Of a stretch of DNA of 64,000 bases, positions 1 to 64,000 are shown one piece after another. The DNA comes from Deltaproteobacteria bacterium (GTDB taxonomy: Bacteria; Desulfobacterota; Binatia; UBA9968; JAJDTQ01). Within the stretch, counting starts at the first letter, position 1; every line of letters begins with the position of its first letter. The stretch is from positions 1-64,000 of the forward strand of contig JAPOPM010000241.1 of assembly GCA_026712905.1 (NCBI GenBank). The letters run 5' to 3'. Both the position numbers and the translations under genes were made by a program. The notes under the pieces were generated by a model. That model did no database searches and had not been told where the DNA came from. It worked only from the letters and a program-made list of their open reading frames with translations.

Positions 1-1
1 A

Positions 2-61
2 ATTGACCTCGGCCCGGCGGGACGCTACGGTGACTTTCTCCGAGGCACCAAACTGACTTGA
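2..61 (+). CDS. Possible 3' end of an unidentified gene (partial)
   Basis: An open frame enters from the left edge and ends in TGA at 59-61, giving a 19-residue tail ending in DFLRGTKLT. The third codon positions are mostly G or C, as in real genes of this window, and the sequence becomes visibly AT-richer soon after the stop. This fits the C-terminus of a gene that starts outside the window. The fragment is too short to identify, and it could be chance. Confidence 0.3.
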   Translation: MDLGPAGRYGDFLRGTKLT

Positions 62-317
62 GGACATACGCGCGCTTGCGGGGACTGAGTATTGGTTGAA
101 TGGGGTTACATATCGATGACGGCTCAAATGAGCCTGCTCCTAACATACTGATAAACAAGCCAAAAAACGATTTCAATGCAGAAAAGACCCGCAGATTGTT
201 ATGCGAATTAACCAGACACCACACTAGTATCATGCCCGGCGAGACACCCACGCTCCGCACGGTCAGTTCCGCGGAACCGGCTGTGTCAAACCACATGAGG
301 CAACAACGTAACAGAAC

Positions 318-442
318 GTCATTCCCGCGGAAGCGGGAATCCAGGGGCGGTGGAGGGGCATTGCAGCGGCGTTTCCCCGCCTCACCGCCCCTGGATTCCC
401 GCTTCCGATCGGAGTCGAGGGCAAGCTTTCGCGGGAATGACT
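318..442. repeat. Palindromic dispersed repeat, full unit with nested inverted repeats
   Basis: The unit is bounded by GTCATTCCCGCG (about 319-330) and its reverse complement CGCGGGAATGAC (431-442). Inside lies a longer near-perfect inverted repeat: about 328-354 (contains GCGGGAATCCAGGGGCGG) pairs with 381-407 (contains CCGCCCCTGGATTCCCGC). A partial copy occurs at 10681-10730 and a fragment at 497-518. The size and structure suggest a non-autonomous palindromic element of the REP/MITE kind. No transposase is nearby. Confidence 0.75.
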
Positions 443-496
443 CTTCGGGGTGGCGCTGCCGGGTCGTGGCCAGGTGCAGTTTCGACACAGCTTGGC

Positions 497-518
497 AAGC
501 GGGAATCCAGCGGTGGAG
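497..518. repeat. Fragment of the palindromic repeat
   Basis: This fragment resembles one arm of the 318-442 unit (AAGCGGGAATCCAG followed by CGGTGGAG). It ends about 25 bases before the chosen nadE start, which argues against the longer open frame upstream being translated. Confidence 0.6.
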
Positions 519-542
519 CAGGGCAGGATCGTGGAGAAGCCC

Positions 543-1358
543 GTGATTCCCACCAACGTCTCCCTCATGCGCCGCATCCTGGTGGCGTTCATCCGCAACG
601 AGGTGCGCAAGGTCGGCCTCGAACGCGTGGTGGTGGGCCTTTCCGGCGGGGTCGACTCGAGCCTGAGCGCCATGTTGGCGGCGGAAGCGCTGGGCGCGGA
701 GCAGGTGCTGGGCATCATGATGCCGTACCGCGCCTCCAGCGCCGAGAGCCTGGAGCACGCCCGCCTGGTGGTGGAGGCGAGCGGCATCCACGCCGCGACG
801 GTGGAGATCACGCCGCAGATCGACGCCTACTTCGCCGCCTTCCCGGACGCGGACCCCAAGCGCCGGGGCAACAAGATGGCGCGGGAGCGCATGACCATCC
901 TCTACGACCACTCCGCGCGCTGGGATGCGCTGGTGGCGGGCACCAGCAACAAGACCGAACTGCTGCTGGGCTACGGCACCCTGCACGGCGACATGGCGTC
1001 GGCGCTGAATCCCCTGGGGGACCTCTACAAGACCCAGGTCTGGGCCCTGAGCGAGGCCGTGGGCGTCCCCGACGTCATCGTCACGAAGCAGCCCTCCGCC
1101 GACCTGTGGACCGGGCAGACCGACGAGGCCGAGCTGGGCTTCAGCTACCGCCAGGGGGACGACCTGCTCTACCTCATGGTGGACCAGCGTTACGGCCGCG
1201 CGGAGCTCATCGACGCCGGCTTCGCGCCCGAGTTCGTCGACGACATCGCCCGGCGCATCCAGACCTCCCAATTCAAGCGCCGCCTCCCCGTCATCGCCAA
1301 GGTCTCCCACCGCACCATCGACCGCGACTTCCGCTACTCCCGCGACTGGGGCAAGTAG
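543..1358 (+). CDS. nadE: NAD(+) synthase, ammonia-dependent type
   Basis: NadE catalyses the last step of NAD synthesis: ATP-dependent amidation of deamido-NAD in the cytoplasm. The adenylation P-loop SGGVDSS is at residues 34-40, and the 271-residue length matches the short family that lacks an N-terminal glutaminase domain, so free ammonia (or glutamine hydrolysed elsewhere) is the nitrogen donor. I chose the GTG at 543 because GGAG lies 6 bases upstream; the frame is open to 450, but that part contains repeat sequence. The gene stands alone between repeats, with no operon partner in sight. Confidence 0.9.
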
Positions 1359-1434
1359 CGCCCTCTTGATCACGCACCCCACGATGGAGGGACGGACCTC
1401 CGGTCAGGGAGAACCGGTTCCATTGCGACCACGT

Positions 1435-1540
1435 CTTTCGACTTCGCTGCGCTACGCTCCGGACCAACGGATGAAAGTCCCTAACCGGGTAAGGGCTCCC
1501 CACCACCGTTCGTCCTGAGCGTAGCGCAGCGAAGTCGAAG
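1435..1540. repeat. Long inverted repeat (TCGACTTCGCTGCGCTACGC family)
   Basis: The arm at 1435-1470 (contains CGACTTCGCTGCGCTACGCT) is the reverse complement, with a few mismatches, of the arm at 1506-1540 (contains AGCGTAGCGCAGCGAAGTCG). About 35 bases lie between them. A related, smaller hairpin lies at 2727-2773. Such arms recur between genes in several metagenomic lineages; I infer a dispersed intergenic repeat family. Confidence 0.7.
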
Positions 1541-1646
1541 GCCGCCCACTTGAACGACGCCGCAATTCGAAGCGGTAATCGATCAGCGCTTGCTTGGCAG
1601 GCCCGGTTCCACGGCCCGCGGACACGTCCGTCCCGCCCCGCAAAGA

Positions 1647-1675
1647 TTGACATCGCGCCCGAAATCTGGAGAAAT
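1647..1675 (+). promoter_or_regulatory. Candidate ilvE promoter
   Basis: A perfect -35 TTGACA (1647-1652) is followed after 17 bases by AGAAAT (1670-1675), a weak -10. Transcription would begin near 1682, giving a leader of about 105 bases that contains the hairpin at 1704-1742. Confidence 0.4.
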
Positions 1676-1703
1676 ACCACGACACGAGAAAAGCGGTGTT
1701 GGC

Positions 1704-1742
1704 GGCCACCATGGCGTCGGCTTGGTGGCCTTTTGTCGTTTT
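1704..1742 (+). terminator. Terminator-like hairpin in the ilvE leader (possible attenuator)
   Basis: GGCCACC (1704-1710) pairs with GGTGGCC (1724-1730) and is followed directly by TTTTGTCGTTTT. AAAAG at 1689-1693 could pair with CTTTT at 1730-1734 as an outer or competing stem. The structure lies 45 bases before the ilvE start and after a candidate promoter, so it could act as an attenuator or simply end upstream transcription. I see no leader peptide rich in branched-chain residues and no T-box motif. Confidence 0.45.
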
Positions 1743-1787
1743 AATGCGCGAGCGTGAAGGGAACGCGGAACGCGCCGGAGAGTGTCG

Positions 1788-2705
1788 ATGGCCGTGAGGA
1801 GCGAGAAGATCTGGGTGGACGGCGAGATGGTGAACTGGGATGACGCCAGGTTCCACGTCATGAGCCACGCGCTCCATTACGGCACCGCGTACTTCGAGGG
1901 GATTCGCTGCTACGCGCTGGACGACGCGCGTTCGGCCGTCTTCCGCTTGGCCGAGCACCTGCGTCGGCTGCGGGATTCCGGTCACATCCTGGGCACGCCG
2001 CTGCCCTACGGCATCGACGAGATGACCGAGGCGGTGCTGGAAGTGATCCGGGTGAACCGCTTGAAGGAGTGCTACATCCGGCCGCTGGCTTTCGTGGGCG
2101 ACGGCGAGATGGGGTTGTACGCGCTCAACAACCCCGTGCGGGTGATCGTGGCGGCGTGGGCCTGGGGCGCCTACCTGGGCGACGAGGGGCTCAAACAGGG
2201 TATCCGCGCCAAGGTCTCTTCCTACACGCGCCACCACGTCAACGTGATGATGACCAACAGCAAGGTTTCGGGCAACTACGTCAACTCCGTGCTGGCCAAG
2301 CACGAGGTCAAGCTCGCGGGCTACGACGAAGCCATCATGCTCGACCCCGAGGGGTGCGTCTCCGAGGCCAGCGGCGAGAATCTGTTCATCGTGAAGGACG
2401 GGCAGCTCAGGACCGCGCCCGTGACCTCCATCCTTCCGGGCATCAACCGGGCCAGCGTCATCGAGTTGGCGCGCGCCAAGGGGTACCAGGTGATCGAGGA
2501 ACGTTTCGCCCGCGATGCCCTCTACATCGCCGACGAGGCGTTCCTCACGGGCACGGCCGCGGAGGTGACGCCGATCCGGGAGGTGGACGACCGCACCATC
2601 GGCGAGGGCAAGCCGGGACCCGTGACCCTGGACCTGCAGCAGGCCTTCTTCGACGTCATCCGCGGCCGCACCGAAGGCTACCATCACTGGCTGACGTTCG
2701 TGTGA
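1788..2705 (+). CDS. ilvE: Branched-chain amino acid aminotransferase
   Basis: This PLP-dependent fold type IV aminotransferase makes the last step of valine, leucine and isoleucine synthesis (2-oxo acid plus glutamate) and is reversible. The 305-residue protein has the family blocks HYGTAYFEGIR (near 30-40), YIRPLAF, the PLP-lysine block TNSKVSGNYVNS with K159, and CVSEASGENLF, which binds the cofactor phosphate. ATG 1788 is preceded by GGAG at 1777-1780; an in-frame GTG two codons earlier is less well placed. It is monocistronic, followed by a repeat and a convergent gene. A D-amino acid transaminase-like role is less likely given the length and motifs. Confidence 0.88.
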   Translation: MAVRSEKIWVDGEMVNWDDARFHVMSHALHYGTAYFEGIRCYALDDARSAVFRLAEHLRRLRDSGHILGTPLPYGIDEMTEAVLEVIRVNRLKECYIRPLAFVGDGEMGLYALNNPVRVIVAAWAWGAYLGDEGLKQGIRAKVSSYTRHHVNVMMTNSKVSGNYVNSVLAKHEVKLAGYDEAIMLDPEGCVSEASGENLFIVKDGQLRTAPVTSILPGINRASVIELARAKGYQVIEERFARDALYIADEAFLTGTAAEVTPIREVDDRTIGEGKPGPVTLDLQQAFFDVIRGRTEGYHHWLTFV

Positions 2706-2726
2706 CCGGGGTCCTTGAGAGTTCGC

Positions 2727-2773
2727 GTCCTTCGACTTCGCTCCGCGTAGCCCGTCCTGGGCTTGTCGAAGGA
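2727..2773. repeat. Repeat hairpin between ilvE and the lipoate-ligase gene
   Basis: GTCCTTCGAC (2727-2736) and GTCGAAGGAC (2764-2773) form a hairpin with an internal part resembling the 1435-1540 repeat arms. It sits between two convergent gene ends, where it could also help stop transcription, although it has no T tract. Confidence 0.6.
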
Positions 2774-2848
2774 CTCGGGACGCACGGCGAGTGGGAATGG
2801 TTCGGCCACTCGTGACCGTTCGTCGGGAACCCCTGAGAGGCTCCTGTA

Positions 2849-3565
2849 TCAACAGCGCTCGTTCCAGCTTCGATCGGAATACCGGCGCGCCACCAGCGAG
2901 GCGATGGCCTCGCCCGGGACGTCGCCGCCTTGCGTGGCGTTCCAGGCGCGCCGCAGCAGGTCCTTCATGCGCGATGCCGGAACGCCCAGGTTGGCGAGGA
3001 AGGCGCGGTGGGAACGGCGTCCGCGGTAGTCGGGCGCCCTGGGCGGATACGGCAGCAGCTCTTCCACCAACGGGATCGGGAAATCCAGCAGGAAGGTGCC
3101 GTGGAACAACAGGCAGCGGCGCCGGCGCCGTTGCGCGTTGCCGGAAAACTTCCGCTGCCCCACCGCCAGGTCGGTGGCGCCTTGCCGCAGGATCGGCAGG
3201 CCGGTGGCTTCGGCCAGCGCGCGCCGGTGCCGTTCCATGACGAACGCATTGGTGGAATCGATGTGTTCCAGCAGGCCGTTGCCGGCGATCCGCAGCACCA
3301 GGGTGTAGCTCAGGCAGCCCGGCCCCTGGACCACGGTGCCGCCGCCGCTGCAACGCCGCAGGACCGGGATGCCGCGGGCCGCGCACGCGGCCAGGCGGAC
3401 TTCCCGCTCGCGCCGGCTGGCCATGCCCAGGACCACGAAGGGCCGGGGGGACTCCCAGAACCGGAGCACCTCCCGATCCGCACCGGCCTCGCATTCGTCG
3501 AGCAACGCCTCGTCGCACGCCAGGTTTTCTTCGGGGGTGGGGAGCGTCAGATCGAGACATTGCAT
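2849..3565 (-). CDS. Lipoate-protein ligase / octanoyltransferase family protein (LplA/LipM-like)
   Basis: The 238-residue protein belongs to the LplA/LipB fold family that attaches lipoate or octanoate to lipoyl domains. Visible motifs are RRCSGGGTVVQGPG with SGGG at 73-76 (acyl-adenylate or acyl binding) and QRKFSGNAQRRR with the expected acyl-handling lysine K139, followed by LLFHGTFLLDF. It may be a lipoate ligase, a LipM-type octanoyltransferase or an amidotransferase; sequence alone does not decide. It is transcribed away from aceE across a 169-base divergent region, which suggests that its client is the pyruvate dehydrogenase E2. ATG 3565 is chosen because the family domain begins there; the ribosome site is weak. 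Confidence 0.75.
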   Translation of the reverse strand: MQCLDLTLPTPEENLACDEALLDECEAGADREVLRFWESPRPFVVLGMASRREREVRLAACAARGIPVLRRCSGGGTVVQGPGCLSYTLVLRIAGNGLLEHIDSTNAFVMERHRRALAEATGLPILRQGATDLAVGQRKFSGNAQRRRRRCLLFHGTFLLDFPIPLVEELLPYPPRAPDYRGRRSHRAFLANLGVPASRMKDLLRRAWNATQGGDVPGEAIASLVARRYSDRSWNERC

Positions 3566-3651
3566 GACGAGTCTTCGGTTCGGGCGGCGCGCCGCCGGGA
3601 GCCGGTATTCGGACGCTCGGACGCTCGGTTCAAAAGAACCCGAGACAGGAC

Positions 3652-3681
3652 TTGACACACGTGGGCGGCGCTGAATATGTT
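3652..3681 (+). promoter_or_regulatory. Candidate upstream aceE promoter
   Basis: TTGACA (3652-3657), an 18-base spacer and TATGTT (3676-3681) form a good sigma-70-type match in the divergent region between the lipoate-ligase-family gene and aceE. Confidence 0.45.
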
Positions 3682-3695
3682 GCCTCCCTCACGTG

Positions 3696-3721
3696 TTGCA
3701 TCCGCGGTCGTGTCCTATAAT
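3696..3721 (+). promoter_or_regulatory. Perfect -10 box immediately before aceE
   Basis: TATAAT at 3716-3721 is a perfect -10. The best -35 is TTGCAT (3696-3701) with a short 14-base spacer. A transcript from here would start about 7-8 bases before the aceE ATG (3735), giving a nearly leaderless message. Confidence 0.4.
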
Positions 3722-3734
3722 ATCGCTGAAGATC

Positions 3735-6470
3735 ATGAACGCCAAAGACATCAGGACTGCCCCCCACGCCGCCACGACGGAGGAGACGGGCGCCGTGTCC
3801 GAACCCGGAGCGGGAGCCGTCGGCGCGCGCTCCAACGACCGGCTGCTGGATTCCCTCGAATCCTTGCTCGGGGAGGTCGTGCGCGAAGGGCCCAAGCAGG
3901 TCGACGCCATGATGGCGCAACTGTTGACGCGCATCCGCGAGCGCCAGCAGGTCCCCGTGGCGAGCCTCAACACGCCGTATCTCAACACTATCCCGAGGGA
4001 ACAGGAACCGCCGTATCCCGGCGACCGCCGCATCGAGCGTCAGGTGAAGAGCTACGTGCGCTGGAACGCCATGGCCATGGTGGTCAAGGCCAACCGCTTC
4101 CAGCCGGGCATCGGTGGGCACATCTCCACCTATGCCTCCGCGGCCAACCTCTACGAGGTCGCCCTGAACCACTTCCTGCGCGGCGGTGACGACGGCGCTC
4201 CCGGCGACCTGGTCTATTTCCAGGGCCACGCGTCACCGGGCAACTATGCGCGCGCCTACGTGGAACACCGCATGAGCGCGCGCAAGCTCCACCTCTTCCG
4301 GCAGGAATTGGCCAAGGGAGGCGGACTGCCGTCCTACCCGCACCCGCATCTCATGCCCGACTTCTGGCAGTTTCCGTCGGTGTCCATGGGGCTGGCGCCC
4401 ATCATGTCCATCTACCAGGCGCGCTTCGCCCGCTACCTGAGCACCCGAGGAATGCTGGCGCGGGAGCCGCGGGTGTGGTGTTTCGTGGGCGACGGCGAGT
4501 CCGACGAGCCCGAGGCCACCGGTGCCCTCTCGCTGGCGTCGCGCGAGAACCTGGACAACCTCGTCTGGGTCGTCAACTGCAATCTGCAGCGGCTGGACGG
4601 CCCCGTGCGCGGCAACGGCAAGATCATCCAGGAGCTGGAGGCCGTGTTCCGCGGCGCCGGCTGGAACGTGATCAAGGTGATCTGGGGCTCGGACTGGGAC
4701 CCGCTGCTCGCCGCCGACACCAAGGGGCTCTTGGCGGAACGGATGGAGCAGGCGGTGGACGGCGACTACCAGAAGTACGTGGTGGCGCCCGGCAGCTACA
4801 CGCGGAAGCACTTCTTCGGCACCCATCCCGAGCTGCTCGAGATGGTCAACCATCTCAGCGACGACGACATCCGCCGTCTGGCCCGGGGCGGGCACGATCC
4901 GCAGAAGGTGTACGCGGCGTACGCCGCCGCCCTGCGCCACGAAGGCGGGCCCACGGTGATCCTGGCGAAGACGGTGAAGGGCTACGGCCTCGGCGAGGCG
5001 GGCGAGGGGCGCAACATCACCCACCAGCAGAAGGCGCTCAACGAGAAGGAGCTGCGCGACTTCCGCACGCGCTTCGGCGTGCCGCTGCCGGACGAGGACG
5101 TGGTGGAGACGCCGTTCTATCGTCCGCCCCTCGACAGCGAAGAGACCCGCTATCTGCTGGAGCGGCGCAAGAGCCTGGGAGGGTTCCTGCCCGCGCGCGC
5201 GGCCAAGACGGAGGCGTTGGCGGTACCGGGGGCGGCGACCTACGAGGAGTTCCACAAGGGTTCCGCCGAGACCCGCGTTTCCACCACCATGGCCCTCGCG
5301 CGGCTCCTGAGCAAGCTCCTGCGCGATCCCGGCATCGGCAAGAACGTCGTGCCCATCATCCCGGACGAGGCGCGCACCTTCGGTATGGACGCGCTCTTCC
5401 GCCAGGTGGGCATCTATTCGCCCAAGGGCCAGCTCTACGAGCCCGTGGACCGCGAGACGCTGCTGTTCTACCAGGAGGCGAAGGACGGGCAGCTTCTCGA
5501 GGAGGGGATCAGCGAGGCCGGGGCCATGTCCTCCTTCATCGCCGCGGGGACGGCCCACGCCAATTACGGCGCGCCCATGATCCCGTTCTACACGTTCTAT
5601 TCGATGTTCGGCTTCCAGCGCATCGGCGACCTCATGTGGGCCGCGGCGGACAGCCGCGCCAGGGGATTCCTGCTCGGCGCCACCGCCGGGCGCACGACGC
5701 TCAACGGGGAGGGCCTGCAGCACGCGGACGGTCACAGCCACGTGCTGGCCAGCACCGTTCCCGCGTTGCTCACGTACGATCCGGCCTTCGCCTACGAGGT
5801 GGCGGTCATCGTCCAGGACGGCCTCCGGCGTATGTACCAGCGGCGCGAGGACGTCTTTTACTACCTCACGCTGTACAACGAGAACCTCGAGATGCCGGCC
5901 ATGCCCGCGGGGGTGGAGGAAGGCATCGTCAAGGGGCTCTACAAGTTCAGGCGCTCCGAGTCCGGCCACAAGCAGCGCGCGCACCTGCTGGGCAGCGGTC
6001 CGCTGCTGTTCGAGGCGTTGCGCGCCCAGCAGATCCTCGAAGAACGCTACGGCGTCGCCGCGGACGTGTGGAGCGCCACGAGCTACAACCTGCTGCGCCG
6101 GGACGCCCACGCGGTCCAGCGCTGGAACCTCCTCCACCCTGCGGAGGAGCCGCGCAAGTCCTACGTGGAATCGCTGCTGGAGCCCGAGACCGGGGTCTTC
6201 GTGGCGGTCTCGGACTACATGAAGATCGTGCCCGACCAGATCGCGCCGTGGGTGCCCGGCGGACTGGTCACCCTGGGGACGGACGGCTTCGGGCGGAGTG
6301 ACACGCGCGCGCGGTTGCGCCGCTACTTCGAGGTGGACGCCGAGTCGGTGGTCATCGCCACGCTGCACGCCCTGGCCCGCAAGGGCAAGATCGACAAGAC
6401 GGTGGTGGAAAGGGCCTTGCGCGAGCTGCGCTACAATCCGTCCAAGCCGCATCCCGGAATGGCAATCTAG
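3735..6470 (+). CDS. aceE: Pyruvate dehydrogenase E1 component, homodimeric AceE type
   Basis: E1 decarboxylates pyruvate on thiamine diphosphate and reductively acetylates the E2 lipoyl arm. At 911 residues it matches the single-chain AceE family (about 890) rather than the split alpha/beta E1. The thiamine diphosphate motif starts GDGESDEP at residue 252 and ends near NCNLQRLDGPV. The N-terminus carries a low-complexity stretch of about 25 residues. The start at 3735 follows the promoter elements; an earlier ATG at 3693 overlaps them and is less likely. The gene heads aceE-aceF-lpdA, separated from aceF by 145 bases holding a palindrome. Confidence 0.93.
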   Translation: MNAKDIRTAPHAATTEETGAVSEPGAGAVGARSNDRLLDSLESLLGEVVREGPKQVDAMMAQLLTRIRERQQVPVASLNTPYLNTIPREQEPPYPGDRRIERQVKSYVRWNAMAMVVKANRFQPGIGGHISTYASAANLYEVALNHFLRGGDDGAPGDLVYFQGHASPGNYARAYVEHRMSARKLHLFRQELAKGGGLPSYPHPHLMPDFWQFPSVSMGLAPIMSIYQARFARYLSTRGMLAREPRVWCFVGDGESDEPEATGALSLASRENLDNLVWVVNCNLQRLDGPVRGNGKIIQELEAVFRGAGWNVIKVIWGSDWDPLLAADTKGLLAERMEQAVDGDYQKYVVAPGSYTRKHFFGTHPELLEMVNHLSDDDIRRLARGGHDPQKVYAAYAAALRHEGGPTVILAKTVKGYGLGEAGEGRNITHQQKALNEKELRDFRTRFGVPLPDEDVVETPFYRPPLDSEETRYLLERRKSLGGFLPARAAKTEALAVPGAATYEEFHKGSAETRVSTTMALARLLSKLLRDPGIGKNVVPIIPDEARTFGMDALFRQVGIYSPKGQLYEPVDRETLLFYQEAKDGQLLEEGISEAGAMSSFIAAGTAHANYGAPMIPFYTFYSMFGFQRIGDLMWAAADSRARGFLLGATAGRTTLNGEGLQHADGHSHVLASTVPALLTYDPAFAYEVAVIVQDGLRRMYQRREDVFYYLTLYNENLEMPAMPAGVEEGIVKGLYKFRRSESGHKQRAHLLGSGPLLFEALRAQQILEERYGVAADVWSATSYNLLRRDAHAVQRWNLLHPAEEPRKSYVESLLEPETGVFVAVSDYMKIVPDQIAPWVPGGLVTLGTDGFGRSDTRARLRRYFEVDAESVVIATLHALARKGKIDKTVVERALRELRYNPSKPHPGMAI

Positions 6471-6539
6471 TGTGCTGCATCACAAACAGCTCGATGAATC
6501 CGCGAGGGTTTTCTTGTCGTCGGCAAGGCTCGATGACTT

Positions 6540-6564
6540 GTAGGGGCGACCTGCGGTCGCCCCC
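6540..6564. repeat. Short GC palindrome between aceE and aceF
   Basis: GGGGCGACC (6543-6551) and GGTCGCCCC (6555-6563) form a perfect 9-bp stem around TGC. There is no T tract, so it does not look like an efficient intrinsic terminator. The same kind of palindrome is a common dispersed repeat in high-GC genomes. It could tune relative expression of E1 and E2. Confidence 0.6.
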
Positions 6565-6615
6565 GGCGGCGGGCACCACGCGAGGAAGACCCCGGGTCAC
6601 ACGACACTGAATCCC

Positions 6616-7905
6616 ATGGACGTAACGCTTCCCAAACTGGCCGAAGGGGCGGACTCCGGCACCGTGGTCAACGTCCTGGTCGCCGAAGGCGAGCAGGTTC
6701 AACTGGACCAGACCCTGCTGGAACTCGAGAACGAAAAGGCGGTGGCCCCCATCCCGTCCCCAGGCGCGGGCACGGTGGCGCGGGTCCACGTCCTGGTGGG
6801 CCAGGTCGTTTCGGTGGGTCAGGTGCTGGTGACCATCGACGACGGAGCGGCGGCCACGCCGCGGCCGCCGCGAGTGGTGCCGGCGGCGGAAGTGCCCGCC
6901 TCCGCGGCAGCGCCGGCCCCGGCACCCGCCGCCGAGACGGACGCTCCGGCCGCGGCCGCACCGGATGCGCAACTCCATGCTTCCAGCAGCGGCGCGCCGC
7001 CGCCGACCGCGCCCGCGATCCGCAAGATCGCGCGCGAGCTGGGCATCGATCTCGCGCGGGTGCGGGGCAGCCAGCGCGGCGGGCGCATCGTCATGGCGGA
7101 TGTCCGCGCCTACATCCAGGGGCTTCAGGAAATGGCGCTCAAGCCCCCGGCGCCGGCCGGTGCGCCCCGGGGCGACGCTTTGCAGACCCTGGACCTCGCC
7201 AAGTGGGGGCCGAGCAGGCGCGAACGCATGTCGCCGCTGCGGCGCACCATCGCGCAACGCATGACCGAGTCCTGGACCACGGTGCCGCACGTCACCCAGT
7301 TCGACGACGCCGACATCACCGACCTCATGGCTCTTCGGAAGCAGCACGCGCGCGCCTACGAGAAGGCGGGCGCCCGGCTGACGCTGACTTCTTTCGCCAT
7401 CAAGGCGTCGGTGTCCGCGCTGGAGAAGTATCCCGCCTTCAAGACCAGCATCGACTACCAGGCGCTGGAGATCGTCGCCCGCGACTACGTCCACATCGGC
7501 GTGGCGGTGGATACCGAGGCGGGGCTCTTCGCCCCGGTAATCCGCGACGTGGACAAGAAGAACCTGCTGGAGTTGTCCAGGGAGCTTGACGAGTTGGCCG
7601 AGAGGACCCGGCAGCGCAAGCTGTCGGCGGACGAGATGCAGGGGGCGACCTTCACCATCTCGAATCTCGGAAGCATCGGGGGAGCCCACTTTACGCCCAT
7701 CGTCAACAGCCCGCAGGTGGCGGTGCTGGGAATGGGACGGGGAGTGCTCCGTCCGGTGGTGCGGGAGAAGAAGGTGACGCCGCGGCTGGTGCTGCCGCTG
7801 GCGCTCTCCTACGACCACCGGGTCATCGACGGCGCCGACGGCGCGCGCTTCCTGCGCGAGATCGTGCGCTTCCTGGAAGAATACACCGAACAAGACATCG
7901 ACTAG
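6616..7905 (+). CDS. aceF: Pyruvate dehydrogenase E2, dihydrolipoamide acetyltransferase
   Basis: E2 forms the core of the complex and transfers the acetyl group to CoA. The 429-residue protein has one N-terminal lipoyl domain (about 1-76, lipoyl lysine K41 in ENEKAVAP), a long Ala/Pro-rich linker, a peripheral-subunit-binding domain (about 132-170, AIRKIARELGID) and a catalytic domain ending in SYDHRVIDGADG with H401. Escherichia coli AceF has three lipoyl domains, so this is a minimal version. It lies between aceE and lpdA, with 7 bases to lpdA. Confidence 0.93.
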   Translation: MDVTLPKLAEGADSGTVVNVLVAEGEQVQLDQTLLELENEKAVAPIPSPGAGTVARVHVLVGQVVSVGQVLVTIDDGAAATPRPPRVVPAAEVPASAAAPAPAPAAETDAPAAAAPDAQLHASSSGAPPPTAPAIRKIARELGIDLARVRGSQRGGRIVMADVRAYIQGLQEMALKPPAPAGAPRGDALQTLDLAKWGPSRRERMSPLRRTIAQRMTESWTTVPHVTQFDDADITDLMALRKQHARAYEKAGARLTLTSFAIKASVSALEKYPAFKTSIDYQALEIVARDYVHIGVAVDTEAGLFAPVIRDVDKKNLLELSRELDELAERTRQRKLSADEMQGATFTISNLGSIGGAHFTPIVNSPQVAVLGMGRGVLRPVVREKKVTPRLVLPLALSYDHRVIDGADGARFLREIVRFLEEYTEQDID

Positions 7906-7912
7906 GAGACCC

Positions 7913-9361
7913 GTGGAAACCATCCAAACGGAAATCGTCGTCGTGGGCGCCGGCCCGGGAGGCTATGCCGCGGCGTTCTATGCGGCGGACCTGGGCAAGA
8001 AGGTGCTTCTGGTGGAGCGGGACGAGCGCCTGGGCGGCGTGTGCCTCAATCGCGGCTGCATCCCCTCCAAGGCGTTGCTGCACGCCACGCACGTCATCGA
8101 CGAGGCGGAGCTGTCGGCGGAACGCGGCGTGACTTTCGGCAAGCCCAAGGTCAAGCTCGACAAGCTGCGGGAGTGGAAAGAGTCCATCATCGACAAGCTG
8201 GCCCAGGGACTGGAAGGCCTGTGCGCCCGCCGCGGGGTCAAGCGCCTTCACGGCCGCGGCCACTTCGAGGACTCCCGCACCCTGCGGGTGGAGACCGCCG
8301 AAGGACAGCAGTTCATCAACTACGACAAGGCCATCATCGCGGTGGGCTCCAAGCCGGCCATGCCGGCCGCCTTCGATCTCGGAAACCGCCGGATCATGAC
8401 CTCCACCGAGGCGCTGGAGCTGGAGGACGTGCCCGGCCGCTTGCTGGTGGTGGGCGGCGGCTACATCGGCATGGAGCTGGGCATGGTGTATGCCCGGCTG
8501 GGCAGCGAGATCGTCATGGTGGAGGCGCTGGACCACCTGCTGTCCGGCGTGGACCCGGACCTCGTGCGGCCAGTGGCCAAGGTGGCCGCGTCGGTGTTCA
8601 AGGAGGTCCGTCTCAAGACCAAGGTGCTGCGCATGGCCACCAGCGGCAGGAAGATCAAGGTGGCCATGGAGGTCAACGGCAACACCCGCGAGGAGACCTA
8701 CGACCGGGTGCTCGTCAGCGTCGGGCGCACGCCGAGCTACGAGGACCTGGGCCTTGAAAACACCGCGGTGAGGATCGGGGCCAACGGTTTCATCGATTGC
8801 AACGACGAGCAGCAGACCGGGGACCCGGCCATCTACGCCATCGGCGACGCCAACGGCGGCGCGTTGCTGGCGCACCGCGCCACCAAGGAGGCGCGGGTGG
8901 CGGTGGAGGTCATCACCGGCGAATCGAGCACCATCGCGGACGTGGTCATCCCGGCGGTTGTCTTTACCGACCCGGAGGTGGCGTGGTGCGGCCTGACGGA
9001 ACAGGAAGCCAAGGCCGGGGACGTACCCGTGGAGATCGTGAAGTTTCCCTGGGGCGCTTCCGGGCGGGCGCTCACCCTGAACCGTCCCGAGGGCCTCACC
9101 AAGCTGGTGCTCGAACCCGAGACGGAGCGCATCCTCGGCGTGGGCATCTCCGGCGCCAGCGCCGGTGAGCTGATCGGCGAAGGCGTGCTCGCCGTCGAGA
9201 TGGGGGCCACCGCCAAGGACCTGGCGGAGTCCGTGCATCCCCATCCGACGCTGTCCGAGACCCTGATGGAATGCGCCGAAGCGTTCTACGGCACCGCCAC
9301 CCACACGGTGCCGCGCAAGCGCCCCCGAACCGCCAGGACGGCCGCCCGACAGGCCTCCTAG
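7913..9361 (+). CDS. lpdA: Dihydrolipoamide dehydrogenase (E3)
   Basis: This FAD flavoprotein re-oxidises dihydrolipoamide with NAD. The 482-residue sequence starts with the FAD-binding GAGPGG, then the redox disulfide block GGVCLNRGCIPSK (C44, C49), an NAD-binding VVGGGYIGMELG, and the C-terminal active-site block HPHPTLSE (H444, E449). GTG 7913 is preceded by AGGAG at 7904-7908. It has no N-terminal lipoyl domain. As the third gene of the pyruvate dehydrogenase cluster it may also serve other 2-oxo acid complexes. The C-terminus is a short Arg-rich tail. Confidence 0.95.
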   Translation: METIQTEIVVVGAGPGGYAAAFYAADLGKKVLLVERDERLGGVCLNRGCIPSKALLHATHVIDEAELSAERGVTFGKPKVKLDKLREWKESIIDKLAQGLEGLCARRGVKRLHGRGHFEDSRTLRVETAEGQQFINYDKAIIAVGSKPAMPAAFDLGNRRIMTSTEALELEDVPGRLLVVGGGYIGMELGMVYARLGSEIVMVEALDHLLSGVDPDLVRPVAKVAASVFKEVRLKTKVLRMATSGRKIKVAMEVNGNTREETYDRVLVSVGRTPSYEDLGLENTAVRIGANGFIDCNDEQQTGDPAIYAIGDANGGALLAHRATKEARVAVEVITGESSTIADVVIPAVVFTDPEVAWCGLTEQEAKAGDVPVEIVKFPWGASGRALTLNRPEGLTKLVLEPETERILGVGISGASAGELIGEGVLAVEMGATAKDLAESVHPHPTLSETLMECAEAFYGTATHTVPRKRPRTARTAARQAS

Positions 9362-9372
9362 CCGCCTCGCGC

Positions 9373-9398
9373 TTGACTTGAAAAAGGCGATTTGTTAC
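9373..9398 (+). promoter_or_regulatory. Weak candidate promoter for the ferredoxin gene
   Basis: A -35-like TTGACT (9373-9378) is followed by TTGTTAC (9392-9398). A very similar pair (CTTGACTTG, 12 bases, TTGTTAC) occurs at 14887-14914 before the tRNA-Leu/tig genes. The -10 match is poor. Confidence 0.25.
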
Positions 9399-9520
9399 CG
9401 ACAAAATCAGAGCGCGGCCGTCGCAAGGAGCCGGAAGACCGTCGCGGAATATCATTGCTCGCGACTACCGGGTCCTCGGGGTTGGATGAGGCCGGGGCCA
9501 GCATTCCCAGGAGGAAGTGA

Positions 9521-9784
9521 ATGACTTACGTGATTGCAGAGCCTTGTGTCGACGTCAAGGACACCGCTTGTGTCGATGTCTGCCCTGTCGATTGCATCCA
9601 CCCGACCAAGAATAACCCCGAGGTGTTCGAGAAGGAGAACATGCTCTACATCGATCCCGAGGAATGCATCGACTGCGGCGCCTGTGAGCCGGTTTGCCCG
9701 GTGGAAGCCATCTTCGAGGAGGCGGCGCTGCCCGAGAAGTGGGCGGAGTACACCCAGCTCAACGCCGATTGGTTCCAGAAATAG
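9521..9784 (+). CDS. fdxA: 7Fe-type ferredoxin
   Basis: This 87-residue electron carrier has C9-x7-C17-x3-C21-P with C25 nearby in the first half, and CxxCxxCxxxCP (C49, C52, C55, C59) in the second half. That fits a FdxA-like protein with one 3Fe-4S and one 4Fe-4S cluster. The C-terminal extension (residues 65-87) is typical of the family. AGGAGG at 9509-9514 gives a very strong ribosome site. It stands alone after lpdA, and its 3' end overlaps the convergent lipB frame by 26 bases. The electron partner is not evident. Confidence 0.88.
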
Positions 9785-10487
9785 CCGCGGCGTCCGTACC
9801 GCGTTCCCTCTCCGGGCCGGCGTCCCCGGCCGGCCCCGCACCACCCTCGTCCCGAACCACCTCGTCGTACCCGAAGTTGCGGCAGAAGCTCCGCACCACC
9901 AGGGCCTTGACTTCATCCATGGCAACGGGCCGGTGCGCCTCCCGCTCGATGGAGGTCACCTCGGCCCAGTCCAGCCCGCAAGGGACGATCCTGCGGAAGT
10001 AGTCCAGGTCGGGCGCCACGTTGAGGGCGGCGCCGTGATACGTGACGCCCCGCTTGACGGCGATGCCGATGGCGCAGATCTTGCGCGTGTCGATCCATAC
10101 ACCGGTCCACGGCGGACGGGGACCAGCGTCCAGGCCGAAGGACGCCAGGACGTCGATGATCGCCTGTTCGAGTCCGGCCAGGTAACGGTGGACGGCGCGG
10201 CGCTGCTTCGACTCGAGATCGATAATGGGATAGACGACGAGCTGCCCCGGCCCGTGGTAGGTGACGTCGCCGCCGCGGCTCGTGGCGAGCACGGGAACCG
10301 CGCCGGCGTCTAGGACATGCGCCCGCGCGTCGCGCCGGCCGGTGGTGAAGACATGCGGATGCTCGACCAGGATCAGGCAGTCGTCCCCGGCCGCGCGGGT
10401 CTTGCGTTCGAGAATCCGGTGTTGCACCGCCAGCGCCGCCTCGTATTCGAGGCGCCGCAGGTCGACGACATGGAGCGATTTGGACAT
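9759..10487 (-). CDS. lipB: Octanoyl-[acyl carrier protein]:protein octanoyltransferase
   Basis: LipB transfers octanoate from acyl carrier protein to lipoyl domains, the first step of lipoate assembly. The 242-residue protein shows [12 protein letters not shown] (71-82), catalytic K136 in TRKICAIG, and catalytic C170 in VPCGL. ATG 10487 precedes the conserved start of the domain; the frame remains open further upstream without family similarity. The last 30 or so residues are low-complexity, and the coding end overlaps the convergent ferredoxin gene. A lipA gene is not in the window. Confidence 0.93.
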
Positions 10488-10595
10488 CTTGCGAGGCCGG
10501 CCGACTTGCGCAGCCACCTCACCCATAGCACATTGTCCCGGGAAACAAACCTGCGCCGCGGCAGCGTTTGCGCTCCGCCCTGGCGCGGCGCGTTG

Positions 10596-10624
10596 TTGAC
10601 TCACGGGCGGCGGCGCATTATGAA
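10596..10624 (+). promoter_or_regulatory. Candidate cold-shock gene promoter
   Basis: TTGACT (10596-10601), a 17-base spacer and TATGAA (10619-10624) lie about 135 bases before the cold-shock start codon. This predicts a long 5' untranslated region, as is usual for cspA-like genes. Confidence 0.45.
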
Positions 10625-10628
10625 ACGA

Positions 10629-10730
10629 GGCTGTGTCGAATCCCATTCGAACAGGAGATGGCACGGCCCTCCCCCCGAAACGTCATTCCCGCGGAAGCGG
10701 GAATCCAGGGGTGCGGAGGGGCATGACGGT
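10629..10730. repeat. Partial copy of the palindromic repeat
   Basis: GGCTGTGTCGAA (10629-10640) matches 279-290 before the full repeat with one difference. The segment 10679-10718 then matches 315-354 closely (AACGTCATTCCCGCGGAAGC and onward), and similarity continues loosely to about 10730. Only the left half of the unit is present. The copy lies inside the predicted 5' leader of the cold-shock gene. Confidence 0.65.
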
Positions 10731-10759
10731 GCATTTCCAGCCGGAACGGAGCAGACGCA

Positions 10760-10963
10760 GTGACGGGAACCATCAGGAAGATCCTCAGGGACAAGGGATT
10801 CGGCTTCATCGAGCCGGACGACGGCGGCGACGATGTCTTCTTTCATCGCGGCAGCAGCGCTCCGAGGGTCCAGTTCGAGGATTTCAGTGAAGGCGACGGC
10901 GTGCAGTTCCAGACCCGGTCAGGCGACAAGGGGCCGGTCGCCTTCGGCATGAAGCTCCGCTGA
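10760..10963 (+). CDS. Cold-shock domain protein
   Basis: This 67-residue single-domain nucleic-acid chaperone of the CspA family has both RNA-binding motifs: KGFGFI (near residue 12) and DVFFH (near residue 25). The GTG start at 10760 has GGAG at 10748-10751. The long leader with a repeat-derived hairpin suggests control at the RNA level. It may be induced by cold or constitutive; the sequence does not say. It is followed after 29 bases by the prenyl synthase gene, so the two could be co-transcribed. Confidence 0.85.
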   Translation: MTGTIRKILRDKGFGFIEPDDGGDDVFFHRGSSAPRVQFEDFSEGDGVQFQTRSGDKGPVAFGMKLR

Positions 10964-10992
10964 CGCGGCGTTCCCATTTCCCCGACTCCATC

Positions 10993-12060
10993 ATGACGCG
11001 CGATGACCGGCAGGCGGACACGGCGAACCCCGGTCGGGTGGCGGCGACGCGGACGTTCGCGGAACAGTTCGAGCGTTTGCGCGGGCGCTATCTCCCGGAG
11101 GTCCTCGCGCTTCTGGAGGACGTCGTTGGCGAGGCCGGCCTGACGGCTTCGGGGCTGGCGGAGATGTGCCGCTACCAGTTCGACACGGGCGGCAAGCGGC
11201 TGCGCGCGTTGCTGCCGCTGCTGGTGGCGGATTGCCTGGAAGAGGATCCCGCCAAGGCGCTGGCCATGGGCGCCGCGTGCGAGATGGTGCACAACGCCAC
11301 CCTGGTGCACGACGACGTGCAGGACGGCGACGAGACGCGCAGGGGCCGGGAGACGGTGTGGCGGCGCTTCGGCGTGCCCCGCGCCATCGACCTCGGCGAC
11401 GCGATGTTCTATCTGGCGGTGTTGCTGGCTCAGCGCGCGCCGGTGAGCGGCGAGGCGAGGGAGGCGTTGGCGCGGAGTCTGCTGCTCGAGACCCTGAAGG
11501 TCATCGACGGGCAGGAGCAGGAATTCGCGTTGCGCTCCGATCCGCGCCCGACCATGGATCGGTACTTCGCCATGGTCGAAGCGAAGACCGCGCGCCTGTT
11601 CGTTCTGGCCATGGCCGGCGCCGCCGAGTTGCTCGGCCAGGGAGGCCGCGTCATCGAGGGGCTGACGGAGGCGGGGCGCCAGCTCGGCATCCTGTTCCAG
11701 GTGCAGGACGACGTGCTCGACCTCTACGGAGACAAGGGCCGGAGCGAGCGCGGCGGCGACATCGCCGAGGGCAAGCGCAGCGTCCTGGCGGTCCATGCCC
11801 TGGAGAACGCGACACAGGACGACGCCCGATGGCTGCGCGAGGTGCTCGACAAGGACCGGGAGGCGACGTCCGCCGCGGACGTGGACCGGGCCGCCGAGTT
11901 GTTCGACCGCCTGGGGTCGCTGGCCTTCGCCGTTCACGAAATGCGCGCGCGCCAGCATGCGGCGGTGGACGCGGTGGCGGCGCTGGGGCGGCCGCGGCTG
12001 TCGGCCATGGTGGAGGGAATGTCCGCAACAGTGCTGGAGCCCATCCGCGGTCTCGTCTGA
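10993..12060 (+). CDS. Long-chain polyprenyl diphosphate synthase (IspB-like)
   Basis: This trans-prenyltransferase extends farnesyl diphosphate with isopentenyl diphosphate, probably to make the side chain of a respiratory quinone. The 355-residue protein carries both aspartate-rich motifs: DDVQD (D107, D108, D111) and DDVLD (D239, D240, D243). The residues before the first motif are small (LVHDD), as in long-chain enzymes, rather than the bulky aromatics of short-chain enzymes. The first 20 residues are a polar extension. Octaprenyl, heptaprenyl and similar products cannot be told apart here. Confidence 0.85.
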   Translation: MTRDDRQADTANPGRVAATRTFAEQFERLRGRYLPEVLALLEDVVGEAGLTASGLAEMCRYQFDTGGKRLRALLPLLVADCLEEDPAKALAMGAACEMVHNATLVHDDVQDGDETRRGRETVWRRFGVPRAIDLGDAMFYLAVLLAQRAPVSGEAREALARSLLLETLKVIDGQEQEFALRSDPRPTMDRYFAMVEAKTARLFVLAMAGAAELLGQGGRVIEGLTEAGRQLGILFQVQDDVLDLYGDKGRSERGGDIAEGKRSVLAVHALENATQDDARWLREVLDKDREATSAADVDRAAELFDRLGSLAFAVHEMRARQHAAVDAVAALGRPRLSAMVEGMSATVLEPIRGLV

Positions 12061-12092
12061 CGCGGGTCGGAGGAATTGAAGGAGTCACGCTC

Positions 12093-13505
12093 ATGAAGAT
12101 GTTTCTTGCCGGAGAGTGGGTTGATCGCCCGAGGATGCAGGAGGTCGGCAACCCGTATGATGATTCCGTCATCGACAGCGTGCCCAAGGCCGGACGCGAC
12201 GACGTGGACCGCGCCCTGGCCTTCGCCGAGCGCGGCGCCGCGGTCATGGCGCGCATGACCGCCTACGAGCGCTGGCAGGTGCTCACCCGGGCGGCGGCGC
12301 TGATGGCGGAGCGGGTGGACGAGCTGGGCACGCTCATTTCCGCGGAGGAAGGCAAGGTCCTGGCGGAAGGCAAGGGCGAGGTGCGCCGGGCGGTGGAGAC
12401 CCTGACCGCGTCGGCCGAGGAGGCCAAGCGGATTCACGGCGAGACCGTGCCGCTGGACGCGGACCCCTCGGGTGCGGGAAAGCTGGCGTTCACGCTGCGT
12501 GTCCCCTGCGGCGTGGTGGTGGCCATCGGTCCCTTCAACTTCCCGCTCAACCTCCTGTGCCACAAGGTTGGTCCGGCCATCGCCGCGGGCAACGCGGTGG
12601 TCATCAAGCCCGCCTCGGATACGCCGTTGTCCGGGCTCAAGCTGACCGAGATCCTGCTCGAGGCGGGACTGCCGCCCGAGGGCGTCCAGTGCCTTACCGG
12701 CTCCGGCGGGGAGATCGGCGATCCGCTGGTGGCGGACCCGCGCGTGCGCAAGATCACGTTCACCGGTAGCCGCGAGGTCGGCGAGAACATCTGCCGCGTC
12801 GCCGGCATCAAGAAAGTCACCATGGAGCTGGGCTCCAACTGCCCGCTCATCGTGATGCCGGATGCGGACCTGGACAAGGTGGCCGCGGCCGTGGCCGCGA
12901 CGGGCTACGCCAATGCCGGCCAGGTGTGCATCTCCACCCAGCGCGTGCTCACCGACCGGCGCGTCTACGCGGACTTCCTCGGCGTGCTGGCGCCCAAGGT
13001 CGAGGCGCTGGCCGTCGGCAGCCAACTCGACACGGCCACGCAGGTGGGTCCCATGATCAAGGAAGCCGAAGCGGTGAGGGTGGAGGAATGGGTCAACGAG
13101 GCCGTGGGCGAGGGCGCCCGCGTGCTGGCGGGGGGCTCGCGCAACGGCTCGGTATACGCGCCCACCGTGGTCGCCGACGTTTCCCGCGACATGCGGCTGT
13201 CGCGTGACGAGCTCTTCGGGCCGGCCGTGGCGGTGACGCCTTTCGCGTCCATCGACGAAGCCATCGAGTTGGCCAACGATACGGTCTTCGGGCTTTCGGC
13301 CGGTATCTTTACGCAGAACGTCGACTGGGCCATGCGCTTCGCCCGCGAGGTGGAGTCCGGCAACCTGCACATCAACTGGGGGCCGCAGTGGCGCGCCGAC
13401 GTGATGCCCTACGGCGGGCTCAAGGAGTCGGGGTTCGGCAAGGAAGGGCCGCGCTACGCCGTCGAGGAGATGACCGAGCTCAAGACCGTGGTCTTCCACC
13501 TGTAG
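12093..13505 (+). CDS. NAD(P)-dependent aldehyde dehydrogenase
   Basis: This ALDH-superfamily enzyme oxidises an aldehyde to its acid. The 470-residue protein has the cofactor-fold segment ITFTGSREVGE, the general-base block TMELGSN with E245, and the catalytic block NAGQVCISTQ with C279. The usual ELGG is ELGS here. Overall it resembles the lactaldehyde / glyceraldehyde-3-phosphate / phosphonoacetaldehyde dehydrogenase-like branch; the substrate cannot be named. ATG 12093 has GGAG-type bases about 10 upstream. It lies 32 bases after the prenyl synthase gene and 40 before rph, with no obvious shared pathway. Confidence 0.85.
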   Translation: MKMFLAGEWVDRPRMQEVGNPYDDSVIDSVPKAGRDDVDRALAFAERGAAVMARMTAYERWQVLTRAAALMAERVDELGTLISAEEGKVLAEGKGEVRRAVETLTASAEEAKRIHGETVPLDADPSGAGKLAFTLRVPCGVVVAIGPFNFPLNLLCHKVGPAIAAGNAVVIKPASDTPLSGLKLTEILLEAGLPPEGVQCLTGSGGEIGDPLVADPRVRKITFTGSREVGENICRVAGIKKVTMELGSNCPLIVMPDADLDKVAAAVAATGYANAGQVCISTQRVLTDRRVYADFLGVLAPKVEALAVGSQLDTATQVGPMIKEAEAVRVEEWVNEAVGEGARVLAGGSRNGSVYAPTVVADVSRDMRLSRDELFGPAVAVTPFASIDEAIELANDTVFGLSAGIFTQNVDWAMRFAREVESGNLHINWGPQWRADVMPYGGLKESGFGKEGPRYAVEEMTELKTVVFHL

Positions 13506-13545
13506 GGACGGACATCGGCCGGGCCGAGGGGAGGTTGCCGTAGAC

Positions 13546-14271
13546 ATGCGAACGGACGGACGTGGACAGGAGGAACTCCGCGCGATCCACATCACGCCGG
13601 GCTTCATCAAGCGCGCCGACGGCTCGGCGTTGATCGAGATGGGCGATACGCGGGTCATCTGCACCGCCGCGCTGGAGGACCGCGTGCCGCCCTTCCTGCG
13701 CAGGACCGGCAAGGGCTGGATCACCGCCGAGTACGGCATGTTGCCGTCGTCGTCGCCCGTGCGCATTCCGCGGGAGACTTCGCGCGTGGGCGGCCGCACC
13801 CACGAGATCCAGCGGCTGATCGGCCGCAGCCTGCGGTCCGTGGCGGACCTGGGCTGCCTGGGCGAGCGCACGGTGTGGCTCGACTGCGACGTCATCCAGG
13901 CCGACGGCGGCACCCGCACCGCCTCCATCACCGGCGCCTACGTGGCCCTGGCCTGCGCCCTCGCGGGTTGGACGGCCCGCAAGACCGTTCCCGAGCGCCT
14001 GCTCAAGGACAGCGTGGCCGCGGTCAGCGTCGGCGTGGTCGACGGAGAGGCGGCGCTGGATCTCAACGCGGCGGAAGACAACGGCGCCGAGGTGGACATG
14101 AACTTCGTGATGACCGGCTCGGGGAGGTTCGTGGAAGTGCAGGGGACGGCCGAGAAGCAGCCCTTCAGCGCGGAGCAGCTCAGCCGCTTGATCGGCTTGG
14201 CGCAGACCGGGATCGAACGCATTCTCGAAATGCAGCAAGAGGTGCTCCGGGAGTGGCGCGTGCCGTCCTAG
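13546..14271 (+). CDS. rph: Ribonuclease PH
   Basis: This phosphorolytic 3'-to-5' exoribonuclease trims tRNA 3' ends. The 241-residue protein starts MRTDGRGQEELR and has the hallmark blocks GDTRVICTA, GWITAEYGMLP, GGRTHEIQRLIGRSLR and DCDVIQADGGTRTASITGAY. The length is normal for the family. It lies about 100 bases before a tRNA cluster, a fitting neighbour because some of these tRNAs lack an encoded CCA and need 3' processing. Confidence 0.95.
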   Translation: MRTDGRGQEELRAIHITPGFIKRADGSALIEMGDTRVICTAALEDRVPPFLRRTGKGWITAEYGMLPSSSPVRIPRETSRVGGRTHEIQRLIGRSLRSVADLGCLGERTVWLDCDVIQADGGTRTASITGAYVALACALAGWTARKTVPERLLKDSVAAVSVGVVDGEAALDLNAAEDNGAEVDMNFVMTGSGRFVEVQGTAEKQPFSAEQLSRLIGLAQTGIERILEMQQEVLREWRVPS

Positions 14272-14377
14272 GGGCCCGGCCGGCCGTTCGCCCGTGCCGC
14301 GGACCCCTCGATTTCCGGCGCCGCGGGGCTTCGGGCTTGATATCGCCGCCCCATGAGGTAGAATCAAGGATTCGTGA

Positions 14378-14454
14378 CGGGGCGTGGCGCAGCCAGGTAG
14401 CGCACCTGCCTTGGGAGCAGGGGGTCGGCCGTTCAAATCGGCTCGCCCCGACCA
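14378..14454 (+). tRNA. tRNA-Pro (anticodon TGG)
   Basis: The acceptor CGGGGCG (14378-14384) pairs with CGCCCCG (14444-14450). The anticodon loop CTTGGGA has TGG at 14412-14414. CCA is encoded at 14452-14454. Confidence 0.95.
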
Positions 14455-14546
14455 TGCGGACAAGGTCGAGACCGTTCACGGAGGGCGGGCTGTCCGAACC
14501 GAAACACGGCGCCTGCCCGGAGAGGGTCTCGCGGACACGGTTCGAC

Positions 14547-14623
<77 letters not shown>

Positions 14624-14647
14624 GAGTTTCGAGAGCAGAGGTGTTCT

Positions 14648-14725
14648 GGTGAGTGTAGCTCAATTGGTTAGAGCACTGGACTGTGGCTCCAGGGGTTGAG
14701 GGTTCAAGTCCCTTCACTCACCCCA
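14648..14725 (+). tRNA. tRNA-His (anticodon GTG)
   Basis: The acceptor GTGAGTG (14649-14655) pairs with CACTCAC (14715-14721). An extra 5' G at 14648 faces discriminator C at 14722, the histidine identity pair. The anticodon loop CTGTGGC carries GTG. CCA is encoded at 14723-14725. Confidence 0.95.
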
Positions 14726-14735
14726 AAACGCGTGT

Positions 14736-14808
<73 letters not shown>

Positions 14809-14887
14809 CTCTTCCCTCCACACGAGGCCTCCGGGCCTGCCGATCTCTTCGCGTGCCTCCGCCGGCGCTGGTGCGAGCGATCCGATC

Positions 14888-14914
14888 TTGACTTGCGGAT
14901 TGCGGGATTGTTAC
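14888..14914 (+). promoter_or_regulatory. Weak candidate promoter for tRNA-Leu and tig
   Basis: TTGACT (14888-14893), a 15-base spacer and TGTTAC (14909-14914) lie about 95 bases before tRNA-Leu. The arrangement resembles 9372-9398. A small hairpin GTGGTG/CACCAC follows at about 14963-14978. Confidence 0.3.
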
Positions 14915-15008
14915 ACAGGAAACCGGCTTCCGGGGGTTCCTCCGCGGGCTTCGTGAGACGGGTGGTGGACGCACCACGCCGGACACACGGTCCCAGGGAA
15001 TGCGCTGT

Positions 15009-15091
15009 GCGAGAGTGGCGGAACTGGTAGACGCACTAGACTTAGGATCTAGCGGGCAACCGTGGGGGTTCGAGTCCCCCCTCTCGCACCA
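15009..15091 (+). tRNA. tRNA-Leu (anticodon TAG)
   Basis: The acceptor GCGAGAG (15009-15015) pairs with CTCTCGC (15081-15087). The anticodon stem CTAGA/TCTAG encloses CTTAGGA, giving TAG. The variable region is extended (class II). CCA is encoded at 15089-15091. It lies 69 bases before tig. Confidence 0.93.
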
Positions 15092-15160
15092 GGGTGGGAA
15101 CGGCCCGCGCTCTCGACGTGAAGCGCGGGCGCCGCGGGGAAACCGTCAGGGACATGAGAC

Positions 15161-16477
15161 ATGGCAGAGGCCCATACAGGCATGAAATGTGACATCGAGG
15201 TTTTGACGCCCACGCAGAGAAAGCTGCGCGTGGAGGTTCCGGCGGATCGGGTGGCGAAAACGTTCTCCCGCATCTACCGTGAGTTCGGGCGCCGCGCGAA
15301 CGTGCGCGGGTTTCGCGCGGGCAAGGTTCCGCAACAAGTCCTGCGCGGGCTGTACGGCGCCGACATCCAGGCACAGGCGCTGTCCGAGATCGTCGAGGCA
15401 TCGCTGGGCGAGGCGGTGAAGGAACAGGGCCTCGATCCCGTCTCGGAGCCGCGGCTCGACGCCGGGGACCTGTCCGACGCGCAGCCGTTCACGTTTTCCG
15501 TCGTGATGGAGGTGAGGCCGGAGATCGAGTTGGGGAACTATCGCGGCCTCGCGCTCGACCGGCCGCGCGTCGACGTGGACGACGAACAGGTGGAGCGGAC
15601 GCTGCAGGCGTTTCAGGAGCGCCATGCCCAGCTTGAGCCCGTGGAGGAACGGGAGCAGGTGGAGGACGGAGACTACGTGTTCATCGACTTCGCCGGCACG
15701 CTGGATGGCGAGGCGTTCCCCGGCGGCTCGGCGGAGAACTACGCGGTGGACATCGGCGCGGGCCGGTTCTTGCCGGAGTTCGAACGGGGACTCGTGGGCA
15801 TGAAGAAGGGGGTGCCGGGGACGCTCCTGGTGGAGTTGCCGGCGGATTCACCGGAGTCGGAGCCGGCGGGGCGCAAGGCGGAGTTCACGGTGACGGTGCG
15901 CGACATACGGCGCAAGGATCTGCCTCCGCTGGACGACGACTTCGCCCGGGATTACGGCGAGTGCGAGTCCCTGGAGGAGTTGCGCGACAAGGTGCGCTCG
16001 CAGTTGCAGGACGAGGTCGAGCGGTTTCAGAACACCCGGTTGCACGACGCAATCGTCGAGCAACTCCTGGACACCCACTCGGTGGACACTCCCCCGTCGA
16101 TGGTGGAGCGGGAGCTGTCGTATCTCGTGCGGCGGGCCGCCACCGAGCGGGAGTCGGCGGCGGCGGATGCGCCCTCGCCCACCACGGAGGAGCTTCGGGA
16201 GGAATGGACGCCCGAGGCCGAACGCCGGGTCCAGGCCTCCTTGCTCATCGACGAGATTGCCTCCGCCGAGGGGATTTCGGTTTCCGAGGAGGAGGTCGAA
16301 GGACGCGTCGATGCCGTGGCGCGGGCCAGCGGCGAGCAGGCGGCGTCGGTGCGTGAGCGTTACCGGCAGGATTGGGCGCGGGCCACGCTCCGGTCCCAGA
16401 TGGTCACCGAAAAGACGCTGGACTTCCTTCTGGAGCAGGCCGCGGTGACGGTGGTGGACCCGCCTGAAACAACTTGA
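15161..16477 (+). CDS. tig: Trigger factor, ribosome-associated chaperone
   Basis: Trigger factor binds ribosomal protein L23 at the exit tunnel and folds nascent chains; it also has peptidyl-prolyl isomerase activity. The 438-residue protein has the ribosome-docking block FRAGKVPQQVL (near residues 50-60, matching GFRxGKxP), an FKBP-like isomerase domain (about 165-245, DGDYVFIDFAGTLDGEAF) and an acidic helical C-terminal chaperone region. The start at 15161 adds seven residues before the conserved MKCDIEV; ATG 15182 is an alternative. It heads tig-clpP-clpX-lon. Confidence 0.95.
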   Translation: MAEAHTGMKCDIEVLTPTQRKLRVEVPADRVAKTFSRIYREFGRRANVRGFRAGKVPQQVLRGLYGADIQAQALSEIVEASLGEAVKEQGLDPVSEPRLDAGDLSDAQPFTFSVVMEVRPEIELGNYRGLALDRPRVDVDDEQVERTLQAFQERHAQLEPVEEREQVEDGDYVFIDFAGTLDGEAFPGGSAENYAVDIGAGRFLPEFERGLVGMKKGVPGTLLVELPADSPESEPAGRKAEFTVTVRDIRRKDLPPLDDDFARDYGECESLEELRDKVRSQLQDEVERFQNTRLHDAIVEQLLDTHSVDTPPSMVERELSYLVRRAATERESAAADAPSPTTEELREEWTPEAERRVQASLLIDEIASAEGISVSEEEVEGRVDAVARASGEQAASVRERYRQDWARATLRSQMVTEKTLDFLLEQAAVTVVDPPETT

Positions 16478-16511
16478 TGGCGCTCCCAAAAGCGGCTAGA
16501 GTTTACACAGC

Positions 16512-17114
16512 ATGAATTTCATTCCTTTCGTCGTTGAGCAGACGGGTCGTGGGGAACGCGCCTACGACATCTACTCGCGTCTTCTAAAGGACCGCATCGT
16601 CTTTCTGGGCAGCCCCGTGGTGGACGAAGTGGCCAATCTGATCACCGCGCAGTTGCTGTTCCTCGAGTCCGAGGACCCGGAGCGCGACATCTACTTCTAC
16701 ATCAATTCCCCGGGCGGCTCGGTCACCGCCGGGCTGGCTATCTACGACACGATTCAGTACATCCGTCCCCAGGTTTCCACCGTTTGCCTGGGTCAAGCCG
16801 CCAGCATGGGAGCCGTGCTGCTCGCGGCGGGCGAAAAGGGCAAACGCTACGCGTTGCCGCACTCGCGCATCATGATCCACCAGCCCCTTGGCGGTTTTCA
16901 GGGGACCGCCGCCGACGTCGACATCCAGGCGCGGGAGATCCTGAGAATGCGGGAGGAGCTTGGTGCGATCCTGGTCAAGCATACCGGCCAGTCGCTGAAA
17001 AGGATCGAGCGAGACACCGACCGGGACCTGTTCATGACGGGTCAGCAGGCTTTGGAGTATGGATTGGTGGATGAAGTGATCACCAGCCGCGTTGACGTTA
17101 CCGCAAAGGGGTGA
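16512..17114 (+). CDS. clpP: ATP-dependent Clp protease proteolytic subunit
   Basis: ClpP is the tetradecameric serine peptidase that degrades substrates unfolded by ClpX. The 200-residue protein has the triad S98 ([11 protein letters not shown]), H123 (IMIHQP) and D172 (DTDRD), all at normal spacing. The short N-terminus before [20 protein letters not shown] matches the usual processed start. It is 34 bases after tig and 12 before clpX. Confidence 0.97.
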
Positions 17115-17126
17115 GGGGGAATTTCA

Positions 17127-18380
<1,254 letters not shown>

Positions 18381-18390
18381 GGGGGTACCG

Positions 18391-20859
<2,469 letters not shown>

Positions 20860-20946
20860 CCGGAGGGCCAACCCGGCGCCCGCGTGACGCTTTCCGGGCG
20901 GGCATGGCCGGTGGAGCGCGTTCGGTCCGGTGCACCGGGGGCCTGT

Positions 20947-21019
20947 GGGCGGTTAGCTCAGTTGGGAGAGCATCGGCCTTACAAGCCGGGGGTCACAGGT
21001 TCAAGTCCTGTACCGCCCA
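20947..21019 (+). tRNA. tRNA-Val (anticodon TAC)
   Basis: The acceptor GGGCGGT (20947-20953) pairs with ACCGCCC (21012-21018). The loop CTTACAA gives TAC. CCA is not encoded after discriminator A at 21019. Confidence 0.93.
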
Positions 21020-21077
21020 CTGGCCCGCGTACGGGTTGCAATTCCGTGGCCCACGGGTTAAGCTATAAGTTCGATAC

Positions 21078-21154
21078 GGGGTCGTAGTTCAGCTGGTTAG
21101 AACGCCGGCCTGTCACGCCGGAGGTCGCGAGTTCGAGTCTCGTCGGCCCCGCCA
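21078..21154 (+). tRNA. tRNA-Asp (anticodon GTC)
   Basis: The acceptor GGGGTCG (21078-21084) pairs with CGGCCCC (21144-21150), with one G-T pair. The loop CTGTCAC gives GTC. CCA is encoded at 21152-21154. It is 14 bases before rplM, so probably co-transcribed with it. A TATAAG at 21064-21069 could be a -10, but no well-spaced -35 is seen. Confidence 0.95.
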
Positions 21155-21168
21155 GATTGGTTTCAAGC

Positions 21169-21603
21169 ATGCGCACGGTTCAGATGACAAAATCCGAGTC
21201 TCTGGCCCAGCGTCGGTGGTATGTCATCGACGCGGAAGGCCAAGTGCTCGGAAGGATGGCCACCGAGATTGCCCGGGTTCTCCGCGGCAAGCACAAACCA
21301 TCCTTCAGTCCACACGTGGACGGTGGCGACTTTGTCATCGTGGTGAACGCCAAGCGCGTCAAGCTGACCGGTTCCAAGGAAACGGACAAGCGCTACTACC
21401 GGCATAGCGGCTATCCCGGCGGGCTTCGGGTCAGGACGCTGTCGGAGATGCGGGAGAAGAAACCCGAAGCAGTGGTGCGCTTGGCCGTGAAGGGGATGCT
21501 CCCCAAGAACCGGCTCGGAAAAGGACAGCTCGGCAAACTGAAGGTCTACGCGGGTCCCGAGCATCCGCATCAGGCCCAGTTGCCGATGCCTTTGACGGTT
21601 TAA
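21169..21603 (+). CDS. rplM: 50S ribosomal protein L13
   Basis: L13 is an early assembly protein of the large subunit that binds 23S rRNA. The 144-residue protein has the family blocks [48 protein letters not shown] and [13 protein letters not shown] 21169 is chosen; ATG 21187 (MTKSES) would shorten it by six residues. It pairs with rpsI as in nearly all bacteria. Confidence 0.96.
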
Positions 21604-21617
21604 CAGGTTCAGTACTC

Positions 21618-22010
21618 ATGGCGGAAGATCTGATTTACGCGACAGGGAGACGAAAAACCTCGGTCGCACGGGTTTATCTGAAGCGGGGCCAAGGCACCAT
21701 TCGCATCAACAACCGCTTGATCGACGATTACTTCGGGCGTGAGACCGCGCGGATGATCGTGCACCAACCCTTTCACGTGACCCGGACGCTGGGCGACTTC
21801 GACATCGTCGCCAACGTCAAGGGTGGTGGAATCTCGGGTCAGGCCGGTGCCATCCGGCATGGCATTACCCGGGCGTTGGTGCAGGTGGACGAGGCTTACC
21901 GCACGCCGCTGAAAAAGGCCGGTTACGTGACGCGTGACCCCCGTGCCGTGGAGCGGAAAAAATACGGCAGGCACAAGGCGCGCAAGCGGCCGCAGTTCTC
22001 CAAGCGCTGA
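21618..22010 (+). CDS. rpsI: 30S ribosomal protein S9
   Basis: S9 reaches the P-site tRNA with its C-terminal tail. The 130-residue protein starts [21 protein letters not shown] and ends in the conserved KRPQFSKR, whose final Lys-Arg contacts tRNA. It is 14 bases after rplM. Its stop lies 5 bases from the end of the convergent lptG gene, with no terminator visible between them. Confidence 0.97.
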
Positions 22011-22015
22011 TCCGT

Positions 22016-23128
22016 CTACTCCGACCCGGCGTAGAGAAACAGGCTCAGGGAACCCATCACCATGTTGGGCAACCAGGCCGCCACCCAGGGCTGAATCGCC
22101 CCCGCCCTCCCCAGAGAGACGCAGAAGCCCAGCAGCACCCAGTACGAGAAGCCGATGACGGCGCTGAGTGCGAGACTCAGGGCGATGCTGTCTTTCCGCC
22201 CCGGTTTCACGGCAAGCGCCAGGGCCAGCAGGATGGTGATGGGGATTACCAGTGGAACCGCCACCTTCGTGTGCAAGTTCACCGTGTCGCGCAGGGTGTC
22301 GACTCCCTTCCGCCGCAGGCTTCGAATTCGCTCTCGCAACTCTCCGTAGCTGAACTCGTCGGGCGAGCGTGTGAACACGTGGAAGTCGTCGGGGCGTTCG
22401 TTCAGCGGCAACCTGCCATCGAGAGAATGCCTCTCCACGGTACCGTCGGCGAGAAACCGCCATTCGGCGCCGCCCTCCGGGACCCATCGGTCTCCATCCC
22501 ACAACGCCGCGGGCGACTCGATCAGCCCCGCGAGCGTGAATCGTGGCGTGGTCCGGTAGATCGACAGACCGCGCAGTCTCCCCGCCTCCGCGTCGAAGTC
22601 GTCCGCGCGTATGAAGGAATCTCCGCTGCGGATCCAGATCTGCTTGTCGTGGAAGACCGACTGAAGCTGTGCTTGCCGCACCTTGACGTCGTAGACGAAC
22701 TTGGCATTGCGGGTGGCGAGTGGAACCGTGGTCTCGTTCCAGAGAAACGTTCCGGCACTGATGGCGAGGCTGGCCACGAGCAACGGAACGGTGATCCGGT
22801 GCAGGCTGATGCCGCATGCTCCCAGGGCCACGAGCTCGTTCTGACGCGCCAGCGCACCCAGGCTCAGGAAGGCGGCGAATAGCGCGGCGAAGCCGATGCT
22901 GCGGGATATCAGCAAGGGCAGCCGGTAGAGAAAGAACTGGACGGCGTTTGACCAGGTCGCGTCGTTGCCCATCAGGTTGTCGACGCGGCCGAACACGTCG
23001 GCCATCAGATGCAACAGGATGACGACGACCAGCGTCGCGCAAAAGGCACTCACGAACCTGCGCAGCAGATAGATGTCGAGCGTGCTTCCGAACGCTGGTG
23101 CCGACAGACGGTCCGTGAGGAAGATCAT
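22016..23128 (-). CDS. lptG: LPS export ABC transporter permease LptG (YjgQ family)
   Basis: LptG is an inner-membrane partner of LptF in the LptB2FG transporter that extracts lipopolysaccharide from the inner membrane. The 370-residue protein has an N-terminal pair of membrane segments (from LDIYLLRRFVSAFCATLVVV), a further segment near SIGFAALFAAFLSLGALA, a periplasmic beta-jellyroll-like middle with FIRADDFDAEAGRLRG, and C-terminal membrane segments ending near the carboxyl end. ATG 23128 gives the family start; the frame is open further upstream, where it overlaps lptF out of register. It lies 13 bases after lptF. Confidence 0.85.
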   Translation of the reverse strand: MIFLTDRLSAPAFGSTLDIYLLRRFVSAFCATLVVVILLHLMADVFGRVDNLMGNDATWSNAVQFFLYRLPLLISRSIGFAALFAAFLSLGALARQNELVALGACGISLHRITVPLLVASLAISAGTFLWNETTVPLATRNAKFVYDVKVRQAQLQSVFHDKQIWIRSGDSFIRADDFDAEAGRLRGLSIYRTTPRFTLAGLIESPAALWDGDRWVPEGGAEWRFLADGTVERHSLDGRLPLNERPDDFHVFTRSPDEFSYGELRERIRSLRRKGVDTLRDTVNLHTKVAVPLVIPITILLALALAVKPGRKDSIALSLALSAVIGFSYWVLLGFCVSLGRAGAIQPWVAAWLPNMVMGSLSLFLYAGSE

Positions 23129-23141
23129 AGGGACCGGTTTC

Positions 23142-24326
23142 CTACACCTTGGGCCGTCCCGCCGCCACCCGGCCGCTCCCGCGAAGCCGGGTCCCCGCGC
23201 CAACACTGAACGGCGACGGCGCATCCATGAGCGTTCGGATGAACAGCCAGACCGCGATGCACCCCACCACGAGGTTGGGAAGCCACAGCGCCAGCGCGGC
23301 CGGAATCTTGCCGTTCTCCCCCACGGCGGTGCCGACGGCGAACAGGGCATAGTAGGCGAACAGCCAGGCGATGCACGCCGCCACGCCGTGGGAACGCCCG
23401 GCGGACGAACGGCTGGGCGCGAGCACGATGGCGAGACCCAGGACGGCGAACACCAGCGGTGCGAACGGGAAAGCAAACCGCCGGTGCAGTTCCATCATTT
23501 CCGGTATGGCACCGAGACCTTGAGCGGTCTTCGCGCGAATCGCCTCGCGAAGGCTCCGCATGGACATCTCCTCGGGATTCCCGGATTCGTCGTCCAGCGC
23601 CGGCAGTTGATCCAGTTTCAGGTTGAGGTTGTAGACGTTGAAGGAGGTCTGGCTGAAGTGCGACCGGTCGGACCGCCGTTCATGGACCATGCCGTCGTAC
23701 AGCCGCAGGCTGATGGAGTTGGCGACGTTGTCGGAATGTAGCAGCGCCACCCTTCCGATGATAAGATGCTCCGCGTCCGGATCGCGTTGATCGATGATCA
23801 GGATGCCCTGGAAGGTATTGCCGGGCGGGACGATCCTGTCGACGTAGACCAGGACCTTGGGGAAGAAGTCGTTGAACACCTTTTCCCTGAGCAGGGATCC
23901 GGCGCGGTTCGTGGCCACCGCGTAGAGTTCTTTCTTGACGGCCAGGTTGGCGGCCGGACGGACGAGCATGGACAACCCGAGGGTGAGGAGAGAAACGGCC
24001 AGGCCCAGGAGCAACACCGGTATCAGGAAGTGGACCGGCCCGACGCCGCAGGCCTTGAACGCCAGGGTCTCGTTGTCGCGCGCGAGCCGGCCGCAGCCGT
24101 AGAGAATCCCCAGCAGGAAGGCCATCGGCATCGTCGTTTCGAGTAGCGTCGGCAGGATCAACGCGAAGAGCTTCGCGATCTGATCCAGCGGGGCGCCCCG
24201 GCTCACCACCAACTCGATGAGTCGGGTGATACGGCCGGCCAGGAAAACGAGCGTAAAGGCGAGGAGGCCTACCAGAAAAGGCGGGATGATCTGACCGGTC
24301 ACATAGGCGCTCAGGGTCCGATGCAC
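23142..24326 (-). CDS. lptF: LPS export ABC transporter permease LptF (YjgP family)
   Basis: This is the first gene of the lptF-lptG pair. The protein (394 residues from GTG 24326) has membrane segments near the start (VTGQIIPPFLVGLLAFTLVF), around PTLLETTMPMAFLLGILYG and after FAFPFAPLVFAVLGLAIVLA, with a periplasmic central domain (VYVDRIVPPGNTFQGILIID). A TTG at 24362 would lengthen it by 12 residues and overlap the divergent rlmB start. The ATPase LptB and the LptC and LptA bridge proteins are elsewhere, but lptD is in this window at 60.1 kb. Confidence 0.87.
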   Translation of the reverse strand: MHRTLSAYVTGQIIPPFLVGLLAFTLVFLAGRITRLIELVVSRGAPLDQIAKLFALILPTLLETTMPMAFLLGILYGCGRLARDNETLAFKACGVGPVHFLIPVLLLGLAVSLLTLGLSMLVRPAANLAVKKELYAVATNRAGSLLREKVFNDFFPKVLVYVDRIVPPGNTFQGILIIDQRDPDAEHLIIGRVALLHSDNVANSISLRLYDGMVHERRSDRSHFSQTSFNVYNLNLKLDQLPALDDESGNPEEMSMRSLREAIRAKTAQGLGAIPEMMELHRRFAFPFAPLVFAVLGLAIVLAPSRSSAGRSHGVAACIAWLFAYYALFAVGTAVGENGKIPAALALWLPNLVVGCIAVWLFIRTLMDAPSPFSVGAGTRLRGSGRVAAGRPKV

Positions 24327-24349
24327 ACGGGCTATGGTAGCCTTCTTTG

Positions 24350-25147
24350 ATGAATTCCACAACGCGGAATACGCCGGGCGGTCAGCGACCGGAAGCGGTG
24401 CTCATCTACGGGATCCATCCCGTTCTGGAGAAGCTTCGCGCCGCCCCCGGCGACATCATGGAAATCCTCATGGTCCGGGGCGACCGCGGTCCCGCGCTGC
24501 GCCGGGTGGAGCAGGCCGCGCTCCGGGAAGGCTGCCGTGTGAAGGAGACGGACGGACGCGCGCTGGACGCCCTGGCACGCGGTGGCCGGCATCAGGGGGT
24601 CATGGCCCGGGCCGTCCCTTTCGCCTACGGGACCTTCGACGACCTCCTGTCCCGGCCGTCGGACACGGCCGGCGACTGTATTCTCTTCCTCGACGGCGTC
24701 GTCGACCCGCGCAACCTGGGGAGCATTCTGCGTACGGCCGAGGCCATGGGCGTGCGCCGTGTCGTCCTGCCCAAGGACCGTGCCGCCGGGGTTACCGGCG
24801 CCGTGATCAAGGCCTCGGCCGGGGCGGCGCATCATCTTGAGGTCTACCGCGTTCCCAACCTCCCGCGCGCTCTCGCCGCCCTGCGTGAGCGTGGCTTCTG
24901 GGTCGTGGGCCTCGACGCGGAGGCGCCGGACCGGGTTTGGGAGCAGACGTATCCGGCGCGCCTGGCCGTGGTGCTGGGGGGTGAGGAACGGGGCCTGAGG
25001 CCACTGGTGCGGCGCGGCTGTGACTATCTGGTCTCCATCCCCATGGAGGGACGGGTCGGATCGTTGAACGTGGGCGTGGCATGGGGTATATTCGCCTACG
25101 AGGTCGCGAAACAGCGAATGGACGCGTCCGTGCCGCGTCCCGGTTGA
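24350..25147 (+). CDS. rlmB: 23S rRNA 2'-O-ribose methyltransferase, SpoU/TrmH family (RlmB-like)
   Basis: This S-adenosylmethionine-dependent trefoil-knot methyltransferase is likely RlmB, which methylates G2251 of 23S rRNA in the P loop. The 265-residue protein has an N-terminal substrate-binding domain (YGIHPVLEKLR) and the three SpoU motifs: DPRNLGSILRTAEAMG, VVLGGEERGL and IPMEGRVGSLNVGVA. ATG 24350 is used; its start nearly abuts or overlaps lptF on the other strand. A TrmH-like tRNA activity cannot be excluded from sequence. Confidence 0.82.
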   Translation: MNSTTRNTPGGQRPEAVLIYGIHPVLEKLRAAPGDIMEILMVRGDRGPALRRVEQAALREGCRVKETDGRALDALARGGRHQGVMARAVPFAYGTFDDLLSRPSDTAGDCILFLDGVVDPRNLGSILRTAEAMGVRRVVLPKDRAAGVTGAVIKASAGAAHHLEVYRVPNLPRALAALRERGFWVVGLDAEAPDRVWEQTYPARLAVVLGGEERGLRPLVRRGCDYLVSIPMEGRVGSLNVGVAWGIFAYEVAKQRMDASVPRPG

Positions 25148-25169
25148 CAGCCTCCGTTGACTGTCCCCG

Positions 25170-25199
25170 TTGACATTTGGTCCGCCAAATGCTTTATAT
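25170..25199 (+). promoter_or_regulatory. Candidate promoter of the tRNA-tuf operon
   Basis: A perfect -35 TTGACA (25170-25175) is followed after 17-18 bases by TTTATA/TTATAT (25193-25199). It lies about 100 bases before tRNA-Thr, in the AT-richest part of the gap. Transcription would begin near 25206, just before the hairpin at 25214-25247. Confidence 0.6.
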
Positions 25200-25213
25200 C
25201 GTTGACGTGTCTT

Positions 25214-25268
25214 CTTACCCTGTTTTCCGAAAGAGGGGCAGGGTAAGTGTGGCTTTTTGTTGTTTGTT
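25214..25268 (+). terminator. Terminator-like hairpin in the tRNA-tuf leader
   Basis: CTTACCCTG (25214-25222) pairs perfectly with CAGGGTAAG (25239-25247). It is followed after six bases by the T-rich CTTTTTGTTGTTTGTT. It starts within about 10 bases of the predicted transcription start, so RNA polymerase could either stop here, yielding a short RNA of about 50-60 bases, or read through into the tRNAs. The loop TTTTCCGAAAGAGGGG may pair internally (TTTCC/GAAAG-like). Confidence 0.5.
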
Positions 25269-25298
25269 CTTGCGTGCGCGATGGCGACGGACGGTTCC

Positions 25299-25373
25299 GC
25301 TGGCGTAGCTCAACGGTAGAGCAGCTGATTTGTAATCAGCAGGTTGTAGGTTCAAATCCTATCGCCAGCTCCA
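25299..25373 (+). tRNA. tRNA-Thr (anticodon TGT)
   Basis: The acceptor GCTGGCG (25299-25305) pairs with CGCCAGC (25363-25369). The loop TTTGTAA gives TGT. CCA is encoded at 25371-25373. It is first in the Thr-Tyr-Gly-Thr-tuf order known from Escherichia coli. Confidence 0.95.
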
Positions 25374-25445
25374 AGTGAGCGAACTCGTTGAATCGAGCCT
25401 GTCGAGTCCCGTTTGGTCCGCGCGGTGTATTCCGGGGTGAAATGC

Positions 25446-25531
25446 GGAGAGGTTCCCGAGTGGACAAAGGGAGCAGACTGTAAATCTGCCGCCGATCGGC
25501 TTCGGAGGTTCGAATCCTCCCCTCTCCACCA
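25446..25531 (+). tRNA. tRNA-Tyr (anticodon GTA)
   Basis: The acceptor GGAGAGG (25446-25452) pairs with CCTCTCC (25521-25527). The loop CTGTAAA gives GTA. It has the long variable arm of bacterial tRNA-Tyr. CCA is encoded at 25529-25531. Confidence 0.95.
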
Positions 25532-25599
25532 TCAGTTACCACTGTCCTGTCAGGTCGACAGGGCGCGAGTTTAGGCTCCGTGGCGACGGAGTCGGTTAC

Positions 25600-25676
25600 G
25601 CGGGAATAGCTCAGTTGGCTAGAGCACGAGCCTTCCAAGCTCGGGGTCGCGGGTTCGAATCCCGTTTCCCGCTCCA
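25600..25676 (+). tRNA. tRNA-Gly (anticodon TCC)
   Basis: The acceptor GCGGGAA (25600-25606) pairs with TTCCCGC (25666-25672). The loop CTTCCAA gives TCC. CCA is encoded at 25674-25676. Confidence 0.95.
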
Positions 25677-25683
25677 TGCCCAT

Positions 25684-25756
25684 GCCCAGGTAGCTCAGTA
25701 GGTAGAGCACGTCCTTGGTAAGGACGAGGTCGGCGGTTCAAGCCCGCTCCTGGGCT
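25684..25756 (+). tRNA. tRNA-Thr (anticodon GGT)
   Basis: The acceptor GCCCAGG (25684-25690) pairs with CCTGGGC (25749-25755). The loop TTGGTAA gives GGT. CCA is not encoded after discriminator T at 25756. It is the second threonine tRNA of this cluster. Confidence 0.94.
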
Positions 25757-25811
25757 TTGCCTGTATGTGAGACATTGAAACGCGAAATTGTGATTGGCAC
25801 AGGAGGAGAAG

Positions 25812-27002
<1,191 letters not shown>

Positions 27003-27017
27003 GCGGAGGTTGGACCG

Positions 27018-27170
27018 ATGCGTGACTTGGTAGGACTCGCCTGTGACCGATGCAAACGCAAGAACTACACGACCACCAAGAACAAGAAGCGAATCACGGA
27101 CAAGCTTGAGTTCAAGAAGTTCTGCGGGAGTTGTCGCAGTCACACGGTGCACAAGGAAATCCGGGTTTGA
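27018..27170 (+). CDS. rpmG: 50S ribosomal protein L33, zinc-ribbon form
   Basis: This 50-residue protein starts at ATG 27018 with GGAGG upstream. Four cysteines (C9, C12, C36, C39) form two CxxC pairs, the zinc-binding version of L33. It lies between tuf and tRNA-Trp, the standard position in many bacteria whose rpmG is not linked to rpmB. Confidence 0.95.
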   Translation: MRDLVGLACDRCKRKNYTTTKNKKRITDKLEFKKFCGSCRSHTVHKEIRV

Positions 27171-27182
27171 GTCAACGGGACC

Positions 27183-27259
27183 GGGTCAGTAGCTCCAATT
27201 GGTAGAGCACCGGACTCCAAATCCGGCTGTTGCAGGTTCGAGTCCTGCCTGACCCGCCA
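27183..27259 (+). tRNA. tRNA-Trp (anticodon CCA)
   Basis: The acceptor GGGTCAG (27183-27189) pairs with CTGACCC (27249-27255). The loop CTCCAAA gives CCA. The terminal CCA is encoded at 27257-27259. It is located between rpmG and secE. Confidence 0.95.
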
Positions 27260-27273
27260 GTTCTTCGCCGCCT

Positions 27274-27486
27274 ATGGAAAAACTGACCGATTCGTTCGCC
27301 TCCGTGGGGAGGTTGACAGACTTCGTGCGCGAGGCTTGGCAGGAGCTGAAGCGGGTCCATTGGCCTACGCGGCGGGAGACCTACGCCGCCACGGGAGTCG
27401 TCGTGCTGGTGGTGATTTTTTTCGCCATCTACTTGGGGCTGGTGGACATCCTGCTCTCGTACATGCGGCAGTGGCTGATACGTTGA
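27274..27486 (+). CDS. secE: Preprotein translocase subunit SecE
   Basis: SecE clamps SecY in the inner-membrane protein channel. The 70-residue single-span version has the conserved amphipathic block RVHWPTRRETYAAT before one membrane segment (about residues 43-65, VVVLVVIFFAIYLGLVDILL). It is much shorter than the three-span SecE of Escherichia coli and matches the common minimal form. It lies 39 bases before nusG. Confidence 0.93.
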   Translation: MEKLTDSFASVGRLTDFVREAWQELKRVHWPTRRETYAATGVVVLVVIFFAIYLGLVDILLSYMRQWLIR

Positions 27487-27525
27487 GACGAGGCGTTGAG
27501 ACGGGAAACCGGATAGCGATAGCCC

Positions 27526-28059
27526 ATGGCAAAGAACTGGTACGTCGTCCACACGTTCGCGGGGTTCGAGCACAAGGCCAAGGCCGCCCTGGAAGAACGC
27601 ATCAAGACGCTCGGGGACCACACGGATTGGTTTGGCGAGATCCTGGTGCCGGCCGAGAAGGTCGTCGAGCTGGTGAAGGGCAAGAAGCGGACGTCCTCCA
27701 GGAAGTTCTTTCCGGGGTACATCCTGGTGCACATGGAGATGAGCGACGAGACCTGGCACGTGGTCAAGTCCACCCCCAAGGTCACCGGGTTCGTCGGCGG
27801 GGGCACGCAGCCGCCGTGGGTCAGCGAGGAGGAGGTGCGGGCGATCACCCAGCAGATGGAGGAAGGGGCCGTGCGCCCGCGGCCGCGGGTGGTATTCACC
27901 GTGGGCGAGAGCATCAAGGTGATCGACGGACCGTTCTCCGAGTTCAACGGCGTGGTCGAGGAAGTCAAGCCGGAGAAGGGCAAGCTGCGGGTGCTGATCA
28001 GCATCTTCGGGCGGGCGACTCCGGTGGAGCTGGATTTCATTCAGGTGGAGCGGAGCTAG
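27526..28059 (+). CDS. nusG: Transcription termination/antitermination protein NusG
   Basis: NusG binds the beta' clamp of RNA polymerase and links it to Rho or ribosomal protein S10. The 177-residue protein starts NWYVVHTFAGFEHKAKAALEER, has the NGN-domain block KKRTSSRKFFPGYILVHMEM, and ends in a KOW domain (about 123-177, VGESIKVIDGPFSEFNGVVEEV). It sits in the standard secE-nusG-rplK order. Confidence 0.97.
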   Translation: MAKNWYVVHTFAGFEHKAKAALEERIKTLGDHTDWFGEILVPAEKVVELVKGKKRTSSRKFFPGYILVHMEMSDETWHVVKSTPKVTGFVGGGTQPPWVSEEEVRAITQQMEEGAVRPRPRVVFTVGESIKVIDGPFSEFNGVVEEVKPEKGKLRVLISIFGRATPVELDFIQVERS

Positions 28060-28064
28060 TGTCG

Positions 28065-28081
28065 CGCGGGCTTCGCCCGCG
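28065..28081 (+). promoter_or_regulatory. Hairpin in the nusG-rplK gap
   Basis: CGCGGGC (28065-28071) pairs with GCCCGCG (28075-28081) around TTC, 19 bases before the rplK start. It has no T tract. In many bacteria L1 represses rplK-rplA at a site near here, so it may be part of an L1-binding leader or an RNA-processing site; that link is a guess. Confidence 0.35.
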
Positions 28082-28100
28082 GTCGTAAGGAGTTTTGGGC

Positions 28101-28523
28101 ATGGCCAAGAAGGTGATCGGCGAGATCAAGTTGCAAATTCCCGCCGGGCTGGCGAACCCGAGTCCCCCGGTGGGACCGGCGTTGGGCCAGCGGGGCGTGA
28201 ACATCATGGAGTTCTGCAAGGCCTTCAACGCGGCCACGCAGAATCAGCCGGGGATGATCATTCCGGTCATCATCACCGTTTACGCCGACCGCACCTTCAG
28301 CTTCATCACCAAGACGCCGCCGGCGGCCGTGTTGCTGAAGAAGGCCGCGGGACTCGACAAGGGCGCCGCGGAGCCGGGCAAGGAGACCAAGGGCCAGGTG
28401 ACCAAGGCGCAGGTGCGGGAGATCGCCCAGATGAAGATGCCCGATCTGACCAGTGCCAGCATCGAGGCCGCGATGAACACCGTCGAGGGCACCGCCAGGA
28501 GTCTCGGCCTCAAGGTCGTGTGA
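28101..28523 (+). CDS. rplK: 50S ribosomal protein L11
   Basis: L11 forms the stalk base and the GTPase-associated centre. The 140-residue protein has the proline-rich N-terminal block [22 protein letters not shown] and the RNA-binding C-terminal domain with [17 protein letters not shown] 28101 is preceded by AAGGAG. It is 12 bases from rplA. Confidence 0.97.
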
Positions 28524-28535
28524 TCGGGGAGCGCC

Positions 28536-29240
28536 ATGAAAACCAAGGGCAAGAAGTACCAGAACGTCGCCGACAAGGTGGAACACGCGCGCAAGTATCC
28601 GCTGGACGAGGGTATCCGTGTCGTCAAGGAGACCGCCACGGCGAAGTTCGATGAGACGGTCGAGTTGTCGGTGCGGCTCGGGGTCGATCCGCGGCGCGCC
28701 GACCAGAACATCCGCGGTTCCGTGGGTCTGCCCCACGGGCTCGGCAAGCCCGTGCGCGTGCTCGCGTTCGCCAAGGGCGAGAAGGAGCGGGAAGCACAGG
28801 AGGCGGGCGCGGAGTTCGTCGGCAACGATGATCTGATCAAGAAGATCACCGAGGGGTGGCTCGACTTCGACAAGGTGGTGGCCACGCCCGACATGATGGG
28901 CGCGGTCGGCCGCATCGGCAAGATTCTGGGGCCGCGCGGACTCATGCCCAATCCGCGCTCGGGCACGGTGGCCATGGAGATCGGCAAGGCGGTGCAGGAG
29001 ATCAAGGCCGGCCGGCTCGAATACCGGGTGGACAAGGCAGGCATCGTCCATCTGCCCATCGGCAAGGTGTCGTTCGAAGCCGATGCGCTGCTGGACAACG
29101 CCAAGGCCGTCGTGGGGGCGCTGGTGCGGGCCAAGCCCGCCGCCGCCAAGGGTACCTACATCAAGAGCGTGGCCGTGGCCGCGACCATGGGACCGGGGGT
29201 CAGGATCGATCCCGCGGAAATTCGCACCATGGCGATCTGA
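28536..29240 (+). CDS. rplA: 50S ribosomal protein L1
   Basis: L1 builds the mobile L1 stalk and is the likely translational repressor of this L11-L1 unit. The 234-residue protein has the family signature near [20 protein letters not shown] and the N-terminal [21 protein letters not shown]. Length and motifs are normal. It precedes rplJ by 19 bases. Confidence 0.97.
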
Positions 29241-29259
29241 GCGGCGATTGGAGAACAGC

Positions 29260-29775
29260 GTGGCTCGAGAGGAAAAAACGGCAGTCGTCGGGGCGTTCCA
29301 GGAAAAGTTCAGGAGCGCCACCATGGCGGTGTTGACCGAGTATCGTGGTTTGTCGGTCGGCAAGATGACGCAGCTCCGCAGCGACGTCCGCGAGGCGGCC
29401 GGCGAGTACAAGGTCGCCAAGAACAACCTGGTGCGGCTGGCGATCCAGGACACGGCGTACCAGGCACTCGAGGACCTCTTGACCGGCCCCAACGGTTGGG
29501 TGTTCGCCTACGACGACCCGGTCAGCCTGTCGAAGGCGCTGGTCAAGTTCGCCGAGGCGAACGACGCGCTGACCATCAAGGGCGCGGTCCTGGACGGGAC
29601 CTTGATCGAGCCGGCGCAAGTCAAGGGTTTGGCCACGCTGCCGAGCCTGCCGGAGTTGCAAGCGCAGTTGCTGTCGTTGATGCAGGCGCCGGCGAGCCGG
29701 CTGTTGCGCACGATCCAGGAGCCGGGAAGCCAACTGGTCCGTCTCCTCGACGCGCTCAAGGAAGGCAAGGATTAG
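29260..29775 (+). CDS. rplJ: 50S ribosomal protein L10
   Basis: L10 anchors the L7/L12 dimers to the stalk base. The 171-residue protein starts at GTG 29260 with GGAG upstream and has [25 protein letters not shown] and the C-terminal helix that binds L7/L12. The gap to rplA is only 19 bases, too short for the structured L10 leader of Escherichia coli, so any L10 autoregulation must use another site. The frame is open into rplA, but without family similarity. Confidence 0.96.
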
Positions 29776-29854
29776 GGCCGGGCCGGCACGCGACGCGGTC
29801 TTAGGGAAATCCGGGAAATCCGTACACAATGACAGTAGAAGGGGGAGCGCACCA

Positions 29855-30229
29855 ATGGAAGTGAATCGGGAGCAAGTCAAGGACTTCATCAAGAACATGT
29901 CTTTGTTGGAGGCCGCGAGTCTGGTCAAGGAGTTGGAAGAGGAGCTCGGGGTGAGCGCGGCGGCTCCCGTGGCCATGGCGGCCGCGGCGCCCGCGGCAGC
30001 CGCCGAGGCCGAGGAGCAGACCGAGTTCAACGCGGTGCTGACCAGTTCCGGCGAGAAGAAGATTCAGGTCATCAAGGTGGTCCGGGAGATCACCGGCCTG
30101 GGCCTGAAGGAGGCCAAGGACCTCGTGGACGGGGCGCCGAAGAACGTCAAGGAAGGCGTTTCGAAGGACGAGGCCGAAGAGATCAAGACGAAGATCGAGG
30201 AGGTCGGAGGCAGCGTCGAGGTCAAGTAA
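29855..30229 (+). CDS. rplL: 50S ribosomal protein L7/L12
   Basis: L7/L12 is the multi-copy stalk protein that recruits translational GTPases. The 124-residue protein has the N-terminal dimerisation segment ([20 protein letters not shown]), an Ala-rich hinge (about 33-52) and the C-terminal factor-binding domain ([20 protein letters not shown]). A GGGGGAG-type ribosome site precedes ATG 29855. A small tandem repeat (GGGAAATCC twice, 29803-29820) lies in the gap after rplJ. Confidence 0.97.
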
Positions 30230-30255
30230 CAACGTATTCTAACGAATTCTTCGGG

Positions 30256-30290
30256 AACGGCCCGGCGACACGTTGCCGGGTGCCGTTTGT
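30256..30290 (+). terminator. Imperfect hairpin between rplL and rpoB (possible attenuator)
   Basis: CCCGGCGA (30261-30268) pairs with TTGCCGGG (30273-30280), extended by AACGG/CCGTT on either side with a two-base bulge. TTTGTC follows. Partial termination between rplL and rpoB is established in Escherichia coli, and this structure is at the equivalent place. It lacks a strong T tract. Confidence 0.4.
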
Positions 30291-30314
30291 CAGGGTCGAG
30301 TGAAAGGGGAGCCC

Positions 30315-34409
<4,095 letters not shown>

Positions 34410-34418
34410 GGAGGCGTC

Positions 34419-38549
<4,131 letters not shown>

Positions 38550-38552
38550 TGG

Positions 38553-38581
38553 TTGACAACTTACGGAAGTTCCGATAAAAT
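38553..38581 (+). promoter_or_regulatory. Strong promoter of rpsL-rpsG
   Basis: TTGACA (38553-38558), exactly 17 bases, then TAAAAT (38576-38581): the best sigma-70 match in the window. Transcription would begin near 38588, leaving a leader of about 37 bases. It starts 4 bases after the rpoC stop. Confidence 0.75.
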
Positions 38582-38624
38582 CGGCGGTTTATTGCAAGTT
38601 GACTCACCGCCACGGGAAACGTGT

Positions 38625-39471
<847 letters not shown>

Positions 39472-39495
39472 CCACCAGTACAAACATCGTCCAGT

Positions 39496-39526
39496 AAAGG
39501 AGGCGGTTGAACCGCCTCCTTTTTTT
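39496..39526 (+). terminator. Strong intrinsic terminator between rpsG and fusA
   Basis: AAAGGAGGCGG (39496-39506) and CCGCCTCCTTT (39512-39522) form an 11-bp perfect stem around TTGAA, and T continues to 39526. It is the only textbook rho-independent terminator I see in the window. It lies inside what is usually the continuous rpsL-rpsG-fusA-tuf operon. Confidence 0.88.
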
Positions 39527-39550
39527 GCCGTCGTCCAGAAGACGCCACCA

Positions 39551-41632
39551 ATGAGCAGACAGATACCACTCGACCGGACCCGCAACATCGGGATCATGGC
39601 CCACATCGATGCCGGCAAGACCACCACGACGGAGCGCGTGTTGTTCTACACCGGCATCAACTACAAGCTGGGGGAAGTGCACGACGGCACCGCGACCATG
39701 GACTGGATGGTCCAGGAGCAGGAGCGCGGGATCACCATCACGTCGGCGGCCACCACTTGTCACTGGCATGACCACCGGATCAACATCATCGATACCCCCG
39801 GCCACGTGGACTTCACCATCGAGGTCGAGCGTTCGTTGCGGGTGCTGGACGGGGCCATCGCGGTGTTCTGCTCCGTGGGAGGGGTCGAGCCCCAGACCGA
39901 AACCGTATGGCGGCAGGCCGACAAGTACGGCGTCCCGCGCATCGCGTACATCAACAAGATGGACCGCGTCGGCGCCGACTTTTTCCGGGTAGTGAAGATG
40001 ATCGAGGACAGGCTCGGAGCCCGGCCGCTGATCACCCAGCTCCCGGTGGGAGCGGAAGACCACTTCCAGGGAGTGGTGGATCTGGTGCGGATGAAGGCCC
40101 TCCTCTGGGACAATGAGAATCTCGGCGCCAGCTACCGCGAAGCACCCATACCGGAGGAGTTGCGCGCCCAGGCGGACGATTATCGCGATCTGCTGCTGGA
40201 GACGCTGTCCGATTGCGACGACGAGATCATGACCGCCTATCTCCAGGGCGAGGAAATCTCCGAGGAGCGGCTGGTCCGGGCCATTCGCGGCGCCGGGCTG
40301 AAGCTGGACCTCGTGCCGGTGCTGTGCGGCGCGGCCTTCCGCAACAAGGGCGTACAGCCGTTGCTGGACGCGGTCGTGGACTATCTTCCGTCGCCGCTCG
40401 ACGTTCCGCCGATCCGCGGGACGGTGCCCGACCGCGGCGACGACGCCGTGCGCGAGACCTCCGATGACGCGCCGTTCGCCGCCTTGGCCTTCAAGATCAT
40501 GGCGGATCCGTTCGTGGGAACGCTGACCTTCTTCCGGGTCTATTCGGGAAGCCGGAGTTCCGGGTCGTTCGTCTACAACGCATCCACCGGCCAGCGCGAG
40601 CGTGTCGGCCGCATTCTCAAGATGCACGCCAACAAGCGCGAGGAGATCGACGAGGTCTGCGCCGGAGACATCGCCGCCGCCGTCGGCCTGCGCAGCGCCA
40701 AGACCGGCGACACGCTGTGCGACGAAGCCCACCCCATCCTCCTCGAATCCATCGATTTCCCCGAACCCGTCATTGCCATCGCCATCGAGCCCAAGTCCCG
40801 CGACGACCAGGAGCGGCTTGCCACCTCCCTGCAGAAGCTCGCCAAGGAGGACCCTTCCTTCCGGGTGAACGTCGACCAGGAGACCGGGCAGACCCTGATT
40901 TCGGGGATGGGCGAGTTGCATCTCGAGGTGATCGTCGACCGGTTGCTGCGGGAGTTCAAGGTGGGCGCCAACGTGGGCAAGCCCCAGGTGGCCTACAAGG
41001 AGACGATCCGGCGCGCGGTGGACCAGGAGGGACGGTTCGTGCGGCAGTCGGGCGGCCGCGGGCAGTTCGGCCACGTGTACCTGCGCCTGGAGCCTCAACC
41101 CACGGGCACCGGATTCGAGTTCGTCAGCGCCATCAAGGGCGGCACCATTCCTCAGGAGTACATCCCCGCGGTCAAGAACGGCGTCGTCCAGGCCATGAGC
41201 AACGGCGGCTTGGTGGGATATCCGGTGGTGGACGTCAAGGTGACGCTGCTCGACGGCAGCTACCATGATGTGGACTCCTCGGAAATGGCGTTCACCATCG
41301 CCGGCTCCATGGCGTTCAAGGAGGGGCTGGGCAAGGCCTCGCCGGTGCTGCTGGAGCCGGTGATGGACGTGGAAGTGGTGGTGCCGGAGGAGTTCATGGG
41401 CGATGTGATCGGCGATATCAGCTCGCGCCGGGGAAAAGTCCAGGGAATGACTTCCAAGGGCAACTCCCAGGTCATCGAGGCGCGCGTGCCGTTGTCGCGG
41501 ATGTTTGGCTACGCGACCGATTTGCGGTCGCGGACCCAGGGCCGGGCGACGTACACGATGCAGTTTTCGCGCTACGAGGAAGTGCCGGAAGGCGTGATTG
41601 ACGATCGGGCCGTCCGGGAGGCGCGCGCCTGA
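39551..41632 (+). CDS. fusA: Elongation factor G
   Basis: EF-G is the GTPase that drives translocation and, with RRF, ribosome recycling. The 693-residue protein has the P-loop AHIDAGKT at 17-24, then DTPGHVDF and NKMDR, and domains II-V with the usual order and length. ATG 39551 begins the conserved domain, but I see no good Shine-Dalgarno sequence before it. Upstream lies a terminator (39496-39526), so fusA probably depends on partial read-through or an unrecognised promoter. rpsJ follows after 38 bases, without a tuf gene between. Confidence 0.97.
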
Positions 41633-41670
41633 CGCGCGGCCATGCGACGTGACGCGACAGGGGTGAGGGC

Positions 41671-41979
41671 GTGAACGAAAAAATCCGTATTCGACTCAAG
41701 GCCTACGACTACCGGGTCCTGGACCAGTCCGTGGGCGAGATCGTCGAGACCGTCAAGCGAACGGGCGGCCGGGTCGCCGGTCCCATCCCGCTGCCGACAC
41801 GCATCGAAAGGTTCACGGTGAATCGATCTCCACACGTGGACAAGAAGTCGCGGGAGCAGTTCGAGATGCGCACGCACAAGCGGCTACTGGACATTCTCGA
41901 ACCCACGCAGCAGACCATCGACGCCCTGGGCAAACTGGATCTAGCCGCCGGCGTCGACGTGGAGATCAAGCTTCAATAG
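41671..41979 (+). CDS. rpsJ: 30S ribosomal protein S10
   Basis: S10 is also NusE, the NusB/NusG partner in antitermination. The 102-residue protein begins at GTG 41671 after AGGGGTGAGGGC and has [16 protein letters not shown] and the signature [20 protein letters not shown]. It opens the S10 block. The short space after fusA suggests co-transcription, with no S10-type leader. Confidence 0.97.
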
Positions 41980-41989
41980 GATCAGCAAA

Positions 41990-42622
41990 ATGATGGGTCT
42001 CATTGGAACAAAGATCGGCATGAGTCAGGTCTTCGACGACACGGGCAACGTGATTCCCGTGACCGTCGTGGAGACGGGGCCGTGCGTGGTGGTGCAAAAG
42101 AAGGACGTCGGCAGGGACGGATACAACGCGCTGCAACTGGGCTTCGGCAAGCAGAAGAACCAGCGGGTGAACCGCCCTCTGCGCGGCCACATGGCCAAGG
42201 CGGAGAAGGGCTCCTTCCGTTTCCTGCGCGAGTTCCGTGTGGACGACGTCTCGGGCTACGACGTGGGCCAGGAGCTCACGGTGGCGGATCTCGCGGAACC
42301 CGGAGACCTGGTGGACGTCACCGGCACCTCCAAGGGGCGCGGCTTCACGGGAGTCATGAAGCGGTGGGATTTCCGCGGCGTCTCCCGCACCCACGGTTCG
42401 CACGAGTATTTTCGCCACGGCGGCTCCATCGGTGCCTGCGCCTATCCGGGCAAGGTGTTCAAGGGCAAGAGGATGGCCGGGCAGTGGGGCAACGAGAGAG
42501 TCTCGGTGCAGAACCTTCGGGTAGTGGGCGTGCGCCCGGAACGAAACCTTCTTCTGGTCAAGGGCGCCATACCGGGCGCCAACGGCGGGATGGTTCTCAT
42601 CCGGCGCGCCGTCAAGGGATAG
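41990..42622 (+). CDS. rplC: 50S ribosomal protein L3
   Basis: L3 is a primary assembly protein whose extension reaches the peptidyl-transferase centre. The 210-residue protein has GLIGTKIGMSQVF and the central loop block with RTHGSHEYFRHGGSIG. Two adjacent ATGs (41990 and 41993) make the exact start uncertain by one residue. It lies 10 bases after rpsJ. Confidence 0.97.
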   Translation: MMGLIGTKIGMSQVFDDTGNVIPVTVVETGPCVVVQKKDVGRDGYNALQLGFGKQKNQRVNRPLRGHMAKAEKGSFRFLREFRVDDVSGYDVGQELTVADLAEPGDLVDVTGTSKGRGFTGVMKRWDFRGVSRTHGSHEYFRHGGSIGACAYPGKVFKGKRMAGQWGNERVSVQNLRVVGVRPERNLLLVKGAIPGANGGMVLIRRAVKG

Positions 42623-42626
42623 GGGC

Positions 42627-43223
42627 ATGGAACTGCGTCGAGTCGAGCCCGAGCTTCCGGAATCCATCTTCGGCGTCCCGGTGCGTCCCCACCTGTTGCA
42701 CCAGGCGGTGGTCATGCAGTTGAACAACCGGCGCGCGGGCACGGCTTCCACCAAGACCCGCGGCGAGGTGCAGGGCAGCGGCAGGAAGCCTTGGCGCCAG
42801 AAGGGCTCGGGAAGAGCCCGCGCGGGCAGCGTGCGTTCGCCCATCTGGGTCGGAGGCGGCACCGCGTTCGGTCCCGCCCCGCGCGACTACTCGTACCGCA
42901 TCCCGAAGTCGGCGCGCCGTCAGGCGTTGCTCTCGGCCCTCAGCCTGAAGTCCCAGGAAGAAAAGGTCGTGGTGGTGGAGCCCGCCGACGTATCCGAGAT
43001 CAAGACCCGGCTCATGGCCGAGGCCGTGGCCGCGTTGGGGGTTGAAAGCGCGCTGATCGTCATCGCGGAAAGGGACGATCGGATGGAGTTGTCGGCGCGA
43101 AACCTGCCGCACGTCAAGGTCTTGAGGGCAGAGGGACTGAACGTCTACGATCTGCTCCGCTTCGAGCATCTGGTGCTGACCCGGGACGCGCTGGGGAAGA
43201 TCGAGGAGAGGTTCTCGCAATGA
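42627..43223 (+). CDS. rplD: 50S ribosomal protein L4
   Basis: L4 lines the exit tunnel and can autoregulate S10-type operons. The 198-residue protein has the tunnel-loop block TKTRGEVQGSGRKPWRQKGS with GRARAGSVRSPIWVGGG. It overlaps rplW by 4 bases (ATGA), so the two are translationally coupled. Confidence 0.96.
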   Translation: MELRRVEPELPESIFGVPVRPHLLHQAVVMQLNNRRAGTASTKTRGEVQGSGRKPWRQKGSGRARAGSVRSPIWVGGGTAFGPAPRDYSYRIPKSARRQALLSALSLKSQEEKVVVVEPADVSEIKTRLMAEAVAALGVESALIVIAERDDRMELSARNLPHVKVLRAEGLNVYDLLRFEHLVLTRDALGKIEERFSQ

Positions 43224-43510
43224 GAGGTGTTCGCGATGCGGTCCTCGGTCCGCTGATCTCCGAAAAGGGCTCGATGTTGGCCGAATCGACCAACCAGGTG
43301 ATCTTCAAGGTCCGTCCGGATGCCAACAAGATCGAGATCCGGCAGCAGGTGGAGCGCCTGTTCAAGGTGACGGTGCTGGACGTGCGCACGGCGCGCTACT
43401 TGGGCAAGATGCGCCGCGTGGGCAGGAATACCGGACGGTTGCCGTTGTGGAAGAAGGCATATGTGACCCTCAAGGAGGGTGACCGCATCGATTTCTTCGG
43501 TGTCGGTTAA
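43220..43510 (+). CDS. rplW: 50S ribosomal protein L23
   Basis: L23 sits at the tunnel exit and docks trigger factor and SRP. The 96-residue protein has [13 protein letters not shown] and the [20 protein letters not shown] core. Its partner, trigger factor, is encoded at 15.2 kb in this window. It lies between rplD and rplB. Confidence 0.96.
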
Positions 43511-43527
43511 GGATGGGGTCGTAGTCC

Positions 43528-44355
43528 ATGTCCATCAAGAACCATCGTCCGACTTCTCCCGGCCGCCGTTTTGCTTCAGGCTTCGGGTTCGACGACATCA
43601 CCAAGGAGTCGCCGCACAAGCCGTTGTTGCGGCCCCTCAGGGGGCACGGCGGACGGAACAACACGGGCCGCATCACCAAGGATCATCGCGGAGGCGGGCA
43701 CAAGCGGCGCTACCGCTTCATCGACTTCAAGCGCGACAAGATGGGTGTGCCGGGCCGGGTCGAGGCCATCGAGTACGACCCGAACCGTTCGGCCCGGGTG
43801 GCGCTCATCTGCTACCTCGACGGCGAGCGGCGCTATATTCTCGCGCCCGAGAAACTCAGGGTCGGCGGCCGGATCATCGCCGGGGACCAGGGCATCGACA
43901 TTCAGCCGGGCAACTCCCTGCCGCTGAAGAACATCCCCACCGGCACGCTCGTGCACAACGTGGAGCTCAAGGCCGGCAAGGGCGGACAGATCGTCCGCAG
44001 CGCCGGAGGCTCCGCCCAGGTGATGGCCAAGGAGGGCTTCTACACGCTGCTCAAGCTGCCGTCCGGGGAGTTGCGCAACGTTCGCTCCGAGTGCCGCGCC
44101 ACGGTGGGCGAGGTGGGCAACGCCGAGTTCGAGAACATCACGTTCGGGAAGGCGGGGCGCACGCGCTGGCTGGGGCGCCGCCCGGTGACCCGGGGCATCG
44201 CGAAGAACCCCGTGGACCATCCGCACGGCGGCGGCGAGGGCCGGTCCAAGGGCAACCACCCGCAGACTCCCTGGGGCAAGCCCACCAAGGGTTACCGGAC
44301 CCGTGGCGTCAAGCCCTCCGACAAATACATCGTGAAGCGCAGAAAGGGACAGTAG
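43528..44355 (+). CDS. rplB: 50S ribosomal protein L2
   Basis: L2 is needed for subunit joining and peptidyl-transferase activity. The 275-residue protein has [20 protein letters not shown] and the catalytic-centre block [16 protein letters not shown] with the conserved histidine. Length is standard. It lies 2 bases before rpsS. Confidence 0.97.
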
Positions 44356-44357
44356 GC

Positions 44358-44648
44358 ATGGCGCGTTCGATCAAGAAAGGTCCTTTCGTGGACGACCACC
44401 TGATGCGCAAGATCGAGGAGATGAACCGCGCCCAGGCGCGCCGGGTCGTCAAGACTTGGTCGCGGCGCTCGACCATCACCCCGGACATGATCGGACACAC
44501 GATCGCGGTCCACAACGGGCGCAAGTTTCTCCCGGTGTTCGTGACCGAGGACATGGTCGGCCACAAGCTCGGAGAGTTCTCGCCCACGCGCACGTTCTAC
44601 AGTCACGCGGGCGATCGCCGGGGCGACGCCAGGGGCGTGAGGAGATAG
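44358..44648 (+). CDS. rpsS: 30S ribosomal protein S19
   Basis: S19 is a 30S head protein that pairs with S13 near the A-site tRNA. The 96-residue protein starts [18 protein letters not shown] and has the signature [23 protein letters not shown] 44358 follows the rplB stop directly. Confidence 0.97.
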
Positions 44649-44651
44649 GCG

Positions 44652-44987
44652 ATGGAGGCGCATGCTGTCACGAAGTTTGCCCGGGTCTCGCCCCGCAAGA
44701 TGCGGCTGGTGGTGGACCAGGTTCGGGGGCGGTCCGTGGAGGACGCGCTGACGATCCTCAAGTTCGTGCCCAAGGGCTGCGCCGGCATCGTCGCCAAGAC
44801 GCTGCGTTCCGCGGTGGCCAACGCCGAGAACACGCAGAGCGTCGACGTGGACCTCTTGTACGTCAAGAGCGCGCAGGTCGGTCAGGCAGGGATGTGGAAA
44901 CGCTTCATGCCGCGCGGAATGGGCCGCGCCAACCGGATCCGCAAGCGTTTGAGCCATTTGACCGTCGTGGTGGATGAAAGGGACTGA
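44652..44987 (+). CDS. rplV: 50S ribosomal protein L22
   Basis: L22 contributes the beta hairpin that lines the exit tunnel constriction. The 111-residue protein has [20 protein letters not shown] and the hairpin segment [17 protein letters not shown]. No macrolide-resistance-type insertion is apparent in the loop. Confidence 0.96.
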
Positions 44988-44989
44988 GG

Positions 44990-45652
44990 ATGGGACAGAA
45001 AACGCACCCCAAGATCTTCCGCATGCGCGTGATCGAGACGTGGGACTCGAAGTGGTACGCGGGGCACGACTACCCCGAACTGCTGCACGAGGACCTCAAG
45101 ATCAAGAAGTTCCTCAAGGAACGGCTGCACCACGCGGGGATCTCGAAGATCGAGATCGAGCGCGCCACCAACAAGGCCAAGATCAACATCCACACCGCGC
45201 GCCCGGGCATCGTCATCGGCAAGAAGGGCGCGGAGATCGAGAAGCTCAAGGAAGAATTGGCGAAGCTGTCGCCGCGGGAAGCGTTCATCAACATCCACGA
45301 GGTGCGCAGGCCCGATCTCGATGCGCAGTTGGTGGCGGAGAACGTCGCGCTGCAACTGGAGCGCCGCGTGGCTTTCAGGCGCGCCATGAAGGAGAGTGTT
45401 TCGCGCGCCTTGCGCATGGGCGCGCAAGGGATCCGCATCCAGTGCGGCGGCCGTCTGGGCGGCCAGGAGATCGCGCGCACGGAGTGGTACCGGGAAGGGC
45501 GCGTGCCGCTGCATACCCTGCGCGCCGACGTGAGCTACGGCTTGGCCGAGGCGAAGACGACCTACGGAGTCATCGGCGTCAAGGCGTGGATCTTTCGGGG
45601 CGAAATTCTGACGAAGCAGGAAGAGCAGCAGAAGGCATCCCTGGGATTATAG
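44990..45652 (+). CDS. rpsC: 30S ribosomal protein S3
   Basis: S3 guards the mRNA entry site with S4 and S5. The 220-residue protein has the KH domain with [20 protein letters not shown] and the C-terminal domain with [20 protein letters not shown] and [12 protein letters not shown]. It is 2 bases after rplV and 11 before rplP. Confidence 0.97.
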
Positions 45653-45663
45653 GGGCGTGAACC

Positions 45664-46068
45664 ATGCTTGAGCCGAAGAAGGTCAAATTCCGAAAGATAC
45701 AGAAGGGGCGCAGGGGCGGCTCCGCCGGCCGCGGGTCGGAGTTGTCCTTCGGCGACTACGGCCTGAAGTGCGTCGACCGCGGTTACATCACGGCGCGCCA
45801 GATCGAGGCCGCGCGAGTCGCGTTGACTCGTCATCTGAAGCGGCACGGCAAGGTGTGGATCCGGGTGTTCCCGGACAAGCCCATCACCAAGAAGCCCGCC
45901 GAGGTACGCATGGGCAAGGGCAAGGGCCCGCTGCATGCGTGGGTGGCCGTGGTCAAGCCGGGAAAGCTGTTGTTCGAGATGGAAGGGGTCCAGCGGGAGG
46001 ACGCCAGGGAAGCGTTCCGTCTGGCCTCGCGCAAGCTGGGTCTGGCCACCGTGTTCGTGGAGCGCTAG
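45664..46068 (+). CDS. rplP: 50S ribosomal protein L16
   Basis: L16 positions A-site tRNA in the large subunit. The 134-residue protein has [20 protein letters not shown] and the conserved loop [19 protein letters not shown]. Length is about that of the family (135-140). Confidence 0.96.
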
Positions 46069-46113
46069 TGTCGTGTCTCACCGAGAGGACACCAGACGGC
46101 GGGAGAAGAGTTG

Positions 46114-46329
46114 ATGCAGGCCAAGGAAATGCGGGACTTGGGTCTCGACGAGTTGCAGCAGAAGCGCACGGAGTTCAAGGACGAGATCTTCCACCTGACC
46201 CTGCGGCGTGCCACGGGGCAGTTGGAGAGCCCCATGAAGCTGCGCCAGTCGCGCCGCGATCTGGCACGCCTCGAGACGATCGTGGGAGAGCTCCGGCGCG
46301 CCGCGGAGCGGAAAGACGATCATGAGTGA
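46114..46329 (+). CDS. rpmC: 50S ribosomal protein L29
   Basis: L29 is a small helical protein near the tunnel exit, beside L23. The 71-residue sequence has MRDLGLDELQQKRTEFKDEI and the signature RLETIVGELRR. ATG 46114 follows GGGAGAAG; a TTG one codon earlier is also in frame. It overlaps rpsQ by 8 bases. Confidence 0.94.
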   Translation: MQAKEMRDLGLDELQQKRTEFKDEIFHLTLRRATGQLESPMKLRQSRRDLARLETIVGELRRAAERKDDHE

Positions 46330-46597
46330 GCGTGGTGTCACCAAACAGCGTGAGGGCGTCGTCAGAACGGACCGCATGGCCAAGACCGTGGTGGTCGAGC
46401 TCGAGCGGATCGTTCTGCATGCCCGTTACAAGAAATACCTCCGGCGCCGCACCCGGGTGAAGGTTCACGACGAGCGCGACGAGTGTCGGGTGGGGGACCG
46501 CGTCATGATCACCGAGTGCAGGCCCCTCAGCCGCGAGAAGCGCTGGCGCGTGAGCCGCATCCTGAACCGCGCGGTGACGGGCACGGCGGCGGACTGA
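46322..46597 (+). CDS. rpsQ: 30S ribosomal protein S17
   Basis: S17 is a primary binder of 16S rRNA. The 91-residue OB-fold protein has [20 protein letters not shown] and the signature [19 protein letters not shown]. Its start lies inside the end of rpmC, indicating translational coupling. Confidence 0.96.
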
Positions 46598-46628
46598 CAC
46601 AGGCTATCGGAACACAGAGGTCCAGGCG

Positions 46629-46997
46629 ATGATACAAGTGGGGACGGTGTTGGACGTGGCGGACAACTCGGGCGCCCGGCGGGTACAGTGCATCAAGGTG
46701 CTCGGCGGGACAAGGCGGAAGTACGCCTCCGTCGGGGATGTGATCGTCGTGTCCGTCAAGGAAGCAATGCCCAATTCCAAGGTGCCCAGGGGCCACGTGG
46801 CCAGAGCGGTAGTGGTGCGGACCGCGAAGGAGCTCAGCCGCGTGGATGGTTCGTACATTCGCTTCGACAACAACTCGGCGGTCCTGATCGACAACCAGAA
46901 GGAGCCGGTGGGCACGCGCATCTTCGGTCCGGTGGCACGGGAACTGCGCGCGAAACGCTTCATGAAGATCGTATCGCTGGCGCCGGAGGTCTTGTAG
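46629..46997 (+). CDS. rplN: 50S ribosomal protein L14
   Basis: L14 forms inter-subunit bridges with 16S rRNA. The 122-residue protein starts [20 protein letters not shown] and has the signature [20 protein letters not shown]. Length is exactly typical. It opens the spc block, 2 bases before rplX. Confidence 0.97.
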
Positions 46998-46999
46998 CG

Positions 47000-47317
47000 A
47001 TGAGCCTGTTCGTCCGCAAAGATGACACCGTGATGGTCGTGACCGGGAGGGAACGAGGGAAGACCGGCAAGGTCATCAAGGTGTTGCCGGGCAAGAGCCG
47101 CCTGTTCATCGAACGGGTGAATCTCGTGAAGCGGCACACCAAGCCGCGCAGCGCCCAGCAGCCCGGGGGAATCGTGGAGAAGGAAGCCTCCATCCACGTC
47201 TCCAACGTCATGCTCATGTGCGATCCGTGCAACGCCCCGGTGCGCGTGGGCTACAAGTTTCTCGAGGACGGCGAGAAGGTACGCATCTGCCGGCGTTGCG
47301 GTCAGGGCTTGGGCTAG
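47000..47317 (+). CDS. rplX: 50S ribosomal protein L24, cysteine-rich form
   Basis: L24 starts large-subunit assembly near the tunnel exit. The 105-residue protein has a KOW motif (DDTVMVVTGRERGKTGKVI). Its C-terminal half carries C74-x2-C77 and C97-x2-C100, a probable zinc ribbon seen in some bacterial L24 proteins and absent from the Escherichia coli one. ATG 47000 lies 2 bases after the rplN stop. Confidence 0.95.
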   Translation: MSLFVRKDDTVMVVTGRERGKTGKVIKVLPGKSRLFIERVNLVKRHTKPRSAQQPGGIVEKEASIHVSNVMLMCDPCNAPVRVGYKFLEDGEKVRICRRCGQGLG

Positions 47318-47343
47318 GCACCCCGCAACTTTTGGATTAAACG

Positions 47344-47904
47344 ATGGTAAGGCTGGAACAGAAATATCACGAGGACATCGTGCCGGCGATGATGGCGGAC
47401 TTCGCCTATCGCAACAGGCACCAGGTGCCGCGGCTCAAGAACGTCTCCGTCAACGTGTGCATCGGCGAGGCCGTGCAGAACGCCAAGCTGCTGGATGCCG
47501 CGGTGGCCGAGCTGGGCGCCATCAGCGGTCAGCGGCCGGTGGTGACGCGGGCGCGGAAGGACATCTCGAACTTCAAGCTGCGCCGCGGCAATCCCATCGG
47601 ATGCATGGTGACGTTGCGGCGCACGCGCATGTACGAGTTCCTGGACCGGCTCATACAGGTGGCGCTTCCCCAGGTAAGAGACTTCAAGGGGCTCTCGGAC
47701 CGCTCGTTCGACGGTTGCGGCAATTACTCGCTGGGCATCCGGGAGCAGATCATCTTTCCCGAGGTGAGGCCGGATTCGGCGGAACGGCTCCACGGGCTGA
47801 CGGTGTCCATCGTGACGACCGCGGCGACGGACGAGGAGGGGAGAGCGTTGCTGCGCCATCTCGGAATGCCGTTCGCCACGGATGGGAGTAGGACCAGTGG
47901 CTAA
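47344..47904 (+). CDS. rplE: 50S ribosomal protein L5
   Basis: L5 binds 5S rRNA in the central protuberance and bridges to S13. The 186-residue protein has [20 protein letters not shown], the [19 protein letters not shown] block and a C-terminal region with [20 protein letters not shown]. It overlaps rpsN by 8 bases. Confidence 0.97.
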
Positions 47905-48082
47905 GAAGTGTCTTCGCATCAAGGCGGCCGGGACTCCCAAGTTCAAGGTTCGCCAATACAATCGTTGCCCCTTGTGCGGCAGGGCTCGGGCGTTTTACCG
48001 CCGGTTCCGTATGTGCCGGATTTGTCTCAGGCTGTACGCGCGCCGCGGTGAACTCCCCGGGGTGATCAAGGCAAGCTGGTAG
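47897..48082 (+). CDS. rpsN: 30S ribosomal protein S14, type Z
   Basis: S14 is a 30S head protein. At 61 residues with CxxC pairs at C24/C27 and C40/C43 it is the short zinc-binding form, not the 100-residue zinc-free form of enterobacteria. GTG 47897 gives the family length and overlaps the end of rplE. It ends GVIKASW, as in other type Z proteins. Confidence 0.95.
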
Positions 48083-48097
48083 GAGGGGCTGTCGCGC

Positions 48098-48502
48098 ATG
48101 AGTATGACCGATCCCATAGCGGACTTGCTGACGCGGATGCGCAACGCCGGGATGGCGAAGCATGAAACCGTGGATGTTCCATGGTCGCGCCTCAAGGAAA
48201 ATATCGTGAAGGTGCTGGTGGAGGAGGGGTACGTGCGCCAGAGCCGGCGCATCCAGGTGGAAGGGCAGGTGCAGGACACGCTGCGCATCCAGCTCAAGTA
48301 CGACAGGGAACATCACCCGGTGATGAGCCACCTGAAGCGGGTCAGCCGCCCGGGACGGCGGGTCTATCTCGGCTACAAGGACATCCAGCCGTTGCGCAAG
48401 GGCCTCGGCACTCATGTCCTGTCCACGCCCAAGGGAATCATCGTGGATCGGGAGGCCGTGAAGGCGAAGGTCGGCGGCGAGCTGCTGTGCTCGATAAGCT
48501 AG
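48098..48502 (+). CDS. rpsH: 30S ribosomal protein S8
   Basis: S8 is a central assembly protein of the 30S body and the usual autoregulator of spc operons. The 134-residue protein has MTDPIADLLTRMRNAGMAKH and the C-terminal signature LSTPKGIIVDREAVKAKVGG. ATG 48098 follows AGGAGG; ATG 48104 would remove two residues. Confidence 0.97.
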   Translation: MSMTDPIADLLTRMRNAGMAKHETVDVPWSRLKENIVKVLVEEGYVRQSRRIQVEGQVQDTLRIQLKYDREHHPVMSHLKRVSRPGRRVYLGYKDIQPLRKGLGTHVLSTPKGIIVDREAVKAKVGGELLCSIS

Positions 48503-48530
48503 TGGGCCCCGGCCCTGGAGAGGTTGTCTC

Positions 48531-49076
48531 GTGTCTCGTGTAGGAAAACTGCCGATTGTCGTGCCCGGAACCGTCAAGGTGGCCATGGATGGCGCGGAAA
48601 TACGGGTTCAGGGTCCCAAGGGGACGCTGGCGCACCGGATTCCGCAAGGCATCGAGGTGAACGTCGACGGTGACACGCTCGAAGTGACCCGGACCGCGGA
48701 AACCAAGGCCGTGAGGTCACTCCACGGTTTGACGCGCAAGTTGCTGGCCAACATGGTCCAGGGCGTGAGCGAGGGCTTCAAGAAGGTGCTCGAGATCAAC
48801 GGCGTCGGCTATCGGGCCGAGCTGAAGGACCAGTCGCTGCACCTGACCCTGGGGTTCTCTCATCCCGTCGAGTACCGCCTGCCGGAAGGCGTGAGCGCCT
48901 CGGTGGAACGCCAGACGCTGATCACCCTCGAGAGTCACGACAAGCAGGTGCTGGGCCAGGCGGCGGCCGAGGTGCGGCGTTTCCGGCCCCCCGAGCCCTA
49001 CAAGGGCAAGGGCATCCGGTATCAGGGTGAGGTGATCATAAGGAAGGCCGGCAAGGCCATGGGCGGTGCCGCGTAA
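48531..49076 (+). CDS. rplF: 50S ribosomal protein L6
   Basis: L6 lies near the factor-binding site. The 181-residue two-domain protein starts (GTG 48531) [16 protein letters not shown] and has the C-terminal signature [20 protein letters not shown]. Length is standard. It is followed by rplR after 22 bases. Confidence 0.97.
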
Positions 49077-49098
49077 GCCGGCGGGATCGGGTGAACGC

Positions 49099-49464
49099 AT
49101 GCCGATGACAAGCAAGAAGGTTCTGGATCGCAAGCGGCGGCAGCACAGCGTGCGCAAGCGGATCAAGGGCAGCGACGCCCGCCCCCGCCTCTGCGTGTTC
49201 CGCAGTTCCAAGCACATCTACGCGCAGGTCATTTCCGACGACCGCGGCGTCACGCTGGCGAGCGCGTCGACACTGTCCGGGGAAGCGGCGGCGGCCGAGG
49301 AGGCCAAGGGAGTCGACGCGGCCCGGGAGGTAGGGCGCAAGATCGCGGAGTTGTGCGAGGCGCGCCAGATCAAACGGGTGATCTTCGATCGCAACGGGTT
49401 TCTTTTTCACGGTCGGATAAAGGCATTGGCAGAGGCCGCGCGCGAGGCCGGCCTTTCCTTCTGA
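49099..49464 (+). CDS. rplR: 50S ribosomal protein L18
   Basis: L18 binds 5S rRNA together with L5 (encoded at 47.3 kb). The 121-residue protein has an Arg/Lys-rich N-terminus ([13 protein letters not shown]), [20 protein letters not shown], and the end block [23 protein letters not shown] 49099 or 49105 are both possible starts. Confidence 0.96.
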
Positions 49465-49477
49465 TTCGGGGGTTGCT

Positions 49478-49975
49478 TTGGAACGAGTCGATGCGCAGGG
49501 CCTGGAGCTCAAGGAGAAAGTCATCCACATCAGCCGCGTGGCCAAGGTGGTCAAGGGCGGGCGGCGCTTCAGCTTCAACGCGCTGGTGGTGATAGGCGAC
49601 GAAGCCTCGGTGGTGGGATACGGATTGGGCAAGGCCAACGAGGTGCCCGAGGCGATACGCAAGGGCGTCGAGCACGCGAAGAAGACGCTCCTGCGGGTGC
49701 CGCTGGTGGACGACAGTATCCCTTACGAGGTCACGGGCCGTTACGGCGCCGGGCACGTGCTGCTCAAGCCCGCCGCTCCCGGAACCGGAGTCATCGCCGG
49801 CGCCGGGGTGCGCGCCGTGGTCGAGGCGGCGGGAATCCCCAACGTCCTGAGCAAGTGCATCGGTTCCAACAACCCGCACAACCTGGTGAAGGCGACGTTC
49901 GAAGCCCTGAAGAGCCTCAAGTCTCCGGAACAGGTGTCCGACCTGCGCGGCAAGCCGCTGGCCGAGATCCGATAG
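49478..49975 (+). CDS. rpsE: 30S ribosomal protein S5
   Basis: S5 is important for decoding fidelity and mRNA unwinding. The 165-residue protein has the N-terminal loop block [37 protein letters not shown] and the C-terminal [19 protein letters not shown]. The only start upstream of the domain is TTG 49478, preceded by a G-rich stretch, a rare start for this gene. No rpmD gene follows. Confidence 0.95.
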
Positions 49976-49987
49976 AGGAAACGGTTC

Positions 49988-50423
49988 ATGGATTTGAGCG
50001 AACTGCATCCCGCGAAGGGGACGAGGCACGCCAAGAAGCGCGTGGGCCGGGGCCAAGGGTCCGGGACGGGCAAGACCAGCGGCCGCGGGCACAAGGGCCA
50101 GGGCTCCCGCTCCGGAGGGGGTGTGAAGCCTGGGTTCGAGGGTGGTCAGATGCCGCTCATCCGGCGCGTGCCCAAGCGCGGTTTCCACAACCTGTTCCGC
50201 ACGGAATACACCCCCGTCAATCTCGACGGGCTCGGCGGGTTCGAGGCCGGGGCGGAGGTCTCTCGCGAGACCCTGCGAGAGAAGGGGTTACTCAAACGCG
50301 GCCTGGTGAAGATCCTGGGCCGCGGCGAAATCGACAGGCCGTTGACCGTCAAGGTGCACGGCGTCTCGCAGAGCGCGAGGCAGAAGATCGAAGCCGCGGG
50401 CGGCTCGGTCGAAGTTCTTTCTC

Positions 50424-50431
<8 letters not shown>
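49988..50431 (+). CDS. rplO: 50S ribosomal protein L15
   Basis: L15 is a late assembly protein of the large subunit. The 147-residue protein has the glycine/arginine-rich N-terminus ([20 protein letters not shown]) and the signature region ending [18 protein letters not shown]. It starts 12 bases after rpsE, the place where rpmD normally lies, and overlaps secY by 8 bases. Confidence 0.96.
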
Positions 50432-51734
<1,303 letters not shown>

Positions 51735-51791
51735 AGGTCGGTTGCCGCGTCGGACCAGGTTTCGATGTTCGGGAATCGTGGGCGCTCGATC

Positions 51792-52550
51792 ATGATCTAT
51801 CTCAAGTCCCGGGCGGAAATCGAGACCATGCGCCGGGCCAACATCATCGTGGCGGAGGTGCTCGAGGCGCTCAAGGAGACGGTGCGACCGGGCATGACGA
51901 CCCTGGAGCTCGACGAGTTGGCGGAACGGCTGGCCCATGAGAAGGGGGCCAGACCCGCGTTCAAGGGATACGCGGTCGCCGGCAGGGTGTTCAGACACAG
52001 CCTGTGCACCTCCGTCAACGAAGAGATCGTTCACGGCGTTCCCTCGAAGCGTGTCCTCAAGGAAGGCGATATCCTGGGGATGGACTTCGGGGTGGAGTAC
52101 GAGGGATTCTACGGCGACTCGGCGGTGACCGTGGGCCTGGGGCAGGTGAGCCCCGAGGCCGAGCGGCTCATGCGGGTTACCGAGACCGCCCTGAGCGAGG
52201 GCATCGAATTGCTGCGCGAGGGCAACCGGCTGGGGGACCTGGGCAGCACCATTCAGGGCATCGCCGAGCGCTCCGGCTACTCCGTGGTGCGTGAGTTCGT
52301 CGGTCACGGCATCGGCAAGAAGCTGCACGAGGAGCCGCCGGTTCCCAACTACGGCGACCCGGGCAAGGGGCATCGGTTGCGCGCCGGAATGGTCGTGGCG
52401 GTGGAGCCCATGGTCAACGCGGGGAAGAAGGAAATCGCGATCCTGGATGACGGTTGGACGGCCGTGACAAGGGACCGGAGCCTCGCGGCTCATTTCGAGC
52501 ATTCCATCGCCGTCACCGCCGACGGGCCGTATGTGCTGAGCCGGCTGTAG
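51792..52550 (+). CDS. map: Methionine aminopeptidase, type I
   Basis: This metalloenzyme removes the initiator methionine from nascent proteins. The 252-residue protein has the pita-bread fold blocks [12 protein letters not shown], the metal-binding aspartates in [16 protein letters not shown], the histidine in [12 protein letters not shown], and glutamates in VEPMVN and [11 protein letters not shown] 51792 is the family start; ATG 51765 would add nine residues without support. It lies between secY and rpmJ without adk or infA. Confidence 0.95.
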
Positions 52551-52560
52551 GAGATCGGAA

Positions 52561-52674
52561 GTGAAGGTAAGAGCATCGGTCAAGAAGATCTGCAACAAGT
52601 GCAAGGTAGTTCGGCGCAAGGGTGTCGTGCGGGTGATATGCGTCACCCGCAAGCACGCCCAGCGGCAGGGCTAG
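52561..52674 (+). CDS. rpmJ: 50S ribosomal protein L36, zinc form
   Basis: This 37-residue protein from GTG 52561 is [20 protein letters not shown] followed by [17 protein letters not shown]11, C14, C27 and H32 form the C-C-C-H zinc site of the standard L36. It lies 10 bases after map and 52 before rpsM, a typical position. Confidence 0.95.
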
Positions 52675-52726
52675 CTCCGGTCACCGTCGGAACACGCCGG
52701 TCCGGGCTGATCGACCAGGAGGATTC

Positions 52727-53110
52727 ATGGCACGCATTGCTGGGGTAGACTTGCCCAAGAACAAGAGCATGGATATCGCGCTGACCTACATTCACGGCAT
52801 CGGCGCGACCACGTCACGCAACATCCTGCGGGAAGCGGGGATCGCGTTCCAGATCAAGTCCGATGACCTCACGGACGATCAAGTGGTCGTGATACGCCGG
52901 ATCATCGACCAGGATATCAAGGTGGAAGGTGATCTCCGGCGCGATGTCACCGTTGACATCAAGCGCCACATGGACATCGGCACCTATCGGGGACTGAGAC
53001 ACCGGCGCGGCATGCCGGTCCGGGGACAGCGCACCCATACCAACGGACGCACCCGGATGGGACCTCGGCGTGCCATCGCCGGGAAGAAGAAGCCGCCGTC
53101 CAAGGGTTAG
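52727..53110 (+). CDS. rpsM: 30S ribosomal protein S13
   Basis: S13 contacts L5 and P-site tRNA. The 127-residue protein starts [20 protein letters not shown] and has the signature [20 protein letters not shown] and a Lys-rich tail (GKKKPPSKG). AGGAGG precedes ATG 52727. It opens the alpha block rpsM-rpsK-rpsD-rpoA-rplQ. Confidence 0.97.
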
Positions 53111-53132
53111 GTAAACCAGAACAGGAGCATCC

Positions 53133-53543
53133 ATGGCCCAGGCCGCGAAGAGAGCGCGCGACGCGCGGGCGCCGAGGAAACGGCGCGGACGAAAGAACAT
53201 CGCCGAAGGGGTGGCGCACATCCACTCCACCTTCAACAATACGATCATCACCATCACGGACCCCCAGGGCAACGTGGTGGCATGGTCGAGCGCGGGCGCC
53301 ATCGGCTTCAAGGGGTCGCGCAAGGGAACACCCTTCGCGGCGCAGCAGGCCGCGGACAACGTGGCGCGCAAGGCCATGGATCACGGCATGCATTCCATAC
53401 AGGTCTACGTGCGCGGTCCGGGCTCGGCGCGGGAGTCGGCGTTGCGGTCGCTCCAGTCGGCGGGGTTGCACGTCAGCCTGATCAAGGATGTGACCCCCAT
53501 TCCCCATAACGGCTGCAGGCCGCCCAAGCGCCGGCGCGTGTGA
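53133..53543 (+). CDS. rpsK: 30S ribosomal protein S11
   Basis: S11 lies in the platform near the E site. The 136-residue protein has [20 protein letters not shown] and the signature [20 protein letters not shown]. The first 25 residues are Arg/Lys/Ala-rich, as is usual. It is 22 bases after rpsM. Confidence 0.97.
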
Positions 53544-53556
53544 GAGGAGATCGTCA

Positions 53557-54183
53557 GTGGCAAGGTATCATGGCCCGGTGTGCCGGCTATGCCGGCGAGA
53601 GAACCTGAAGCTGTTTCTCAAGGGAGAGCGGTGCTACACGGACAAGTGCGCCATCGAACGGCGCAACTATCCGCCAGGCCAACATGGACAGAGGCGGCTC
53701 AAGTTTTCCGAGTACAGCCTCCAGCTCCGGGAGAAGCAGAAGGTCAAGCGGATGTACGGGCTGCTGGAAAAGCAGTTCAAGGGAAGCTTCGAGAGCGCGG
53801 AAAAGGCCCGCGGCATCACCGGCGAGAATCTGCTGGTGATCCTGGAAAGACGGCTCGACAACGTGGTCTACCGTCTCGGCTTTGCGTGCTCCCGTGGCGA
53901 TGCCCGCCTTCTCGTACGGCACGGCCACGTCCGCGTCAACGGCCGGCGGGTGACCATCCCTTCCTATCGCGTGGGCGTCGGGGACGTCGTGGCGGTGGCG
54001 GAGAAGAGCCGCAAGTCCGAGCGCGTGCTGACCGCCATGGAAGGGGCCCAGAGGCGCGGCGTGCCTGACTGGATCGAGGTGGACCGGGAGAATTTCTCCG
54101 GCACGGTCAGGATGCTCCCGAGCCGCGGCGACATCACAACGCCCATCAACGAGAAGCTCATCGTTGAGTTGTATTCCAAGTAA
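53557..54183 (+). CDS. rpsD: 30S ribosomal protein S4, zinc form
   Basis: S4 is a primary assembly protein and commonly the repressor of alpha operons. The 208-residue protein has an N-terminal C9-x2-C12 and C26-x4-C31 site, the zinc-binding form. It also has the S4 RNA-binding domain with [23 protein letters not shown] 53557 is used. It precedes rpoA by 27 bases. Confidence 0.97.
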
Positions 54184-54210
54184 CCGGCGGTGAACCGTGT
54201 TGGAGATCCC

Positions 54211-55233
54211 ATGTCGAAGCACTGGAGTGAACTGATCAAGCCGGAAGGCATCGAGGTTGACGAGAAGAGCCTGGACTCGACCTATGGGAAGTTTGTCGGC
54301 GAACCCTTCGAACGAGGCTTCGGCCAGACCATCGGCAACAGTCTGCGCCGCATCCTGCTCTCGTCACTCAGGGGTGCCGCCATTACTTCCGTACAGATCG
54401 AGAACGCCCTGCATGAGTTTTCCACCATCCCGGGCGCCACGGAAGACGTCTCCGAGATCATCCTGAACCTCAAGGAGGTGCGCCTCAAGCTGCACGATAC
54501 CGACCGTGAGGTCGTTCGTATCGAAGCAACGGGGCCCAAGGAGGTGTTGGCCGGGGATATCATCCGGAGCGCGCAGGTGGAGGTGCTCAACCCGGATCAC
54601 CGCATCGCGTTCCTTTCCAAGGAAGGACGCCTGAACGCCAACATGGTGGTGCGCGGGGGTCAGGGATACGTGCCCGCGGAGCGTAACCGGGAAGAGGAAC
54701 TGCCCGTCGACACGATCTTCATGGATGCCGTGTTCTCACCGATCCGCAAGGTCAACTTCACGGTGACCAATGCCCGGGTCGGCCAACGCACGGACTACGA
54801 CAAGCTGGTTCTGGAAGTGTGGACGGACGGCAGCGAGAAGCCCGAGGATGCGCTCGCGTACGCCGCGCGAATCCTGCAAGACCAGGTTGCCATCTTCGCC
54901 GAGTTCGCCGAAGGACCGCAGATGGCGGAGGTCGAGGCGGTGACTGAGGCCGGTACGCTCAACGAGAACCTCTTCCGCGCGGTGGAGGACCTGGAGTTCT
55001 CCGTCCGGGCGCAGAACTGCCTGCAGAACGCCAACTTGAAGTACATCGGCGAGTTGGTGCAGAAGAGCGAGCAGGAGATGCTCAAGACGAAGAATTTCGG
55101 GCGGAAGTCTCTCAACGAGATCAAGGAGTTGCTCGGCGAGCTGGGGCTGGAGTTGGGAATGAAGCTGGACCACTTCCCGAGCCGCGAAGAGCTGGAGGCC
55201 CGCAAGCAGGCCGAGCAGAAGGAGACAGCGTAG
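54211..55233 (+). CDS. rpoA: DNA-directed RNA polymerase subunit alpha
   Basis: The alpha dimer nucleates RNA polymerase assembly. The 340-residue protein has the N-terminal dimerisation domain (FERGFGQTIGNSLRRILLSS near residues 30-50), an acidic linker, and a C-terminal domain (about 255-325) with the helix-hairpin-helix block NLKYIGELVQKSEQEMLKTK followed by NFGRKSLNEIKELL, used for UP-element and activator contacts. ATG 54211 follows GGAG. It precedes rplQ by 3 bases. Confidence 0.98.
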   Translation: MSKHWSELIKPEGIEVDEKSLDSTYGKFVGEPFERGFGQTIGNSLRRILLSSLRGAAITSVQIENALHEFSTIPGATEDVSEIILNLKEVRLKLHDTDREVVRIEATGPKEVLAGDIIRSAQVEVLNPDHRIAFLSKEGRLNANMVVRGGQGYVPAERNREEELPVDTIFMDAVFSPIRKVNFTVTNARVGQRTDYDKLVLEVWTDGSEKPEDALAYAARILQDQVAIFAEFAEGPQMAEVEAVTEAGTLNENLFRAVEDLEFSVRAQNCLQNANLKYIGELVQKSEQEMLKTKNFGRKSLNEIKELLGELGLELGMKLDHFPSREELEARKQAEQKETA

Positions 55234-55236
55234 GCC

Positions 55237-55665
55237 ATGCGGCACTTGAAGACCGGCAGAAAGCTGAACCGTAGCGCGAGCCACCGGCACGCCCTGTGGC
55301 GCAACATGGCCACGTCGCTGCTGCGGCACGACCGCATCACGACCACGGATGCCAAGGCCAAGGAGCTGAGGCGGTGGGCCGATTGGCTGATCACCCTCGG
55401 CAAGGACGGAAGCCTCCACGCCCGTCGCCAGGCGCTGGCTTTCGTTCAGGACAAGGCCGTCGTGGCCCGTTTGTTCAACGAGTTGGGGCCGCGCTTTCAG
55501 GAGCGTCACGGAGGCTATACCCGCGTCGTCAAGGTGGGTCGCCGTCGGGGCGACGCCGCGCCGCTGTCCATCATCGAGTTGATACCGGCCTCCGGCGACG
55601 CCGCTGTCGAGGCGACGGAGGGAAGCGACGCGACCGGCGAATCGTCCACGACGAGCGGAACCTGA
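55237..55665 (+). CDS. rplQ: 50S ribosomal protein L17
   Basis: L17 lies near the tunnel exit. The 142-residue protein has [20 protein letters not shown] and a C-terminal [20 protein letters not shown]. The last 20 or so residues are an acidic, Ser/Thr-rich tail that goes beyond the conserved domain. It ends the ribosomal block. Confidence 0.96.
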
Positions 55666-55746
55666 GGGTAGTTCCTCGTCGCCGTGCGCCGCGGGCACGG
55701 CCGTGCCCATCGGCCAACCCCCACAGCGCGTGGTGAATGGGTGTCT

Positions 55747-56280
55747 ATGGCCAACCATCGAAAGGCGACGGTCCGCGGTAGCGTCTACTTCAGCCGCGGG
55801 CAGCTCTTCGGCGTAGCGTCGCTCTTCGTCGGCGCGGCCGCCGTCATCTTCTTCTTCGGCATCCTCATCGGACAGAGCATCGAGGAGCGCAAGCTCGTGC
55901 GCAAGGGGGACGCCGGGGTCACGGTGCCGGTCAACCCGGCTGCGCCCGGCGACGACCAGGAGATGACCTTCTACGAAACGTTGACGCAACAGCCCCCGCC
56001 CAAGGCCGGCGTCCCCGCCGCGCAGACCCCGCCCGCCGACGACGGCAAGACTCCATGGACCGTGCAGGTGGCCGCCGCCGACACCCGGGCACGGGCGGAC
56101 AGAATGGCGGCGGAGCTCAAGAAGCGCGGCTATGATTCGTATGTCACCTCCGGGCAACTCAACCGCAAGACCTTCTACCGGGTCCGGGTGGGGCGGTACC
56201 GAAGCCGCCAGGAGGCCATGGTCGAGCTTCAGCGGCTCAAGAAGGACAAGTACGACCCGATGATCATGGGGACCCAATGA
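55747..56280 (+). CDS. SPOR-domain membrane protein
   Basis: The 177-residue protein has a short basic cytoplasmic N-terminus, one membrane segment (about 20-42, FGVASLFVGAAAVIFFFGIL), a Pro-rich periplasmic linker and a C-terminal SPOR domain (about 98-175: WTVQVAAADTRARADRMAAE, then FYRVRVGRY). SPOR domains bind glycan strands without stem peptides at division sites, so a DedD/FtsN-like role is possible but unproven. GTG 55741 could add two residues. It overlaps trpD by 4 bases (ATGA), an unusual coupling. In many proteobacteria such a gene follows folC. Confidence 0.82.
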   Translation: MANHRKATVRGSVYFSRGQLFGVASLFVGAAAVIFFFGILIGQSIEERKLVRKGDAGVTVPVNPAAPGDDQEMTFYETLTQQPPPKAGVPAAQTPPADDGKTPWTVQVAAADTRARADRMAAELKKRGYDSYVTSGQLNRKTFYRVRVGRYRSRQEAMVELQRLKKDKYDPMIMGTQ

Positions 56281-57293
56281 ACATCCAGCAAGCCATAACC
56301 CGCTTGGTGGACGGCGCCAACCTCGGCGAGCCGGAGATGGTGGACGTCATGAACCAAGTCATGACGGGAGAGGCGACGCCGATCCAGGTGGCCGGATTTC
56401 TGACCGCGTTGCGCATCCAGGGCGAGACCGTGGAGGAGGTGACGGGCGCCGCCCGGGTGATGCGCGAGAAGGCGTTGCACGTCGAGGCGGGCCCGGGCTG
56501 TGTGCTGGACACCTGCGGCACCGGCGGCGACGGCAAGAACACCTTCAACATCTCCACGACGGTGGCGTTCGTGGTGGCGGCCGCGGGCATCACCGTGGCC
56601 AAGCATGGCAACCGCGCCGTCTCCAGCGGTTCCGGCAGCGCGGACGTACTGGCCGAGCTCGGGGTGAAGATCGACGTTCCCAAGGAAACGGTGGAACGCT
56701 GCCTGCGCGAGGTCGGGCTGGGTTTCCTGTTCGCGCCGATGATGCACGAGGCCATGAAGTACGCCGTGGCGCCGCGCCGCGAGCTCGGCATACGGACCAT
56801 CTTCAACCTCCTGGGCCCCCTCACCAACCCGGCCAGGGCCAGTCATCAACTCCTCGGCATCTATGACGGCGCGCTTATCGGGACCGTGGCGCAGGTCCTC
56901 GGCAACCTCGGCAGTCGACGCGCCATGGTGGTGCACGGCGACGAAGGCCTCGATGAGATCTCGCTGGGAGGCCCCACGTCGGTGGCGGAGTGGAAGGACG
57001 GAGCGGTTGCGCGCTATACGCTCGATCCCGGGGAGTTCGGTTTCGAGAAGTGCCCGGCGGAGGGGCTGACCGCCGCCGACCCGGCGGATTGCGCCGCCAT
57101 CGTCACGGCGGTCCTGAAGGGCGAACCCGGGCCGGCGCGGGACGTGGTGCTGCTCAACAGCGGCGCGGCCCTGTGCGTGAGCGAGCGCACGGATACCATC
57201 ACCCAAGGCATCGACGTGGCGCGGGAGTGCATCGATTCGGGAGCCGCGATGGGAAAGCTCGAACACCTGATCCGCCTGACCAATGAAACATAA
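56277..57293 (+). CDS. trpD: Anthranilate phosphoribosyltransferase
   Basis: TrpD joins anthranilate to phosphoribosyl pyrophosphate, the second committed step of tryptophan synthesis. The 338-residue protein has the substrate-binding block CGTGGDGKNTFNISTTVAFV, KHGNRAVSSGSGSADVLAEL and NLLGPLTNPA. Length is normal and no glutamine amidotransferase domain is fused. It overlaps the SPOR gene at its start and trpC at its end (11 bases). trpE and trpG are not in the window. Confidence 0.96.
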   Translation: MNIQQAITRLVDGANLGEPEMVDVMNQVMTGEATPIQVAGFLTALRIQGETVEEVTGAARVMREKALHVEAGPGCVLDTCGTGGDGKNTFNISTTVAFVVAAAGITVAKHGNRAVSSGSGSADVLAELGVKIDVPKETVERCLREVGLGFLFAPMMHEAMKYAVAPRRELGIRTIFNLLGPLTNPARASHQLLGIYDGALIGTVAQVLGNLGSRRAMVVHGDEGLDEISLGGPTSVAEWKDGAVARYTLDPGEFGFEKCPAEGLTAADPADCAAIVTAVLKGEPGPARDVVLLNSGAALCVSERTDTITQGIDVARECIDSGAAMGKLEHLIRLTNET

Positions 57294-58110
57294 CGGCGCC
57301 CAGCCTCCCAGCAACGATATTCTCCAACGGATCGCCGCGCACGTCCGCGCGGAGCTCGAAACACGCCGCCACGAACACCCGGTGAAGGCGCTGATGGACC
57401 GCGCGCTCTACCATGAACCGCGCCGCGGCTTCCGCGAGGCGCTGTCCCGCCCCGCCCGGCACGTCATCGCCGAGGTGAAGCGGGCGTCGCCGTCCCAAGG
57501 GCTGATCCGCGAGGACTTCGACCCCGTCGGCATCGCCACCCGTTATGAAGCCAGTGGGGCCACGGCCGTTTCGGTGGTGACCGAGGAGCGCTTCTTCGAG
57601 GGCTCGCTGCTGTACCTTTCGGAGATCCGGGAGAAGGTCGCCCTGCCCCTCCTCAGGAAAGATTTCGTGCTCGACCCCTACCAGCTCGTGGAGGCGCGCG
57701 CCTTTGGCGCGGACGCCGTTCTGCTGATCGCCGCCATGCTCGACGACGGCGCCGTGGAATCCCTGCACGCCGAAGCGCGCTCCCTGGCCCTGGACGTTCT
57801 GGTGGAGGTGCACTCGGAGCGCGAGCTGGATACGGCCCTGAGAATCGGCGCCTCCATCATCGGCATCAACAACCGCGACCTGCGCACCTTCGAGGTGGAT
57901 CTCGCGGTCGCCGAGACGCTCCTGCCCCGGATACCGCCGGACGTTGTCGCGGTATGCGAGAGCGGCATCAAGGACGTGGCCCATGTCGAGCGCATCGAGG
58001 CCGCCGGCGGCCGGGCGTTCCTCGTGGGCGAGACCCTGATGCGCGCCCCGGACCCGGGCGCCAAGCTCGCGGAGCTTCTCGGAACGGCCGCCGCCCATGG
58101 TCAAGGTTAA
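57283..58110 (+). CDS. trpC: Indole-3-glycerol phosphate synthase
   Basis: TrpC closes the indole ring with loss of CO2 and water. The 275-residue TIM-barrel protein has VIAEVKRASPSQGLI with the catalytic lysine, LLRKDFVLDPYQ, VEVHSERELDTAL, INNRDLRTFEVDL and AVCESGI. It is monofunctional, not fused to TrpF. It overlaps trpD by 11 and trpF by 14 bases, so the three are translationally linked. Confidence 0.96.
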   Translation: MKHNGAQPPSNDILQRIAAHVRAELETRRHEHPVKALMDRALYHEPRRGFREALSRPARHVIAEVKRASPSQGLIREDFDPVGIATRYEASGATAVSVVTEERFFEGSLLYLSEIREKVALPLLRKDFVLDPYQLVEARAFGADAVLLIAAMLDDGAVESLHAEARSLALDVLVEVHSERELDTALRIGASIIGINNRDLRTFEVDLAVAETLLPRIPPDVVAVCESGIKDVAHVERIEAAGGRAFLVGETLMRAPDPGAKLAELLGTAAAHGQG

Positions 58111-58720
58111 GATCTGCGGCGTCACCAACGCCGAGGATGCGTTCAAGGCGGTGGAGTACGGCGCCGATGCGTTGGGCTTCAACTTCTATCCGCCCAGTCC
58201 CCGCTACATCGAGCCGGAAGCCGCCGCCGCGATCCTCCGGGATCTGCCCGCCGGGCTCTGCACCGCCGGACTCTTCGTCAACGAGTCGCGGCAACACGTG
58301 AAGACCGTGCTCCGATCCTGCCGGTCAAAGGGCGGCGCCGGCCTCACCGCCGTGCAGTTCCACGGCGACGAGGAGCGCGACTACTGCGCCCGCTGGCCGC
58401 TCAAGGTGATCAAGGCGTTCCGCGTGCGCGACCCGGAGACCCTGGGGCAAATCGGTGAGTATCCGGTGGACTACTACCTGCTCGACTCCTGGAGCGCGGG
58501 CTTCGGCGGCTCGGGCGCCGCGTTCACCTGGAGCTGGTTGACGGTCCCCCTGGCGCGGCCGGTCATTCTCGCCGGCGGGCTTGGCGTTGACAACGTGAGC
58601 ACGGCGGTGCGCGAACTCGAACCCTTCGGCGTGGACGTGTGCACCGGCGTCGAAGCCGCTCCGGGCCGCAAGGACCACCCGCGCATGAAAGAGTTCATCG
58701 CGGCGGCCAAGGCGGCGTGA
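58097..58720 (+). CDS. trpF: Phosphoribosylanthranilate isomerase
   Basis: TrpF performs the Amadori rearrangement between the TrpD and TrpC steps. The 207-residue TIM barrel has KICGVTNAED with the catalytic cysteine, ALGFNFYPPSPRYIEP, AVQFHGDE, the aspartate in LLDSWSAGFGGSG, and the phosphate-binding AGGLGVDNV. trpB and trpA, commonly next, are absent; folC follows after 7 bases. Confidence 0.95.
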   Translation: MVKVKICGVTNAEDAFKAVEYGADALGFNFYPPSPRYIEPEAAAAILRDLPAGLCTAGLFVNESRQHVKTVLRSCRSKGGAGLTAVQFHGDEERDYCARWPLKVIKAFRVRDPETLGQIGEYPVDYYLLDSWSAGFGGSGAAFTWSWLTVPLARPVILAGGLGVDNVSTAVRELEPFGVDVCTGVEAAPGRKDHPRMKEFIAAAKAA

Positions 58721-58727
58721 GCCCGTC

Positions 58728-60077
58728 GTGAACGCCTATCGGAAGAGTCTCGATCTCATTTTCAATCTGAGCGGCCGCGAGACCGACCTGCGGCACGACC
58801 TGCGGCTCGAACGCGTGTCCGCGGCCCTGGCGCTCTTCGACAATCCCCAGCACCGCTTCTGCGTCTGTCACGTCGCCGGGACCAACGGCAAGGGCTCCAC
58901 CGCGGCGATGATCCACGCCGTCCTTTCGGCTCAGGGTCATCGCGTGGGCCTCTACACCTCGCCTCACCTGGAGGCGTTCACCGAACGCATCCGTGTCGGC
59001 AGGCGGCCCATCCCTCAGGCCGCGGTGACCTCCCTGGTGCGGGAGGTCGCCGAAAAGACACGGCAAGCCTCCATCGCGCTCACGTTCTTCGAGTTCGTCA
59101 CGGTCATGGCTTTCCTGCACTTCGCGCGGCAAGAGGTGGACGCGGCGGTGGTGGAGGTGGGGCTGGGCGGCAGGCTGGATGCCACCAACGTCGTCCGGCC
59201 GAGCGTATGCGTGGTGACGACGATCTCCCGGGACCACGAACGTTTCCTCGGCACGCGCATCGGAGATATCGCGCGGGAGAAGGGCGGCATCATCAAGACC
59301 GGAGTCCCGGTGGTGTTCGGCGCCTTGCCGCCGGCCGCCAAACGCATGCTCCACCGCATCGCGCGCGAACGGGAAGCGCCGATCCGCGAGTGGCGCAAGG
59401 ATTTCTCGGTCGTGCTGCGCCTGCCGGACCGGTTCGACTACCACGGCCGGGAGTGGCGCCTGGAAGGCTTGCGCCTGGGCTTGCGCGGCGAGTATCAACG
59501 GCATAACGCGGGGGTCGCCTTGGCGGCGCTGGAAATCCTGAACGCGGTCCTGCCCGTGAGCGCGAAGGCGGTCCGCCGCGGACTGGCTTCGGTGCGCTGG
59601 CCGGGGCGCTTCGAGCTTCTGCCGGGAATCCCCCCGGTGCTGCTGGACGGGGCCCACAATCCGGGCGGGGTCGAGACCTTGGTGGACGAAGTCCGGGGTC
59701 TCTTCGGCGACCGCAAGGTGCGCCTCTTGTTCGCCAGCATGGGGGACAAGGGCTGGCGGTCCATGCTGCGGGCGCTCTGCGCCGTGTCCCGGGAAGTGGT
59801 GTTGACTCGCAACCCGTCTCCGCGGGGGGCGGCGCCGGAGGCCCTCCGCGCGGCGGTGCCGCGGGGGCTGCCGGTGACGGTGACGGAAGATCCCGCCGAG
59901 GCCATCGCCAGGCTGATGAAGGACCGCCGGCGGCACGATGATCCGATTCTGGTGGCGGGGTCCTTGTACCTCGTGGGCGCGGTGCGCGCGGTCGTGTTGC
60001 GCCGTCGGCGCGACCAGGCCGCCGCCACCGTGACGCGGGACAACGCGAGCGCGGCCGGGAGGGGTCCGCGCCGATAG
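58728..60077 (+). CDS. folC: Folylpolyglutamate synthase / dihydrofolate synthase
   Basis: This Mur-ligase-like ATP-dependent enzyme adds glutamate to dihydropteroate or folates. The 449-residue protein has the P-loop HVAGTNGKGSTAAMIHAVLS, SPHLEAFTERIRV, VEVGLGGRLDATNVV and, in the C-terminal domain, LLDGAHNPGGVETL. GTG 58728 is used. The last 20 residues are a basic low-complexity tail. Whether it has both activities cannot be settled by reading; no folP is nearby. It sits where trpBA-accD-folC orders usually end. Confidence 0.92.
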   Translation: MNAYRKSLDLIFNLSGRETDLRHDLRLERVSAALALFDNPQHRFCVCHVAGTNGKGSTAAMIHAVLSAQGHRVGLYTSPHLEAFTERIRVGRRPIPQAAVTSLVREVAEKTRQASIALTFFEFVTVMAFLHFARQEVDAAVVEVGLGGRLDATNVVRPSVCVVTTISRDHERFLGTRIGDIAREKGGIIKTGVPVVFGALPPAAKRMLHRIAREREAPIREWRKDFSVVLRLPDRFDYHGREWRLEGLRLGLRGEYQRHNAGVALAALEILNAVLPVSAKAVRRGLASVRWPGRFELLPGIPPVLLDGAHNPGGVETLVDEVRGLFGDRKVRLLFASMGDKGWRSMLRALCAVSREVVLTRNPSPRGAAPEALRAAVPRGLPVTVTEDPAEAIARLMKDRRRHDDPILVAGSLYLVGAVRAVVLRRRRDQAAATVTRDNASAAGRGPRR

Positions 60078-60116
60078 GGCCGCGCGGCGGCCCGGTGCGA
60101 GTCGACGGCATCGATC

Positions 60117-62438
60117 ATGCTTCTGTGGCGTTCATCTCCGTGGCGTTCATCCATGGCGGCGTGGGCGGCGGCGTGCTGGTGGACCTTCCTCCCCGTCGCG
60201 CTCGTTCACGCCCAGTCTCCGGACGTCGGTGAACCCATCGAGGTGTCGGCGGAAGACACCATCGAGGCGACCCCTCACACGATCCGGGCGCGCGGCAGCG
60301 TCGAGATCCGGCGGGGCGCGACGGTCTTCGGGGCCGACGCGGTGGATCTCGACCACGCGCGGCGCACGCTGCGGGCGCAAGGATCGGTACGGCTCGACGA
60401 TCCCCGGTACCGGCTTCGGGCCACCGAGCTGGAGATGAACCTCGACGACGAGACCGCCACGATTCTCGACGCGGAAGTGTTCGTCGAGGAGGGGCGCATC
60501 CGTCTCGGCGGCAGCCGGGTGGAGAAGTTCACCGGGCAGACCTACGAGATCCGGGACGGACGCTTCACCACCTGTCTGTGCGAGGAAGGCGCTTCGCCGT
60601 GGCGCATCGCCGCCGGGAGGCTGCGCCTGGAGGAGGGCGCGAAGACGGTGGTGAACGACGCCACCTTCTACGTGTACGACGTCCCGGTCCTGTATCTGCC
60701 TTACGCGTCATTTCCCTACCTCACGGAGCGCACCACCGGCCTCCTGGTCCCTTCCTTCGGCTGGTCCCGCCGCGACGGGTTCCTCTACCGGCAACCGTTC
60801 TTCTGGGCGCTGGACAAGAGCAATGACGCCACCCTCGATCTCGCCGTCGAGTCCAGGGCGCGCGTCGGCCTGAGCGCGCAGTATCGCACCGTCCTGGGCC
60901 GGACCACCGCCGCCCGGTTGAATCTCTCCTACTTCAACGAGCGCATGCGCGGAGCGACGCCGGCCGACGACACCGGCATCGCCGATCCGGCGATTCCCCT
61001 GGGCCGCTGGAGCGTGCGCGGGATTCACCGTCATGGTCCCGCGGCCGGCTGGGCGACGTTCAGCGACATCGCCGTCTACAGCGACAGCGTCGCGCCGCGG
61101 GAACTGGCGGAGTTCCTCGTCTCCGGTGCGGACGAGGAGGACATCCTGCGGACGAGCCGGTACAGCGCGTCACGACTCGGCTTTCAGTGGCATGGGACGG
61201 ACATGGCACTGACGGGGGAGGCGGACTACGTGCAGGACCTCGTCCAGCCTCAGAGGCACGCGCTGCACCGGGTCCCCGACCTCTCCTTCACCGGCGCCCG
61301 CGGGCTCGGCCACGGTCTCGGCCTTGAATGGGGCGCGCGGTTGACCCACTACCAGCGCGAGCAGTGGCCGGACGGCCTGCGGGTGGACGTGCGGCCCGAG
61401 CTCACCTGGCGGGCCGCTCCGGTGCGTCACTTCCGCATGGACACCCGCGTGGCGTTGCGCGAGACCCTCTACCGGCTCGATACCGTCGAGGGCGGTTTCG
61501 CTGCGGCGGGCGGCCACACCGGCGGCCTCGCCCGCAACGGTGCGCGGGAGCTGATGGAATTCCGCTGGCGGCTGACCACGGCGCTGAGCCGGACCTACCG
61601 CTGGAACATCGGCGGCTCGAACCGGGTCCGGCACGTGCTGGAGCCGGCGGTGGAGTACCTGTTCATTCCCGCCACGGATCAGGACGAGTTGCCAATATGG
61701 GACCCGGTCGACCGCGTCCGGCGCCGCAACATACTGACGGTCGCCTTGAACAACCGCTTCTGGGGCTCCCTCGAGGGGTTGGAAGCACCGGCTCCAGGCG
61801 GCGGTTCCGAGGAACCCGACGTCCGCGCCCCCCAGTCGACCGTCGCGCCCTTCGGCCGCGCCTTCGTCACCGCCAGTCTCGACATCGACAAGGCGCGCGC
61901 GGGTGAGGACGGTCTCTCCGAAGTGGGTTTGGGCTTGTCACTGGATCCCGTCAGCCGCTTGCACGCGTCCCTGGACCTGGGAATGGAGCCCGGTCCCTGG
62001 AACCTCCGAAGGGCCGCCCTGGAGTTCTCGCTTTCCGACGCCGCGCCCGTGGAAACGAGCGTGCCCGACCGGGACTTCCGGCGACCCAGCAGCTTGTCCC
62101 TGGGGTATCGGTTCATTCGGGCAAATGCCCTGTCGCCCCTGGCGCACCACGCCAATCTGGATCTCCTGGCGGACTGCCCCGGGGACCCCCGATGCACTCC
62201 GCGGGACTCCTTGAACGGCGTGCACGCCGGCGCCGTGCTGCGGGCGACGGACAGGATGCTGCTGCTCTACGATGGCAACTACGACGGCGCCGAGGGCCGG
62301 TGGGACGGAAACGAACTGGGAATCAAGTATCTTTCCGGATGCGAGTGCTGGACCTTGACCCTGTCCGTGGAGCAGCGCACCAATCCGGACCGGACGAGCA
62401 TCGGCTTCAAGTTCGACCTTCTCGGCTTGGGAACCTGA
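60117..62438 (+). CDS. lptD: LPS-assembly protein LptD (outer-membrane)
   Basis: LptD is the outer-membrane barrel that, with LptE, inserts lipopolysaccharide into the outer leaflet. The 773-residue protein has a signal peptide (best from the second methionine at 60153; cleavage near VHAQS), an N-terminal periplasmic OstA-like jellyroll (about 40-200, GSVEIRRGATVFGADAVDLD), and a long beta-rich barrel ending in CECWTLTLSVEQR, the usual cysteine-tryptophan end block. Cysteines also occur as CLC in the N-terminal domain, so interdomain disulfides are possible. Its inner-membrane partners LptFG are at 22-24 kb. Confidence 0.92.
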   Translation: MLLWRSSPWRSSMAAWAAACWWTFLPVALVHAQSPDVGEPIEVSAEDTIEATPHTIRARGSVEIRRGATVFGADAVDLDHARRTLRAQGSVRLDDPRYRLRATELEMNLDDETATILDAEVFVEEGRIRLGGSRVEKFTGQTYEIRDGRFTTCLCEEGASPWRIAAGRLRLEEGAKTVVNDATFYVYDVPVLYLPYASFPYLTERTTGLLVPSFGWSRRDGFLYRQPFFWALDKSNDATLDLAVESRARVGLSAQYRTVLGRTTAARLNLSYFNERMRGATPADDTGIADPAIPLGRWSVRGIHRHGPAAGWATFSDIAVYSDSVAPRELAEFLVSGADEEDILRTSRYSASRLGFQWHGTDMALTGEADYVQDLVQPQRHALHRVPDLSFTGARGLGHGLGLEWGARLTHYQREQWPDGLRVDVRPELTWRAAPVRHFRMDTRVALRETLYRLDTVEGGFAAAGGHTGGLARNGARELMEFRWRLTTALSRTYRWNIGGSNRVRHVLEPAVEYLFIPATDQDELPIWDPVDRVRRRNILTVALNNRFWGSLEGLEAPAPGGGSEEPDVRAPQSTVAPFGRAFVTASLDIDKARAGEDGLSEVGLGLSLDPVSRLHASLDLGMEPGPWNLRRAALEFSLSDAAPVETSVPDRDFRRPSSLSLGYRFIRANALSPLAHHANLDLLADCPGDPRCTPRDSLNGVHAGAVLRATDRMLLLYDGNYDGAEGRWDGNELGIKYLSGCECWTLTLSVEQRTNPDRTSIGFKFDLLGLGT

Positions 62439-62441
62439 ACG

Positions 62442-62467
62442 GCCCGTATTTTGCGTTTCCCACGGGC
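62442..62467 (+). promoter_or_regulatory. Hairpin abutting the gspD start codon
   Basis: GCCCGT (62442-62447) and ACGGGC (62462-62467) can pair, placing the ATG at 62468 right at the stem base. No Shine-Dalgarno sequence is visible here. It may affect translation or be fortuitous. Confidence 0.25.
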
Positions 62468-64000
62468 ATGACCTTCAAGACGCTGTGGATTGTCGCATGG
62501 CTCCTGACATGGCTTCTTCTGCAAGACCGGCCGGCGCGGAGCCAGCCGGCGGAACCCCCCGCGGAAGCCTCCGGCGCGGCGGTGCGCGACGCCGGCGGTG
62601 ATCACGCCGATGACGCCGGCACGGTGACCCTGAACTTCGACGGCGCCGATCTGGTCGACGTCATTCACGTCTTCGCGCGCCACTTGCGCTTCAATTTCAC
62701 CATCGACCCGGATGTCCGGGGCGCCGTCACCATCTTCAGCGGCCAGCCCGTGCGGCGCGCCGACCTGCTGCCGATCTTTCACGAGCTGCTGCGCATCCAC
62801 GACGCCGTCGCCATCCGGCAGGCCGGCCTTTACCGGATCACCACCGTTGCCACGGGGCTCGGGGCCGCGTCGCCGGACGGCCGCGGAGACGCGGGGTTCG
62901 CCATGCGCATCACCCCCGTCCGGTTCTTCCCGGCGTCGGCGATGAAGGGGCTGCTGGCGCCGTTCCTCGGCGCGGGCGGGACGATACTGGAGCACGCCCG
63001 CGGCAACTATCTGGTTATCGTCGATCTGCCGTCAAATATTCGCCGTCTGGTTGAGATCATGGAGTTGATCGACGTCGAGGTGTTCGCGGGCACGCGCATG
63101 GACCTGTATGAGCCCAGGGCGGCCAGGGCACAGGATCTCGCGCGCGAGTTGTCCGCCGCCATGCGCCTTTTCGCCGCCGCCGAGATGCAGGGCGATGCGT
63201 TCGCCGCCCGGTTCCTGCCGTTGCCGCGGATCAACCGGCTGCTGGTGGTCGCCTACAGCGAGGCGGCCCGGCGCTACGTGCAACGCTGGCTCGAACGCCT
63301 CGACGTGGCCACCCGGACTCCGGGACGGAAGGTGTTCATCCGGCCCGTGGAGAACGGCGACGCGGTCGCGCTCGCACGAGTGCTCAACGAGTTGTATCGA
63401 CCCGGAAACCGCTCCGCCGGGAAGGCGAAGTCGCCGTCGCGCCGGCGCGGGCTCGATGACCTGCCCGAGTTGTACGCCGCCGAAGAAGCGCTCGACGCGA
63501 GCGGAACCAACGGCCTGGGCGGAGACCCCACTCTTGGCGGAAATCCGGCTCGCGCGCTACGGCTGGGTCCCGGCTCGGCGCCGGCGGGGCCGGGGTCCTC
63601 GGCGACCGCACGGCCGGCGGCGGCGAACGAAGATGTCGGGGCTCCGAGCGAAGGCGTCCGCGTGGTGGCCGAGCCCGCCACCAACTCGCTCGTCGTCCTG
63701 GCCACGCGCCGGCAGTTTCTTGGGCTTGCCGAGGTCCTCGCAAAGCTGGATGCGGTTCCGCGTCAGGTGCTCATGGAGGTGCTGGTGGCGGAGGTGACGC
63801 TCACCGACGAGTTCGCGCTGGGAGTGGAACATGCCCTGTCGAAAGGCGGCTTCTTCCCGCCCGCCGCGGCGGACGAGAACACCGCCGGCGCACCCCTGGG
63901 CACGGGTTTTCAGGCCCTCGATTCGGGCTTCACGTCCATTGCCGACACGGGCCGCGACTTCCGGGTGTTCGTCAACGCGCTCATGCAGGACGCGCGGGTC
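62468..64000 (+). CDS. gspD: Type II secretion system secretin GspD (5' part; runs off the window)
   Basis: GspD forms the outer-membrane channel of type II secretion. 511 codons are visible. They show a signal peptide (about 1-25, TLWIVAWLLTWLLLQ), an N0 domain (about 52-125, VTLNFDGADLVDVIHVFARH), then N1 (about 142-205), N2 (about 208-285) and N3 ring domains. N3 is interrupted by a long Gly/Ala/Pro-rich insert (about 318-400). The secretin core starts near VPRQVLMEVLVAEVTLTDEF. PilQ or another secretin is possible, but the full N0-N3 series favours GspD. It follows lptD by 29 bases; other gsp genes are presumably to the right. Confidence 0.85.
   Translation, partial: MTFKTLWIVAWLLTWLLLQDRPARSQPAEPPAEASGAAVRDAGGDHADDAGTVTLNFDGADLVDVIHVFARHLRFNFTIDPDVRGAVTIFSGQPVRRADLLPIFHELLRIHDAVAIRQAGLYRITTVATGLGAASPDGRGDAGFAMRITPVRFFPASAMKGLLAPFLGAGGTILEHARGNYLVIVDLPSNIRRLVEIMELIDVEVFAGTRMDLYEPRAARAQDLARELSAAMRLFAAAEMQGDAFAARFLPLPRINRLLVVAYSEAARRYVQRWLERLDVATRTPGRKVFIRPVENGDAVALARVLNELYRPGNRSAGKAKSPSRRRGLDDLPELYAAEEALDASGTNGLGGDPTLGGNPARALRLGPGSAPAGPGSSATARPAAANEDVGAPSEGVRVVAEPATNSLVVLATRRQFLGLAEVLAKLDAVPRQVLMEVLVAEVTLTDEFALGVEHALSKGGFFPPAAADENTAGAPLGTGFQALDSGFTSIADTGRDFRVFVNALMQDARV

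Follow-up and report, generated by a model that had tools for sequence, protein, structure and literature searches.

The palindromic element near the left end of the window is the inner part of a larger unit, here called X, which is quite probably a miniature non-autonomous transposable element that is mobilised in trans, duplicates 4 bp of its target and prefers the hairpin loops of CGTC-1 REPs. The window is the whole stretch of DNA analysed (bases 1-64000 of a 65,841-base contig) and belongs to the draft genome G000 (4.80 Mb). From the outside inwards, X consists of terminal inverted repeats, linkers that vary and, at its centre, a head-to-head dimer of CGTC-1 REPs (318-441). The features identified in the window are as follows.

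261-276, + strand: target REP broken by X, left half (degenerate CGTCATTCCCGCGGAA), with the loop copy GGAA at its end (273-276); from the parse, flank class T
277-494, no strand: element X, a MITE-like unit of 218 bp; from end matches, parse, flank classes and alignment
277-292, + strand: left terminal inverted repeat of X, CCGGCTGTGTCAAACC (consensus CAGGCTGTGTCAAAAC)
318-344, + strand: left CGTC-1 REP of the head-to-head dimer; from sequence and parse, fitting the description (8-bp stem, 4-nt loop, CCA tail) in the available part of PMC3733652
345-390, no strand: spacer separating both REPs; from sequence and parse
391-441, - strand: right CGTC-1 REP, its loop 28 nt long (403-430) instead of 4, owing to a small insert common to a subfamily
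479-494, - strand: right terminal inverted repeat of X, GTTTCGACACAGCTTG
495-510, + strand: target REP broken by X, right half; its first four bases (495-498) are the loop copy GCAA, which differs from GGAA at one position
10627-10708, + strand: second X copy, lacking the right part, with a left terminal repeat (10627-10642), a linker and one REP (10682-10708)

Extent, core and copy number of X

The sequence-only reading had described a 125-base unit at 318-442, with terminal arms GTCATTCCCGCG/CGCGGGAATGAC enclosing a second inverted repeat of 26 bases. Both arms are found in the sequence and the nesting is real, the inner repeat being 100% complementary (328-352/383-407) and 25 nt long. The right end falls at 441, which leaves 124 bases, and these boundaries are those of the inner REP dimer only, the true unit being 277-494. 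The motif GGCTGTGTC[A/G]AA, noticed ahead of both copies, does occur there and is the X terminus. Also genuine are the partial copy near 10681 and the fragment at 497-518, whose start falls in the right half of the REP interrupted by X. With up to 3 mismatches, ATTCCCGCGNAAGCGGGAAT matches the window four times (two sites, each read on both strands), whereas shuffled sequence gave 0.02 matches on average. The restriction of all copies to the first 11 kb holds inside the window and breaks down genome-wide, where 392 REP arms (201 + 191, up to 3 mismatches) were found in G000 and none in the reversed control. This genome-wide search, proposed earlier as a check, thus gave hundreds of arms instead of few copies, and the ends of X are consistent among copies; the earlier reading, a mobile palindrome that is non-autonomous and whose enzyme is not in view, had the right kind of object (it is multi-copy), drawn with the wrong extent.

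The sequence GTCATTCCCGCGGAAGCGGGAATCCAG with a C before it (317-344) fits a CGTC-1 REP both in the window and in the conserved alignment columns. The repeats have a CGTC or variant tag, the stem, the loop and the tail, and they occur in high copy and mostly as head-to-head dimers; the exception in the window is the right REP with its enlarged loop. When 40 of 314 candidates were scored, bases 1-124 of the dimer could be aligned at 90-94% in four other copies and at 85% in a fifth, and most listed copies matched bases 1-90 only, so that copies with the enlarged right arm make up a subfamily. The insert in that loop (20-24 nt, with CCCCGATCGGGG-like symmetry) appears in several copies and in either arm, and is possibly a second, tiny loop-inserting sequence. 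In an alignment of 24 chosen X copies the REPs and the ends were strongly conserved, and the linkers and spacers were variable. The fold of the window at 262-510 is far more stable than those of shuffled sequences (z -6.3, DNA parameters), and a search of Rfam over the window gave no family at the element.

Larger numbers of copies were obtained from four congeneric genomes (G000, G003, G005 and G007), the stretches of the last three being mostly picked around X or REP hits, so that the counts are not genome averages. An X-like end lies within 85 bp of the dimer, on at least one side, in 96 of these 126 dimers (single random 85-mers, 592/20,000), and the other 30 have no X end nearby; in the G000 sample, six of 41 dimers were solo by parse. 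One dimer without X ends (L125:5732-5832) has outer 30 bases on each side that are complementary at 29/30, unlike the other solo dimers listed. Conversely, all 58 X copies bounded by two ends in the four genomes contain a REP motif. Single-layer copies measure 182-273 bp in 36 cases out of 37 (the remaining one, 157 bp), and half of those in G005 (8/16) measure 203-205 bp. X has terminal inverted repeats, is short and dispersed and has no room for a transposase gene, all of which are features of a MITE.

Other repeats were seen in the window. Its first 230 bases (within 1-235) match dispersed places in the genus (twice in G008 and once in G004, 89-93%), and the end of this region, AATTAACCAGACACCACACTAGT, recurs in an intergenic insertion of G007; it is probably another mobile element. 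The region 6467-6599, between genes that we take to be aceE-like and aceF-like, recurs several times in G007 and G008 (82-91%) as a dispersed intergenic repeat family. Finally, 1432-1544 holds a 39-nt inverted repeat (90% complementary), and a similar TTCGACTTCGCT/AGCGAAGTCGAA hairpin is present in an intergenic region of G003.

Flanks of X and X-free alleles

Over 846,684 bases of G000, half a REP adjoins the outer side of 60 of the 70 X ends found with up to 2 mismatches; for looser ends (up to 4 mismatches) the figure is 87/120, compared with 120/20,000 random positions. In the four genomes, 221 X ends were found with up to 2 mismatches, and 204 of them abut a half REP cut at the 4-nt loop. 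This count also takes in a third class of flank, halves of 'closed' hairpins, uses a slightly different threshold and has its random control from the G000 count only. The two main classes of halves, both cut at the loop, are T (GTCATTCCCGCGGAA) and its partner I (CCTGGATTCCCGCTTCC). Both flanks could be classed for 47 X, giving 24 T/I, 8 T/closed, 12 T/T, 2 I/I and 1 closed/I. Pairs consistent with a split loop (one T plus one I or closed) therefore number 32/47, where permutation gives 22.9 on average (p 0.005), the excess being weaker in single-layer copies (20/32, p 0.07). Flanks of the T/T, I/I and closed/I kinds do not follow from one insertion.

Exact 4-bp duplications border 17 of the 58 bounded X, with a shuffle mean of 8.4 and a maximum of 15 in 500, and are missing from the other 41. 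Among single-layer copies they border 13/37 (mean 6.3), which only equals the shuffle maximum of 13. Lengths of 2, 3, 5 and 6 showed no excess over shuffle.

A more direct way to look at the insertion is to compare alleles with and without X. The second copy in the window lies at a gene that we take, from its sequence, to be cold-shock-like. At this locus G003 has no X and reads GTGTC-GATT-CATAATGC, with a single GATT, and G005 reads GTGTC-GATT-[X]-GATT-CATAATGC; G007 has X between GATT copies in the same place, with an extra internal change, and the window itself has the copy lacking the right part. The ends of X here are the GGCTGTGTC motifs, the dimer ends are not the insertion boundary and no REP half stands beside the inserted X. 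A target-site duplication of 4 bp is thus seen at one non-REP locus in two genomes. At a second locus, a two-layered X of G007 splits a REP between the loop copies GAAA and GGAA, and in G000 a single intact REP runs through the junction (799-bp alignment, 83%). Since G005 also has X at this locus, G000 either never had it or lost it precisely. Altogether 90 orthologous pairs were compared for 52 clusters. Short gaps appeared in 28 of the pairs, most of them imprecise (intergenic sequence replaced), and exact ends were found only at the cold-shock-like locus. The remaining junction matches (L236) were repeat-only at 65-77% and were discarded.

We propose that a transposase, presumably of the DDE type and supplied in trans, would cut at the CAGGCTGTGTCAAAAC ends of X and insert the element into the 4-nt loop of a REP extruded as a hairpin, so that the loop is duplicated and the REP split. 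Such an enzyme may recognise the structure of the loop and not its sequence. Each X would bring along two REPs, that is, its own next landing sites, and nested and tandem stacks would result. Recombination may account for the symmetric flanks and the tandem stacks: in the T/T cases, both REPs of one dimer could have been hit by X before recombining, and tandem units could come from later local amplification. One such array (L108:9463-9744) comprises six near-identical units of ~56 bp (X end, linker and REP half) beside one dimer.

Candidate enzymes and rival explanations

No transposase with X ends was found among 30 loci drawn from 43 DDE_Tnp_1 (PF01609) matches in nine genomes, the nearest being one lone 3-mismatch and one 4-mismatch end match. 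Neither of the two DUF772 (PF05598) matches in G000, which may represent an IS1182-type transposase, has matching ends; one of them lies in a 280-residue frame, and the other runs off the end of its contig. IS110 transposases target REPs, and their domain (PF01548), the one further DDE or DEDD family searched, had no match in G000.

A multi-copy IS end, GAGCCACTTGCAAAACC, was noticed in G005 (L145:2873-3014, C158, C35, C204, C241, C222, C95 and C96); six of its eight copies reach a contig end and one sits inside an X. The G005 sequence starting CAGGCTGTGTCAAAACACCAGAGCC was considered as the end of a parent IS and rejected, the other 7/8 copies lying beside unrelated flanks; it is a separate IS that hit an X.

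An alternative that we regard as unlikely places mobility in the REP dimer itself (a REPIN), which would be moved as single-stranded DNA by a RAYT-like Y1 transposase, the outer arms being passive pre-existing palindromes. G000 has just one Y1 match, a RAYT-like gene whose translation contains HNHFH and Y---NP-like motifs, and REPs flank it within ~300 bp on both sides. The closest orthologues are similarly flanked, on both sides in G005 and G007 and downstream only in G003. If the 64 clusters were placed uniformly over the 846,684 bases (stretches partly chosen by hits), one would lie no more than 300 bp from a given side in ~2% of cases. The four genomes with flanked orthologues have 111-707 arms versus 8-91 in the four unflanked, and the solo dimers of G000 would also fit this alternative. 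The search for a RAYT-like gene, recommended by the sequence-only reading, accordingly met with a REP-flanked gene in G000 and with four orthologues (G002, G004, G006 and G008) having no REPs within about 1.5 kb, the tags of G002 lying ~3 kb away (L066). The flanking is therefore suggestive and not conserved.

A close orthologue of the RAYT-like gene (at least 72%) is present in 8/9 genomes of the genus (G001 has no match), and the six named records with relatives of the gene are MAGs assigned to Candidatus Binatia or 'Deltaproteobacteria'. Several observations speak against the dimer as the mobile unit. The gene is found at a constant position: its downstream neighbour, presumably LLM-oxidoreductase-like, is the same in 8/8 genomes, and the upstream one, presumably isocitrate/isopropylmalate-dehydrogenase-like, in 6/8, the exceptions being G005, whose contig begins there, and G006, which keeps only a 24-residue match. 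REP arms also occur in genomes without a RAYT-like match (16 in G001 and 28 in G050). At the cold-shock-like locus, the clean insertion with its 4-bp duplication is bounded by the ends of X and not by those of the dimer, and we know of no Y1 enzyme that produces a 4-bp target duplication. The protein matches Y1_Tnp above the cut-off, Bac_DnaA_C at E 3.6e-6 (27.3 bits, below the cut-off of 31.5) and NF047646 at 71.1 bits (below the cut-off of 80). This domain layout, as judged from two matches below cut-off, suggests subclass 2.1, which is reported without REP association in the part of PMC6006769 available to us.

Still less probable is a non-transposing origin, in which the REPs would be terminators or mRNA-stability hairpins and the nested arms would have arisen by local recombination and hairpin-templated copying. 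The very stable fold and tandem units such as those of ~56 bp would agree with it, as would the 10 nt beside the dimer, where complementarity is 0.74 inside one copy and 0.55 from copy to copy. It does not sit well with the X-free and X-bearing alleles that differ by a precise 4-bp duplication at one locus, nor with dispersed copies of near-constant length in G005. Finally, that the true unit might be T-X-T', REP halves included, with the T/I cases as decayed copies, could draw on the 12 T/T pairs and is hardly credible in view of the 24 T/I and 8 T/closed pairs and of the clean X at the cold-shock-like gene with no adjoining REP half.

Relation to known systems and implications

We return to X as a probable miniature element inserting into REP loops. 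Head-to-head CGTC-1 dimers, including the Neisseria ones equated with dRS3, share with its core the CGTC tag, the 8-bp stem, the 4-nt loop, the CCA tail and the high copy number, and those of H. neapolitanus also lie within a larger palindrome (Di Nocera et al., PMC3733652, as far as its available text goes). Judged by that same text, X differs: its palindrome has defined ends, duplicates 4 bp of the target (seen at one locus) and mainly targets other REPs. QMITE2 of Coxiella burnetii is likewise a REP-containing MITE (150-190 bp) whose small copies resemble plain REPs and whose REP is an insertion target; unlike X, it has a GTAG REP and direct repeats of 7-11 nt, and the target is used by IS1111 and not by the MITE itself (PMC5896051, in the portion available). 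REPs are known as targets of IS from several families, and insertion within REPs is described for IS1397, ISKpn1 and IS621, which encode a transposase, whereas X encodes none (PMC1525189, in the sections at hand). The ends of IS1272 (IS1182 family) are perhaps 16 bp long and its targets are stem-loops. IS1272 reportedly takes the place of the stem-loop and leaves no duplication, although one sketched alternative, in which joining at the loop duplicates the loop only, would resemble X (PMC5678879, from the accessible part of the paper). A link between X and the IS1182 family was not found at the ends of the DUF772 matches in G000. To our knowledge, none of the REP-targeting IS (IS1397, ISKpn1, IS621) carries its target REP internally. 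A literature search gave, among the matches listed, no earlier description of a MITE that nests in the loops of REPs, nor any of these repeats in Binatota.

With up to 1 mismatch allowed, G000 has 131 matches to the 16-base X end, and 13/197 other genomes of the phylum have 1-2 near matches each; this sample excludes other members of the genus and order of G000 as well as G037. In G037, which belongs to another family, seven of the 16 CGTC-1 REP loci fetched (L259-L274) share a different flank, CTAGTAGTCAGTCATGTTGATTCTG, and at none of the 16 does an X end lie 180 bp or less from the REP, the 4-mismatch matches at three loci lying at 186-380 bp. This suggests a different carrier around the same REP core in G037, and in other lineages too different outer arms may surround that core.

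What appears to be new here is an element that carries its own target and is found inside that target; the kinds of components (MITE, CGTC REP and REP-targeting) are known. For one genus of Candidatus Binatia, this is relevant to a question raised in the literature, the mobility of CGTC REPs: the available text of PMC3733652 states that CGTC repeats have no association with transposase genes and leaves their mobilisation open. One idea that we consider evenly balanced is that the vehicle by which CGTC REPs spread here is a MITE bearing two copies of its preferred target and so its own landing pads. If so, each insertion in a REP loop would destroy one site and supply two, a self-sustaining process leading to recursively nested palindromes, and a dedicated REP transposase would not be needed for the spread of CGTC REPs. 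With the ends of X defined, a 4-bp duplication at one locus and 96 of 126 dimers near an X-like end, the mobilisation of CGTC REPs becomes testable, and the question narrows to one enzyme, the user of the CAGGCTGTGTCAAAAC ends, which possibly reads the REP loop.
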